A stretch of 43,502 bases of DNA, taken from positions 1 through 43,502 of IMG/VR virus record IMGVR_UViG_3300014325_000023. One strand, written 5' to 3'. The notes under the pieces are model-generated. The model made no database searches. It saw only the letters and a list, made by a program, of their open reading frames with translations, and was not told the DNA's origin. Below, piece by piece: positions 1 to 43,502 of this stretch. Position 1 is the stretch's first letter. The number at the start of each line of letters is the position of its first letter. The stretch is from a virus. Both the position numbers and the translations under genes were made by a program.

Positions 1-31
1 CGGGTTTGACCTCAGCGGTCTGCGATATCAA
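1..31 (-). CDS. 5' end of a gene split by the window ends (partial)
   Basis: If the two window ends are joined, a TTG codon at 31-29 opens a frame that runs through position 1 into position 43502 and on to the stop at 43330-43332, giving 67 residues without interruption. The TTG follows a short G run that could be a weak ribosome binding site. This rests on the ends being contiguous. The function is unknown; see the entry at 43330-43502. Confidence 0.45.
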   Translation of the reverse strand, partial: MISQTAEVKP

Positions 32-95
32 CCCCGTGTTTGGCTGATTGGGCGGAGCGGGCCACGCTCTCTACCGGGCTACCGGGCGTTAGCGG
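32..95. repeat. Short gap with an 8-base tandem duplication
   Basis: There is no convincing gene between the stop of the 77-residue protein and the presumed TTG start at 31. CTACCGGG occurs twice in tandem at 71-86. This is one of the few untranslated stretches in the early operon; no promoter or hairpin was recognised. Confidence 0.35.
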
Positions 96-329
96 CTATT
101 CATTGGCCTCCCTGCGAGTTAGTGCCTCAGATGCTTCGGAGAGACGGTCGGCCCACTCTGCTCCCTCGTCCTCGTAGGCGGCTTCGAGGTCGCGGACCTC
201 CCGCCGTAGCTCAGCGAGTGGCCTCTCTTCCAGTTCAGAGGCGACGGTGTCTGCAAGCTCTTTCTCGTCTGCCTCGGCTTGTGCCGTTTCAGCGTCAAGC
301 TCGGTGTAGATGGGCTTGTCGTCGATCAT
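96..329 (-). CDS. Small acidic coiled-coil protein
   Basis: A 77-residue protein rich in Glu, Ala and Leu, almost certainly helical with coiled-coil heptads across residues 10-75. No domain is recognised. The ATG at 329 overlaps the stop of the upstream winged-helix gene as ATGA, so the two are translationally coupled in the early operon. The function is unknown; small acidic helical proteins of phage early regions often bind a host protein, but nothing here shows a partner. Confidence 0.75.
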   Translation of the reverse strand: MIDDKPIYTELDAETAQAEADEKELADTVASELEERPLAELRREVRDLEAAYEDEGAEWADRLSEASEALTRREANE

Positions 330-724
330 GCGGCGTCCTGTAGACGCTCGTAGGAGGTTTCTTCGAAAAGGGAGAGATCTTCAGGCGCAGCGGCCGGGAC
401 TTCCGTTTTGTCACCCGACTCCTCGGCCTGCTCAGTCCCCGTTGTTCTTTCCGAGCGGTTGCCGGCCCATGCGCTTGCACCGGGGGGATTAGCTTCAACA
501 CCGCGTGCGGTTCTTACGTCTGCCACACCGCGCTGCTCCTGAAGGGTCCAGCGCGTGTACTTCCCCTCGCGCTCGGAAGTGATGTTGTAGCCCTCATCTT
601 TAAGCTCCTGAATGCGAGCTGCGGCACGGGGCATGTAGTCGCGGATATACGTATCCGACCTCACACCGAACTTGCCGGCGGCTTTCAACATCGCGAGCAC
701 GGTCTGTTTCTGCGTGAGACCCAT
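326..724 (-). CDS. Winged helix-turn-helix protein, HTH_39-like
   Basis: 132 residues. Residues 1-62 read as a winged helix: an amphipathic first helix (QKQTVLAMLK), a helix-turn-helix with a central D-Y-M-P-R-A-A-A-R-I-Q-E-L recognition segment, then a wing ending in RWTL. This matches the HTH_39 type seen in many phage and prophage proteins. Residues 63-132 are a low-complexity acidic tail. It probably binds DNA as an early regulator or replication accessory, but this is inferred from the fold. The ATG at 724 overlaps a TGA of the frame discussed at 724-964. Confidence 0.75.
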   Translation of the reverse strand: MGLTQKQTVLAMLKAAGKFGVRSDTYIRDYMPRAAARIQELKDEGYNITSEREGKYTRWTLQEQRGVADVRTARGVEANPPGASAWAGNRSERTTGTEQAEESGDKTEVPAAAPEDLSLFEETSYERLQDAA

Positions 725-808
725 CAGGCCGCCTGCCTTAGTGCACGCTCAGAAGCGCTGACACGCTTTCTGACAGGAGGGGCGTACTCCGTGAGGGCTC
801 GGGTCCAG

Positions 809-964
809 TCATCCTCGAACTGCCGCTTTATGGCGCGAGCAGAGAGGAGCGTCCTCGAGCACGTAGCCCGCGATCATGGGCCTCCACCTCTCCCGCCCCA
901 GACAGCCTTTGACGATGCAGCACTCTTGGCCTTTGGGTTGGCTGATGAACTGAAGCGCCGACAT
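809..964 (-). CDS. Cys/His-rich small protein, possibly read through a +1 frameshift
   Basis: A 51-residue frame with C-C-x4-C near residues 15-21 and a C-S-R-H pair near 42-45, consistent with a small zinc-binding fold. The ATG at 964 overlaps the preceding TGA. The frame ends at 809 with an ATGA junction to only a 24-codon frame, whereas the +1 frame carries a protein-like sequence (KRQFEDDWTRALTEY...) to a TGA at 724-726 that overlaps the next gene's ATG. That second frame has no ATG, GTG or TTG start. Frameshifting or a one-base sequence error would join the two parts. Confidence 0.6.
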   Translation of the reverse strand: MSALQFISQPKGQECCIVKGCLGRERWRPMIAGYVLEDAPLCSRHKAAVRG

Positions 965-1170
965 CAGAACCAGCCGTCCTTCCAGTCCCGAATCTGGGAT
1001 GCGAGCTTGTCCATCGTCCGATGCGCCAACTCTTCATTGCTGGTGGGCGGTGCGTGGTCGAGCACGTCGAAGAGGAGACGCACTTCGTCCTCCCCGAGGC
1101 AGTTGCAGGGCTCTGGGTCGTTGAAGCCGCCGTGCCCACAGCACTCGCAGGAGTGATCCCGGCCGCCCAT
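964..1170 (-). CDS. Small Cys-rich protein, probable zinc finger
   Basis: 68 residues starting M-G-G-R-D-H-S-C-E-C-C-G-H. Residues 8-27 hold five Cys and a His (C-x-C-C-x-H ... C-x-C), followed by an acidic helical C-terminus. It probably binds zinc and takes part in a protein or nucleic-acid contact. The start is ATG at 1170 (TGATG with the upstream stop) or GTG at 1173 (GTGA). No family is recognised. It is part of a chain of small coupled early genes. Confidence 0.65.
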   Translation of the reverse strand: MGGRDHSCECCGHGGFNDPEPCNCLGEDEVRLLFDVLDHAPPTSNEELAHRTMDKLASQIRDWKDGWF

Positions 1171-1397
1171 CACAGATCCCCGTACCGATCCAAGGTCTCT
1201 TCGTTGGAATCCCGTTCCTGGTACATGCGCTCTCTTTCGATCTCCCAGCGCTCGGCAGCTACAGCGCGCATGTAGGCGGGAGAGAGACCCCAGGCCAGAC
1301 CCTCAAGGCGGATGTTCTCTTCCTCCCTGCGCTTACGGCGGGCTTTGAGCCCGGCGATGGCGTCAGGTGAAGTGGGATCTGGGCCGCGGTAGCGCAT
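1170..1397 (-). CDS. Hypothetical basic/helical early protein
   Basis: 75 residues with charged helical character. A lysine/arginine-rich stretch, A-R-R-K-R-R-E-E, lies near residue 20. The ATG at 1397 sits in a TGATG junction with the upstream Zn-ribbon gene, which is preferred over the longer frame starting at 1430. No family is recognised. Confidence 0.65.
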   Translation of the reverse strand: MRYRGPDPTSPDAIAGLKARRKRREEENIRLEGLAWGLSPAYMRAVAAERWEIERERMYQERDSNEETLDRYGDL

Positions 1398-1636
1398 CAG
1401 GAATCCAGCTCCTTGCCACAGCCGGGACACTCCGTCTTGCCCGTAGGAACGAAACAGAAGCCGCAGGAGCAGATGAGCCCCTTGGTCCCTACCGGGTTCT
1501 TGTCCATGAACGCGGCCAGCGACTTGCCCGCTTCGGGGTGGAGGCGCTCGCGCATGTCAGCTAGGTCCGCGTGCGCGTCCAGCCAGTCTTCGCCAGCCTC
1601 GTAGCGCTCCGGATTGTTCCTCGCCCACTGGCTCAT
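1397..1636 (-). CDS. Zn-ribbon early protein
   Basis: 79 residues. The C-terminal third has C-S-C-G ... C-P-G-C-G (residues 57-75), a two-knuckle zinc ribbon; the N-terminal part is acidic and helical. It starts at ATG 1636 inside the TGA of the SSB-like gene (TGATG), so expression of the two is coupled. The ribbon resembles those of 2445-2606 and 37252-37434, suggesting these phages reuse the module. The specific role is unknown. Confidence 0.7.
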   Translation of the reverse strand: MSQWARNNPERYEAGEDWLDAHADLADMRERLHPEAGKSLAAFMDKNPVGTKGLICSCGFCFVPTGKTECPGCGKELDS

Positions 1637-2448
1637 CAGAACGGGATGCTTTCGTCGGTCGTGTTGTCAGCCGGAAGAGCCTCGCCCTGCCACTTGACGG
1701 TCCGTGCCTTCATGGCCGTCAGGGTGGTCTCTTGGGTGTTCGGGTCCTGTGCGTTGGTGAGCTGGTTGCAGGCCCGTAGGAGGTCCTTCTCCTCAAGCTG
1801 GGAGAACATGTAGAGCGCCACTCGCTCTCGAGCTTTTGCGTTGGCCCCGACCCAGATGCAGTCCAGAGCCATTTCGATGTCCTTCAGGTCGCCGGCATCA
1901 GGCGAGGCAGGGGAATCGGAGCCCGAAGCCGTCTCGGGAGATTGGGCTACCTCAGTCCTTGGTTCCTGCCTCGCCTGTCGGCCAGCTCGATTAACGTCTG
2001 CGTCAAATTCGTTGCACAACCCGAAGAAGTCCTTGAGTTCGATGGGACGCCCTTTCGCTTCGGCCGCGAGCCACTGAATCGCGACGCCCTGCGAGTGCTG
2101 CCGAAGGATGCGCGCGGCCCTCTCCGGGTCGCGCTGGCTCTCGGGCTGCCATGACCCTTTGGAGCTGGTCTTGACTTCTGAGGAGCCAGTAGGGAGGGCG
2201 GGCTGGCTCAGTTCCTTGGTGCGGTCGAAGTCGAGCTTGGCCTTCGTGCCGTAGTTCGTTTCCTCCAAGTCCAGTGCAAGCAGTTCCCCGACCGCCGGAG
2301 CGCGACTCTCTGGCTTCCTGTTGAGCTCCACCTGCCGCTCGAGGACCCCGTTGTTATCGAGGTCGAGCTTGTAGGAGAGCATCGGCCCGTGGCTTCCTTG
2401 CCATTCCTTGGGGCCGGATACATGCTTGACCTCGTAGACCTGGCTCAT
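1636..2448 (-). CDS. SSB-like single-stranded DNA-binding protein
   Basis: 270 residues. The N-terminal ~90 residues alternate short strands (V-Y-E-V-K-H-V, L-S-Y-K-L-D-L-D) as in an OB fold. A Ser/Pro/Ala-rich linker follows, then a helical segment, and the protein ends in acidic D-E-S-I-P-F. That tip closely matches the acidic Ile-Pro-Phe tail through which bacterial SSB recruits DNA-maintenance proteins. This makes it the best replication or recombination candidate in the window. The ATG at 2448 forms ATGA with the upstream stop. The OB fold is inferred from pattern, not alignment; the C-terminal tip is direct. Confidence 0.65.
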   Translation of the reverse strand: MSQVYEVKHVSGPKEWQGSHGPMLSYKLDLDNNGVLERQVELNRKPESRAPAVGELLALDLEETNYGTKAKLDFDRTKELSQPALPTGSSEVKTSSKGSWQPESQRDPERAARILRQHSQGVAIQWLAAEAKGRPIELKDFFGLCNEFDADVNRAGRQARQEPRTEVAQSPETASGSDSPASPDAGDLKDIEMALDCIWVGANAKARERVALYMFSQLEEKDLLRACNQLTNAQDPNTQETTLTAMKARTVKWQGEALPADNTTDESIPF

Positions 2449-2606
2449 GCGTTCTTGACCTCCTGGCCGCACGAAGGGCAGGCCGTGGCATCGGCGGGGA
2501 CCGCGAACGTGCCGCAAAGGCAGACGATGACCTTCCCGTCCTGTTTCTGGGCCTCTTCGGCTGCGCCCACGGCTTCTGAAATCGTTTGTCCTACTCCCCA
2601 GTTCAT
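2445..2606 (-). CDS. Small Zn-ribbon protein
   Basis: 53 residues: a short helical N-terminus, then V-C-L-C-G-T-F and C-P-S-C-G, forming a C-x-C ... C-x2-C zinc ribbon. The start ATG at 2606 overlaps the upstream TGA as ATGA; a longer frame to 2633 is less likely. It sits directly upstream of the SSB-like gene in the early operon. Such ribbons often contact nucleic acid or RNA polymerase, but the target is unknown. Confidence 0.7.
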   Translation of the reverse strand: MNWGVGQTISEAVGAAEEAQKQDGKVIVCLCGTFAVPADATACPSCGQEVKNA

Positions 2607-2953
2607 GCGTACACCCGCTGGGTCTCGCTGCAATTGGAGGGGACTTCGAGGAGGGCGCCTGCCTTGGCCTTCTCTGAGGCGATGGTCTTTTTAAAGAGGG
2701 CGACTACCTCGGCGTGGGAGCGGGAGTCGTTGAAGGCCGAGACTGCTCCGTGCGCGCCGTCCGTGGCCAGTTCAACCTCAATACTGAGTGCAGCCCAAGC
2801 GTCCTTGCGGGTGGCTTTCGTGGCGAGGGCGACTGCATCCAGGGCGCCGACGGCGCAGTGTCGGCCTTGCTCGTCTTCAACCAGGTACTGGCACCAATCC
2901 TTCTTGTCCTCAATCAAGGCAAGCGCCTTCTCCAAGAATCGATAGGTCTCCAT
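2603..2953 (-). CDS. DUF6197-like conserved phage protein
   Basis: 116 residues with the layout of the DUF6197 family: an N-terminal helix R-F-L-E-K-A-L-x-L-I-E, then a W-C-Q motif, a G-R-H-C-A-V-G-A-L-D-A core, a variable helical part and F-N-D-S-R-S-H-A-E-V near residue 75. The family is widespread in actinobacterial phages and mobile elements, with no known biochemical function. The start is ATG 2953 (TGATG) or GTG 2956 (GTGA). The assignment is from memory of the motif pattern. Confidence 0.65.
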   Translation of the reverse strand: METYRFLEKALALIEDKKDWCQYLVEDEQGRHCAVGALDAVALATKATRKDAWAALSIEVELATDGAHGAVSAFNDSRSHAEVVALFKKTIASEKAKAGALLEVPSNCSETQRVYA

Positions 2954-3219
2954 CACTCGCTCTCGCTTTCTTTCTTGATCCGACGCCTGGCGTCGTAGAT
3001 GGCCTCTACTGCCACTTCCAAGGCCTCTTGCGCACCCGTGAACCCCTTGACTTCAAGGTCCGTCACACAGGTGCCTAGGTAGCGCTCCTCACGCTTCAGG
3101 GAGAAGTCCGCTTCGAGGGCCTGGCGCTGTTTGAGGTTCACCGGGTCGATGAGCCCGACCTTTTCGTTAGCCACCTTCTGCATGGCGTCGAACGGGTACT
3201 CGCCGGATTTGAAGGCCAT
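2953..3219 (-). CDS. Hypothetical early protein
   Basis: 88 residues, mixed helical, ending in a charged K-K-E-S-E-S-E tail. The ATG at 3219 forms a TAATG junction with the upstream membrane protein and is preferred over the longer frame from 3252. No recognised family. Spacing places it firmly in the RHH-led early operon. Confidence 0.65.
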   Translation of the reverse strand: MAFKSGEYPFDAMQKVANEKVGLIDPVNLKQRQALEADFSLKREERYLGTCVTDLEVKGFTGAQEALEVAVEAIYDARRRIKKESESE

Positions 3220-3578
3220 TAGGCGGCCTCGTCTTCGGGCGAGAATTTCCATTCCGAACGACGCTCAGTAGGGAAGATGTGGACGGAGGCTTTGGGGTTG
3301 GAGATGCGGTCTGAGAATTCGCTTTCGCGCTCCCAGCGAGTCCTCGCCTCTGAGAAGCCGGACCAGTCAAAGTCCTCGACCTCAGCCCACGTAAGAGGCT
3401 TGGTCCGCTCCTCTGCTGCAATCTCCGCCAGCTCTTCCTCGCGTTCTTCTTCGTGACGCTCTGAGGGGGTCTGCGGCCGGCGCTTTTCAAACCAAGCCAT
3501 CGCCTCGACAATCGAAAAGAGGATGAGCAGGCAGACGACCAGTTCGAGGGCCGTGCCGAGTCCGATGAGGGCGATCAC
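3219..3578 (-). CDS. Membrane-anchored acidic coiled-coil protein
   Basis: 119 residues. Residues 1-28 form one hydrophobic transmembrane segment (I-A-L-I-G-L-G-T-A-L-E-L-V-V-C-L-L), followed by a highly charged E/R-rich helical domain and a C-terminal region with several Trp. The GTG start at 3578 overlaps the stop of the upstream 28-residue membrane protein (GTGA). An early, immunity-linked membrane protein could act in superinfection exclusion, but that is only a positional guess. Confidence 0.65.
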   Translation of the reverse strand: MIALIGLGTALELVVCLLILFSIVEAMAWFEKRRPQTPSERHEEEREEELAEIAAEERTKPLTWAEVEDFDWSGFSEARTRWERESEFSDRISNPKASVHIFPTERRSEWKFSPEDEAA

Positions 3579-3661
3579 GCCCGCCCCCGGTAGCCGCGGA
3601 AGTAGGCCCAGTAGAAGACGGCCAGCGAGGCCAGCGCGCCGATGATTTGCAGGGCGGTCAT
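3575..3661 (-). CDS. Very small single-pass membrane protein (28 aa)
   Basis: The frame gives 28 residues with a hydrophobic stretch, L-Q-I-I-G-A-L-A-S-L-A-V-F-Y-W-A-Y, and a basic C-terminus. The ATG at 3661 overlaps the stop of the RHH regulator gene (ATGA) and its own stop overlaps the GTG of the next gene, so it is held in a coupled chain. A good Shine-Dalgarno sequence, GGAGG, precedes the ATG. Function unknown. Confidence 0.55.
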   Translation of the reverse strand: MTALQIIGALASLAVFYWAYFRGYRGRA

Positions 3662-3828
3662 GACGCCTCCTTTGTGCTCTCTATGTGGAGCGTGATGGCC
3701 CGGCGTGCTTCCTGAGAGATGGTCCGTTCCCGCTGCTTGGCCGAGGCTTTGAGCTGTTCGTGCAGCTCGGTCGGCAGGCGAAGGGAGATGACGGAGATGC
3801 CGGGAGGGAGTTTGCGTTTCCTTGCCAC
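3658..3828 (-). CDS. Ribbon-helix-helix (Arc/MetJ-type) regulator, first gene of the early operon
   Basis: 56 residues from a GTG at 3828. The strand I-S-V-I-S-L-R-L-P is followed by helix E-L-H-E-Q-L-K-A-S-A-K-Q-R and helix I-S-Q-E-A-R-R-A-I, the classic RHH fold that binds DNA as a dimer through paired beta strands. I chose GTG 3828 over ATG 3849 because the -35 (TTGACT, 3858-3863) and -10 (TACACT, 3836-3841) elements put transcription start at about 3829, making the mRNA leaderless. A 14-base palindrome overlaps that start, so autorepression and early-operon control are likely. Confidence 0.8.
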   Translation of the reverse strand: MARKRKLPPGISVISLRLPTELHEQLKASAKQRERTISQEARRAITLHIESTKEAS

Positions 3829-3840
3829 TACCGGTAGTGT
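3812..3840 (+). promoter_or_regulatory. Possible promoter for the XRE repressor
   Basis: TTGCGT at 3812-3817, 17 bases, TAGTGT at 3835-3840 on the plus strand; the predicted start is at about 3847, immediately before the ATG at 3848. Matches to consensus are weaker than for the opposing promoter. The two -10 elements occupy the same bases, so only one promoter could be open at a time. Confidence 0.4.
3826..3839. promoter_or_regulatory. Palindromic operator CACTACCGGTAGTG
   Basis: A perfect 14-base inverted repeat lying over the -10 region and start point of the minus-strand RHH promoter, and just upstream of the plus-strand repressor. A two-fold symmetric site fits binding by an RHH or XRE dimer. 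Which of the two proteins binds it is not determined by the sequence. No second exact copy was noticed by eye. Confidence 0.65.
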
Positions 3841-3863
3841 AGCGGTCATGAACCGGAAGTCAA
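3836..3863 (-). promoter_or_regulatory. Early promoter for the RHH operon
   Basis: TTGACT at 3858-3863, a 16-base spacer and TACACT at 3836-3841 on the minus strand. The expected start point is about 3829, next to the GTG of the RHH gene, giving a leaderless transcript. The -10 overlaps the palindrome, so dimer binding would block it. Confidence 0.6.
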
Positions 3864-4324
3864 GCACCCGAAACCGTCACTTCCCCTCCGCTCCCTCGAC
3901 GCACGCGGCACTACTGGCTAGTTTCCGGCAGCAGATGGCCGATCACGCTCGTGGAGAGCACCTGCGGAAGCTGAGAACCGAGCTGCGCCTAAGCCAGGAG
4001 GACGCCGCTCACGAGATAGGCGTCAGCACCAAGTCGCTAAGGACTTGGGAGAAGGGCGGCCCCATCAAGTGGGAGAACGCGAAAGCGGCGGCCCGCTTCT
4101 ATGAAGTGGACCCGGAAGAGCTGGTGTCGCGCGAGCCCGGCGACCTCATGGAGTCGCTGAACGCGTCTCAGTCGGAGGCTCCGAACTTGCGACGAGTTGA
4201 AGAAGCGATCGAGGCCCTTCGGGCTGAGACTGCAGAGAGCCTAGATCTCCTACATGCCGAGCTACGAGCGATTCAGCGGCTTCTAGAGCCCTCCGGGCGT
4301 AAACAGAAAGCTGCTCGCAGTTGA
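3848..4324 (+). CDS. XRE-family repressor (probable lysogeny regulator)
   Basis: 158 residues. Residues ~37-92 form an XRE/lambda-repressor type helix-turn-helix (L-R-K-L-R-T-E-L-R-L-S-Q-E-D-A-A-H-E-I-G, then V-S-T-K-S-L-R-T-W-E). The C-terminal ~50 residues are a charged amphipathic helix likely to mediate oligomerisation; there is no S24 peptidase domain, so RecA-type self-cleavage is not expected. It is the only plus-strand gene in the left region and faces the early operon across the palindrome. An alternative start is ATG 3935. I chose 3848 for the predicted leaderless promoter. Confidence 0.75.
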   Translation: MNRKSSTRNRHFPSAPSTHAALLASFRQQMADHARGEHLRKLRTELRLSQEDAAHEIGVSTKSLRTWEKGGPIKWENAKAAARFYEVDPEELVSREPGDLMESLNASQSEAPNLRRVEEAIEALRAETAESLDLLHAELRAIQRLLEPSGRKQKAARS

Positions 4325-4382
4325 GCGCCCTGTTCATCGCAAACTGAGCCGCCGCCAGAACCCGCGCTTCCTCCGGTGTCAT
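4146..4382 (-). CDS. Small helical protein, antisense to the repressor 3' half
   Basis: 78 residues. The first ~45 are helix-forming (T-P-E-E-A-R-V-L-A-A-A-Q-F), the rest Ser/Pro-rich. A strong GGGAGG Shine-Dalgarno sits 6 bases before ATG 4382, and the upstream 32-codon frame ends in an ATGA overlap. About 180 bases lie antisense to the XRE gene, so either the two genes truly overlap tail to tail, or the minus reading is a shadow with a chance ribosome site. If transcribed, it would also act as antisense RNA on the repressor mRNA. Confidence 0.4.
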   Translation of the reverse strand: MTPEEARVLAAAQFAMNRALNCEQLSVYARRALEAAESLVARHVGDLGSLQSQPEGPRSLLQLVASSEPPTETRSATP

Positions 4383-4477
4383 CGCGCACCTCCCTGCAAA
4401 GCGCGAATCGAAGGCAGCTCGAGCGCCGGCCGCGCACCTGAATTACGGCGGACGAATCTACTCCGCAGTTCGGACAT
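4379..4477 (-). CDS. Short upstream frame (32 aa)
   Basis: MSELRSRF... is basic and ends in ATGA with the 4146-4382 gene. It may be a leader peptide or small protein. Only the junction and weak purine-rich upstream sequence support it; no domain is seen. Confidence 0.3.
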   Translation of the reverse strand: MSELRSRFVRRNSGARPALELPSIRALQGGAR

Positions 4478-4543
4478 CCCTGCCCGCCTTTCCTTGTCGT
4501 GGGCCTCAAGCTTCTCCTCTCATGAGCCTGAGTCCCGCGAAGG

Positions 4544-4572
4544 AAAATGGCGACTTGTAACGGCAGTGTCAA
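4544..4572 (-). promoter_or_regulatory. Possible promoter for the 4477-4146 pair
   Basis: On the minus strand TTGACA occurs twice, 13 bases apart (4580-4585 and 4567-4572). The nearer one has CATTTT at 4544-4549 after 17 bases. The -35 is perfect, the -10 weak. The leader before ATG 4477 would be about 60 bases. The 4478-4690 stretch otherwise holds no gene that I can support. Confidence 0.4.
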
Positions 4573-4690
4573 GGGAAGCTGTCAAAAAAACTTCCTGTTG
4601 CAATAACCGCTTAGTGTTCTCGCCCCAAAACTACGCTTGACCGGCGTAAAGGTAGGGCGGGTAGTCCACAGGAACCCCCCAACCGGGCAA

Positions 4691-4725
4691 TAAAAAAGCG
4701 CCGCCCCTCCGAAGAGAGACGACGC
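4691..4725 (-). terminator. Strong intrinsic terminator of the late operon
   Basis: On the minus-strand transcript a 12-base-pair uninterrupted stem (4714-4725 with 4698-4709, including some G-U pairs) is capped by a UUCG tetraloop and followed by a run of six U. It lies 70 bases after the last late gene. It would stop late transcription before the repressor region. Confidence 0.9.
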
Positions 4726-4795
4726 TTGCAGGGGGACAGCCCATCTTGGGCTTGCCCGGTTCAGCTTATGCCAGTTGCGATGACGCCGCCAGGCA

Positions 4796-5245
4796 TCAAG
4801 GGGAGCCGCGGCGCTTGCCGGCGAGTTCGCGGAGCGCCTCAAAGGCGATGAAGGCGTGCCGGGCGGCGGTGAGGACCAGGTCCACATCTGGGTCCTCAGA
4901 GGGCCGGACGTATTCCTTGATGGAATCGAGCAGGGGGTAGATGGCGAGGTCCGCGGCCTCCTCGAACCCCTCGGCGATGTTTTCTTTTTGAAGGAAAGAC
5001 TGCCCGAAGCGTTCTCTGCCGTGGCGCTCCCGGTATTCCGCCAGGATTCGGAAGTGGCGGAAGCCTCCGAGGGGATTATCGCTTTCCGCGGGCGCGCCGG
5101 CGCCGACTGCCCGTTCCAAGGCGTCGAAGAACTCCCGGACCTTGGTGTCGTCCACCACCCTCGAGAGGGCCCGTCCACACTTGCAGCACTCGCCTTTGTG
5201 CCGAGGATCGGCGGGCTCGAGGGGGGCGGGGCACCTACAGGCCAC
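4796..5245 (-). CDS. Hypothetical protein with N-terminal Cys cluster; last late gene
   Basis: 149 residues. The N-terminus has C-R-C-P ... C-C-K-C-G (residues 3-24), a probable zinc site. The remainder is helical, with conserved-looking R-H-F-R-I-L-A-E-Y and a C-terminal A-A-R-H-A-F-I-A-F-E-A-L helix. The gene overlaps the upstream gene by 11 bases and lies 70 bases before the terminator. No family is recognised. Confidence 0.65.
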   Translation of the reverse strand: MACRCPAPLEPADPRHKGECCKCGRALSRVVDDTKVREFFDALERAVGAGAPAESDNPLGGFRHFRILAEYRERHGRERFGQSFLQKENIAEGFEEAADLAIYPLLDSIKEYVRPSEDPDVDLVLTAARHAFIAFEALRELAGKRRGSP

Positions 5246-5534
5246 TCGGGTCCTTGGCTCGCGCCCTATCCCAGAGCACTTCGGCCTCCGAGATCCCCTG
5301 CCGTTTCGCCTCTAGTTCCAATTCGCCCCACGGCAACCGAGCATAGGGGAGCTTTACGCGTCTACCGAACTGCCAGACCGTCTGAAGCCGCGTGATCGCC
5401 TCTCCCGGGACCCTCTTGCCCTCCAGGAGGTCTCCAAGCGCGACCATCAGGTCCGGGGGGACGGTGAGCTCGAAGTATTCATCGTGGCCGGTCCACTGCT
5501 TCTTGGTGGGAGGGTTTTTGAACATGGTTCTCAC
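5235..5534 (-). CDS. Hypothetical protein
   Basis: 99 residues from GTG 5534, which overlaps the metallophosphoesterase stop as GTGA. Aromatic residues and Lys/Arg are spread over an alpha/beta-like sequence; no motif is recognised. Coupling to the phosphoesterase suggests a shared role, but this is only positional. Confidence 0.6.
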   Translation of the reverse strand: MRTMFKNPPTKKQWTGHDEYFELTVPPDLMVALGDLLEGKRVPGEAITRLQTVWQFGRRVKLPYARLPWGELELEAKRQGISEAEVLWDRARAKDPSGL

Positions 5535-6688
5535 TCGTATCGCCTCCCAGGGGCGAGGAGGCGGCCTGGGACGTAGGGAATTGGGGTCAACGTGAAGTCG
5601 TCGTTGGGCCAGAGGTGGGCCACAAGGAAGCCCTGCTGCCAGTCGGGCTGGTCGTCATATTGGAGGCCGTCTGCGATCTGGGCCATGCATCCAGCCTCAG
5701 CGCCGATGCGGGTCACGGTCGGGTCTTCGGGGTCGTGCTCGTCGTGCTCGGTCTTGTAGATCATCCGGAGCCGGTGGGTGTGGCCCTGAACGGTCGAGTG
5801 GCCGACCTTGGCGAGCATGTTCTGCGAGGCGTTTTTCCCCGAGAGGTAGCCGTGCCGCAGCGTGAGCTTCTTCCCGAGCAGGAGCTTCGCCCGGTTGTAG
5901 TCCTCGTCTATGCAGTCGATGCCAAGGTCGTCCAGATAGAGGAGACGGCGGAGGTGCTGGGCCGGCGTCAGATCCTCCTTGCCGTCGAGCGTCTCTCCTC
6001 CACCCGGTGCGACACCGTAGAGGCCCGGGGTGTTGTCAATCTGCTGGTGCTCCAGGCGGTCGTCGTGGTTGCCCGGGAGAATGGTCCAGAACGTGTCTGG
6101 GGAGGCGTGGCGGTAGTCCCGTAGGACGTGCAGGGCGGACCTCAGGCATTCGTTAGGCGTCGCTGGCGCCTTGCGCTTCCCCCGCCTGTGCCGGGAAATG
6201 GAGGAGAAGTCGAGCAGGTCCCCCAGGATCACCCCCTCATCCGGTTTCTCGTCTTCCAGCCACTGGAGAAAGCAGCTATGGAGCTGGCGATCCTCTAGCG
6301 GGCAGTGGTGGTCGCTGACGATGGCGACCTTGCGCGCTTCGTTCTCTTTGAGCTTCCGTCGTTTCGGCTTCGGAGGAGGCGTCCAATCGGAAGGGTCTGG
6401 CGGGAGGAGGAGCGACTTCTTCGGGTGATAGTCGAGGCGGAGTCTGAAAAAGGGCTTCTCTGGGTCCCCCCACCTCGTCGCGCTTTCCTTGTAAACGATG
6501 TATTCCTCAGGGTCCCTGCCGTGCTCCCGAAGGATCTGATCTGCCGTCCATGACGCCGGTAGCTCGTCCGGGTTGATGGTGATAGAGCCTGGCTCTTGGT
6601 CCTCGCCCCGTAGCTCTTTCAGCCAAACTTCGTTCAGCGTCGAGCGTTTGGCTCCGAGTTGCGAGCGGCCTGGACCACTGATTCGCAC
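5531..6688 (-). CDS. Calcineurin-like metallophosphoesterase
   Basis: About 385 residues from a GTG at 6688. The C-terminal domain holds the ordered metal-site motifs: S-D-H-H near 125, G-D-L-L-D near 156, G-N-H-D near 206 and G-H-T-H near 302. Together these identify a two-metal phosphoesterase acting on phosphodiesters or nucleotides. The N-terminal ~115 residues are phage-specific, with a proline/lysine-rich linker before the domain. No ATG exists near the start; a separate 34-codon frame (6634-6738) overlaps it. In phages such enzymes are placed with DNA repair or nucleotide processing, and the PD-(D/E)XK nuclease immediately upstream fits that. Substrate unknown. Confidence 0.8.
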   Translation of the reverse strand: MRISGPGRSQLGAKRSTLNEVWLKELRGEDQEPGSITINPDELPASWTADQILREHGRDPEEYIVYKESATRWGDPEKPFFRLRLDYHPKKSLLLPPDPSDWTPPPKPKRRKLKENEARKVAIVSDHHCPLEDRQLHSCFLQWLEDEKPDEGVILGDLLDFSSISRHRRGKRKAPATPNECLRSALHVLRDYRHASPDTFWTILPGNHDDRLEHQQIDNTPGLYGVAPGGGETLDGKEDLTPAQHLRRLLYLDDLGIDCIDEDYNRAKLLLGKKLTLRHGYLSGKNASQNMLAKVGHSTVQGHTHRLRMIYKTEHDEHDPEDPTVTRIGAEAGCMAQIADGLQYDDQPDWQQGFLVAHLWPNDDFTLTPIPYVPGRLLAPGRRYE

Positions 6689-6738
6689 CGCCCCGAGCGC
6701 AGGAGCTCGAGGCCGCGTTCTATCGTCTCGTCGGCCAT
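6634..6738 (-). CDS. Small helix-turn-helix-like frame upstream of the phosphoesterase
   Basis: 34 residues beginning MADETIERGLELLRSG, resembling the first helix and turn of a homeodomain-like DNA-binding motif, and ending where the phosphoesterase frame (shifted by -1) continues S-T-L-N-E-V-W. It could be an independent minicistron, or the displaced N-terminus of the phosphoesterase. Its ATG overlaps the nuclease stop by 19 bases. Confidence 0.4.
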   Translation of the reverse strand: MADETIERGLELLRSGRCESVVQAARNSEPNARR

Positions 6739-7046
6739 CGGCTCTCAGCGATCCATTCGATGCTGCGCTTCTCCCCCGACCCCTGCACCCGAGCAAGCCA
6801 GCGTTCGGCGTGGGGCGCCATCGGCGTTTCCACTACTTCGGACCGCTGGGTGCGGGTGAACCCTGAATAAACGGTCTTTCGGGGGCGGGCCTTCACCTCT
6901 ATCAGCCACTCACGGCCATCCGGGTTATGGGCAAGGAGGTCCCCCCCACCCTTCCGGTGTCGGCGAGAACCAACGGTCCAGCCTTCAAGCTCAAGCTGTT
7001 CCGCGACGAAGTTCTCAGCGGCGTTCCCTCGGCTTACGTGGGACAC
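6720..7046 (-). CDS. PD-(D/E)XK nuclease (Holliday-junction-resolvase or YraN-like fold)
   Basis: 108 residues from GTG 7046. G-N-A-A-E-N-F-V-A-E-Q-L-E near residue 10 gives the first-helix Glu. G-G-G-D-L-L-A then I-E-V-K-A (residues ~34-53) supply the Asp and E-x-K of the PD-(D/E)XK active site. The length suits small resolvase-type nucleases that cut branched or damaged DNA. It sits between the lysis genes and the phosphoesterase, overlapping the latter's upstream frame. In late phage regions such enzymes trim recombination intermediates before packaging; that role is inferred. Confidence 0.75.
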   Translation of the reverse strand: MSHVSRGNAAENFVAEQLELEGWTVGSRRHRKGGGDLLAHNPDGREWLIEVKARPRKTVYSGFTRTQRSEVVETPMAPHAERWLARVQGSGEKRSIEWIAESRWPTRR

Positions 7047-7087
7047 ACCTAAAGGCTAGCTAGACGGTGAGACACTCAGTCCGCTCT

Positions 7088-7141
7088 CCTTGCGAGCCAG
7101 CGCAGGATGGGGCCAAAGAGCCAGCGGAGGAAGCTCCTCAT
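7088..7141 (-). CDS. Tiny basic peptide (17 aa)
   Basis: Frame M-R-S-F-L-R-W-L-F-G-P-I-L-R-W-L, amphipathic and basic, in a TGATG junction with the 23-residue membrane peptide upstream. It could be membrane-active. The short length makes it uncertain. Confidence 0.3.
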
Positions 7142-7212
7142 CAAATTCGTCGGATGAGGAAAATCCCGAAGAGGATGAGAACGATGATGATCAGCACCCA
7201 GAGGAGAGACAT
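7141..7212 (-). CDS. Tiny single-pass membrane peptide (23 aa)
   Basis: M-S-L-L-W-V-L-I-I-I-V-L-I-L-F-G-I-F-L-I-R-R-I: a full-length transmembrane helix with a basic end. It overlaps the preceding gene by 22 bases and is preceded by AAAGGA. Its place after the holin-like gene suggests a lysis accessory, for example a second holin or antiholin. The sequence also resembles very short orphan membrane peptides of Gram-positive bacteria. Confidence 0.5.
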   Translation of the reverse strand: MSLLWVLIIIVLILFGIFLIRRI

Positions 7213-7370
7213 GCTTCCAGTCCTTTCAGCTCGCCTTCAAGTTCAGCAGTCGTGCGGACATCCGTCTCCCCGACCAAGAAGTCGTCCCCGTAGAAGTCGC
7301 CGGGGAGGAACGTGGGGATGGAGTCCAGCTCCTGCCTGATCTCTTCGATGCGCTCTTGCTTACTCAGCAT
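7191..7370 (-). CDS. Small helical lysis-cassette protein
   Basis: 59 residues, starting at an ATG that overlaps the holin-like gene's last codons (7370). The sequence begins L-S-K-Q-E-R-I-E-E-I-R-Q-E-L and carries a second helix, T-T-A-E-L-E-G-E-L-K-G-L. It has no membrane segment. It may be a soluble regulator of the neighbouring holin-like protein or unrelated. No family is recognised. Confidence 0.55.
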   Translation of the reverse strand: MLSKQERIEEIRQELDSIPTFLPGDFYGDDFLVGETDVRTTAELEGELKGLEACLSSGC

Positions 7371-7512
7371 TGGGGACAACGAAGACGAGGAGGGTGGCGA
7401 TAGCGCCCTCGACTGCGGCGACGGCTGCTGGGTCAACGTGGAACCCAAGCGCGGTGGCGACGGCGACGACTGCGGTGCCGAGCGCGACGAGCGCCTTGTT
7501 GTAACGGGCCAT
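7360..7512 (-). CDS. Holin-like protein (50 aa, two membrane helices)
   Basis: M-A-R-Y-N-K-A-L-V-A-L-G-T-A-V-V-A-V-A-T then a short polar turn, H-V-D-P, and a second hydrophobic helix ending V-F-V-V-P-N-A. The two-helix layout, basic N-terminus and terminal V-P-N match small actinophage holins. A good AAAGGA ribosome site lies 8 bases upstream. It follows the two lytic enzymes, as expected for a lysis cassette, and would release them through the cytoplasmic membrane. Confidence 0.75.
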   Translation of the reverse strand: MARYNKALVALGTAVVAVATALGFHVDPAAVAAVEGAIATLLVFVVPNAE

Positions 7513-7529
7513 GAATGATTCCTTTCGGG

Positions 7530-7970
7530 TTATTGGGACGGGAGGAGGCGGTACCAGTAGGTGTCCACGGTGGACTTGCCGTTCTCTACGAGCACTCGGC
7601 GGGCAAGGCCTCCGGTGCCCCAGGCCGAGTCTTCGACGGCCTCGAGGACGTGACGCGCAGGGCGGTTGAAGCGGAGCCGGCGCTTAATCTTGCGGTAGCC
7701 GAACACGTTGTTTCGGGCTCCGTAGTTCAGGGTCTCAGCGGTTGCTTCGACGCCCTGCTGGAATGAGACGTAGCTCTGAACGCCAGCCGAGTTGATGGCG
7801 TAGGAGCCAGGCTTGGGGAGCGTGGTGTTGAGCGGGTTGTATCTCCCCCCCGCACCCTCGGCGTACATCCAGGCGAGCAGGGCCCGCTTACGGTGGACGC
7901 TAATCCACTTCAGGCCGATAGCTGGCAGGAACGCCTTGATGAAGTCCCCATAGGTGTAGGTGCGACCCAT
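7530..7970 (-). CDS. Lysozyme-like/transglycosylase-like lytic enzyme
   Basis: 146 residues, ATG 7970 in a TGATG junction with the endolysin. L-L-A-W-M-Y-A-E-G-A-G (residues 31-41) supplies a likely catalytic Glu38. It is followed by N-P-L-N-T-T and a conserved G-V-Q-S-Y-V-S-F-Q-Q-G-V-E-A-T segment, a pattern seen in lysozyme-superfamily lysins of actinobacterial phages. It probably cleaves the glycan strands. It lacks a signal peptide, so it would depend on the holin, or act from the virion. Confidence 0.65.
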   Translation of the reverse strand: MGRTYTYGDFIKAFLPAIGLKWISVHRKRALLAWMYAEGAGGRYNPLNTTLPKPGSYAINSAGVQSYVSFQQGVEATAETLNYGARNNVFGYRKIKRRLRFNRPARHVLEAVEDSAWGTGGLARRVLVENGKSTVDTYWYRLLPSQ

Positions 7971-8602
7971 CAGCGCTTCCCTCCCCGCTGTTCCCATTGG
8001 CGTTTGAACGTTCCGTTGATCCGCGCCCCGGTCTTGGGACCGATGATCCCGTCGGGGTGTAGCCCCTGGTCCTTCTGAAACTGGGTCACCGCACCCACTA
8101 CGGGTTGCTTGTAGCGCCAGTACCAGCGCTTCAGGTAGGCGCCGTGGGCCGAGGCGTGGATAAAGGCGAGCTTGCGGGTGAAGCGTTTGACCCGCTTCCC
8201 TCGGCTGCCCTTCTTCAGCGTCTCGAAGGTCGGGAAAGAGACCCCGCCCACATAGTTCATGTGCCACCACTCGGAGAAGGCTTCGGTCTTCTTCCAGCCG
8301 TATTTCGCCCCGTGGCTATCCATCCACGTCCGCATCCACGGTTCCGCGAGATCGACGGCTATCCCCCAACCGTGGTTGCTGGTTCCGGGGTAGGCAGCGA
8401 GATTCCCTTCTCCACGCTGGTAGAGCCCCCAGAGGTAGACCTGCTCCTCATAGGTTCGGTAGCTGGACATGGGACCCGTGGGACGGAGACCGGCGTCGGC
8501 CGGCCCACCCGGGGCGTTCCATGCTGCGGCAGCGTCCTTTCGTAGCTCGCCTCCAGGAATCGGAGAGAGTTCAGACGCGGACAAGCGTCCATTCGAGGCC
8601 AT
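7970..8602 (-). CDS. Endolysin: VanY-type (M15) peptidase with C-terminal peptidoglycan-binding domain
   Basis: 210 residues from ATG 8602, behind an AAAGGA ribosome site. S-N-H-G-W-G-I-A-V-D-L (75-85) and E-W-W-H (111-114) are the zinc-binding and catalytic motifs of D-Ala-D-Ala carboxypeptidase/M15 endopeptidases: His77, Asp84 and His114 as ligands and Glu111 as base. Residues ~130-205 form a peptidoglycan-binding domain with the typical V-x-x-F-Q-K-D-Q-G-L-x-x-D-G-I-I-G-P-K-T. It cuts peptide crosslinks during lysis, complementing the glycan-cutting neighbour. Confidence 0.9.
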   Translation of the reverse strand: MASNGRLSASELSPIPGGELRKDAAAAWNAPGGPADAGLRPTGPMSSYRTYEEQVYLWGLYQRGEGNLAAYPGTSNHGWGIAVDLAEPWMRTWMDSHGAKYGWKKTEAFSEWWHMNYVGGVSFPTFETLKKGSRGKRVKRFTRKLAFIHASAHGAYLKRWYWRYKQPVVGAVTQFQKDQGLHPDGIIGPKTGARINGTFKRQWEQRGGKR

Positions 8603-8630
8603 ACGGCCCGTCCTTTCAAATATGAGCCGG

Positions 8631-9011
8631 CTAGGGCTTGGGGTAGAGGTCGTTGCAGACCACGGGCTTGACTTCTGCAAGCCGTTGGTGGAGTGCCGCG
8701 ACACGCATGTCGATGAACGACTGGGGAAGCGTCGGGAAGAGTTCCTTGATTAGGGGGGATTCGGTGTTGCGGATCTGTTCCCGAAGGAGATTGCGGACGG
8801 CCGCGCGGAGGGGGTCTCCGTTGAGTTCGCAGCTTTCGACCAGCCCGTCCCGCAGTTCGCTGGAGAAGTCGGCAGTCGTGGTGGTCTGGTTGGCGAGGAG
8901 GAAAACGGAAATTCCCCCGACGGCAAGCAGGAGAACCAGGCTCAGCACAAATGCCGCCGCCGCGAGCTGGGTCCCCTTGATCCTTCCCCCGACGAAGCGC
9001 GGCTGGTCCAT
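8631..9011 (-). CDS. Single-pass membrane protein of the lysis region
   Basis: 126 residues. Residues ~14-40 are a strongly hydrophobic helix (A-A-A-F-V-L-S-L-V-L-L-L-A-V-G-G). The C-terminal ~85 residues are an external soluble domain with two Cys and alternating charged helices. The gene starts one base after the previous stop (TAGATG). It may help in lysis or in membrane anchoring; no family is recognised. Confidence 0.6.
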   Translation of the reverse strand: MDQPRFVGGRIKGTQLAAAAFVLSLVLLLAVGGISVFLLANQTTTTADFSSELRDGLVESCELNGDPLRAAVRNLLREQIRNTESPLIKELFPTLPQSFIDMRVAALHQRLAEVKPVVCNDLYPKP

Positions 9012-9287
9012 CTAACTCGCTCCGGAGAGGCTTAGGAGGAGAGACGCAGCGGCGACGAAGAACATCAGAAAGGTTCCAGCGGCGGCCCAGAGCCCTCGCT
9101 TCACCCAGGTCAGCTCATGGCGGATTTCAGACAGGTCCTCGCGGGTTTCCCGTAGCACCGTCCGATCCACCGAGATATCGGTGTCGTGCCGCGCCGAGGT
9201 GTCGCGAAGCCTAGTAATGGAATTTTCGGCGGAATCGAGCCTAGCTTCGTGGTTGCGCAGGCGGAACTCAATTGCGTTCGCCTCCAT
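9012..9287 (-). CDS. Coiled-coil protein with C-terminal membrane helix (XhlA-like layout)
   Basis: 91 residues. Residues 1-65 form heptads with Arg/Glu/Leu (L-D-S-A-E-N-S-I-T-R-L, I-R-H-E-L). Residues 68-90 are a hydrophobic helix, G-L-W-A-A-A-G-T-F-L-M-F-F-V-A-A. The layout resembles the haemolysin-XhlA type holin helpers of Gram-positive prophages. Position between the internal virion gene and lysis genes supports a lysis role. The family call is by topology only. Confidence 0.55.
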   Translation of the reverse strand: MEANAIEFRLRNHEARLDSAENSITRLRDTSARHDTDISVDRTVLRETREDLSEIRHELTWVKRGLWAAAGTFLMFFVAAASLLLSLSGAS

Positions 9288-12200
9288 CTAGCCCCCGTAC
9301 TTTCCCGCCGCTTCGGCAAAGCGCCCCGTGTATCCCCCGCCCATCCCTTCGGCGGCTGCCTCGAATCGACCTTTGGTGTCGCCAGAGGACCTAGCCGCGG
9401 CCTGTTCAAACCTGCCACCAGTTTCTTCGGTTTGTGCGTTGGGGCCGGTTTTCCAAGCGTTCTCGACGGCTTCAAGGAGTTCCTTCTGTAGATCGGTGAA
9501 ATCGCTGGAGGGCGGAAGGAAAGGGGCCTCTGCCTTCTTCACCCCGCCGCTCGCTGCTTCAGCTTCGTGGATTTTCTGAAGCACGTCGGGAAGCAGCTCC
9601 GGTTTCGGCTTGCCGCCGTTCCCGTAGAGCAATTCTTGGACGATCTTCGCGTCGAAGGGCCCGGGGATATCGCCTTCACCGTACTTCGTGGCGAATTCTT
9701 TGCTGAGGTCTTCAGCGCCTTTGAAGTTCTCGCCCGACTGTGGGATGAAGGGATTGAGGAGTGAGCGTTCCGGCTTGTTGGGGTCGAACGCTTCGAACGC
9801 CTTGGAGGCTGGGGACTGCCCTCCGAGTTTCACCCCTGCGATGCGAACGGGGGCGGGTAGGGCGAGGAGCGCGTTGATAGCTGCTTCTCCCCTAGGGATA
9901 CTGGCCTCTTCTCCGGTGAAGGGTTCTACGCCCGTGGTCGCGGTGATCGCAGCGCCGAGGAAGGGGTTGGCGCTCGAGAGCACCGCGGCGGGGTTCCCCG
10001 AGGCGATGGCCTGCGTGATCGAGGACTGCCCCGGGGAGATGCGAGCGCCTCCGGGGAGCACGTCGGTTTCTCCCGCTGCATTTTGGTAGGCCGGAAAGGC
10101 GTAGGCGACCGGGTTCCCCAAAGGACCGCCGACGAGTTTCTCGAGCTGGTTGGAATTCGCCTGCCCCATCAGGGCGAGGATGGTGGCCCGGACCGGATGC
10201 TCTTTCGGGAAAGCCCAGAGGGCCCAGCGGAGCGAGTACCGGATGAAGGGGTAGAAGATGGTGAACGGGGCCAGGGCGCGCTCGTAGCGCGTAAAGGCGG
10301 TCCAGTTGCCCTGCACGGCGTCTACGTGATCCTCTATCCGTTCGCGGTATGGCTTGCCCTCTTTGGTGTTCAGCCAGTCCCAGAGCTCAGCGCGTGATTT
10401 ACCACGGAATTTCTTCGCGATGGCCTTCTCATCGTCGAACAGATGAGTTAGCCCGGAGTGCCAAGAGCGAAAGCGTCGGTCGCCCTCTGCCGCATACATC
10501 GCTTTGCGGTAGGCGTTCTGCCGGCGCACGTCGACCTCACCCAACGCACGGAGCTTGGCGAAGGACAAGGCGGAGCGTGCGGATTTCCCCCGCGTCATCG
10601 CCTCCGCGCCCTTCTCCCAGGTCTCGGGGGTGTAGGTCTCTATCTCCTCATGGGGCTGACGGAGTGAGGCGGCGTTCAGGGGAGAGACGCCTGCGGTGGC
10701 GCGGAGCTCGGGATGCCGATCGCCATAGCGCTTGGAGTCTCGGTAGAGCTGAGCAAGGTAGGCCGGATTGGCCAGGTGCGGGTGAGAGATCAGCATCGGA
10801 ACTCCCTCGGCCACGGTCTGTGCGACGAGCCATGCCGGGTTGGTCCCGAGGATCAGACGGTTGGAGACCTTCGCGAACTGGCCCATCGCCTCGGTCAAGA
10901 TGTTGTGCTCCGGGGAGATCTGGGCCTTTGCCTCCTTGATCGCCTCGCGCGGGACGAGGACGAAGGGCTCATTGCCTGGCGACTTCCCGCTGAGCGCGTC
11001 ATCCATGATCCCCTGGAGCTTCTTGTCTCGCTCCACGTCCTTCAGGAACGGATCGTCAATCGCGTTGTTGAACTCCCTGTAGGCGAGGCGAGCGACTGAG
11101 CGAGGGTCGAACTGGCCGCCCTCCGGATTGTCCTTCGTCTTGCGGCGGGTGAGCATGGCCCAGTCTTTGGACCCCTGCCCCACGGTCTCTTGTTTGCCGT
11201 CTTTCGTGAAGGGGATGGCGAACTCGTCAACGATGTTGCGGACAAACTCCTTGCCGGCGGCGCGGGAGCGAGGCTTGGCAATCGAGTTGCGCACCAAGCC
11301 TTCGAGCGAGCGGTCCAGTTCGTTAGCTGCCGCCAGATGCCCTTCTCGCGCGTACTCTTTCCGGCCGATCGGAGTTGGGAAGCGGTTCTCCAGCCCTGCG
11401 CCCTTGTCTCCCGAGGCTGAGGCGTGGGCGGTGAAAACGGCCTTCTCTAGGCCGGCCTCTTTCCTTGCCGATTCGACCTTGTCCACGTACTCCTTGAGGA
11501 GGCGGTCTTCGTAGGGCTGGTCCTTAACCTCGATCTTCTTTTTGACGCCGTCTATGGTCGCCCAGCGCTTCTTAGTGCGGACATTTGCTTTCCGCCTAGC
11601 CCCCTTCTCGGCCTCCTTGAGCATGCTCTGGGTGCGAGCAAGGTCCTCCTCGATCACCGACCGGCCCCAGGGTGGTGCTTGGTTGAGGGCTTTTCGTTGG
11701 CGCTTGCGAAGCTCTTTGAGGCGCAACGCTGCGTCGGCCCAAGAAGTAGCCCCGAATTCATCTCGCTTATGGAGGGGGACCGTGTGCTCGGGGCGGGGGA
11801 TTCCCAAGATGTCCCCTTGGGGGAGGACGCGTGCCCTCTCCCCCTTGCCAGCCTGAGCCGCCGCAGTTCCCTCGGCCGCCTTCCCGTAGTGCTTTAGGGC
11901 CTCTTTGATCGCCTTGCTTTCGAAGATCTCCGGGTGGAGGTCGGCGTAGTCCAGGGCGTGGATCAGCTCGTCGTCTCCCACCGTGCGTTCCATCGATCGC
12001 CTGATGGCTGCGGCCTTCTTGCGGCTCCCCGCCTCCTCTGCCTTTTTCAGTTCGCCGGCGAGCTTTGCGCGAGCCTCGGGCCCTCTGCTGCGGATGAGGT
12101 CGGCGCCCTCTTTGTTGCGGATGCCGTACTCGGCCAGAGTCTGAATAGCGACGTGCGAGCCCTTGGGGGCCTTGGCGAGGGCGTGAAGGAGGTTGTTGGT

Positions 12201-13583
12201 GTGCTCGGCCGTAGCGACCCTATGCGGGTTGTCGGTGCGCGCCTTGATGACGGAGACCCGTTTGCGCTGGTTGTGCCGCGCAGCGAGACCGGAGACCTCC
12301 TGCTCAACACCCTTGGGGGCGTGGCGGATCTTCAGGTTCCGCTTCTCCTTCATCGGAAGCTTGTCGGTGGTGGCGAGCCCCCTGCGGAGTGCACCCCCAG
12401 CACCTCGAGCCTCGCCACGCGCAGCCTTGAAGGCACGGGTTTTCGTCAGGGCGGGGATCGGAGTAAGCAGAGAGAGCGAGCCTTCTTTACGAGCCGCTTC
12501 TTCTGCCTTCTTCGGGTCCCCTGAAAAGGCGGTACCTACGATGTGCCCGATGCCTTCGGCCTGTCCCTTCGCCTCTTCCTCGAGCGGCTTCGGGGTTCCG
12601 TGAGCGACGGACTCAACCGCCGAGGCGCCGAGAGCTACGGGGCCAGTGATCGCAGCTGGTAGGGCGCGGAGGGTCGTCTTAAGCGTTTCCTCCGGGTGGT
12701 TGACGATCGCGCTGGCTGAGCCTTCTGCAAACGCTCTCGCGCGTTTCGTCACATCTCCGGGGAGAACACCTTCGGGAAGGACAACGGCGCCAGCGTAGCC
12801 CGACCGGAGGGGGTGCTTCGCGGCAGTCTTGCTCGCAGCTTTCGCGGCGGCTTTTTGGCCCTTCGCGGTCTTCAGCTCGGGGGCGCGTTTGGCGGTTGCA
12901 ATAGCTTTGCGGGGCGCAGCTTTGATCGCCTTGGCCTTCCGTACCGGCGCCTCTTTCGCCGCCTTGGCTGCAGCCCTCGGAGCACCCTTGACCTTGGCGA
13001 TCACCTTGGCGGCGGTCTCAGCGTTGCTTGCCTCTGAGGCGACTTTCTGTAGGGCCTTCTCCCCCGCTCCCGCAGCCTCGGTGGCCGGAACGAATGCCGT
13101 GATCGTGGCGAGGGCCTGCGCTTCCTTCTTGGTCGGCGCCTCGTAGGACTTCTGACCCCCGAGCCCTTTTGGGGAAAGGTTCTTCTTCGCCTGCTCTACA
13201 AGGTTGTCCAGTTCGCCTTGGACGACGTGCCTGGCGGCGTCCCCGCCCGCGCGGAGAGAGGAGGACTTGTTCAGCCCGAGCGCGGTTTCGACAGCATCGA
13301 GCGGGTCGAACCCTCCGGAGTCCTTCGTGCTCGCCTTGAAGCCGGTCCCCTTGGCCTGTTCGTAGCGCTTGCTGAGAGCGGCTTTGTAGCGTTCTGCGGC
13401 CGTCGCCGGTTCGCCGCGGTGTTCCCGTTCCTGGATGACCTTCGGGCCGGGAGGGAGAGGCTGGGTCTTGTCCTTCCCCTCATGTTCGCGGCGTTCCTTG
13501 GTCGTCCCCATAACGGGGGGGTTGCGTTTCTTCCGCCCACCCTTCGAGGCGAAGCCTGGTTTGGTTTTCCCAAGGCCGGCCAT
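9288..13583 (-). CDS. Very large internal virion/DNA-ejection protein (1431 aa)
   Basis: The largest gene in the window. The N-terminal ~330 residues are Lys/Ala-rich and basic. Residues ~450-900 hold long charged helices and Lys/Arg clusters. Residues ~1090-1130 contain an aromatic, hydrophobic stretch (F-T-I-F-Y-P-F-I-R-Y-S-L-R-W-A-L-W-A-F). The C-terminal ~250 residues are Gly/Pro/Ala-rich. The position after two other probable internal virion proteins, the size and the podovirus context fit an internal core protein ejected with the DNA, like T7 gp15/gp16. No enzymatic motif was found. It is coupled to the upstream gene by TAATG. Confidence 0.6.
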   Translation of the reverse strand: MAGLGKTKPGFASKGGRKKRNPPVMGTTKERREHEGKDKTQPLPPGPKVIQEREHRGEPATAAERYKAALSKRYEQAKGTGFKASTKDSGGFDPLDAVETALGLNKSSSLRAGGDAARHVVQGELDNLVEQAKKNLSPKGLGGQKSYEAPTKKEAQALATITAFVPATEAAGAGEKALQKVASEASNAETAAKVIAKVKGAPRAAAKAAKEAPVRKAKAIKAAPRKAIATAKRAPELKTAKGQKAAAKAASKTAAKHPLRSGYAGAVVLPEGVLPGDVTKRARAFAEGSASAIVNHPEETLKTTLRALPAAITGPVALGASAVESVAHGTPKPLEEEAKGQAEGIGHIVGTAFSGDPKKAEEAARKEGSLSLLTPIPALTKTRAFKAARGEARGAGGALRRGLATTDKLPMKEKRNLKIRHAPKGVEQEVSGLAARHNQRKRVSVIKARTDNPHRVATAEHTNNLLHALAKAPKGSHVAIQTLAEYGIRNKEGADLIRSRGPEARAKLAGELKKAEEAGSRKKAAAIRRSMERTVGDDELIHALDYADLHPEIFESKAIKEALKHYGKAAEGTAAAQAGKGERARVLPQGDILGIPRPEHTVPLHKRDEFGATSWADAALRLKELRKRQRKALNQAPPWGRSVIEEDLARTQSMLKEAEKGARRKANVRTKKRWATIDGVKKKIEVKDQPYEDRLLKEYVDKVESARKEAGLEKAVFTAHASASGDKGAGLENRFPTPIGRKEYAREGHLAAANELDRSLEGLVRNSIAKPRSRAAGKEFVRNIVDEFAIPFTKDGKQETVGQGSKDWAMLTRRKTKDNPEGGQFDPRSVARLAYREFNNAIDDPFLKDVERDKKLQGIMDDALSGKSPGNEPFVLVPREAIKEAKAQISPEHNILTEAMGQFAKVSNRLILGTNPAWLVAQTVAEGVPMLISHPHLANPAYLAQLYRDSKRYGDRHPELRATAGVSPLNAASLRQPHEEIETYTPETWEKGAEAMTRGKSARSALSFAKLRALGEVDVRRQNAYRKAMYAAEGDRRFRSWHSGLTHLFDDEKAIAKKFRGKSRAELWDWLNTKEGKPYRERIEDHVDAVQGNWTAFTRYERALAPFTIFYPFIRYSLRWALWAFPKEHPVRATILALMGQANSNQLEKLVGGPLGNPVAYAFPAYQNAAGETDVLPGGARISPGQSSITQAIASGNPAAVLSSANPFLGAAITATTGVEPFTGEEASIPRGEAAINALLALPAPVRIAGVKLGGQSPASKAFEAFDPNKPERSLLNPFIPQSGENFKGAEDLSKEFATKYGEGDIPGPFDAKIVQELLYGNGGKPKPELLPDVLQKIHEAEAASGGVKKAEAPFLPPSSDFTDLQKELLEAVENAWKTGPNAQTEETGGRFEQAAARSSGDTKGRFEAAAEGMGGGYTGRFAEAAGKYGG

Positions 13584-14785
13584 TACCGACCTAGCGAGTT
13601 TTCGTTCGGGTCTTCTCTAATGAGCTGGTTCTGATGGCGCTTGCGGTAGCGCTTGATCGCTCGCGCGGCGTCCGAGGGGCTAACTTCACTTTCTGAAGCG
13701 AGGATGCCCTGGAGTTCGGCCCACTCGGCTGCGTTTCTCGGTGGCCCCCCCGCTGCGTTGATAAGGGCATTGAGCGAGGAGAGCGCGTTGTTCAGACCCT
13801 CTGGCGTCGGGTGTGAGGTGCTGTCGGAACCCGGGTGCAGCGCCTCGTAGCGGTCGGTCTGCGCATTCTTCGCCGCGGTGTTCGCGTTCTGCTGGTCGAT
13901 ACCAAGCCCAGCTTCCTTCAGCTTCTGTTCTTCCAGGTGTTCTTTGTATTCGCGCTGAGCCTTTGCAGCTTCGGCTTTGGCGCTGAGCGCCTGGCCTTTG
14001 GCTTCGAGGTGGAAGGCGTCTTTCTTCAGCTTTAGTTCGCGAGCTTCGGCGGCTTTCTGGCCGAGGGTTTTGGTCGCGTATTCGCCCCGCTCCTTGCTCA
14101 GATCCCGGAGGTCGTTGCGGATCGACTGTCCGCGTTTTGACTCTCCCACCATGCCGGCGACTCGTTGGCCGGAACCGATCCTGCGCTGGTTGGCTAGGTA
14201 GCCGTACTGATTAGCCCCTTGCCCCGCGGTAACAGCTCCGAGGGTTCCGAGCTGGGTATTCCGCTGGGAAAGGGCAGCGTTGGCAGTCCCCGTGGTCGCA
14301 GCGTTGGCGGCGCTCGCGTCCTGCCCTCGGAGGGCGGCGGCCTGAGACTGGGAGGCGTTCAGGGCTGAGGTGTTGGCCGTGTCTACCGCGGAGCCGGTGT
14401 TGATCAGCCCTTGGGTCTGTGCGGCCGCATCGGCGTATGCCTGCTGCGTCTGGGCCTGCGACTGACCGACGGTCTGGAGGTATTCATTCCACCAATTGCC
14501 TACGTCCTTGACCCGTTTTTCAGAAGCTCGGAGGTTGGCCTTGGTCTGCTGTTCCACCGGGTGGTAGGCAAGATTCGTGGCGGCGGTGGTTTCCTGGTGG
14601 AGCTGTTTGTTTGAGGGCAGTTGCAGATAGGCGTATTCGTTCCGCCCCTGCTTGGGGGCCTGGCTGGACTTGTCGGGGATGACGGTGTAGGAGGGCCCGT
14701 TCTTCTTCTGGGAGTTCCCCTTGTTCTTGCCCGGGTTCTTGCTCTTGTTCGGGTTGGGGTAACCCACGCCGCCGTTGCCAGCCAT
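13583..14785 (-). CDS. Probable internal virion protein, Ala/Gln-rich coiled coil
   Basis: 400 residues. A low-complexity K/N/G N-terminus (residues 1-40) is followed by long Ala/Gln-rich helices (e.g. Q-S-Q-A-Q-T-Q-Q-A-Y-A-D-A-A-A) and heptads through ~330. This composition is typical of internal core or ejection proteins of podoviruses. It starts two bases after the stop of the next gene upstream and is followed directly by the 1431-residue protein, as in the gp14-15-16 order of T7-like phages. Sequence similarity to these is not claimed. Confidence 0.55.
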   Translation of the reverse strand: MAGNGGVGYPNPNKSKNPGKNKGNSQKKNGPSYTVIPDKSSQAPKQGRNEYAYLQLPSNKQLHQETTAATNLAYHPVEQQTKANLRASEKRVKDVGNWWNEYLQTVGQSQAQTQQAYADAAAQTQGLINTGSAVDTANTSALNASQSQAAALRGQDASAANAATTGTANAALSQRNTQLGTLGAVTAGQGANQYGYLANQRRIGSGQRVAGMVGESKRGQSIRNDLRDLSKERGEYATKTLGQKAAEARELKLKKDAFHLEAKGQALSAKAEAAKAQREYKEHLEEQKLKEAGLGIDQQNANTAAKNAQTDRYEALHPGSDSTSHPTPEGLNNALSSLNALINAAGGPPRNAAEWAELQGILASESEVSPSDAARAIKRYRKRHQNQLIREDPNENSLGR

Positions 14786-15649
14786 CTATTTCGCTTTCCT
14801 TCCGGGTCCGACCGCGATTTTTTTGGTTTCCGTTTTGCCCGTCTTGTTGTTTTTGACCTTGACCGTCCCCGTGCTCGGGGTTCCTTGGAGGTAGGCAGGT
14901 AGTGGGTTGGATGCCCCACTACCTCCTCCCCCACCGGCCGGCGACTCTTCCGGTTCGAGTTCGGCGCGCGAAGCGTTTTCGATTGACTTCCAAAGAGCCG
15001 CGTTGACTTCGTCCTGGCGCTGGTTGAACGCAGCAGTTCCTTCGTCCATGTTCTGCTGAAGCGCCTGCCGATACAAGCCTTCGAGGCTGCTTCGTTCCTG
15101 CGCGCTGTGTTCACGGTTGTAGGTTTCCGCGTTCTGAGAGGAACCGGAGTAGAGCTGGCCCGCTGAGGCTAGGGAGGTGCCCGCTGCGCGGTTGGCGCGC
15201 TGGTAGCTCTTCTCGAGAAGGGAGGCTCGGGAATAGGGGTTCGCGTTGTAGTCGTTGAACCCGGGCTCCAAGCCGTATTCCTGCTGCAGGATGCCCTTCT
15301 TTCCCTGCAGCCCTAGGAGCGTGTTGTTGTAGCGGGCGTTCGCGCTGTTGACTGAAGTCTCGTAGGCGGCATCCCACGGGCGAGGAGTAGAGGAGCTCGA
15401 GGCCGCGCCGGCAGACGAGGGGGCAGGGGCCGCCGGGGGTGAACTGTACGGAGCGCCCCCGTAGCCCTGCGCCTTCTCTCCCCAGGGTTTGTCTTCCCCC
15501 CAGTAGGGATAGAGACCGCTGGTCTTGTTCCCGGTGATCCCAGTGGTGGGACCCTTCCCAGCGCTACGGGGTGCGGAGGTCCCACCCGTGGCGGGGCGGG
15601 CCTGCGGTTTGACCGCTTTCTGTGAGAATGCGCGTGCGAGTTGTGCCAT
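14786..15649 (-). CDS. Probable internal virion protein
   Basis: 287 residues. The N-terminal ~90 are low-complexity (Ala/Pro/Ser/Gly). The middle, 95-215, is helical with Gln/Asn and Tyr (R-Y-N-N-T-L-L-G-L-Q-G-K-K-G). A Gly run, G-G-G-G-G-S-G, and a basic Lys-rich tail close the protein. It is first of the three-gene internal protein block. Composition and place give the call; no family. Confidence 0.5.
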   Translation of the reverse strand: MAQLARAFSQKAVKPQARPATGGTSAPRSAGKGPTTGITGNKTSGLYPYWGEDKPWGEKAQGYGGAPYSSPPAAPAPSSAGAASSSSTPRPWDAAYETSVNSANARYNNTLLGLQGKKGILQQEYGLEPGFNDYNANPYSRASLLEKSYQRANRAAGTSLASAGQLYSGSSQNAETYNREHSAQERSSLEGLYRQALQQNMDEGTAAFNQRQDEVNAALWKSIENASRAELEPEESPAGGGGGSGASNPLPAYLQGTPSTGTVKVKNNKTGKTETKKIAVGPGRKAK

Positions 15650-16045
15650 TTAGGTTGCCTTGATCATGAAGCCGAACGCAGAATCAACCTGCGCGCCGGT
15701 GTTAGGGACGGCGGTGAAGATTTCGAAGACTTTTTGGGCCGTGCCCGTGGACCTGGCGTAAGCGCCTCCATATGCGATAGCGACGGCCACGCCAGCGCTC
15801 GCGAGTTCAGTAGAGAGGGTGATTTTGTAGGCGCCGAGCGCGGTTTTTTCGGAGGTGAAGCCTTCTCCGGATTCTTTTTCGCCATTCGCTTTCACCGCAC
15901 CCGCGAGAGTCGGCTTGGCTAGGTTTTTGTCGGATACCGTTTTCTGGGTGAGATTCGCCCCGGCAATAGGGAACTGCCTGGCTATTGCGTCTAGGCATTC
16001 CTGGGTAGCAGAGTCGTTAACGGTTGACGGAAGGGGGAGAGTCAC
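15650..16045 (-). CDS. Small structural protein
   Basis: 131 residues from GTG 16045, preceded by a GAGG ribosome site. Beta-rich and Ala/Gly/Thr-rich (A-G-V-A-V-A-I-A-Y-G-G-A-Y-A), like many small tail or head surface proteins of phages. It starts next to the plus-strand pair at 16062. The precise role is unknown. Confidence 0.55.
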   Translation of the reverse strand: MTLPLPSTVNDSATQECLDAIARQFPIAGANLTQKTVSDKNLAKPTLAGAVKANGEKESGEGFTSEKTALGAYKITLSTELASAGVAVAIAYGGAYARSTGTAQKVFEIFTAVPNTGAQVDSAFGFMIKAT

Positions 16046-16052
16046 CTAGCCT
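16024..16052 (+). promoter_or_regulatory. Possible promoter of the plus-strand moron pair
   Basis: TTGACG at 16024-16029, 17 bases, TAGCCT at 16047-16052. Transcription would start at about 16059, just before the GTG at 16062, again near-leaderless. It overlaps the start of the minus-strand gene 15650-16045. Consensus matches are moderate. Confidence 0.4.
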
Positions 16053-16061
16053 CGTTTCATA

Positions 16062-16247
16062 GTGATCAGGAGCCTTCAACTAGCCGTGGGCCTTTTAATT
16101 GGAGCCGTGCTCCTGCTGGCTGCGGCGGCGATCGTTTGGGGCGGGGGTCATCTGCTGGTTAAGGGAGCGGATGAAGTGCTGCACCCGAAGCCTGGAATCG
16201 GGAAGGAATGTGCGCCGCCCGCCCCCGCCGCTGAAGGATCGTGCTAA
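16062..16247 (+). CDS. Small single-pass membrane protein (moron)
   Basis: 61 residues from GTG 16062. A hydrophobic helix at residues 7-28 (L-A-V-G-L-L-I-G-A-V-L-L-L) is followed by a Gly-rich turn and a short polar tail with two Cys and a Pro/Ala-rich end. It runs opposite to all neighbours. With the next gene it forms a two-gene insertion in the structural operon that could be expressed from the prophage. Function unknown. Confidence 0.5.
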   Translation: MIRSLQLAVGLLIGAVLLLAAAAIVWGGGHLLVKGADEVLHPKPGIGKECAPPAPAAEGSC

Positions 16248-16330
16248 GTTCGGATGCGACCAAACAACAAAGCGCCCCCGCGCGAGATCGCATCGCCGGG
16301 GGCCGGCCACCGGAAAAACAGGAGATTCCG
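16248..16330 (+). other. Hairpin-bearing spacer between the two moron genes
   Basis: GCCCCC ... GGGGGC inverted repeat around 16270-16305 plus the ribosome site of the next gene. It could partly attenuate transcription into the secreted-protein gene. No U-run follows. Confidence 0.3.
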
Positions 16331-16699
16331 ATGACGACCAAAGCTTATTTCACGGCGCTTGTCCTCGCTCTCGCCTTCATGGCGTTCGGCGTATCCAGCG
16401 CGTCAGCCCAGCCCCCATGCGCGAAGCGCAAGTGTGCGGTCCAGTTAACCGCGACCACCCATGCAAAGCATTGGACTGTCCCCGGACACGTTGGGGAAGC
16501 TTGGCTCCTATACCTCAACGTCTACGCCGACAACGAACGACTCAGCTACCTGAGACTGAATGGCGGCTGTGACGCCTCCTACGCCTCTTCGGATGTATCG
16601 GTGATCCTCCACGCCTGCGGAACGCAAAGCAGCATGGACTACGTCTCATTCGCGGGCGCACGCGCACTTCGGATTGAATACCGCTACGTCAAACGCTAG
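16331..16699 (+). CDS. Secreted small protein with signal peptide (moron)
   Basis: 122 residues from ATG 16331, preceded by CAGGAG 7 bases upstream. A clear signal peptide: basic M-T-T-K, hydrophobic F-T-A-L-V-L-A-L-A-F-M-A-F-G-V and an A-S-A cleavage site near residue 26. The mature part has four Cys (C-A-K-R-K-C early, two later), likely disulfide pairs, and a beta-rich pattern. Being the only exported protein of this type and on the strand opposite to late transcription, it fits a lysogenic-conversion gene acting on the host surface. Its stop meets the minus-strand gene tail to tail. Confidence 0.65.
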   Translation: MTTKAYFTALVLALAFMAFGVSSASAQPPCAKRKCAVQLTATTHAKHWTVPGHVGEAWLLYLNVYADNERLSYLRLNGGCDASYASSDVSVILHACGTQSSMDYVSFAGARALRIEYRYVKR

Positions 16700-17340
16700 A
16701 AGCCGTGGACCTCGGCCTTAAGTTTTCGTTCCTTGACAGTCACCGAACCTGACGTGGCGCGAAACTGAATTGCCAGACTATAGGTCCCCGCCGTAAGGGC
16801 CTCGATCTCGACCCAAGACGCCCCGACAGCGCTCAAGCTGCTCACTTCGGCGCCCGTGAGGAGGATTTTGGGAGTGCCACTCCCCAGACCGGCTGTCGAG
16901 AGAGCATGGAAGGTCGTTCCAACCGTGGATTCTTCAGCCGTGGAAACGTTGAGGACGGTCGCTATGGCAGCCCCATTGAGCGTAAGGGCGGCCCTGCCTG
17001 CTGCAGCAACTGAGCTTTTCCAGACTGCCGTAAAGCCGACGCGGATAGTGCCGTTGGTGGGCACGACAACTCCCGTGATTTCGTCAGGCGTGCTTAACGT
17101 GCCAAAGGTGGCCGATTCGCGGGTCTGTTCGGTCGCCACGATGGTCGGCGTATACCACGTGCCGGCAATCCCCTGCGCTCCACCTTCGAGCTTCGAGCGA
17201 GCGATGTTCGCGCTTGCCGCAATGTTTTCATTGTCGAGTTTGCCGTTGATTACTTCCGCGAGCGCATTGTCGTTCGCTTCGACATCGGCCCATTCATTAG
17301 TGCCGGTCTGATTCGTGCGGGGAAGGGTGACTTTGGACAT
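16696..17340 (-). CDS. Head or tail fibre-like structural protein
   Basis: 214 residues. The N-terminal ~55 follow a pattern common in actinophage fibres (L-P-R-T-x2-Q-T-G ... E-W-A-D-V-E-x-N-D ... I-N-G-K-L-D). Residues 60-210 are beta-rich, Ala/Thr/Ser-rich repeats as in trimeric fibres or jelly-rolls. It directly follows the nozzle-like gene. A receptor-facing or collar-fibre role is inferred. Confidence 0.55.
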   Translation of the reverse strand: MSKVTLPRTNQTGTNEWADVEANDNALAEVINGKLDNENIAASANIARSKLEGGAQGIAGTWYTPTIVATEQTRESATFGTLSTPDEITGVVVPTNGTIRVGFTAVWKSSVAAAGRAALTLNGAAIATVLNVSTAEESTVGTTFHALSTAGLGSGTPKILLTGAEVSSLSAVGASWVEIEALTAGTYSLAIQFRATSGSVTVKERKLKAEVHGF

Positions 17341-18930
17341 TTATCCGTAAATGGTTGAGGGTTTGCGGGTCTCTCGTAGGTGGTGGTCAATGCGGTGAAT
17401 CGACCAGGTCTTGTTCAAGATTGCCGCCGAGAAGTAGACGGAGACGACGGTTCCTCGGAGGGCAACCCGGCGCTCGGCTGCCATGAGGCCGCTTGGCGTC
17501 TCCCATTTCCCCCCGCCCCAAGTTGATTCGTTCCATTTCGTCCCTGAAGATTCTTCAAGACGGAGCGTTACGAGTTTGCCGACGCCCTGTTTGAAGTCGT
17601 ACCCCAGCGCCATTGAGACTTCCCCGGTCCCCCAAACCTTGGAGCTGCGGATCGTCTTTACATCGGGACTGCCGAGGTCAAACCAGCCTGAACGCCAGAA
17701 GGAGGAGGTGGCGGTGCCGTCGTCGTTCGTGAAGCTCGAGCCATGGCGACCGATCATCTTTTCCCCCGATGGGTAGCCAAAGAGGAGTTCGGGCGCCGAG
17801 GACACTCGGAAGCTGGCGAGGGCGGAGCCGGCGAAGCTGTAAAGGCTCCACCACTGCTGTTCGGGGTCGTAGACGAGGGTCCGGCTGTTGGCTTCCGTGG
17901 TTGGGTAGCTCAGGTACAGCCGTTCGTCGTGCAGGGTCGCCGCAGCGTTCGTGATAAAGCCGTGGGCCAGAACACCTCCGGTGTAAAAGGGCGAGATATC
18001 CCCGGACCAGATCGGTTCAATTCGGGAGGAGAGAAGTTCTGGCTCCCTGCCAGTGGTGCGGTGCATCCCGTAACGGGACATGAAGTACACGCCGTTTGCG
18101 TCCGCACAGAGCGTCCTTGGTGAGACACAGCCAATGCCAGTGTCCACCCGCCGGAAGTTAAAGACAGGATTGCCTTCGGAATCCGTCGAGTTCCCGAAGA
18201 AGACGAAGAACTTCGTCTCCTTGAAGACAATGACCATCTCGCGCCAAGCGATTGCCCCAGTTATCGCCTCGCCATCGCCGGGGTCGAGCTGGACCGAGTT
18301 GTTCGGGTTGGCCGCCGTGCCTGCGGTCTTCCAAGCTTCCGGGTTGCCAGCCTCGGAGAAGTAGACCGTTGAGACCGAGGAGGTCGCAGCGTTGGGCCCT
18401 CCGGTGGTCGTGGCATATCCCGCTGCCACAAGGCGGTTGTCGGGGCTCTGGATGCAGAGGTACTTCGCCTTCGGCATCGCTTTGGCCGCTTCCCCGTTGA
18501 CGGTCGCCGTGGGGGCTTTCCATTCCGTCGCCGTCCACTTGCGGAGCGTGTCGGTCCCGTTCCCCGCAAAGCAGACCTCTTCGTTCGGGGAGCCGAAGCG
18601 ACAGAAATCCCAAGGCCCTCCCGATAGGCCGGTGGCAGAGGCTTTGACCGTGCCCCCGGTTTCTATCGCCTCTAGGCGCGTCCCTGCCCCTGCGAGGAGG
18701 TGCTTGGTGCCAGAGGACGTGTAGAAGGGTTCAAGGCTGTCTACGCGGTTCGTGAGGGCGGCAGTGAGGTTGTCGTAGCCGTCCCTCTGCTGGATCGCCC
18801 CTTGGTCCGTGAAGTTGACATCCATCGCGTCGATGCACTCGGCCGGATCTACGGCGTCAGGCTTCGCTGCGAGGTTCAGGCCCTTCCCGAAACCTTGAAA
18901 GGGATAAGAGACATACCCACGCGCCGGCAT
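17341..18930 (-). CDS. Tail nozzle/tube-like protein (beta-propeller)
   Basis: 529 residues, beta-rich throughout, with blade-like repeated G-x-x-W and Y-F patterns: W-D-F-C-R-F-G, W-R-E-M-V-I-V-F, Y-F-M-S-R-Y-G, Q-W-W-S-L-Y-S-F. The N-terminus N-L-A-A-K-P-D-A-V-D-P-A-E-C is typical of proteins opening such propellers. It lies next to the gp4-like adaptor, matching the place of P22 gp10 or T7 gp12 nozzles that extend the portal channel. Assignment is from fold pattern and synteny. Confidence 0.6.
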   Translation of the reverse strand: MPARGYVSYPFQGFGKGLNLAAKPDAVDPAECIDAMDVNFTDQGAIQQRDGYDNLTAALTNRVDSLEPFYTSSGTKHLLAGAGTRLEAIETGGTVKASATGLSGGPWDFCRFGSPNEEVCFAGNGTDTLRKWTATEWKAPTATVNGEAAKAMPKAKYLCIQSPDNRLVAAGYATTTGGPNAATSSVSTVYFSEAGNPEAWKTAGTAANPNNSVQLDPGDGEAITGAIAWREMVIVFKETKFFVFFGNSTDSEGNPVFNFRRVDTGIGCVSPRTLCADANGVYFMSRYGMHRTTGREPELLSSRIEPIWSGDISPFYTGGVLAHGFITNAAATLHDERLYLSYPTTEANSRTLVYDPEQQWWSLYSFAGSALASFRVSSAPELLFGYPSGEKMIGRHGSSFTNDDGTATSSFWRSGWFDLGSPDVKTIRSSKVWGTGEVSMALGYDFKQGVGKLVTLRLEESSGTKWNESTWGGGKWETPSGLMAAERRVALRGTVVSVYFSAAILNKTWSIHRIDHHLRETRKPSTIYG

Positions 18931-19532
18931 CAGGAGAGCGCGAAGGGATCGGTTACCTGAATGAACTGCGAAGGGCCGTCCCTGTAGACATCGAGCAGAA
19001 CGCCTTCCATCCTTGCGAGGCGGGCTTGGAAGGTGGCTTCCTTGGACTGTCTCAGTTCAAAGTCGTCCGAGTTTTCGTATGCCCTGGCTACCGCCCCGTC
19101 CACGATCACCGAGTGGAAGCGTTCCGGGAGAAGGGGGGTGGAGCTCGTTGAGAGTTTGGTCGGGTTCTTGTAGTAGCGGACGGAGATGGTGTCCGTCGCA
19201 ACGGGGAAGACCTTGACCTGGGTTTCCCCGCTGAGGTAGTAGTAGCGCGGGGTCCCTGCTTCTTCGAGGTTGTAGCTCCGGTCGGTGATGTTGCGGCGGT
19301 CCATAGGACGCAGCTTGACTTCCTGAGTCGTTGAGGAGACAGACTCGATCGAGCGAAGGTCGGAGATAGTCAGGGGAGCGGTGCCGGAGGTACTCGCCTC
19401 GAGGAAGGGCCAATCCTGGATATCGCAGATATCGAGAAGGTAGGCGTCGTTCAGGAATTCGATGCACTGACCCGTCGTCAGGTAATCGAACCCTTCGGCC
19501 TGCATGCGCGACACCATTTCTTCACCAGTCAT
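18930..19532 (-). CDS. Head-tail adaptor (P22 gp4/T7 gp11-like)
   Basis: 200 residues, mostly helical with a central beta region. Q-C-I-E-F-L-N-D-A-Y near residue 22 and Y-Y-K-N-P-T-K-L near 120 are typical of podovirus adaptors that bind the portal ring. The C-terminal helices E-L-R-Q-S-K-E-A-T-F-Q-A-R-L fit the ring-contact segment. It is positioned between the capsid gene block and the nozzle. The ATG at 19532 overlaps the upstream stop as ATGA. Confidence 0.65.
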   Translation of the reverse strand: MTGEEMVSRMQAEGFDYLTTGQCIEFLNDAYLLDICDIQDWPFLEASTSGTAPLTISDLRSIESVSSTTQEVKLRPMDRRNITDRSYNLEEAGTPRYYYLSGETQVKVFPVATDTISVRYYKNPTKLSTSSTPLLPERFHSVIVDGAVARAYENSDDFELRQSKEATFQARLARMEGVLLDVYRDGPSQFIQVTDPFALS

Positions 19533-20011
19533 GCCACTTTCCTCAGCACTTTCGAGCCGTCATCTCTGTAGATGCGGCCTTTGACCCGCTTCGCCGCCTT
19601 GAAGTCAGACACCATCTCGTCCCGGCGCTGTTCGGTTTCGAGTTGCCGTTGGGCCGAGTAGTCCACCTGGCCCAGGGCCTTCTCTAGGGCTCCGGGCTTG
19701 CGGAGGTCTCGTTCGGCGAGTTCGCGGAGGATTCCCGAGTCCGGGTCCCTGTAGCCACCGTCAGGGGTGGTGATGGGGGCAAAGAACGGAATCGGGCCTC
19801 GCTTGTGGACGTGCCATCGGCCCGGCACCGCACCCGGAGGGAGGGACTCCGGGGCGGCGTCGTGCCTTACAAAGACCAACTCCAGGTCTGGATGGAGCGC
19901 GGTTAGCGCTTCGCTGATCGCTCGCCCAGCCTTCGCCTGATGGTCCCTGTATTCCTCAGCCTCGATGCGAGCCCTGATATCTGGGGGCACTAGGCCGAAG
20001 TTGTCTTTCAC
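19529..20011 (-). CDS. Hypothetical structural-region protein
   Basis: 160 residues from GTG 20011 (GTGA overlap). An N-terminal helical part rich in Glu/Arg is followed by a G-R-W-H-V-H-K-R-G segment and a basic C-terminus. Its place between a small capsid-adjacent protein and the adaptor suggests a head completion or virion-assembly role, but no motif shows it. Confidence 0.55.
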   Translation of the reverse strand: MKDNFGLVPPDIRARIEAEEYRDHQAKAGRAISEALTALHPDLELVFVRHDAAPESLPPGAVPGRWHVHKRGPIPFFAPITTPDGGYRDPDSGILRELAERDLRKPGALEKALGQVDYSAQRQLETEQRRDEMVSDFKAAKRVKGRIYRDDGSKVLRKVA

Positions 20012-20337
20012 CAGCCGTACGCCTCCACCTGCGCGACCACTTTTTCGACGTTTTTCGTCGAGGCAACCTCTTTCGAGGTTTTCGCGTTGATGAGGTGGAT
20101 CTTTTCAGTGCTCGGCGTGTAGTAGCCCGAGCTGACTGGGAATTCGGATTCGTTTTCTGATCCGTTCAGAATGCTCACGTCGGCGCTCTCGACGTAGGAG
20201 AGGCCGAGTTCTTTGAACGTCAACGGCTCCCCTTCCGACTGATAGGAGTTGTCGAACGTGACTTTCTTGGTGGATTTCCGCTGCGCCCCTATCACGCGAT
20301 AGGGCAACGCACCGATGTTTTCGACCGTGAGGGCCAT
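20008..20337 (-). CDS. Small head-associated protein (decoration or completion candidate)
   Basis: 109 residues, beta-rich at the N-terminus, preceded by an AAAGGA ribosome site and separated from the capsid gene by a hairpin-bearing 60-base gap. Genes of this size directly after a coat gene are often decoration or head-completion proteins. It has no signature motif. Confidence 0.5.
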   Translation of the reverse strand: MALTVENIGALPYRVIGAQRKSTKKVTFDNSYQSEGEPLTFKELGLSYVESADVSILNGSENESEFPVSSGYYTPSTEKIHLINAKTSKEVASTKNVEKVVAQVEAYGW

Positions 20338-20359
20338 TGTGTTGTCCTTTCCGGCTTTA

Positions 20360-20385
20360 GGGGGAGAGACCGAAGCCCCTCCCCC
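20360..20385 (-). other. Hairpin after the capsid gene
   Basis: GGGGGAG (20360-20366) and CTCCCCC (20379-20385) form a 7-base stem with a 12-base loop. No U-run follows, so it is more likely a partial terminator or RNA-stability element that lets capsid mRNA exceed its downstream neighbours. Confidence 0.45.
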
Positions 20386-20397
20386 ATCGCCTATCGC

Positions 20398-21594
20398 TTA
20401 GGTGAGCGCGGTGAAGCGGTAGCCGTCGTTACGACGGTTAGCGCCCAGGTTCATCCGGTAGGAGAGCTTCCCGCCGTAGGAATCAGTTCCCTGAATCCAG
20501 GCAAGCTGCGCGCCGCCGGTGACTTTGTTCTGCCAGTAGGGCTTGTCCACGGCCACGATGAAGAGGTGGTCGTAGGAACCCAGGTACAGCTCTGCATCCC
20601 AGCAGTCCGGATCGGCGACAATGTCCATGCCGTTCCAGGTAGCCGTCTCGTCCGAGCCGGCGGTCAGACCCTTGTCAGAGCTGAAATTGACCTGCTGCTG
20701 GAGCTGTTCGTAGAACTTCCGCTGCTGCTTCAGACCCGTGAGCAGGAAGTTGGGGTTTTTGCCCCTCTTCTGCCGGATTTTCTGCTGAGCGGCCAGAAGC
20801 GCCCCGATGGTAAGCGGGATCGATTCTTCGTTCAGCGTGGCCTTCCATAGAGGCTCAGACGAGCTGGTCAGCCCACCGAGTTCCGTGGTGTTGTAGATGT
20901 TTTTCAGGCCGTTCATCTCGTACGAGGTTTCCCCCGCTCGAGCGTCCTTCTGGGAGACGTAGTCGGTCGTCGCCTCGTTCGTGACGTTCCCGGATGCGAC
21001 CGTGAAGGCCACATTGGTTTCGTCAAGCGCGGTGATTTTCGACCCGTTGACACGGAGGGCCTCTTCCGTCGCGCTCCCTACGTCGACCGGCTGGCCGATG
21101 AAGAGCCATCCACGTTCAAGCGCCTGGGCGCCTTCGGTGGTGTTGAGGTCAACGTTGTTCGAGGACGAGGTACGGCATTTGCAGATCCTGCCGGTCCCGT
21201 CCATGAAGAGCATCCGGGTGAGCTGGCGGTTCATGTCCGTCAGAGCGCCCGAGATCTCCTCGTCTACTGCACGAACGATGGCATCGCCGTCAGTGACGTC
21301 GATCGCCTCGCCCTGCACTGCCACTTGCTGGTGGAAATGCTTGTACTTGAACTCGGCCTTGTTGTAGCCCTGCTGGCCGGCTTCGTTCAGGGTGCCTCCA
21401 CCTTCCGGCAGGGAGGTGAAGCCACCGTTGCGTCGAGTGTGGAGCGGAACCCGGGCAGTCTCACCGACGGTGTAGCGGTCGGTCTTCTTGAGTTTGTCCA
21501 GGAACGGGGTTTCTGAATACAGCTGGTCCTCAAAGCGGCGCTGGGTCCATACACGGTCCAGAGCGACGGTGAGGGATTCAATCGTCGCAGCCAT
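20398..21594 (-). CDS. Major capsid protein
   Basis: 398 residues behind an AAAAGG ribosome site. The N-terminal region has F-L-D-K-L-K-K-T-D-R and a long beta strand, then G-G-T-L-N-E-A-G (near residue 67), a T-x-A-R-V-P-L-H-T-R-R pattern and a central I-D-V-T-D-G-D segment, as in HK97-fold coats of podoviruses. The C-terminus contains an A-W-N-G-M-D-I-V-A-D-P core-like strand and ends L-G-A-N-R-R. Gene order portal-scaffold-coat and the matching length support the call strongly, even without alignment. Confidence 0.8.
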   Translation of the reverse strand: MAATIESLTVALDRVWTQRRFEDQLYSETPFLDKLKKTDRYTVGETARVPLHTRRNGGFTSLPEGGGTLNEAGQQGYNKAEFKYKHFHQQVAVQGEAIDVTDGDAIVRAVDEEISGALTDMNRQLTRMLFMDGTGRICKCRTSSSNNVDLNTTEGAQALERGWLFIGQPVDVGSATEEALRVNGSKITALDETNVAFTVASGNVTNEATTDYVSQKDARAGETSYEMNGLKNIYNTTELGGLTSSSEPLWKATLNEESIPLTIGALLAAQQKIRQKRGKNPNFLLTGLKQQRKFYEQLQQQVNFSSDKGLTAGSDETATWNGMDIVADPDCWDAELYLGSYDHLFIVAVDKPYWQNKVTGGAQLAWIQGTDSYGGKLSYRMNLGANRRNDGYRFTALT

Positions 21595-21613
21595 TGCGAG
21601 TTGTCCTTTTCGG

Positions 21614-22291
21614 TTAGGACCCCTCTGCCTCCATGACTTCCTTCATGTACTTCTGTCGAACGTCAGGATCAGAGAGATCTAGTTTCTCCTCACCCGCAGC
21701 TCCGACTGGCGCTTTTGGTGCTTTCTTGGTGGTCAGGTACTCGCTAAGGCGGGCTTCATCGCGCGCCTTTAGAGCTCTGACTGCACCCTCTAGGTCTGGA
21801 CGCCCGTCCTCAAGACGGTTGTTCAGGGCGTCGTTTTTGACGAAACGCTTGTCCTCAGCGGAGAGCTTTATGTCCTCCGACTTTTCGAGTTCACCGATCG
21901 TGTTGTCGATGTACTGGCGCTCCAGCTCTTGGAACTGCTTTTGCTGTTCGGCTTCCTCTTTCGAGGAGAGCTGGGATTTGATCGCCTCCAGTTCCCGCGC
22001 TAGGCGGTCCGTGGGGTCCTCAAACTCGTCTACTTCCGCCGCTTCTTCGGCTTGCTGGACCTCTACGCCCAACTGCTGAAGAGCCTGCACCTGTGCCTCG
22101 GGGCCGTGATCGCCCCTAGCCGCAGCGATTAGCTGTTGGCCTCGGGTGTATTCCGGGACCAGCGACTCATAGCGCTGCTGGTAGTCAACTGCGGGTTGCG
22201 TGTCCTCTGCGGGTTTCGTCTCCTCGACGGCCGCATCGGGCGATGGCGTGTCCTGAACCTCGTCAGGGGCCTGGGTTGCCTCATCGGGCAT
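21614..22291 (-). CDS. Capsid scaffolding protein
   Basis: 225 residues. A Pro/Asp/Glu-rich N-terminus is followed by a long, highly charged helical body (Q-Q-K-Q-F-Q-E-L-E-R-Q-Y) and a C-terminal basic/acidic helix (R-Q-K-Y-M-K-E-V-M). Low aromatic content and extensive coiled coil between portal and coat genes are the hallmarks of a scaffold. An AAGGAG ribosome site is 9 bases upstream. No protease gene is nearby, so scaffold exit without cleavage is possible. Confidence 0.8.
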   Translation of the reverse strand: MPDEATQAPDEVQDTPSPDAAVEETKPAEDTQPAVDYQQRYESLVPEYTRGQQLIAAARGDHGPEAQVQALQQLGVEVQQAEEAAEVDEFEDPTDRLARELEAIKSQLSSKEEAEQQKQFQELERQYIDNTIGELEKSEDIKLSAEDKRFVKNDALNNRLEDGRPDLEGAVRALKARDEARLSEYLTTKKAPKAPVGAAGEEKLDLSDPDVRQKYMKEVMEAEGS

Positions 22292-22374
22292 GTGTATGCA
22301 CTCCTTGTGTAGCCGGGGCCTGAAGGCGTGTCCGGCGTGATGGCCGGGGCCGCGTTCTCAGCGCGGGTGTCCCG

Positions 22375-22392
22375 TTAGCGCGTGTGCGCTAA
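22375..22392 (-). other. Hairpin after the portal gene
   Basis: TTAGCGC-GTGT-GCGCTAA: a perfect 7-base stem with a 4-base loop, overlapping the portal stop codon. The ~80 bases to the scaffold start are GC-rich with further short inverted repeats. It may slow transcription or stabilise mRNA ends. Confidence 0.4.
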
Positions 22393-24419
22393 GACTGTGA
22401 GAAAAGTTCGGTCTGGTCGGGCATCGGCGGCGGCGATGGTTTCCGCGCCGCGTTGTTCATCCCGAGGGCTTCGGCGGTCTGTTGCTGCGCCTGTGCCGCC
22501 TCAGCGTTCTGTTTCGCTTCGATCTGCAAGAGGGCGTCGTAGTAGGTGTTGGCTGCCTCTTGAGATGGCGGGTCGAGGTCGTCGTACTCGGTGGACTGCA
22601 TCCAGTCCTCGAATACGTCTCGCTGCACTTTGATCTTGTCGAAGGGCCGGGGCATCCAGCCGGGGACGTATTCGTTAGGGACCTGTTCGACTTCGCCGGT
22701 TTCTGGGTTTTCGACTTCTTCGAATCCAGGGTCCTCGTTGCCGAACGGCCGGCGGGGTGAGGAGTTGAAGAGGACTTCGGGGCCTTCGGTGATCTTGAGG
22801 ATGATCAGGTTGGCTCGAGCTACGGCCCGTTCGTAGGTCTCGACGAGTGATTCGGCGGTGCCGTTGTTGATCGCTGCCATCGCCGCGTGGGGAGAGATCC
22901 AGCCCCTGTCTGCGAAGGCGAGGATCTTCTTTTCGATCCCTTCGCGCGTCCGCGGTTCCAGGGAGTCGGGGGCTACGCGAACGTCGGTCTCGTCGCAGAG
23001 CTGGGAGCCGTAGAAGTCGGCGATAGGCTCGATGCCTCTCTCCCCTCGCACCTTCAGGAGCCGGGGCTCCGTGTAGTGGCGCTGGACGAGATAGAGGCAG
23101 TGGCGGGCCAGGCGGGCGTCGAAGCGGGCGAGGTTCTTCAGGAAGTTGGCGCGGCGGGAAGCGTCCTTTTCAAGGAGGGCCTGAATCCCCCGGCCCGATT
23201 CCACCTGCGAGGGAATGTCGTTCTGGGCAGCGATGCGGGCCATATCCGCAATCGCTTCCTCCTTCAGTTTGAAGAGCTCCGCGGGGATCTGGGGGACCTG
23301 GCGCCAGACCGCTTCTCCCGACCCCCTGGCGTTGAAGACCGCTCCCGGCTCGTCGGTCAGCTTGTCGAGCAGCTTCACATTCTTGAGGAGCAACTGCGGG
23401 TTGAGGGCGAGGTTCACCCACTCCGAGGTCTTGGAGACGGCATGGTTGACCTGCCGCTGGGAGTCGAGGAGGTGTCGCACCAGGCCCGACCCCCTCTCCT
23501 TGGAGGGGTCCTCGGCATAGGTCAGGCGGTGAAGGACTGGCTCATCGCAGATATTCCCTTCCCCGTCTACGCATGGGTAGGGCCGCTCGGGGACGATGAC
23601 ACGGTCGTTCGCCATCGTGACCCACCGTCCAGAGGGATTCTGCGGGGAGGGGCGCTCTAGGTAGTCCTTGACGAGGACGAGTTTCGACTGGGGGTTGACC
23701 TCGGTTTCAACGTCCGAGGTTTGAGCGTCGGCATTGAGATTCCCGCCGACGTATCCCTCCATCGCCATGACTTCCGAGATGTCCCGCGCCTGTTCAAGAC
23801 CGATCCAGCGCGACTGCTCAAACTTAATCCCCGGCTCCCCAAAGACTTCATTGGGGCCATAGACCCGAATGGCGATCTCGCCCTGTCCGACAAGGCCGCC
23901 TTCTCCGTCATCGAGATAGGGGCCCACCGTGGAGTCCCAATAGGGCCACGCAAATCCTTCATCAGCGACCACCGCGTAGCGGACTACCTGCTCGAGGGCC
24001 CTGTCTACGCCCCACTTTTCGTAGCCGTAGTAAAGAACCTTCCGGGCCAGTCGAGCTGCTGAGATGCGGCGAGGCTCCGTGCCGGAAGGGGAAACTTCGT
24101 AACCGGGAACGCGCTGGGTGGCAGCGGCTACCTCGGTCTCGACAATGTCGAAGATGAAATTGCGGACCGCCCTAACCCGGTGGGGTGCCTTGCCACCGGC
24201 CTCCCCATAGGAGCTGGTGGTGGTCGGGAGGGATTTGAGGGCGTTCTTGGCATCGAGGTAGCGGTACTGTTCCCCGCGCGCGTGCGCCAGGCACTCGTTC
24301 CGCTTGGGCGCGTCTTCGCGCATCGCATCCCGTCCCCGCTTCATGCGGGCCGAGATGTCCTCGGGTACCTCCATTTTGTCCGGGTTTATGGCCCGTTTGA
24401 CGGCGTCGAGAACCGCCAT
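22389..24419 (-). CDS. Portal protein (P22-type)
   Basis: 676 residues, the usual length of podovirus portals. Early helices R-M-K-R-G-R-D-A-M-R and E-Y/L-A-H-A-R-G-E-Q-Y-R-Y, a stem-like region, a central R-H-L-L-D-S-Q-R-Q-V-N-H segment and V-N-L-A-L-N-P, and a long C-terminal acidic/Gln-rich tail match P22-type dodecameric portals. It would form the DNA channel at the unique vertex and dock terminase and adaptor. It overlaps the upstream gene as TAATG, and scaffold then coat follow. A strong family fit by pattern; no alignment was possible. Confidence 0.85.
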   Translation of the reverse strand: MAVLDAVKRAINPDKMEVPEDISARMKRGRDAMREDAPKRNECLAHARGEQYRYLDAKNALKSLPTTTSSYGEAGGKAPHRVRAVRNFIFDIVETEVAAATQRVPGYEVSPSGTEPRRISAARLARKVLYYGYEKWGVDRALEQVVRYAVVADEGFAWPYWDSTVGPYLDDGEGGLVGQGEIAIRVYGPNEVFGEPGIKFEQSRWIGLEQARDISEVMAMEGYVGGNLNADAQTSDVETEVNPQSKLVLVKDYLERPSPQNPSGRWVTMANDRVIVPERPYPCVDGEGNICDEPVLHRLTYAEDPSKERGSGLVRHLLDSQRQVNHAVSKTSEWVNLALNPQLLLKNVKLLDKLTDEPGAVFNARGSGEAVWRQVPQIPAELFKLKEEAIADMARIAAQNDIPSQVESGRGIQALLEKDASRRANFLKNLARFDARLARHCLYLVQRHYTEPRLLKVRGERGIEPIADFYGSQLCDETDVRVAPDSLEPRTREGIEKKILAFADRGWISPHAAMAAINNGTAESLVETYERAVARANLIILKITEGPEVLFNSSPRRPFGNEDPGFEEVENPETGEVEQVPNEYVPGWMPRPFDKIKVQRDVFEDWMQSTEYDDLDPPSQEAANTYYDALLQIEAKQNAEAAQAQQQTAEALGMNNAARKPSPPPMPDQTELFSQS

Positions 24420-24643
24420 TACTGGTACTCCGAGTCGTCGTCGAAGCGGGCGTAGTCCGGCTCCCCGCTGGGCTCCTCGTCAAGGAAGGGGACCACCTCC
24501 GGGGCTTGGATACGGTCCAGGAGCCCTTTGCGTTCGAGCCTCCAGGCATCCTCGCGGATGCGGGTCTCCTTGGCATGGAGCCACCCCTGAAAGACCAAGG
24601 CGCCGATGAGGAAGGCGCAGAAGATGAGGAGAGCGATAGTCAA
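24419..24643 (-). CDS. Membrane-anchored small protein, TTG start
   Basis: 74 residues. The first codon is TTG at 24643 with an AGGA site 6 bases before it. A hydrophobic helix occupies residues 2-21 (I-A-L-L-I-F-C-A-F-L-I-G-A-L-V-F), followed by a charged cytoplasmic or external helix and an acidic tail. A single-pass protein next to the portal is uncommon; a role in virion assembly or host membrane contact is conjecture. Confidence 0.5.
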   Translation of the reverse strand: MTIALLIFCAFLIGALVFQGWLHAKETRIREDAWRLERKGLLDRIQAPEVVPFLDEEPSGEPDYARFDDDSEYQ

Positions 24644-24644
24644 G

Positions 24645-25700
24645 TTAGTCCTGTGGAGGGTTGTGTAAGCGGTAACGTCTTCCGAACGGCCGCCTTGGTT
24701 GACCGGAGCCTGCTTTGTGTTCTGCTTCAGCGTTGGCGGTGAGGGAACCAGTTCCGGTGAGTTCCGCTTTAGCGAGCCGCGTTGCCGTTGCTTTGGCCGA
24801 AAGGGAGCCGGCCCCCGTCAGGCTTGCTCTGCCCATGAGGGTCTGGAGGGCTTTGGCGCTGAGGGACCCCAGCCCCGAAAGGGATGATTTGGCGAAGGCG
24901 GTTCTCAAGCCAACCGCTGAAAGACTCCCGGTCCCCGAGAGCTGAGCTTTAGCCAAGCGGGTAGAGATCGCTTTGGCCGTGAGGGTGCCGGTTCCCGTGA
25001 GTTCCGGTTTTACGAAGGTGGTCCGAAGGCCGACCGCGGACAGAGCCCCAGTGCCGGTCAGGGCGGCTGCGGCTTCGACCGTTTTCCCTTCGGCGACGCC
25101 TTGGATGATGATCTGGCCGATGCACATGACGCGGGCGACCGAGAGCGTGACTTTCGGTTCTCCGGTCGATTCGTTCGGGAGCGTGTCGCGAGTTGCGACG
25201 TAGATCCCAATCGTGTTGTCCTGGCGCTCGGTCCAGTTGGTCGGCGGGGTCCCCGTTCCAGTCTGGTTGATGGTGCCGCAGACGATCGACATCGTCCCGG
25301 TCTTCCCGGGGTTCAGCGCCGGTGCTTTGTGTTCCGTCGAAGAGGTCTGGCCAGCGAATTCTTTGGCGAGGACGGCTTCGGTCGCGTGGGGTTCTTTGAT
25401 CGTGATGATCTGGCCGGCCACGTAGCTCGTCCCGCTGAGGTTCACGGTATGGGTTTTTTCGCCGGCTTCCGCTGCGTAGCGCCCATACCAATAGGCGTGG
25501 TTGATTTCGCCGGTCGTGACTTCTTTTTCCCCGAGTTTTTCCCAACCGGTCGGGGTGGTCGCGGTTTTGCTCGCGTTGCCAAGCAGGACCGGAAAGACCA
25601 AGTAGTCGCCAACTACCGTCGCCGAGTTGGTTTTGGCTTCCAGTTTCGTCGCTTCTGCGCCGCCCGCAACGGTGCCGACAGCGCGATAGGCGGCGGCCAT
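24645..25700 (-). CDS. Tail fibre/adhesin-like protein with six 20-residue repeats
   Basis: 351 residues. Residues 1-205 are a beta-sandwich-like domain with W-Y-G-R and a G-T-x-x-x-x-N-W-T-E-R-Q motif, common in phage tail and surface proteins. Residues 213-332 are six in-register repeats of 20 residues (L-T/S-G-x-G-S/T-L-S/T-A-x ... A-K). A basic C-terminal tail follows. Such repeats form fibrous or trimeric shafts. It follows the spike gene and precedes the portal, so it is probably a minor tail or head fibre. Confidence 0.6.
   Translation of the reverse strand: MAAAYRAVGTVAGGAEATKLEAKTNSATVVGDYLVFPVLLGNASKTATTPTGWEKLGEKEVTTGEINHAYWYGRYAAEAGEKTHTVNLSGTSYVAGQIITIKEPHATEAVLAKEFAGQTSSTEHKAPALNPGKTGTMSIVCGTINQTGTGTPPTNWTERQDNTIGIYVATRDTLPNESTGEPKVTLSVARVMCIGQIIIQGVAEGKTVEAAAALTGTGALSAVGLRTTFVKPELTGTGTLTAKAISTRLAKAQLSGTGSLSAVGLRTAFAKSSLSGLGSLSAKALQTLMGRASLTGAGSLSAKATATRLAKAELTGTGSLTANAEAEHKAGSGQPRRPFGRRYRLHNPPQD
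24705..25064 (-). repeat. Six tandem 60-base coding repeats
   Basis: Residues 213-332 repeat with an exact 20-residue period (Leu at 214, 234, 254, 274, 294, 314). The DNA copies are diverged, showing an old duplication kept under selection, not a recent slippage. Confidence 0.8.
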
Positions 25701-26561
25701 CTAGCCCCCTACGGAGGCTTTGGTGCTGCCACAGAGGAGCGGTCCCCAGTAGAGGGTCGCTTGACCCGGGATCATCCCCTTCTTGCGGTACTGGGCGATG
25801 CGGACGTTGTTGGGTCCCCCGTTGTTCGTGCTGTTGCGGAGCGCGGCCGTGGTTTTCGGCATCGAGAGCTGCCCGTTGAGGTAGATCTCAAGCCAGCCGT
25901 TTTCCGAGAAGACCCCGTGTTGCATGATGTCCACCCACTTGCCGCGGGTTATCGGCGTAGACCAGCTGTGTTCCTCCCACTCGATGTTCCTGCCGTCGCT
26001 GCTTGACAGGTGCCATGGGCCGCTGCCCGCATACGGCGCGCCGTAGACCGAGAAAAGGGTCATCCAGCCGTTGAAGCTCGGGAAGTCGCTCGGGATGAGC
26101 AGTTTGGTCCGGAACCAGAACTCCAGCCCGGGAGTGACGAAGTCGGGCGATTCGAGCTGTGCCCGGGGATTGCCCGACTTGATCGGTTCGTCGGAGTCGT
26201 TGACCGTGAACTTGAGCACCTTCTGGCCCGAACCGAGCGGGTCGGCGACTTCGGTGACGCCACCGGGTACGAACTGCTTGCCGGGGAAGTCGCTTATCTG
26301 GTCCCCGAGGAAGATGTCGGGATTCGCCACCGGCGGGGGGGTCGGTGGCGGTTCAACTTTTGGGGGTTCTTCGGGCCTCCCGATTTTGGCTTCGATGGCC
26401 GAGAGGCGAACTTTCATTTCCGCCTCAAGCGCGGCGCGCCTACCTTCCTCCGCAACAACGAGATTGGAGACGCTCGTATCTCCAAACGCCCGGCGGTCTT
26501 CCTCCTTCTTGACCCGTTCCTGCAACGCTTTGAACTGCGTAGTGGTTACCCCGTCAGTCAT
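25701..26561 (-). CDS. Tailspike with polysaccharide-lyase-like domain
   Basis: 286 residues. An N-terminal coiled coil (residues 5-65) and a Pro-rich linker precede residues ~90-286, a beta jelly-roll with R-A-Q-L-E-S-P near 130, W-F-R-T-K-L-L-I-P near 150, W-H-L-S-S-S-D-G-R and G-K-W-V-D-I-M-Q-H near 205. This is the pattern of secreted polysaccharide lyases of the heparin-lyase-I-like fold (PF14099 type), known from phage and bacterial enzymes. It would trim host surface polysaccharide during adsorption. The coiled coil probably trimerises it onto the tail. Substrate unknown. Confidence 0.65.
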   Translation of the reverse strand: MTDGVTTTQFKALQERVKKEEDRRAFGDTSVSNLVVAEEGRRAALEAEMKVRLSAIEAKIGRPEEPPKVEPPPTPPPVANPDIFLGDQISDFPGKQFVPGGVTEVADPLGSGQKVLKFTVNDSDEPIKSGNPRAQLESPDFVTPGLEFWFRTKLLIPSDFPSFNGWMTLFSVYGAPYAGSGPWHLSSSDGRNIEWEEHSWSTPITRGKWVDIMQHGVFSENGWLEIYLNGQLSMPKTTAALRNSTNNGGPNNVRIAQYRKKGMIPGQATLYWGPLLCGSTKASVGG

Positions 26562-26568
26562 GCTTCTC

Positions 26569-26937
26569 CTAGTCGAGCGATACCGAGAGTTCTTCGGCTT
26601 TGATTTCGAGGTTGTCGCCGGCCGTCAACGCCTTTTCAGCGGTGAGAGCGCCCGACCAAAGGGGGTTACCGGCGGCGGCGGCGTCCCAGAGCGAGACGTA
26701 TTTGATCGTCTCGGTGGTAGACACCGCTTCCCATTTGAGCGCTGCCGAGTTTTTGATCACGCCCGAAGCGGCGGCGGCCCATGTGACTTTCTTGCGCGTC
26801 GTTTCGGCGGCCGCGTTAGAGGTGCCTTCCTCGCCCGGGTCCCCGGTATGGAGCTTCACGAAGACTTCGGCCACAGCCGCCGATTCGTTTTTGAGGCTGG
26901 CGACGAGTTTGGTCTCGAAGAAGTTCGCGATCGTCAT
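26569..26937 (-). CDS. Minor tail protein of the actinophage type
   Basis: 122 residues. V-K-L-H-T-G-D-P-G-E-E-G-T at residues 27-39, R-K-K-V-T-W near 48 and Y-V-S-L-W-D-A-x3-G-N-P-L-W near 80 form a pattern found in many actinobacterial phage minor tail or fibre-associated proteins. It is beta-rich with no enzymatic motif. It lies between the spike gene and two other small beta proteins in what looks like a tail-surface block. Confidence 0.6.
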   Translation of the reverse strand: MTIANFFETKLVASLKNESAAVAEVFVKLHTGDPGEEGTSNAAAETTRKKVTWAAAASGVIKNSAALKWEAVSTTETIKYVSLWDAAAAGNPLWSGALTAEKALTAGDNLEIKAEELSVSLD

Positions 26938-26940
26938 GGC

Positions 26941-27246
26941 TCAAACGTCCGAGAAGCAGACTTCGATTTCCCCAGAGGCCGTGATGCCGGTGATGATCCC
27001 GCTGTAGCCGGTACAGACGTAGGTCCCGCCTTCTTTGTTCAGGCGGATGCCTTCGTTCGCTACGGCTGGTTCCCCAAGGGCGATGTAGACAGCGCTTTCG
27101 CCGTTGTTGCAGATGACGGCTTCGACGCGAGCGGGGTTCGCAGCGAGGACCGTCTGCGATTCGGTTTTCAGTTTTTTCTTGCCCTTGGGGACGGCGGCGG
27201 TGTCCGCAATCGTGAAGTTCGCCCCGGCAACTCTGCGCTCGGTCAT
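26941..27246 (-). CDS. Small beta-rich tail-surface protein
   Basis: 101 residues. Alternating V/I/A strands and a G-E-S-A-V-Y-I-A-L-G-E-P segment resemble the small jelly-roll proteins of phage virions. ATG 27246 overlaps the upstream stop as ATGA. No family is recognised. Confidence 0.5.
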   Translation of the reverse strand: MTERRVAGANFTIADTAAVPKGKKKLKTESQTVLAANPARVEAVICNNGESAVYIALGEPAVANEGIRLNKEGGTYVCTGYSGIITGITASGEIEVCFSDV

Positions 27247-27545
27247 TTCTTCTTCCCTTTACGCTTCTTATCGGCGCCGGTCGTATCCACTTTCTCGGGC
27301 TGAAGGGTGACCGGAGGGGGAACGGCGGCCGGGAAGTCCACGGCAAAGTTGCTCCCCTCGATCGCGGACACGCTGACCACGGTCGAACTCTCGGCGCGGT
27401 ACTCGCCACCCTCCTTGAGGGTTTTGGACTTGTCCCCGTCGTTCACCGCAAGTACGCCGTTAGCGACGAAGATGCGGGTAACGGGGCGCTCCCACGAAGT
27501 GGACTCTCCCTTGTTGAGCGTGAAGACTTGGGTCTCCTCTGCCAT
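27243..27545 (-). CDS. Small structural protein with Lys-rich tail
   Basis: 100 residues, beta-rich N-terminus (R-I-F-V-A-N-G-V-L-A-V-N-D-G-D), Pro-rich linker and a run of basic residues (K-K-R-K-G-K-K-K) at the C-terminus. It begins right after the preceding stop (TAGATG). A head or tail accessory role is inferred from context. Confidence 0.5.
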   Translation of the reverse strand: MAEETQVFTLNKGESTSWERPVTRIFVANGVLAVNDGDKSKTLKEGGEYRAESSTVVSVSAIEGSNFAVDFPAAVPPPVTLQPEKVDTTGADKKRKGKKK

Positions 27546-27857
27546 CTAGATTCCTGCTCCTTCCTTCAGCTCCGCAGCGCGTTCGGTTGCATCTACGAAC
27601 GCCTCGAGCTGTTCGACCTTTGCTCCGTAGGCCGCAAGCTGGTTCTTCAGCTCATCGACCTCCTTTTCCACTTCCTTGCCCGACACCATCCCGAGCAGAT
27701 CGCGAGCGAGATATTCGACGTAAGACACCGAGAGGTAGCCGTAGGGATTCACCCAGGGGGCCACGATTCCGAGGTCGATGTATGGCCCCTCAAGGTCTCC
27801 CGAGAAGAGGCACTGGCCCGGAGGCATGGCTGCTTTTTCTACGATGTGCGGGTCCAT
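27546..27857 (-). CDS. Small protein with C-terminal coiled coil
   Basis: 103 residues from ATG 27857, which overlaps the terminase stop in TGATG with GGGAG upstream. I chose this over the longer frame beginning at 27917. An N-terminal beta part (G-P-Y-I-D-L-G-I-V-A-P-W-V) is followed by a heptad-rich helix from residue ~60. It could be a tail or head accessory. Confidence 0.55.
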   Translation of the reverse strand: MDPHIVEKAAMPPGQCLFSGDLEGPYIDLGIVAPWVNPYGYLSVSYVEYLARDLLGMVSGKEVEKEVDELKNQLAAYGAKVEQLEAFVDATERAAELKEGAGI

Positions 27858-29344
27858 CAGGTAAACGCTCCCATCGGTGGTGACGATTTGGGCAGAAGGG
27901 ATTTCTCCTCTTGCCATGAAGGCTGGAAGTTCGGCTGGTACGCAGAACGGAGGGGTGCTTCCTCCTCGTCGCCATACCAAGTGCGGCTCATCACGCCGTA
28001 GCGCGCGGCGTCTATAAGCTCGTGACGGACGCGCTCGGTCTGGTTGACCGCTTTCCATTCGTCCAGTGCTTTCGGATCGCGGGCGTAGCGGACCGTCTGG
28101 TCGATCCCGTATTCGCAGTTCTCGGTCCACAGAAGCTCGGGGGGGTCTGCCTGTAGCCGGCGCTTGATCTCGAGGATTCCGGCCGCCCGGTTGTTCTGGC
28201 CCCATTCGGGGAAGATGTCCTCCCGGATGTAGGCCGCCTCGATCTGGTCCGCGTTGATCGCGTTCTGGTTGCGGGCCGAGGGGTCGATGACGTAGTTAAT
28301 CTCCGCTTCCCGGAGCCGCCAAGCCTTGTTGCGCGCCTTGATCTCGTCCGCGACCACTGGGACGGTGGCCTTCTTCGGGAAGTACTCATCGAAGACGAGG
28401 CCGCGGTTCTCCTTGTCGAAGGCGATCCAGACCACGCCGCTGCGCTCTCGCCCGGGGTCGATCGAAACGACGATTTCCTGGCCCTTGAGGTGGTCGGGCG
28501 TTATCGGCTTGACAACGTGCCTGTCGGGCTCGAACTCTTCAAAGAACAGCCCTCCGAGGGAGACGAATTCGCCGTTCAGGCGCATCCGTTTCTCCTCCTC
28601 AGTCAACCCCTCCGCGTACTTGGCTATCGCTTCGGGGGAGTTCCAAGGGTTGTCCTCCATCCGCATGTGGAAGACGGAGATATCGGGCTCGTCTTTGCGG
28701 AGAAGGACATCGTCGTGGACCCAGGAGGACTGGCCCAAAAGGGGCGTCATCCCGATGATCTCGTCGCCGCCCGTGGAGATGAGGCGTGCTCGAGCCTCGG
28801 AGCGAAGCTCGTAGGCGTTGGTGGTGTTCGGCTCCTCGTCCCAGTGAATCCGGTGGACCTCTGCCGCCGCCCAAGCGTCCAGGTCCTGGTCATACGTTTT
28901 GAAGACGACCATCGACCCATTGGCAAGTGAGAGGATGGGGACGGGCTGTTTGCGAAAGCTTTTGCCGAAAGACCCCTCGATGAGCGCTTCCTTGGGGAGG
29001 AACTTTCGGAACAGAGGGAGGGAGTTGGATTCGTGCGTCCCACCCTTCGGCGCCCCCACCCAGATCACAACCGGCCCGTTGAACTTCTTGAACTCTTTCA
29101 GGTGATTCGGGACCAGCCGCTCGTCTACGAGCTGGATGATGTCGTCGACTACGCAGGTGACCGTCTTGCCCGAACGGTTGGCGGCTATGAGGGCCTTGGT
29201 CCCCAGGGGCGGGGCCTTGACCGAGTGAAATTCAAGCTGCTTCTTATGAACCTTCGGGAGCCGCGGGTTGTTGTAGCGCTCGAGCGGATTGTTCTGGAAG
29301 ATTTCGCGGAGCTGCGCAAGCCTCGCCTTCTGCTGCTCATTCAC
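27857..29344 (-). CDS. terL: Terminase large subunit
   Basis: 495 residues from GTG 29344 (GTGA overlap). A-A-N-R-S-G-K-T (residues 54-61) is the Walker A loop, I-H-W-D-E-E (166-171) the Walker B with catalytic Glu, and S-I-D-P-G (294-298) opens the RNase-H-like nuclease with its metal Asp. A further Asp cluster, Y-V-I-D-P-S-A-R-N, near 345 fits the nuclease second motif. It packages DNA into the procapsid by ATP hydrolysis and cuts concatemers. Type resembles podovirus headful or T7-like packagers; which is not decided by sequence. Confidence 0.9.
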   Translation of the reverse strand: MNEQQKARLAQLREIFQNNPLERYNNPRLPKVHKKQLEFHSVKAPPLGTKALIAANRSGKTVTCVVDDIIQLVDERLVPNHLKEFKKFNGPVVIWVGAPKGGTHESNSLPLFRKFLPKEALIEGSFGKSFRKQPVPILSLANGSMVVFKTYDQDLDAWAAAEVHRIHWDEEPNTTNAYELRSEARARLISTGGDEIIGMTPLLGQSSWVHDDVLLRKDEPDISVFHMRMEDNPWNSPEAIAKYAEGLTEEEKRMRLNGEFVSLGGLFFEEFEPDRHVVKPITPDHLKGQEIVVSIDPGRERSGVVWIAFDKENRGLVFDEYFPKKATVPVVADEIKARNKAWRLREAEINYVIDPSARNQNAINADQIEAAYIREDIFPEWGQNNRAAGILEIKRRLQADPPELLWTENCEYGIDQTVRYARDPKALDEWKAVNQTERVRHELIDAARYGVMSRTWYGDEEEAPLRSAYQPNFQPSWQEEKSLLPKSSPPMGAFT

Positions 29345-31062
29345 GAATATTTGGCCTCGAGGCGGTCTAGGACCGAAGTGGAGGGGCCGCCTTCCGTCCC
29401 TTTGAGGGTTGCGGCCTTAAGTTTGTGTTCAACCCGACCTACGATTTGAGCGGGGGTCAGTTTGATCGGCTTGTTGGAGAAGCCGGGTTTGTCCTGCTTC
29501 GTCCCCTTGCCGGATTCGATCGTCGCCGAGGTTCCAGAGGACGAAAGGGACATGCCGGGGAAGGGCTGGGACGATGCCGAGCCGGTGCTGGTCATCGAGC
29601 CCAAGCCGGCTCCGAGCTGGAGCGCTTGCTTCTTCCCGAGGCCAGGGACGTGCCCGACCGCGTAGGAGCCCGCGCTGTTGCCGCTCGCCACCTCTGAGTC
29701 TCCGACCGATTTCGGGAAGAACCCTGCTCCCCCGCCTGGGTTCGACGTGGAGGTCCCCCAGTACTTCTTCAGGGCGGGGATGTAGGCAAAGGTGTGAACG
29801 CCGTTGTAGAAGACCGTGATAGCGCCGGGGCCGGGTTCCAATGCCTCTCCCATTGAGCCTGAGACCAAGGGCGCGTTGAGGTCCCCTACGGAGTGCAGCA
29901 TGGCAGAGATGGCGCCAGAACAGTCGTAGGGACCGTTGAAACTGCCGTGCCCCCCACCCCACACGTATTCGTAGCCCTTCGAGTCGATGTTCTTCATCGT
30001 CGTCAGGGCCTGCTTGTACTTCTTGACGACTTTCGGGGGGGCTTTACCTACGTCGGGCCTGCCCGCGGGGGGAACCTTGAGCCCCAGTTCCTTCGCTTCC
30101 TTAACCGCCGACTTGTAGTTGGCGACGGCCTTCGGGCTGGGCTGGCCTCGCAGGGCTTTGGCTGCCTCATCGACGTACTGAGGGGCGCGATCGGCACCGG
30201 TTTCGTTCTCGCCCTGGATTTCCTGCCAGTGGACCCAGGCGGGGTTCCAGCTGCGGCCGTCGGCGAGGAACTGTTTGACTGCGGCCCGAGTAGCGGGGCC
30301 AGTGCGTGTCCGCTGTTCTGGCGTGCCAAAGGCGGGGGACTCGGAGTAAATGCCGATGTGGCCTTCTGGACCCTGTCCTACGTTTTCGTTCGAAGCTCCA
30401 GACTCCGCGAAGGCGACCCCGACTCCTTCGGCAATCTCGGGCTTCGTCAGGCCGGCTCCTACCTTGCGACTCTGTCGGGCCAGCGCGTTGGCGACTTCCT
30501 GCGGAGTGAGGGTTCCGGTCTGCTTGGCCGGGGGGGTTGCACCCTTCAGAGCGCGCTTGGTCTGTTGGACCCTCGCCCTTACCGCTTTCCGCTGCTGTGA
30601 CGTGCCTTTGAGGGTCGGGGCGGCCTGAGCCTTCGGCACACCCTGTTCGCGAAGAAAGACTTGGTGATCGGCCACTTCCTGCTGGCGAATCTTTGGCGTC
30701 GGGCCGGTGGGCTTGAAGCTGGGAGCTTTGGGAGCTTCTGGAGCCTTGAGGCTCTGAGAACGTTTCTGAGGGCTCGAGGTAACGAGAGCCACGATTCTCT
30801 TGACCCTCTGTTCGGCTCGCTTCTGCTTGCGTTCTGCGGCCTTAGCGGCCCGTTCCTTCTTGAAGCCTGAAGTCGTTACCGTGCCGGTAGGGGAAATAGT
30901 TACGGTCGGGGCGGTTTCGGCGGTGACTTCGGGAGTCTTCGTGGTCCCAGAAGGAGCCGGAGCGGTCCCTTCAAAGCTTTTAGCCTTCCCTGATTTCTTG
31001 CGGGTGGTGGTCCCTCTCCCGGGAACGAAGTAGCTTCCGCCCGTCTGGCTACCCGCGGCCAC
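29341..31062 (-). CDS. Virion-associated peptidoglycan hydrolase: lysozyme-like plus NlpC/P60-like domains
   Basis: 573 residues, GTG start at 31062. An N-terminal low-complexity basic region (1-190) is followed by a lysozyme/transglycosylase-like domain (190-305; G-V-A-F-A-E-S-G with Glu220). An NlpC/P60 cysteine peptidase domain (355-440) carries Y-V-W-G-G-G and D-C-S-G with Cys381, plus V-H-T-F with His423. The C-terminus is Ser/Thr-rich. Two wall-cutting activities on one large late protein that is separate from the lysis cassette suggest a particle enzyme opening the wall at infection. Both active sites look intact. Confidence 0.7.
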   Translation of the reverse strand: MAAGSQTGGSYFVPGRGTTTRKKSGKAKSFEGTAPAPSGTTKTPEVTAETAPTVTISPTGTVTTSGFKKERAAKAAERKQKRAEQRVKRIVALVTSSPQKRSQSLKAPEAPKAPSFKPTGPTPKIRQQEVADHQVFLREQGVPKAQAAPTLKGTSQQRKAVRARVQQTKRALKGATPPAKQTGTLTPQEVANALARQSRKVGAGLTKPEIAEGVGVAFAESGASNENVGQGPEGHIGIYSESPAFGTPEQRTRTGPATRAAVKQFLADGRSWNPAWVHWQEIQGENETGADRAPQYVDEAAKALRGQPSPKAVANYKSAVKEAKELGLKVPPAGRPDVGKAPPKVVKKYKQALTTMKNIDSKGYEYVWGGGHGSFNGPYDCSGAISAMLHSVGDLNAPLVSGSMGEALEPGPGAITVFYNGVHTFAYIPALKKYWGTSTSNPGGGAGFFPKSVGDSEVASGNSAGSYAVGHVPGLGKKQALQLGAGLGSMTSTGSASSQPFPGMSLSSSGTSATIESGKGTKQDKPGFSNKPIKLTPAQIVGRVEHKLKAATLKGTEGGPSTSVLDRLEAKYS

Positions 31063-31180
31063 GGACTTTTACCTTCACCTTGGTGCCGTGGGAGTCCTTG
31101 ACGAACTTCTCAGCCCACTTGATGCCTTTGGCCGCGAGCATGTGGATGTAGGCGCTCTGGGCCTCACTTTTGTACGGCAT
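31049..31180 (-). CDS. Small basic protein (43 aa)
   Basis: M-P-Y-K-S-E-A-Q-S-A-Y-I-H-M-L-A-A-K-G-I-K-W-A with a Lys-rich tail; the N-terminus resembles a small DNA-binding or structural phage protein found near tail genes. It overlaps the coiled-coil gene upstream (17 bases) and the hydrolase downstream (14 bases). Its short length limits confidence. Confidence 0.5.
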   Translation of the reverse strand: MPYKSEAQSAYIHMLAAKGIKWAEKFVKDSHGTKVKVKVRGRG

Positions 31181-31265
31181 CTTCAAACTCCTGGACTTTG
31201 GCTTGAAGCTGTTGGATCTGCTGGTAGAGATCCGAGATGAGGGAAAGAATGGCGACAGGGTTCAT
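31164..31265 (-). CDS. Short coiled-coil protein after the fibre gene (33 aa)
   Basis: M-N-P-V-A-I-L-S-L-I-S-D-L-Y-Q-Q-I-Q-Q-L-Q-A-K-V: an amphipathic helix with hydrophobic heptads. ATG 31265 overlaps the fibre stop (ATGA). Short coiled-coil genes directly following a fibre often encode chaperones or are a split part of it; here the fibre's last residues (K-E-L-A-T-A) run straight into it. Confidence 0.5.
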   Translation of the reverse strand: MNPVAILSLISDLYQQIQQLQAKVQEFEDAVQK

Positions 31266-32497
31266 GCCGTCGCCAATTCTTTGATCGTCCCCGAGGAGCC
31301 CCGGTACATCAGCTTGCCTGCTTCGCAATAGAGGATGCCGCCGCCGGTTGGGTTGGCATTCGGGACGGTGCCGGCGTTGGCGAGGAAGATCACGCTTTTG
31401 CCGTTGCCGAACGAGGAGGCCGAGCCCTCACCGATCGCGACTCCGTTTTCGTTGACGCGCAACATGCCTCGGGCAGCGCCGGCGCGGGCGAGGGTGAAGA
31501 TCTTGCTGGCCGCGAAGAGGATGCCCGACCCACCGTTGCCCGATTCGGTGATGAAGCCGTTGGTCGATGCCGACATGAACCACTTCGAGGTGCCGGCTTC
31601 GGTCTTCAGTTCGACCGAGGAGGCGAACGGTTTCCCGGTTCCCACACGCATGATCGGGTCGAAGTTGGCTTCCCCGGCGTAGAGTTCGAGCTGTGGGCCG
31701 GCGGCGCTGAATTCTTCGGCCCCGACCAGGATTCCGCCCGACCCCGAAGCAACCGAGATCGCGGCTTTTTCGTGCGTTCCCTTGATCAGGATGGAACGGA
31801 GCGCCGTGGAGTCATCGCGGATGAAGGCGGTTTTGACGGCCCCTGAGACAGCCCCGATCCCTACGTCGTATTCAGCCGTGCTCGGCTTGCCGAAGACCAG
31901 CCCAACCGCTGAATTGGCGGTTCCGAAGGCGTGGAGGTGGATGCCTTTGGTCCCCGAGAGAGTGCCGTTATATGCCTCGGCTTCGCCGCGGTTATCGGAT
32001 GCGACCTCCATCCCCGTGGTCCGGCCTTCCGAGGTCTCACGCCGCCCGATCGCGAAGAGACCCATACCGACGCGGGTGCCTTCTCGAGAGATACCGATAT
32101 GGGCGGTGCCGATCCCGTCGGCGAGGGAGTGTTCGCCTTCGTTTGAGGAGTAGGTGATGGCTCCGAAGGTTGCGCCGATGGCCTGGCCCTGGGATTCTTT
32201 GACCGCCACTGCGGTGGCTTTGAAGGCACAGAGCCCTCCTTCACCTGCTCCCGCGAAGCTCGATTCAGGAACTTTCAGGACACGCGAGATGGAGAAGGTC
32301 GGCTTGTAGTTGGTGCTGGGAGCAGAGGTGGTGCCGTCCCTGATCTCACCCTTGGACGGGCCGGGGTTGTCGGCGTTATACGGAGAGCGTCGTTCGCCTT
32401 CTTCCCAATTCGTTCCAAGGTTCAGCGCTTCCACGTCTTGGGCCCAAGGAACCTGCGCCCTGCGTTCTTCCTGTTCCTTGTGGGTAAAGGCGGTCAT
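31262..32497 (-). CDS. Tail fibre/receptor-binding protein
   Basis: 411 residues, beta-rich, full of Gly/Ser/Thr with repeated G-x-G turns (G-I-G-T-A-H-I-G-I-S, G-S-G-G-I-L-V-G, G-N-G-G-S-G-I-L-F). The C-terminus I-L-Y-C-E-A-G-K-L-M-Y-R-G-S-S-G-T matches the end of many phage fibre knobs. It is trimeric by expectation and is followed by a short coiled-coil gene. It would recognise the host surface. No enzymatic motif is seen. Confidence 0.65.
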   Translation of the reverse strand: MTAFTHKEQEERRAQVPWAQDVEALNLGTNWEEGERRSPYNADNPGPSKGEIRDGTTSAPSTNYKPTFSISRVLKVPESSFAGAGEGGLCAFKATAVAVKESQGQAIGATFGAITYSSNEGEHSLADGIGTAHIGISREGTRVGMGLFAIGRRETSEGRTTGMEVASDNRGEAEAYNGTLSGTKGIHLHAFGTANSAVGLVFGKPSTAEYDVGIGAVSGAVKTAFIRDDSTALRSILIKGTHEKAAISVASGSGGILVGAEEFSAAGPQLELYAGEANFDPIMRVGTGKPFASSVELKTEAGTSKWFMSASTNGFITESGNGGSGILFAASKIFTLARAGAARGMLRVNENGVAIGEGSASSFGNGKSVIFLANAGTVPNANPTGGGILYCEAGKLMYRGSSGTIKELATA

Positions 32498-32700
32498 CAG
32501 GCGTTAGTTGGGCCGCCGCCGAAGTCGAACCCGTTACCGCCCCGTTCGCGTTCTTTGCGTTTGATTTCGCGGAGCTTTTCTTTCAGCCCTTCAATGTTCT
32601 TCTGGTGGCCACCGGGCGAGGCATAGCCGGGCTTGTTTTTCCCGAGGTTCCCAGCCCTGAGGTAGTCGTATGGACCCGGCTTTTTGATCCTGGCCTTCAT
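32497..32700 (-). CDS. Small basic protein of the tail-fibre block
   Basis: 67 residues: basic N-terminus, heptads (I-E-G-L-K-E-K-L-R-E-I) and a Gly-rich end. ATG 32700 overlaps the upstream stop (TGATG). Unknown; perhaps a fibre assembly helper. Confidence 0.5.
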   Translation of the reverse strand: MKARIKKPGPYDYLRAGNLGKNKPGYASPGGHQKNIEGLKEKLREIKRKERERGGNGFDFGGGPTNA

Positions 32701-33272
32701 CAGTACACCCAGGAGATGGGGCCCTTGGCAGCGTTGGTCGTCGGAACCGTGATCGCGTTGAGGACGTTTTTCGCGGCCAGGGTGACTTCCGAGGAGAAGA
32801 TGTTCGAGCCGGCCGTATTCACCGGGATCGTCCGGAGCCTCGCGGTGTTCCCGTTCATCGTGATCCCGATGTAGACGACAGTCGGCCCTACAGCTAGGTA
32901 GGGGGTGACAAGGGGGAGCTCCTGGATTTCCGCCGCGGTCCCCACAAGGGTCCCTTCGGTGGTAGGGGAGGATTCAGCGAGAATCGCTCCAGTTGAAGAG
33001 AAGAGCCCCGCAACGACTTTGTTCGTCCCTCCCACAGACCCAACCAAATACCCGATCCCGTTGATCACCTTGTAGGTCGGAATGAAGCAGGAGACCACAA
33101 AGAGCTTTTTTTCGGCAGGGGTCGTATCCGTCCCGGTGGTAGCGGTGGGAGGGCTCCACCCTCCTGCGAAGTACCCAGGGACAGCTACAGACTGAAGTTC
33201 GTCGTACTCCTGAGCAGTGAGCCAGGCATGCTGGGCGCGATGTTCTGCTTTTTCCGCTGCGGTGAGGGCCAT
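32700..33272 (-). CDS. Beta-rich tail-surface protein
   Basis: 190 residues. A helical N-terminus (A-E-K-A-E-H-R-A-Q-H-A-W) precedes a beta-rich body with Gly/Thr/Val strands and Y-L-V-G-S-V-G-G, typical of small tail-tip or fibre-domain proteins. The neighbouring fibre gene supports the role. Confidence 0.5.
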   Translation of the reverse strand: MALTAAEKAEHRAQHAWLTAQEYDELQSVAVPGYFAGGWSPPTATTGTDTTPAEKKLFVVSCFIPTYKVINGIGYLVGSVGGTNKVVAGLFSSTGAILAESSPTTEGTLVGTAAEIQELPLVTPYLAVGPTVVYIGITMNGNTARLRTIPVNTAGSNIFSSEVTLAAKNVLNAITVPTTNAAKGPISWVY

Positions 33273-33545
33273 TTAGGTTCCTAGTTGTTTGCGGGCCATC
33301 CGTTCGGCGACGGGGGTCGTGTAGCCCTGGCTTTTCAGTTGGCGGGTGAGGTAGGCAAAGCGAACACCCTCCGGGTCCTCAACCGCCATATCGGCGAGGT
33401 CTTCGATTGCGTCGCGGACCTCCAGCAGCCCGTAGTCCGTGCGGATCATGCGAGCGATAGAAATCCCCCGCTTTTTCGCTTCGTGTGCGAGGGCCGCCTT
33501 TTCAGCCTTCGTAAGCCTCAGTTGGTAGACCTCAGTGCGGGGCAT
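33273..33545 (-). CDS. Ribbon-helix-helix-like protein
   Basis: 90 residues from ATG 33545, which overlaps the upstream gene by 14 bases. V-Y-Q-L-R-L-T-K-A-E-K-A-A-L-A-H-E-A-K-K-R-G-I-S opens like an RHH DNA-binding fold (strand, helix, helix), followed by an acidic helix and a basic tail. It is at the head of the late structural operon, so it may regulate late genes. A longer upstream frame to 33656 has no support. Confidence 0.55.
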   Translation of the reverse strand: MPRTEVYQLRLTKAEKAALAHEAKKRGISIARMIRTDYGLLEVRDAIEDLADMAVEDPEGVRFAYLTRQLKSQGYTTPVAERMARKQLGT

Positions 33546-33753
33546 GGGTGTCCCGTGCGTAGAAAGCCTCCGCAACGCGAGGACGACCTTCGGAGTCCCT
33601 AGAGGCCCTAGCCTGCGCTTTGATCTCTTCGCGAGTCGGAGGGGGCAAAGGCACACCGCCCTCTAGAGCCGACAGCTCACGCTCAAGGTAGTCGTCCTCG
33701 CGCCTCTGGAACTCCTGCCAGCCGCCCGGCAGTCGGGATACGTCAATCTTCAT
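33532..33753 (-). CDS. Hypothetical late-operon protein with strong ribosome site
   Basis: 73 residues from ATG 33753, preceded by AAGGAGG 7 bases upstream, one of the best ribosome sites in the window. Charged helical sequence (F-Q-R-R-E-D-D-Y-L-E-R-E-L) with a Pro-rich turn. No family. The strong site and the repeat-rich region just upstream suggest a promoter or regulated leader here. Confidence 0.6.
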   Translation of the reverse strand: MKIDVSRLPGGWQEFQRREDDYLERELSALEGGVPLPPPTREEIKAQARASRDSEGRPRVAEAFYARDTHAPH

Positions 33754-34091
33754 TTGACCCTCCTTGGGTGTAATGACAACCGTCTGTAATGACGGTGTAG
33801 CAGTAAGCGCTGCCACTTCGGAACGCTTAAGGCGTTGTAATGACAAGGCCCATGTTTGTTCTGCTGGATCTATGAGGTGGGCCTGAATATTTATTAGAGA
33901 AATCCTGGCCGCCACCCACGCCCCCGCCCCCCATGCCTGCGGCCTACCGAGGTTCGGTATCCGTTCGGAGTGGGATGCATTTAGTGATGCAAGCTCTCAT
34001 CAATCCCAATGGCAAAGCCAAGTAGATGCAACGGGATTGGTTGGTGAGCGCGAGCTAGACAGGCTCGAGGTACGCGCGTTTATGGAAGTAG
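33754..34091. repeat. 338-base non-coding stretch with two short repeat families
   Basis: TGTAATGACA/G occurs three times in one orientation (33769-33778, 33785-33794, 33836-33845), and ACCGTC-6-GACGGT is a palindrome at 33779-33796 around the second copy. GATGCA occurs at 33974-33979, 33986-33991 and 34025-34030. This is the largest untranslated gap in the window and lies just after the terminase small gene, so it is the best candidate for a pac/cos or origin element. No complete promoter or tRNA is evident. Confidence 0.5.
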
Positions 34092-34667
34092 CTATGAGTG
34101 CTGCGCGGGAACAGCAGAAGGAACAGCACGCTCAGAACCGCTCGGAGACAGAGTCTCCTCGCTAACTACCTCAGCATCTATTGCATCTAGCTTTAGACCT
34201 TCAGCCTCGAACTCCCTAAGCAATTCATCTGAGCTCTTGGCTATCCGCTGAGTTGGTAGGCCTGCGAGGAGCTGGGCTTTCTCTGTATGGATGCCTGAGC
34301 CGATGTCTGCCTTGCCCATTGCGTTGACCAAGTCCTTGTCGTCCATTGCTGGGAGGCGGGAGGCGACGAGGGCGGCTGCGGCTGCCGTTAGGTCCATCTG
34401 TTGACGGGCGAGCGCCATGTGTTGCTCTGCTGCCTGGGCTTGGATGACTGGAAGCTGGGCTTGCCTGATGCCCTCGTAGGTGTCTACGTGCTCGCGCCGG
34501 CTCCATTCCCAGAGCGTCTTCTGGGCTACGGAGGGCGCGTGCTTGTCAGCCTCAAGGTGCCTCGCAGCCATGTGCGTGTTGCCTGAGCAGGCCGCCACCT
34601 CAGTGAGGGCGCGTTGTATCTCTGCCTCGGTGTATCGCCTGGGGCGCTTCTGTACCTCAGTGCTCAT
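34092..34667 (-). CDS. Probable terminase small subunit
   Basis: 191 residues. An N-terminal DNA-binding-like segment (Y-T-E-A-E-I-Q-R-A-L-T-E-V-A, then S-V-A-Q-K-T-L-W-E-W-S-R) resembles small-terminase helix-turn-helix regions, followed by helices with H-M-A-L-A-R-Q-Q-M-D-L-T-A-A-A and an acidic tail. As first gene of the late operon with the packaging genes downstream, it likely selects phage DNA. Alternative: a late transcription regulator. ATG 34667 lies 8 bases after the -10 of its promoter. Confidence 0.55.
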   Translation of the reverse strand: MSTEVQKRPRRYTEAEIQRALTEVAACSGNTHMAARHLEADKHAPSVAQKTLWEWSRREHVDTYEGIRQAQLPVIQAQAAEQHMALARQQMDLTAAAAALVASRLPAMDDKDLVNAMGKADIGSGIHTEKAQLLAGLPTQRIAKSSDELLREFEAEGLKLDAIDAEVVSEETLSPSGSERAVPSAVPAQHS

Positions 34668-34675
34668 GCTCTAGC

Positions 34676-34703
34676 AGTATCCTCATGAAAGTTTTTCTGT
34701 TAA
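34676..34703 (-). promoter_or_regulatory. Late-operon promoter
   Basis: TTAACA at 34698-34703, 16 bases, GATACT at 34676-34681 on the minus strand. Start is expected within a few bases of ATG 34667, so the small-terminase mRNA has almost no leader. It lies back to back with the plus-strand promoter; the two -35 elements are only 5 bases apart. Confidence 0.5.
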
Positions 34704-34708
34704 CTCAC

Positions 34709-34737
34709 TTGACAGATGCTCGGAACGGTGCTTTACT
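34709..34737 (+). promoter_or_regulatory. Promoter of the plus-strand early operon
   Basis: A perfect TTGACA (34709-34714), 17 bases, TTTACT (34732-34737), then 6 bases to ATG 34744: leaderless start predicted. The -35 is consensus, the -10 good. Confidence 0.6.
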
Positions 34738-34743
34738 GCCCGC

Positions 34744-34956
34744 ATGGCTGAGACGACCACATTCCGAATCACCTCAGTAACCGGCATCAACGCAACCGCC
34801 CACAACACCGGAACGCTCATGGCTTGGATGCAGGAAATCGCCGAGGAAGGCGGCTTCCGCTGCCCCCGCAACATGGGGACCTTCATTGACGAGGCCAGGC
34901 GCAAGGGTTATGCCGAGCGTTGCGGCGGCAAGATCGCACTGGAGGTAGTGAAATGA
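34744..34956 (+). CDS. Hypothetical plus-strand early protein
   Basis: 70 residues, first gene of the plus operon, leaderless by prediction. It begins with beta-like T-T-T-F-R-I-T-S-V-T and ends in helical/basic E-A-R-R-K-G-Y-A-E-R-C with a single Cys pair. No family. The operon is divergent from the late genes and directly next to their promoter, so a role in late-gene control is plausible but not shown. Confidence 0.6.
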   Translation: MAETTTFRITSVTGINATAHNTGTLMAWMQEIAEEGGFRCPRNMGTFIDEARRKGYAERCGGKIALEVVK

Positions 34957-35078
34957 AATCCCCGAACTGCTCAGTCTGCGGCTCTAAAGTGAGCTTCGCA
35001 GCGGGCTTCCCAGTCCACCTAGGCGCCAACGGCCGGCGAGTCATCAAGTCACACGTAGCAGCCGTTCCGAAGGCGTAA
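34953..35078 (+). CDS. Small Cys-pair protein
   Basis: 41 residues with N-C-S-V-C-G-S-K near the N-terminus, a single Cys knuckle (half of a zinc ribbon), then a basic tail. ATG overlaps the previous stop as ATGA. Function unknown. Confidence 0.55.
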   Translation: MKSPNCSVCGSKVSFAAGFPVHLGANGRRVIKSHVAAVPKA

Positions 35079-35088
35079 TCAAGCAAGA

Positions 35089-35116
35089 GCCCCGGCGAGT
35101 TAGAGGCTCCCGGGGC
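35089..35116 (+). other. Hairpin in the plus-operon gap
   Basis: GCCCCGG (35089-35095) pairs with CCGGGGC (35110-35116) over a 14-base loop. It is followed by AAAGGAG and the next start. No U-run. It could limit read-through or expose the ribosome site. Confidence 0.4.
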
Positions 35117-35140
35117 GCGGATCAAAGGAGATGAGTTCCT

Positions 35141-35341
35141 ATGACCAGCACTAAGACTAAAGCTACAAACCGAGATATGCGGATTCTCGTCGCTAGGTGG
35201 TCGGATGAGCCCGGGCGGACGGCAGACGAGCAGGATTGGGCGGCCGACGCTTGCGAAATCCTCCGCTTGCTTGACGATGACGCTCCATACCGTGACGAGG
35301 CTTTCAGGGCGAAAGCGCGCTGGGTGGAGGCAGGCCGATGA
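35141..35341 (+). CDS. Hypothetical plus-strand early protein
   Basis: 66 residues behind AAAGGAG (spacing 10). The N-terminus is Lys/Thr-rich, the rest acidic and helical (A-A-D-A-C-E-I-L-R-L-L-D-D-D). No family. The stop overlaps the next ATG. Confidence 0.6.
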   Translation: MTSTKTKATNRDMRILVARWSDEPGRTADEQDWAADACEILRLLDDDAPYRDEAFRAKARWVEAGR

Positions 35342-35625
35342 ACCCAAGGTGTCCTGAGTGTGCAGAGAGAGACGCCTTGGCCTACTCCAAGCTTTGCTGG
35401 GAGTGTGTAGCGGAAGGGAAGGGAGGGGCTGCCATGAATACCCTAGACGAGCTCCAGAAAGTCTCAGAGATCCGCGCTCAGCTTGAATCAGAACTTGCTC
35501 AGGCTCGAGCGGATGCGGCGAAGCTGGCCAAGCAAGCAATACGCGAAGGTGCTAGCGGGGTCGACACCGCAAAGGCTGCCGGCGTCTCGAGGGTCACGCT
35601 TTACGAGATGCTGAAGCGCGCTTAG
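35338..35625 (+). CDS. Zn-knuckle and helix-turn-helix protein
   Basis: 95 residues. N-terminal C-P-E-C ... C-W-E-C pairs (residues 5-23) form a probable zinc knuckle. The middle is coiled coil. The last ~30 residues, V-D-T-A-K-A-A-G-V-S-R-V-T-L-Y-E-M-L, are a clear helix-turn-helix of the resolvase/AraC-like small type. It is probably a DNA-binding regulator of the divergent region. Its end overlaps the minus-strand gene tail to tail. Confidence 0.65.
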   Translation: MNPRCPECAERDALAYSKLCWECVAEGKGGAAMNTLDELQKVSEIRAQLESELAQARADAAKLAKQAIREGASGVDTAKAAGVSRVTLYEMLKRA

Positions 35626-35800
35626 TCGCTAGGGCTTCGTTCCAGGCTCGTTGAGTCGGGAAGACCGTCACCTCGTTTCCCTTGACTGAGAGCCATGCCC
35701 ATTTCTCGGGCGACGCTGCCTTCTTCGCGCGATGTTCAGCGATTTCCCGCCGTCGCTTCTCCGCACGGGGATCGGACTCTCTTGAGGGTTTGGAGTTCAT
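35594..35800 (-). CDS. Small basic protein
   Basis: 68 residues from ATG 35800, overlapping the upstream stop as ATGA. Basic helical N-terminus (A-E-K-R-R-R-E-I-A-E-H-R-A-K-K) then a W-A-W-L-S-V-K-G-N-E-V-T-V-F strand pair and an alpha end. It could bind nucleic acid. It is the last gene of the minus operon and converges with the plus operon, ends overlapping by 32 bases. Confidence 0.55.
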   Translation of the reverse strand: MNSKPSRESDPRAEKRRREIAEHRAKKAASPEKWAWLSVKGNEVTVFPTQRAWNEALATKRASASRKA

Positions 35801-35979
35801 GCCTCGTCTCCGTGATAGGGGCGCAGCGAGTGGCCGGGTGCTGCGAGCAATAGAGGGCGCACTTCGGGTGTTTGGCTCACGGGCGCGGCGCATATGGGCG
35901 CTTGGCGCTCAGGAACGTACGCAGCCGACTTCACGTACAACAGCAAGTCTAAGCGCTCGTCAGACGGAAATCTGAGCAT
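35797..35979 (-). CDS. Hypothetical small protein
   Basis: 60 residues from ATG 35979, or 68 from ATG 36003. AAGGG lies 11 bases before the first choice; the second overlaps the upstream gene by 17 bases. It opens L-R-F-P-S-D-E-R-L-D-L-L-L-Y-V. Its stop overlaps the next start (ATGA). No family. Confidence 0.45.
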   Translation of the reverse strand: MLRFPSDERLDLLLYVKSAAYVPERQAPICAAPVSQTPEVRPLLLAAPGHSLRPYHGDEA

Positions 35980-35986
35980 CCTCGTA

Positions 35987-36352
35987 TCAACCCTTGGCGG
36001 CATGAACCCAGTTAGCTACTGCCCTAGGGGTGCAGCCAATTGATTCGGCTACTTCTCGGTTCGATTCGCCAGCCAGAACGCGTGCGATTGCTTCGCTCCT
36101 CGTCTCAGGGGTGGAGCATCTGAACTTCTTCCTGGGAGGGCGGTCCATCCAGATCTCCTCAGGAACTTGGCTCAGGTGCAGCCCTACGCGGACGCATAGC
36201 TCATCGACTTTCCCAAGGGTGGCGTTGTCTCCGTCCTTCCAGCGGTCGATGGCTCGAGCGAACGCCGGGCCCAGGTTGGCGTCTTCGAGGTTGGCGTCTG
36301 TGTGGATGAGCCATTCGTAGAACTTGGGGCCACACGCAACGGTTTCAGCCAT
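35987..36352 (-). CDS. Paralogue B: conserved N-domain plus helix-turn-helix
   Basis: 121 residues. Residues ~12-69 (E-W-L-I-H-T-D-A-N-L ... V-P-E-E-I-W) closely match the whole upstream gene. Residues 75-121 end in a helix-turn-helix, S-I-G-C-T-P-R-A-V-A-N-W-V. It overlaps the upstream gene by 8 bases. A duplicated binding module fused to a DNA-binding domain suggests a regulator that recognises the same partner as its neighbour. Confidence 0.65.
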   Translation of the reverse strand: MAETVACGPKFYEWLIHTDANLEDANLGPAFARAIDRWKDGDNATLGKVDELCVRVGLHLSQVPEEIWMDRPPRKKFRCSTPETRSEAIARVLAGESNREVAESIGCTPRAVANWVHAAKG

Positions 36353-36551
36353 GCCACAGCTCCTCCGGGACCATGCTGAGATGCAGATTCGTCTTCGTGC
36401 AGACTTCGTCTATGGCTCTTAGGGACGCGTCTTCGCCTTCTTTCCAGGCTTTGATTTTCCTCTGATGGGCTCCTACGACCTGCTGGGAGAGATCGGCGTC
36501 GGTGGATTCGAGCCATGCGACCACAGCAGGCCCGTTAGCGCTCTGTTCCAT
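36345..36551 (-). CDS. Paralogue A: stand-alone conserved domain
   Basis: 68 residues from ATG 36551, with AGGAGG close upstream. W-L-E-S-T-D-A-D-L ... I-K-A-W-K-E-G-E-D-A-S-L ... H-L-S-M-V-P-E-E-L-W aligns with the N-domain of the next gene. Tandem duplication is the simplest reading. No known family. It could act as a co-regulator or inhibitor by forming mixed dimers. Confidence 0.65.
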   Translation of the reverse strand: MEQSANGPAVVAWLESTDADLSQQVVGAHQRKIKAWKEGEDASLRAIDEVCTKTNLHLSMVPEELWHG

Positions 36552-36807
36552 CTCGCCTCCTAGCTCTCTCGGCGGCCTGTTCGTAATCCGGCGGCCAAAT
36601 GACCCGGCGGGCATGGAACTCAACAGCGGCGCCACCCAGCCATTCCTCTGCCTCTTTGGTCGGCAGGACGCCTCGATACCGAGTCGTCTTCCACTGGTCG
36701 CCCTGCGCCGCGCCGTCGAAGCAATCCCATTCGTCGGGAAGGCGTGCTGCCGCGTCGGTAATCATGCGCGTGGCGACGTACAGATTCTCGTCGTTAAAGC
36801 GATTCAT
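36535..36807 (-). CDS. Hypothetical protein
   Basis: 90 residues. N-terminal N-R-F-N-D-E-N-L-Y-V-A-T-R-M, a Trp-rich centre (D-E-W-D-C-F-D) and a basic R-A-R-R-R-D end. It overlaps both neighbours. Unknown function. Confidence 0.55.
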   Translation of the reverse strand: MNRFNDENLYVATRMITDAAARLPDEWDCFDGAAQGDQWKTTRYRGVLPTKEAEEWLGGAAVEFHARRVIWPPDYEQAAERARRRDGTER

Positions 36808-37255
36808 CAGCCCTCTTCTTAGCTCTAATCGCCGCTTGTTCAGCCCGCAAGCCTCTACCGGCCTTCGCTTCGGCCGTCTCGAGCTTCTGTTGCCTTACGT
36901 GTTCAGCCTGTCTCAGGGCATTTCCTTGGGTTGCTTCCTGGGCGTAGCCCTCGATCACCTCAGGGTCCAAGATTGGAGCGGTTGAGTCCAGAGCCCTTAC
37001 CGGGGAGCGGGTATATCCGAGCCCCTGAGCTGCGTAGACGCCTCGGAAGTCCTTGACGAGGTATTCGACCCTCCAGCCGCCCTTCTTCTGCTTGTGGGTG
37101 CTTAGGAGCTCGATCGAGAGTTCTGGGATTGAGGCGCCGTCCTCTGCCCTTGAGGATTTGAGGACGATTTCCCCCAGCTCTGGTTTCTCGGGTCTTACGA
37201 GGTCTGGGTAGTGGCCGGCGAGGAGGGCGCTCTTCTCTTTGGGCTTGAGGTTCAT
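36794..37255 (-). CDS. Hypothetical protein with MNLKPKE start
   Basis: 153 residues. The first seven residues are identical to those of the next gene upstream (37252-37434). The middle is beta-rich (G-W-R-V-E-Y-L-V-K-D-F); the C-terminal ~50 residues are basic coiled coil. ATG 37255 overlaps the upstream stop as ATGA; longer frames to 37312 are not needed. Unknown. Confidence 0.6.
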   Translation of the reverse strand: MNLKPKEKSALLAGHYPDLVRPEKPELGEIVLKSSRAEDGASIPELSIELLSTHKQKKGGWRVEYLVKDFRGVYAAQGLGYTRSPVRALDSTAPILDPEVIEGYAQEATQGNALRQAEHVRQQKLETAEAKAGRGLRAEQAAIRAKKRADESL

Positions 37256-37434
37256 CGCGACTCCTTCCACCGCTTGTCTGCGGGCCAAGTCAGGGCGAGC
37301 GTGGTCTGGCATTTAGGACAGCGAAGCTCGCTCACGTCGTCGTCGTGGTCGAAGTGGAGCCCCGGCACCTGACAGCGTGGGCAAAGGTAGAGCGTGCCGA
37401 GAGGCGCGGCTGGCTCTTTGGGTTTTAGGTTCAT
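37252..37434 (-). CDS. Zn-ribbon protein with MNLKPKE start
   Basis: 60 residues. C-P-R-C and C-P-K-C (residues ~18-42) form a four-Cys zinc ribbon with an acidic H-D-D-D loop. Overlaps both neighbours as ATGA. The shared N-terminal seven residues with 36794-37255 point to a short duplication. Confidence 0.65.
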   Translation of the reverse strand: MNLKPKEPAAPLGTLYLCPRCQVPGLHFDHDDDVSELRCPKCQTTLALTWPADKRWKESR

Positions 37435-37673
37435 GCGGCGTCGAAGTCCACAAACTCGTCGGGCATCTCGCCAACGTCGAACTCAAGCGTTCCTCGGCGC
37501 GAGTGGACGTGCCAGGTAATGCGATCGTCGTTGGGCAAGTAGCAACAGAGCCAGAGCGTCTTCGCGTCCAACATCTCCGCCCGGAACATCCGCACGTCCT
37601 TCACGACTACATCGTCTAAATGGGTTTCGGTCTCTGGCCCCGCTCGACGCAAGGCGATTTCAGACGGGCTCAC
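37431..37673 (-). CDS. Hypothetical protein, first gene after attP
   Basis: 80 residues from GTG 37673 with AAAGGAG 6 bases upstream, a very good ribosome site. Beta-rich (L-W-L-C-C-Y-L-P, I-T-W-H-V-H) with an acidic end. No family. It may be transcribed from a promoter in the attP gap or from read-through of integrase. After integration at attP it would be cut off from integrase. Confidence 0.6.
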   Translation of the reverse strand: MSPSEIALRRAGPETETHLDDVVVKDVRMFRAEMLDAKTLWLCCYLPNDDRITWHVHSRRGTLEFDVGEMPDEFVDFDAA

Positions 37674-37709
37674 TTTGGCTCCTTTCGAGCGTGGTTGTCC
37701 GGCGGAATC

Positions 37710-37727
37710 CCGAACAGATTCCGAACA
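37710..37727 (-). repeat. Integrase arm-type site, left
   Basis: CCGAACAGATTCCGAACA on the plus strand: two CCGAACA heptamers, 11 bases apart. It differs from the copy at 37928-37945 at two positions. With the core in between, this matches lambda-type arm sites. Located ~110 bases from the core. Confidence 0.55.
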
Positions 37728-37834
37728 TCTGGCTGGCAATCGGGGAGAAACGCAGGCCAGCGAGGAGGACGCGGGCGAGGTCGTTTGGCTTGAGAGGGCG
37801 CTTTGCTTCGCCTCTGTTCGCCTAGATTCTCAGT

Positions 37835-37881
37835 CCATCGAGCTTGGGAAGCTCGCGCTCTACCAGCTGAGCTACGTCCGC
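37835..37881 (-). other. attP: attP core with 5' half of a tRNA-Gly(CCC)
   Basis: On the minus strand, 47 bases read as the 5' part of a tRNA: acceptor strand GCGGACG, D-stem GCTC/GAGC, and a perfect anticodon stem CGAGC/GCTCG around loop TTCCCAA (anticodon CCC). The T-arm and 3' acceptor strand are missing, so it is not a working tRNA. It sits 30 bases after the integrase stop, so it is the attachment site, and the likely target is a host tRNA-Gly(CCC) gene. Confidence 0.75.
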
Positions 37882-37911
37882 AGAGAGCCAAATCTAACGC
37901 TTTGCTCGCGC

Positions 37912-39045
37912 TCATTGCGCCTCCGCTCCGAACAAATCCCGAACACCTCGAGCCTCGGCGATGTAGTCCTCGATGCTCCGACGCTCTGCGGGGTTGGAGT
38001 CAATGAGGTGCTGATAGGTCCGCATGGACTCCTGCGGGGAGTGGCCGAGCTGCTGGGCTATCTCGATGTGGTTCCAGCCCGCCGCGGCGCAGAGGGTCGC
38101 GCAGGTATGGCGAAGGTCGTAGGGCTTTAGCGTCGAGCCGAGCCCCACGTCTTCGGCGGCTTGCTTGAAGCTGTAGCCGCGCGATCCGTCCGGCCGGATT
38201 CGAGAGCGCCAGTTGTCCCAATCGTTCTTCGTCCAAGGCCGGCCGTCTCTCTTGCCGAAGACGAGTCCAGACGTAAGCGCGGTGTCTTCCCAGGCGCTTA
38301 GATCGCCGCTCACGGGCTCGGGAAGGTAGACCGTCCGCTTGTATCGGTCTCCCGTCTTAGATCCAGGGCGAATCTCTCCTCCTGAGTTCTTCTGGATGAT
38401 CGTTAGCCGGTCTCCTACGTGCTCCCAATCCAGTGCTAGGGCGTCTTGGGGGCGGATGCCGACGTAGGCGAGGACTGAGATCAGTGTCGCGGAACCCAGG
38501 TCCTCTCGCTCAAGGAACCAGTTGCGGAGCGCCTCCACCTCCGTGGCCGTGAGCCAGCGATGCTCACGCTTGCGGTAGCTCGGGCGCTCAAGGGCGAGAA
38601 CGGGGTTTACATCGAGGTATTCGTAGGGCAGCACGGCCCGTTTGAGGATCTGGGAGAGAAGGGACTGCGCCTTGCCGAGAACTGCCGGCCCTGCGCCTTC
38701 GGACAGACGCTCGTCCTGCCATTCCTGCAACAGGCGGGGGCGCAGTTCTGCTACCGAGAGATGCCCGAGGCTGGGCAGGATGTGGACTTCGAGCCACTCT
38801 TGGTACTTGGCCCTAGTCGAAGCTTCGAGGTCCGTGCGGGCGGCGAGCCACTGCGCGGAGAAGATCTCCAGCGTCGGCGCATCCTGGCCCCGGACGAATC
38901 CCCTCCCAGCTGCTAGCCGGCGCTCGACCTCAACCTTGAGCGACTGCGCCTCTGACTTCGTCTTACAGCTCTTGGACTTCGGCCTTTTGTTCTCCCGCCA
39001 CTTGCACTCCCAGGTGCCGTGTTTCGTCTTATGAATGCTCGCCAT
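37912..39045 (-). CDS. int: Tyrosine integrase
   Basis: 377 residues. N-terminal arm-binding domain ~1-55 with W-E-C-K-W, core-binding helices ~60-155, catalytic domain 160-377. Catalytic residues: Arg198 (G-I-R-P-Q-D), Lys230 (S-K-T-G-D), Arg312 with Y-D-L-R-H-T (first His of H-x-x-R replaced by Tyr, a known variant), His335 (Q-L-G-H-S) and Tyr344 (M-R-T-Y). It integrates the phage at the tRNA-Gly and, with excisionase, excises it. ATG 39045 overlaps the xis stop (TGATG), so the two are coupled. Confidence 0.95.
   Translation of the reverse strand: MASIHKTKHGTWECKWRENKRPKSKSCKTKSEAQSLKVEVERRLAAGRGFVRGQDAPTLEIFSAQWLAARTDLEASTRAKYQEWLEVHILPSLGHLSVAELRPRLLQEWQDERLSEGAGPAVLGKAQSLLSQILKRAVLPYEYLDVNPVLALERPSYRKREHRWLTATEVEALRNWFLEREDLGSATLISVLAYVGIRPQDALALDWEHVGDRLTIIQKNSGGEIRPGSKTGDRYKRTVYLPEPVSGDLSAWEDTALTSGLVFGKRDGRPWTKNDWDNWRSRIRPDGSRGYSFKQAAEDVGLGSTLKPYDLRHTCATLCAAAGWNHIEIAQQLGHSPQESMRTYQHLIDSNPAERRSIEDYIAEARGVRDLFGAEAQ
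37928..37945 (-). repeat. Integrase arm-type site, right
   Basis: CCGAACAAATCCCGAACA, same layout as the left arm, but here inside the last codons of integrase (encoding R-D-L-F-G). Distance to the core about 50 bases. Confidence 0.55.
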
Positions 39046-39332
39046 CAGCTTGCCCTTTCGAATTGGACGACTTTGGCGCCGAAGCTACTTTGCCTCCGGG
39101 CTCGCGGTCTAGGCATCGGGCTCTCGGCTTTCGCTCGACGCGGCTTTGGCCCGCTTTCAACCCAGGCGACAAGAGCGGCTTGCGTCGTCACCCAGCGGCC
39201 CCCGAGCTTGTGGAAGGGGCTATCGGGCTGAGGGGCGATGCGGTAGAGCGTGGACTTGCTCCAAGGCGTGCATTCGGCGACTTCCTCAATTGAGAGAATC
39301 GCTTCCTCGAGCTGTCTCTCTATCCCCTTCAA
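39045..39332 (-). CDS. Excisionase-like DNA-binding protein
   Basis: 95 residues from TTG 39332, chosen because the stop of the upstream gene overlaps it as TTGA. L-S-I-E-E-V-A-E-C-T-P-W-S-K-S-T-L-Y-R plus G-G-R-W-V-T-T-Q-A-A-L-V-A-W is the winged helix of the HTH_17/excisionase type. A basic tail follows. Next to integrase, it should direct excision. ATG starts further upstream would add an implausible long segment. Confidence 0.75.
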   Translation of the reverse strand: MKGIERQLEEAILSIEEVAECTPWSKSTLYRIAPQPDSPFHKLGGRWVTTQAALVAWVESGPKPRRAKAESPMPRPRARRQSSFGAKVVQFERAS

Positions 39333-39514
39333 GGCTCTGAATCCTCTTGAGTGATGGGCTGGGTGGAGCGGCAGCGCACGTTGGACCGCACAGGATGGGC
39401 GGTGGGAGGGCGAGACGACGGGGAGAGCAGCGGCCGCACCCCGGTCCCAGGTTGGCTGTGAAGTTTGCCGCAAACCGAGCACGGCTTCTGCTTCTCTCGC
39501 TCGCTCGTATCCAT
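39329..39514 (-). CDS. Small Cys-pair protein
   Basis: 61 residues: K-P-C-S-V-C-G-K-L-H then a Ser/Pro-rich, low-complexity remainder. The start ATG is 2 bases after the previous stop. A C-x2-C ... H half-ribbon is all that is visible. Confidence 0.5.
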   Translation of the reverse strand: MDTSEREKQKPCSVCGKLHSQPGTGVRPLLSPSSRPPTAHPVRSNVRCRSTQPITQEDSEP

Positions 39515-39515
39515 C

Positions 39516-39626
39516 TCAGGTCAGGAGGCGCGCAATGTCGATCACGATCAGTCCGATAAGGATCGGCAGGATGATTGCGATGCCCACCACCACGATCAGT
39601 TTCGAGTCAGGGTCCCAGTCAGCCAT
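39516..39626 (-). CDS. Single-pass membrane peptide (36 aa)
   Basis: M-A-D-W-D-P-D-S-K-L then I-V-V-V-G-I-A-I-I-L-P-I-L-I-G-L-I-V-I, a full membrane helix. Overlaps the upstream stop by 8 bases. Function unknown. Confidence 0.55.
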   Translation of the reverse strand: MADWDPDSKLIVVVGIAIILPILIGLIVIDIARLLT

Positions 39627-40065
39627 CGCTCTCCCCCTCGGCTTCCTGGGTCTCGACTGGCTGGCAGTGCTCGGGAAGAACCGGCTGCTCGTTGAGGGCG
39701 ACGACGCACATTGGACCGTGAAGCTCACCGGGCTGTCGTCCGCAGTTTCGACAACGCCGCTGCGGCTTCTCTTCGGTGCCGTAGTTGGGCTGGGCGGGTG
39801 ATAGGTCTGACAGCACGACGGAAGCGAACTCACGCGCCCACGCAACCCACTCGGTGGGGGAGCCGGTGACGGGTTCGGTTTCGATTTGCCGAAGGGCGTC
39901 TCGGTATTCCTCGGCCCGCTCGCGCCATAGCTCCCCCTCACCGCTGCACCCATGCTCTGCGAGGTCTCGAAGGAAGGCGGCGTCAGAGAACCAGCGACCG
40001 GAGCGCTCCATGTTGCGGGCAATCCGCCTCAACCGCTCCCGGTCCTCTCCCTGTAGTGCGCTCAT
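39619..40065 (-). CDS. Hypothetical protein with C-terminal Zn-ribbon
   Basis: 148 residues from ATG 40065 (ATGA overlap). Helical N-terminal two thirds (R-L-R-R-I-A-R-N-M-E-R) and C-R-N-C-G ... M-C near residue 105-125, a likely zinc site, then an acidic tail. No family. Confidence 0.6.
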   Translation of the reverse strand: MSALQGEDRERLRRIARNMERSGRWFSDAAFLRDLAEHGCSGEGELWRERAEEYRDALRQIETEPVTGSPTEWVAWAREFASVVLSDLSPAQPNYGTEEKPQRRCRNCGRQPGELHGPMCVVALNEQPVLPEHCQPVETQEAEGESDG

Positions 40066-40631
40066 CGGTCCTCCCTCCCGCCCATTGGATTGCCCTGTAT
40101 GCCGCACTTAATGCAGCGGCCGTAGCTGCTCATCCTGAATACGTGCTCACACCTCGGAGCCTCTGAGGCTGTATCGGGCTGACGGTACCGAGCCGGTTTC
40201 AGGTGGTTGGGGCGAGCGGCGATATTCTCTTTAGTGCGGTTGAGGCTGCGCTCTAGCCACCCCTCCTCCCCGCTTTCTAGCTGCTCCTCTGCGTCGTCCC
40301 GCTCCTTCCGCAGCTTCCGGGTTTCGGTGACCCGGATGAACTCGGCATCGGCGAGCCTACGGTCCCGTTCAGCTTCTAGCTCCTCTAGCTGCTTTTCTGC
40401 CTGCTCGGCGCGGTCAGCGCGGTCTCTTAGCTCAAAATCCTCGGACTGCAATCGTTCCGCTACGCGCCTCCACGTCTCCCGCTCGGCTTCTACTGCCTGT
40501 AGGGCGGCGCGGGGGACATAAGTTTCAGCGTGCTGATACTCCTCCGAGGGCTCTCGGGTCACGCCAAACTCCGGCTGGGGCAATGCTGAGTCCCAGCGAA
40601 AGATGGTCAGCTCCGGCCACTGCTCAGCCAT
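40062..40631 (-). CDS. Coiled-coil protein with WPE/ETYVPR N-terminus and Cys cluster
   Basis: 189 residues. E-Q-W-P-E at residue 3 and E-T-Y-V-P-R near 36 match the same motifs in 40895-41182. Residues ~45-125 are a long E/R coiled coil. The C-terminus has C-E-H-V-F-R-M ... C-I-K-C-G, a zinc-like cluster. Unknown function. Overlaps the upstream stop by 8 bases. Confidence 0.6.
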   Translation of the reverse strand: MAEQWPELTIFRWDSALPQPEFGVTREPSEEYQHAETYVPRAALQAVEAERETWRRVAERLQSEDFELRDRADRAEQAEKQLEELEAERDRRLADAEFIRVTETRKLRKERDDAEEQLESGEEGWLERSLNRTKENIAARPNHLKPARYRQPDTASEAPRCEHVFRMSSYGRCIKCGIQGNPMGGREDR

Positions 40632-40902
40632 CCTCTGAACCTCCTAGCTGGGTAAGGGCCTGTCTCAGGGCGGCAGCGAGGAACCGGTCTCCGTTGTCGG
40701 CAGCAGCGGTCGCCTCCAGCTCAATCGCCTCCCTTAGCTCGGCCTGTAACTGCTCTCGGATGAAGGGCTCGATTCGGCGGATGTCGTCTTCAAGCTCTTC
40801 GCGCCGCCGAGGCTCAAGGTTCTCCGGGGCGCGGTTCCACTTGTCGCGGGAAGCAGCCGCCAGGGCGTTGTCCAGATAGCTGCTCACTGGCTCGCTAGGC
40901 AT
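40624..40902 (-). CDS. Small helical early protein
   Basis: 92 residues, starts M-P-S-E, Arg/Glu-rich helices (R-R-E-E-L-E-D-D-I-R-R-I-E-P-F). Its first bases repeat those at the 41182 start. No family. Confidence 0.55.
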   Translation of the reverse strand: MPSEPVSSYLDNALAAASRDKWNRAPENLEPRRREELEDDIRRIEPFIREQLQAELREAIELEATAAADNGDRFLAAALRQALTQLGGSEDG

Positions 40903-41182
40903 CTTGGTCTCCCTTGTAGGCGGTGAGAGCCTTGCGGACCGAAAAGAGGGTGTCCCAGCATTCGTCCTCGTCGGAGCCCTTCCATTCGGTGACGCGCTCC
41001 AAGAACTCCTCGGCTTCTTCCAGCGCCTCTGCCAGTCCCTCTACTTGGCTCCGGGGTACGTAAGTTTCGTATTCCCGGTCGATCTGCACGCCGGTCACAT
41101 GCTCGGTGCGCGGGAGGCCCGGGAACTTCCGGCTCATCCGCACCTCCGGCCACTGCTCTACCTGCTGACTCTCGCTAGGCAC
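40895..41182 (-). CDS. Small paralogue of the 40062 protein N-terminus
   Basis: 95 residues from GTG 41182. E-Q-W-P-E-V-R at residue 9 and E-T-Y-V-P-R near 40 match the 40062-40631 protein; a coiled coil follows. A shared recognition module is likely. Starts with the same 11 bases (TGCCTAGCGAG) as 40902. Confidence 0.55.
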   Translation of the reverse strand: MPSESQQVEQWPEVRMSRKFPGLPRTEHVTGVQIDREYETYVPRSQVEGLAEALEEAEEFLERVTEWKGSDEDECWDTLFSVRKALTAYKGDQDA

Positions 41183-41480
41183 TGGGGCTCCTCTCGGGGT
41201 GGGTGGGAAGCGGGTTGCCTTTGCGGTCCACGCCCATTTCCTCGGCTAGCTCTGCGGAGAGAAAGGCGTAACCGGCGTCGAGAAACGCCTTAAGCAGCGG
41301 CGTCATCTGGGCGGTCGGCTTCTTCGCCCCCTTGTGGCCAGCGAGTAGGCACTGCTCGCAGACGCCGTCCTCAAGCGTCGTGTTGTTGTAGTAGTCGCTG
41401 CTCGGGGTGCATTGGTAGTGCTTACCGCAGGCCGAGCACGTGACCATCTCCCAGGCGGCAACCATCGTCTCAGTCGTCAT
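41175..41480 (-). CDS. Zn-ribbon/zinc-finger protein
   Basis: 101 residues. C-S-A-C-G-K-H-Y-Q-C and C-E-Q-C (residues ~15-42) form a zinc site, the rest helical with A-F-L-D-A-G-Y-A-F-L. Located after the methyltransferase. Role unknown. Confidence 0.6.
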   Translation of the reverse strand: MTTETMVAAWEMVTCSACGKHYQCTPSSDYYNNTTLEDGVCEQCLLAGHKGAKKPTAQMTPLLKAFLDAGYAFLSAELAEEMGVDRKGNPLPTHPERSPSA

Positions 41481-41506
41481 TAGCTATCAGCCCCCTCTCT
41501 CTCGGG

Positions 41507-42997
41507 TCATGCGGCGTCCAATCCGAGCTGAACCGGCTGCCGGTACCAATGTGCGATGCGGGCCTCGGCGATAGCCACGTACTCGGCTTCTCTCTCGATG
41601 CCGATGAAGTCGAAGCCCTCGAGCACCGCCGCGCAGCCGGTGGAGCCCGAGCCGGTGAAGGGGTCGAGGACCGTTCCGCCGGGCGGGGTGACGAGCCTGA
41701 TCAGCCAGCGCATAAGCTCGATGGGCTTGACGGTCGGGTGGTTGTTGCGGTTGACGTAGACCGTCTTGTCGGTGACCTTCTCGCCGATTGGACAAGCACA
41801 GCGGGAGTCCTCGGAGCCGACGAACTTCTTACCGCAGTTGGCGCAGCGGTCGTTGTAGGTGCGAGCGCCGTTCTCGCTGTTCTGCTGCTTTGCCTCAAAC
41901 CCCTCTAGCCCCGCGTTCCGCTCGCTACGTGAAGTCTTAGCCGTGTAGAAGAAGCGGGAGGCACCGCCGGTGTCACCGAGTCCTCCGGCGTTCGGGCTAG
42001 TCCCGCCCCCTCCCCAGCCTCCGTCAATGAAGGGGCCGCCCGGGTTGACTCCCCCGCTCGACTTCCCTAGCTCCCCCGTCTGTGCATCCAGTTCGGCTGC
42101 TGCCTGCTCATCGAGGATTACGTTGGCGGGCCAGCGACCCTTCGTGTTGTCGGCCTGGAACTCGCTGCGGCTGTTGTCGTTCTGCGTGCCACCTGCGAGC
42201 GCGCCCGACTTCGCCGTTGCTTTGCCCCCAGGTTTCGCGCTTGCTTGGTCGGCCTCTCCCTGATAGCCGATTCGCGTCCCATCGACGTTCAGCGCCCCAG
42301 TCCCGTGCTGCAATACGTTCTGGCTTACGGTGCCGACTAGGGGCTTACGGGCGACGACTATCGGCTCGTGGGCGGGCTTCAGGGCAGTGCCCCATCCTTG
42401 CCATTGCTGGGCCTCGGGGGTGGCGGGTGCGGTGATGTCCCGCCCCTCGATGCCAGAGGTAACACCGAAGATGCCCGCCGCATCGTCGTCTGACCGAATG
42501 ACTTCGCCGGCGTTCCCGGCGTCGGAGTCCGCAGGCACCCGGTACTTGCCCATGACCTCCCGCTCAGCCCCCGCCGCCTTGTCAATCGCCTTCGATACGT
42601 CAAGCGACTTGGGAAATCCTGAGCCGTACATCCAGACGATGCAGTCCCGTATCTCGAAACCGGCATCCTCTATGGCGCAGGCGAGGCGGTGATAGGTGCG
42701 GGTGCCTCCAAAGGCGAGTAGGTGACCGCCGGGTTTGAGGATGCGTAGGGCTTGCGCTGCCCACGCTTGGTGCCACTCCTGCATCGCCATATTTCGGCCT
42801 CTGTCAATTCCCGAGCCGTGCCAGCCATAGCCGCCCCATTGAGGACCAGTGTGCCCCGGCACCTTTCCGAGCCGGTCCCACTCCTTGCCCATGAACTCCA
42901 AGCCGTAAGGCGGATCGCAGACGATGGCGTCGATGCTCGCCTCGTCCAGCTCGGCCATTGCCTCGATGCAGTCGGCGTTGATGACGCGGTAGCTCAC
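41507..42997 (-). CDS. DNA methyltransferase, N6-adenine/N4-cytosine class (beta order)
   Basis: 496 residues from GTG 42997 (GTGA). D-P-P-Y (28-31) precedes the SAM-binding motif L-D-P-F-T-G-S-G-S-T-G (444-454), preceded by H-P-T-V-K-P (420-425): the beta-class order of motifs IV then I. A zinc-finger-like insert, C-A-N-C-G ... C-A-C-P, lies near residue 385. A long variable Gly/Asn-rich segment (~200-350) contains the target recognition region. It probably methylates phage DNA to avoid host restriction; no partner endonuclease of the same system was identified, other than the HNH gene upstream. Confidence 0.9.
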   Translation of the reverse strand: MSYRVINADCIEAMAELDEASIDAIVCDPPYGLEFMGKEWDRLGKVPGHTGPQWGGYGWHGSGIDRGRNMAMQEWHQAWAAQALRILKPGGHLLAFGGTRTYHRLACAIEDAGFEIRDCIVWMYGSGFPKSLDVSKAIDKAAGAEREVMGKYRVPADSDAGNAGEVIRSDDDAAGIFGVTSGIEGRDITAPATPEAQQWQGWGTALKPAHEPIVVARKPLVGTVSQNVLQHGTGALNVDGTRIGYQGEADQASAKPGGKATAKSGALAGGTQNDNSRSEFQADNTKGRWPANVILDEQAAAELDAQTGELGKSSGGVNPGGPFIDGGWGGGGTSPNAGGLGDTGGASRFFYTAKTSRSERNAGLEGFEAKQQNSENGARTYNDRCANCGKKFVGSEDSRCACPIGEKVTDKTVYVNRNNHPTVKPIELMRWLIRLVTPPGGTVLDPFTGSGSTGCAAVLEGFDFIGIEREAEYVAIAEARIAHWYRQPVQLGLDAA

Positions 42998-43029
42998 TCC
43001 CCCACCCCCTGATAGGCCGAGAGGGTCAT
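42994..43029 (-). CDS. 11-codon linking frame
   Basis: M-T-L-S-A-Y-Q-G-V-G-E overlaps the HNH stop as ATGA and the methyltransferase GTG. It bridges the two genes and may carry ribosomes across the gap. Confidence 0.3.
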   Translation of the reverse strand: MTLSAYQGVGE

Positions 43030-43349
43030 AGCTCGCCTCCGAGATGACGGCGGGCGGTTTCGATTGAGCCTAAGTCAGCAACAGCTCGTACCTGCTCATC
43101 GGTCTCAAGCACGTGGATGATGCAAAGTTCCCTCGAATCAAAAGCGCGGTGGCATTCGGGGCAGAGAGGGACGACCGAGAGGGGGTCTACCCAGAGTTCC
43201 TTCTTGCCCTCCTTCGGCCGGTCGAACTTCCTCCCAACCGTGTGAGCGGCCTCGAGCTTCCCTCCGACCTTGCACACCCGGCAGGCTTCCTCGGCCTCCA
43301 CCTTGGCCCGCGCGTCCTTCCAATCTCTCTTAGGCCCCACGCTGCTCAC
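43026..43349 (-). CDS. HNH endonuclease
   Basis: 107 residues from GTG 43349. C-R-V-C ... A-A-H-T-V-G-R-K near 36 and C-P-E-C-H-R-A-F-D near 63-90 form an HNH/zinc-ribbon nuclease. It may be a packaging-associated or homing nuclease. In many phages an HNH next to terminase aids packaging; here it is in the early region next to a methyltransferase instead. Confidence 0.75.
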   Translation of the reverse strand: MSSVGPKRDWKDARAKVEAEEACRVCKVGGKLEAAHTVGRKFDRPKEGKKELWVDPLSVVPLCPECHRAFDSRELCIIHVLETDEQVRAVADLGSIETARRHLGGEL

Positions 43350-43502
43350 CCAGCTTCTTCTCGAAAAGTGCCGTTACGTTGGGTGCCTTCTCCTGAGCCT
43401 GGACGATTTCCCTTGCTTCCCAAGCAGCCCTACGGACTGATTCAGGGGGCTGGGTAGAGATGAGAGATTCGATTCTCTTCAGTCTCGGTTCCGGCCAAGA
43501 GC
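43330..43502 (-). CDS. Partial gene at the right edge
   Basis: The stop is at 43330; the frame is open to 43502 (about 57 codons). W-P-E-P-R-L-K-R-I-E is near the visible start, similar to the WPE motif of 40062 and 40895. Continuing across the ends to TTG 31 gives 67 residues. It overlaps the HNH gene by 20 bases. Confidence 0.55.
   Translation of the reverse strand, partial: SWPEPRLKRIESLISTQPPESVRRAAWEAREIVQAQEKAPNVTALFEKKLGEQRGA

Follow-up and report, generated by a model that had tools for sequence, protein, structure and literature searches.

A putative phage immunity switch on one bidirectional promoter with a symmetric -10 element

In a virus record of 43.5 kb and 62% G+C (the window, that is, the whole stretch of 43,502 nucleotides that was analysed), a ribbon-helix-helix (RHH) gene and an XRE-family repressor gene diverge from start codons some 20 bp apart, between which lies a single -10 heptamer readable on both strands. 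We propose, with a probability of roughly 0.7, that this locus serves a temperate, soil-type phage as its immunity (lysis-lysogeny) switch, with a single bidirectional promoter at its core. The case is drawn from sequence comparison with three related phages (G001, G002 and G003), in which the start codons, the heptamer and a palindrome symmetric at 12 of 14 positions are kept in an identical register.

Results

The locus and its phage

The features used in the analysis were as follows.

3658..3828, minus strand: RHH protein, 56 aa, GTG start at 3828; first gene leftward (the lytic direction), in the position of Cro
3812..3817, plus strand: -35-like TTGCGT of the XRE promoter, 17-nt spacer to TAGTGT 3835-3840; within RHH codons
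3826..3839, both strands: CACTACCGGTAGTG, a perfect 14-bp palindrome read from the sequence; putative single operator
3835..3841, both strands: symmetric -10 heptamer TAGTGTA, reading TAGTGT on the plus and TACACT on the minus strand
3848..4324, plus strand: XRE-family repressor, 158 aa, ATG start; N-terminal HTH at about residues 30-95, helical C-terminal part
3858..3863, minus strand: -35-like TTGACT of the RHH/lytic promoter, 16-nt spacer to TACACT 3841-3836; within XRE codons
4696..4727, minus strand: strong intrinsic terminator, 14-bp stem and T run; predicted to end the operon that arrives leftward just ahead of the switch
37912..39045, minus strand: tyrosine integrase (PHROG 1, E 9.5e-54)
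39045..39482, minus strand: excisionase-like protein (PHROG 66, E 1.2e-7)

The minus strand carries nearly all long genes of the window, and XRE is the sole clear plus-strand gene. The presence of an integrase and an excisionase-like gene indicates a temperate phage, in keeping with the lysogen assumed in the first-pass annotation, and the RHH/XRE pair is supported as an immunity module. The sequences matching the two ends of the window lie about 0.3 kb from each other in G002, and the leftward direction from RHH (3828) therefore continues round a circle; the terminator at 4727-4696 on the minus strand shields XRE from leftward transcription upstream.

No relatives came up when genome contigs were scanned with XRE or with a terminase alignment, and a tblastn search of phage records found single weak matches and no orthologues. 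At 22% identity, the portal protein of the window points towards actinobacterial podoviruses, and the host may be an actinobacterium. Early, lysis and integration genes of G002 are 90-100% identical to those of the window, and most structural genes are just 20-50% identical at the protein level; the structural genes of G001 and G002 share 65-83% DNA identity. Judged by these identities, the window, G001 and G002 are strongly mosaic in a modular fashion.

A -10 element shared by two divergent promoters

The hexamers TAGTGT (plus) and TACACT (minus) have 3836-3840 in common, so that two promoters sharing -10 bases, TTGACT-16-TACACT and TTGCGT-17-TAGTGT, can be read in the sequence as the first-pass annotation had them. 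At A3836 and T3840 the -11A and -7T of opposite strands pair reciprocally, the arrangement that defines symmetric -10 bidirectional promoters. With the canonical +1 taken as 7 nt after the -7T, the predicted starts fall at 3829 and 3847, which are 18 bp apart (18-20 bp with the start codons) and no more than 1 nt from the GTG at 3828 and the ATG at 3848 to which they had earlier been assigned. Bidirectional bacterial promoters, characterised by divergent transcription start sites (TSSs) separated by 7-25 bp, most often have them 18 bp apart, and the polymerases that use them are mutually exclusive (PMC10268837, PMC12825309). Overlapping -10s with reciprocal -11A/-7T pairs belong to this documented class, which supports the view that the divergent promoters overlap and exclude each other and agrees with the earlier claim that only one can be open at a time.

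The same TANNNTA is retained in G001, G002 and G003. The automatic promoter scan detected the minus promoter alone (9/12; 1 seen against 0.2 expected), and the plus -35 of the window is weak. The corresponding plus -35 elements are TTGCGC-17 in G001, TTGCCG-17 in G002 and a poor TGTTCG-17 in G003, and the minus ones are TTGACT-17 in G001 and TTGCGT-17 in both G002 and G003; conservation of these elements is confounded, since both lie within coding sequence. TAGTGTA at 3835-3841 is the only TANNNTA of the window with ORF starts 5-12 nt off on both sides.

Identity and start codons of RHH and XRE

The XRE protein passes the profile cut-offs (HTH_31, 38.9 bits against 27; HTH_3, 37.7 against 23). 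The window RHH protein scores 22 bits with Pfam RHH_5 against a cut-off of 26 and has a FitA-like_RHH match, and its relatives reach 27.1 against 26 with RHH_5 (G001) and 25.2 and 27.4 against 20.5 with RHH_1 (G002 and G003). Its PHROG matches include Arc-like repressors, and the best is annotated as a partition ATPase. AlphaFold models were of low confidence (pTM 0.33 and 0.29).

The GTG at 3828 and the ATG at 3848 each lie 7 nt beyond their own -10. In the relatives the starts are fixed by in-frame stops, which stand in the RHH frame 24 nt before the GTG in G001 (TAA) and 27 nt before the ATG in G002 and G003; the XRE frame of each relative is closed 12 nt ahead of its ATG. Distances from -10 to start (minus/plus) are 7/7 in the window, 7/11 in G001, and 10/11 in both G002 and G003, and the predicted leaders are therefore 0 to about 4 nt long. 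With the starts so fixed there is no space for a Shine-Dalgarno site, and none was found for RHH or XRE in the window, in which many other genes have one. Both genes thus have the marks of leaderless transcripts, which are a TANNNT about 12 nt ahead of the start codon and no Shine-Dalgarno site. The earlier description of both mRNAs as leaderless holds strictly, as a prediction, for the window, but most RHH and XRE starts of the relatives would have about 3-4 nt. Other starts considered were ATG 3849 or GTG 3867 for RHH, excluded by the in-frame stop of G001, where there is no alternative start, and 3719 for XRE, to which the window frame is open upstream, excluded by the stops in G001-G003.

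The XRE 3' end is overlapped in antisense by a 78-aa ORF at 4146-4382 on the minus strand, for which there is a strong Shine-Dalgarno site (AGGGAGGTGCGCGATG). Related ORFs occupy the equivalent position in G001 (22196-22417), G002 (5947-6183) and L036 (6365-6661), and a Pfam search found no match for the ORF; it is a possible regulator or antirepressor.

Depletion of TANNNT

TANNNT occurs 113 times in the window against 338±15 expected from dinucleotide shuffles, and 90 times against 282 when codons were shuffled among synonymous positions only. The depletion is 3-4.5-fold on both strands in the window and in G001-G004 (L008-L013, L040-L045), and neighbouring spacings, used as gap controls, are much less depleted. 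Among comparison phages it is two-fold in Pseudomonas phage D3112 and weak in lambda and Arthrobacter phage Jasmine. Codon bias and dinucleotide composition are excluded as its source by the synonymous-codon shuffles and the neighbouring-gap controls. Since TANNNT is depleted even against synonymous-codon shuffles, the host probably uses it as its working -10 motif, and its retention at the switch is meaningful.

The full TANNNTA is rarer still, with 2 seen in the window against 18 expected, one of them the switch, and a single one in each of G001, G002 and G003, always at the switch, where 8-20 per genome are expected. Among the listed window genes, a TANNNT within 60 nt upstream was found only for RHH (7 nt), XRE (7 nt), 6720-7046 (6 nt), 33273-33656 (28 nt) and the integrase (36 nt). 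This rarity and placement make a chance occurrence at the switch very unlikely. The depletion has the look of selection against accidental promoters and may say something about the promoter grammar of the host. In E. coli, avoidance of accidental promoters is known (PMC5906472). TANNNT dominates among the -10 motifs of Mycobacterium, where transcripts are termed leaderless when the TSS lies at most 5 nt from the start codon (PMC3898074); leaderless genes are predicted to make up about 20% of the total in actinobacteria (PMC3160421).

The RusA-like gene at 6720-7046 (minus strand), with TAGCCT 6 nt before its GTG, is the sole other listed window gene with a TANNNT-leaderless-looking start.

The palindrome

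The palindrome had been described at first pass as perfect and as covering the centre of the promoter pair. It is perfect, but its centre at 3832.5 is shifted 5.5 bp from the promoter axis (3838) towards RHH, so that it spans the RHH start codon, the predicted TSS and most of the RHH -10, and, on the XRE promoter, the stretch from about -9 to -22. Taken alone it was dismissed as evidence, since the window holds 2 perfect 14-bp palindromes and shuffled windows 4.1±2.1. In the same register to the heptamer, however, the symmetry is 14/14 in the window and 12/14 in each of G001, G002 and G003, and the next best nearby 14-mer reaches 8. Heptamer, palindrome and starts as an ensemble exceed chance, given the rarity of the heptamer, its flanking starts on both sides and the recurrence of heptamer and palindrome in register in three relatives.

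No second copy of the palindrome with up to 2 mismatches was found in any of the four genomes; the locus has one palindrome, not the several operators of CI/Cro regions, whether as OR1-OR3 or as dispersed copies. Two operator types could be distinguished. Type A (window and G001) is CACTACC-GGTAGTG and type B (G002 and G003) is near CAGTACG-CGTACTG, the G002-type operator being CAGTTCGCGTACTG; the types diverge at symmetric half-site positions 3 and 7.

Exchange of a specificity cassette between related phages

A pattern search of viral contigs with TACAYTACCGGTAGTG gave 21 matches, among which the gene arrangement was present in G001 only. In the N-terminal part of XRE, the window is 76% identical to G001 and G002 is 73% identical to G003, against 27-28% for all other pairs; in the C-terminal part the pairing is different, the window being 84% identical to G002 and G001 66% identical to G003, against 18-23% for the others. 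Among the four phages, each of the two DNA-binding halves is thus found joined to each of the two C-terminal halves. RHH identities follow the first pairing (window-G001 75%, G002-G003 77%, other pairs 27-36%), and both RHH and operator type track the XRE DNA-binding half in 4/4 phages, the only four that show the layout and made up of two related pairs (window/G001 and G002/G003). The integrases of the window and of G002, a putatively heteroimmune relative, are 100% identical and long stretches exceed 90%, yet the two phages diverge exactly at the switch cassette. This pattern resembles an exchange of immunity specificity, and it indirectly supports a putative superinfection immunity conferred by XRE.

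In G004, whose integrase is 94% identical, the repressor faces a Cro-like HTH/XRE gene and not RHH (L044, about 14700-15650). No TANNNTA was found at the G004 switch, where closely packed -10-like sequences are present; this phage counts against the proposed reading. To judge from G004, the RHH slot is exchangeable with an HTH gene.

The palindrome might instead be used by XRE only, with RHH next to it by position alone and acting elsewhere, as an Arc/Mnt-like anti-immunity regulator or a partition- or antitoxin-type protein. RHH proteins are often found in partition or toxin-antitoxin modules, and the partition ATPase annotation of the best PHROG match points the same way. However, neither ParA nor a toxin was recognised beside RHH, and the RHH type matches the operator type in every one of the four phages, which renders this alternative unlikely.

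Discussion

A proposed mechanism for the switch

We favour an immunity switch in which both regulators use the one palindrome. The heptamer is symmetric for both strands, and RNA polymerase could therefore load on it in either of two orientations. Rightward loading would yield a leaderless mRNA for the XRE repressor, and leftward loading a leaderless mRNA for RHH and the lytic genes behind it. XRE, as the sole opposite-strand gene, would be the CI-like repressor, and the layout suggests RHH as a Cro-like first lytic gene that would lower XRE. The single palindrome would be the operator of both. A dimer bound to it would cover the lytic TSS and -10 together with the -10 and spacer of the XRE promoter; as elements of both promoters would be covered, the lytic promoter would be shut and XRE autoregulated. 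RHH, the XRE DNA-binding half and the operator would move between phages as one specificity cassette.

The locus had been called "bistable" on the strength of the overlap, and this does not follow. Where bidirectional promoters have been measured, their basal transcription is too weak for polymerases to compete, and the effect of competition is to reduce noise, not to raise it (PMC12825309). Given this low basal activity and noise reduction, any nonlinearity would have to stem from the regulators; their levels would set the state, and polymerase exclusion may sharpen the choice and need not create it. Moreover, one operator over both -10 regions predicts that both promoters are repressed, and stable lysogeny therefore needs a further asymmetry, none of which is visible in the sequence. 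It is doubtful, and only tentatively suggested, that the decision is made chiefly by the orientation of polymerase loading on one symmetric -10, biased by unrelated XRE and RHH proteins competing for one operator, with the specificity unit (RHH, operator and repressor DNA-binding half) mobile as a cassette in a genome that purges most other TANNNT.

The same considerations bear on another possibility, namely that the promoters are as described and form no true switch. RHH and XRE would then each do no more than repress their own synthesis from one bidirectional promoter of low activity, and immunity or the lysis decision would depend on another locus, such as Int/Xis or the conserved ORF that overlaps the XRE 3' end in antisense. 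In favour of this, a palindrome over both -10s points to joint repression, low basal activity with little competition is usual for bidirectional promoters, and the search of four genomes found no second operator. We nevertheless regard this as quite unlikely: XRE stands alone as a clear gene on the opposite strand, the lytic genes run one way from RHH, and the cassette is swapped between phages with identical integrase, as immunity regions are. That the arrangement is an artefact of chance or ancestry, with an unreal plus promoter, incidental symmetry and XRE transcribed with a leader from farther upstream, is very improbable. In its favour, chance alone would supply perfect 14-bp palindromes, the plus -35 is weak and the window XRE frame is open to ATG 3719. 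Against it, the frame is stopped 12 nt before the ATG in G001-G003, the upstream region is RHH coding sequence devoid of a Shine-Dalgarno site, and TANNNTA is otherwise purged.

Relation to known systems

The proposed immunity switch recalls immI of phage P22 (Arc/Mnt), where RHH regulators likewise act at divergent, closely packed promoters; immI differs in that an XRE partner is absent at that locus and an antirepressor gene is present. As in CI/Cro regions, the phage carries an integrase and its HTH repressor gene is divergent from that of the first lytic regulator; in contrast to them, that regulator in the window is an RHH protein and not a Cro-type HTH protein. The first-pass annotation had called the locus unlike lambda, which is half right. 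A divergent repressor and lytic regulator are shared with lambda and PY54, cI is already leaderless in lambda, and in PY54 both cI and cro are leaderless from divergent promoters, as determined by RACE (PMC4488713). PY54 has a single Cro operator, like the single palindrome here (PMC4488713). The promoters of lambda and PY54, however, have no common -10, Cro is an HTH protein there, and lambda has three operators per region.

The symmetric -10 promoters of Warman and Grainger (PMC10268837, PMC12825309) share with the window one -10 for both strands, the -11A/-7T pairing, predicted TSSs about 18-20 bp apart and steric exclusion. The window differs from this class in the predicted leaderless mRNAs of opposed phage regulators and in a dedicated palindrome offset to one side, and our literature search found no phage immunity example of a symmetric -10 promoter. 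Mycobacteriophage BPs rep/cro shares an HTH repressor, divergent Prep/PR, a palindromic operator (12-bp in BPs) and a high-GC, actinobacterial-type setting, but has separate promoters, several operators around the genome and an integration-dependent repressor form (PMC4557955). The Pc/Pr conjugation switch of pLS20 has overlapping divergent promoters of unequal strength, with a regulator binding over and beside both, and differs in serving plasmid conjugation, in DNA looping and in having no RHH partner (PMC4207663). Each part is therefore already known: bidirectional promoters, leaderless divergent cI/cro, overlapping divergent promoters and a palindromic operator. Among the papers searched, none described a locus that combines RHH in the place of Cro, a symmetric -10 and 2x2 cassette exchange.

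If the reading is correct, this would be about the smallest phage decision switch that can be drawn, with one -10, one operator and about 20 bp between its two start codons. The locus would also give a clear biological role to bidirectional promoters, so far described mainly in enteric bacteria, and would allow one to ask whether polymerase exclusion helps all-or-none lysogeny or, as in E. coli, damps noise. With its 2x2 set of naturally chimeric repressors, this group of phages offers a ready-made specificity experiment, and the TANNNT purge suggests that phage sequence alone can expose the promoter grammar of a host.
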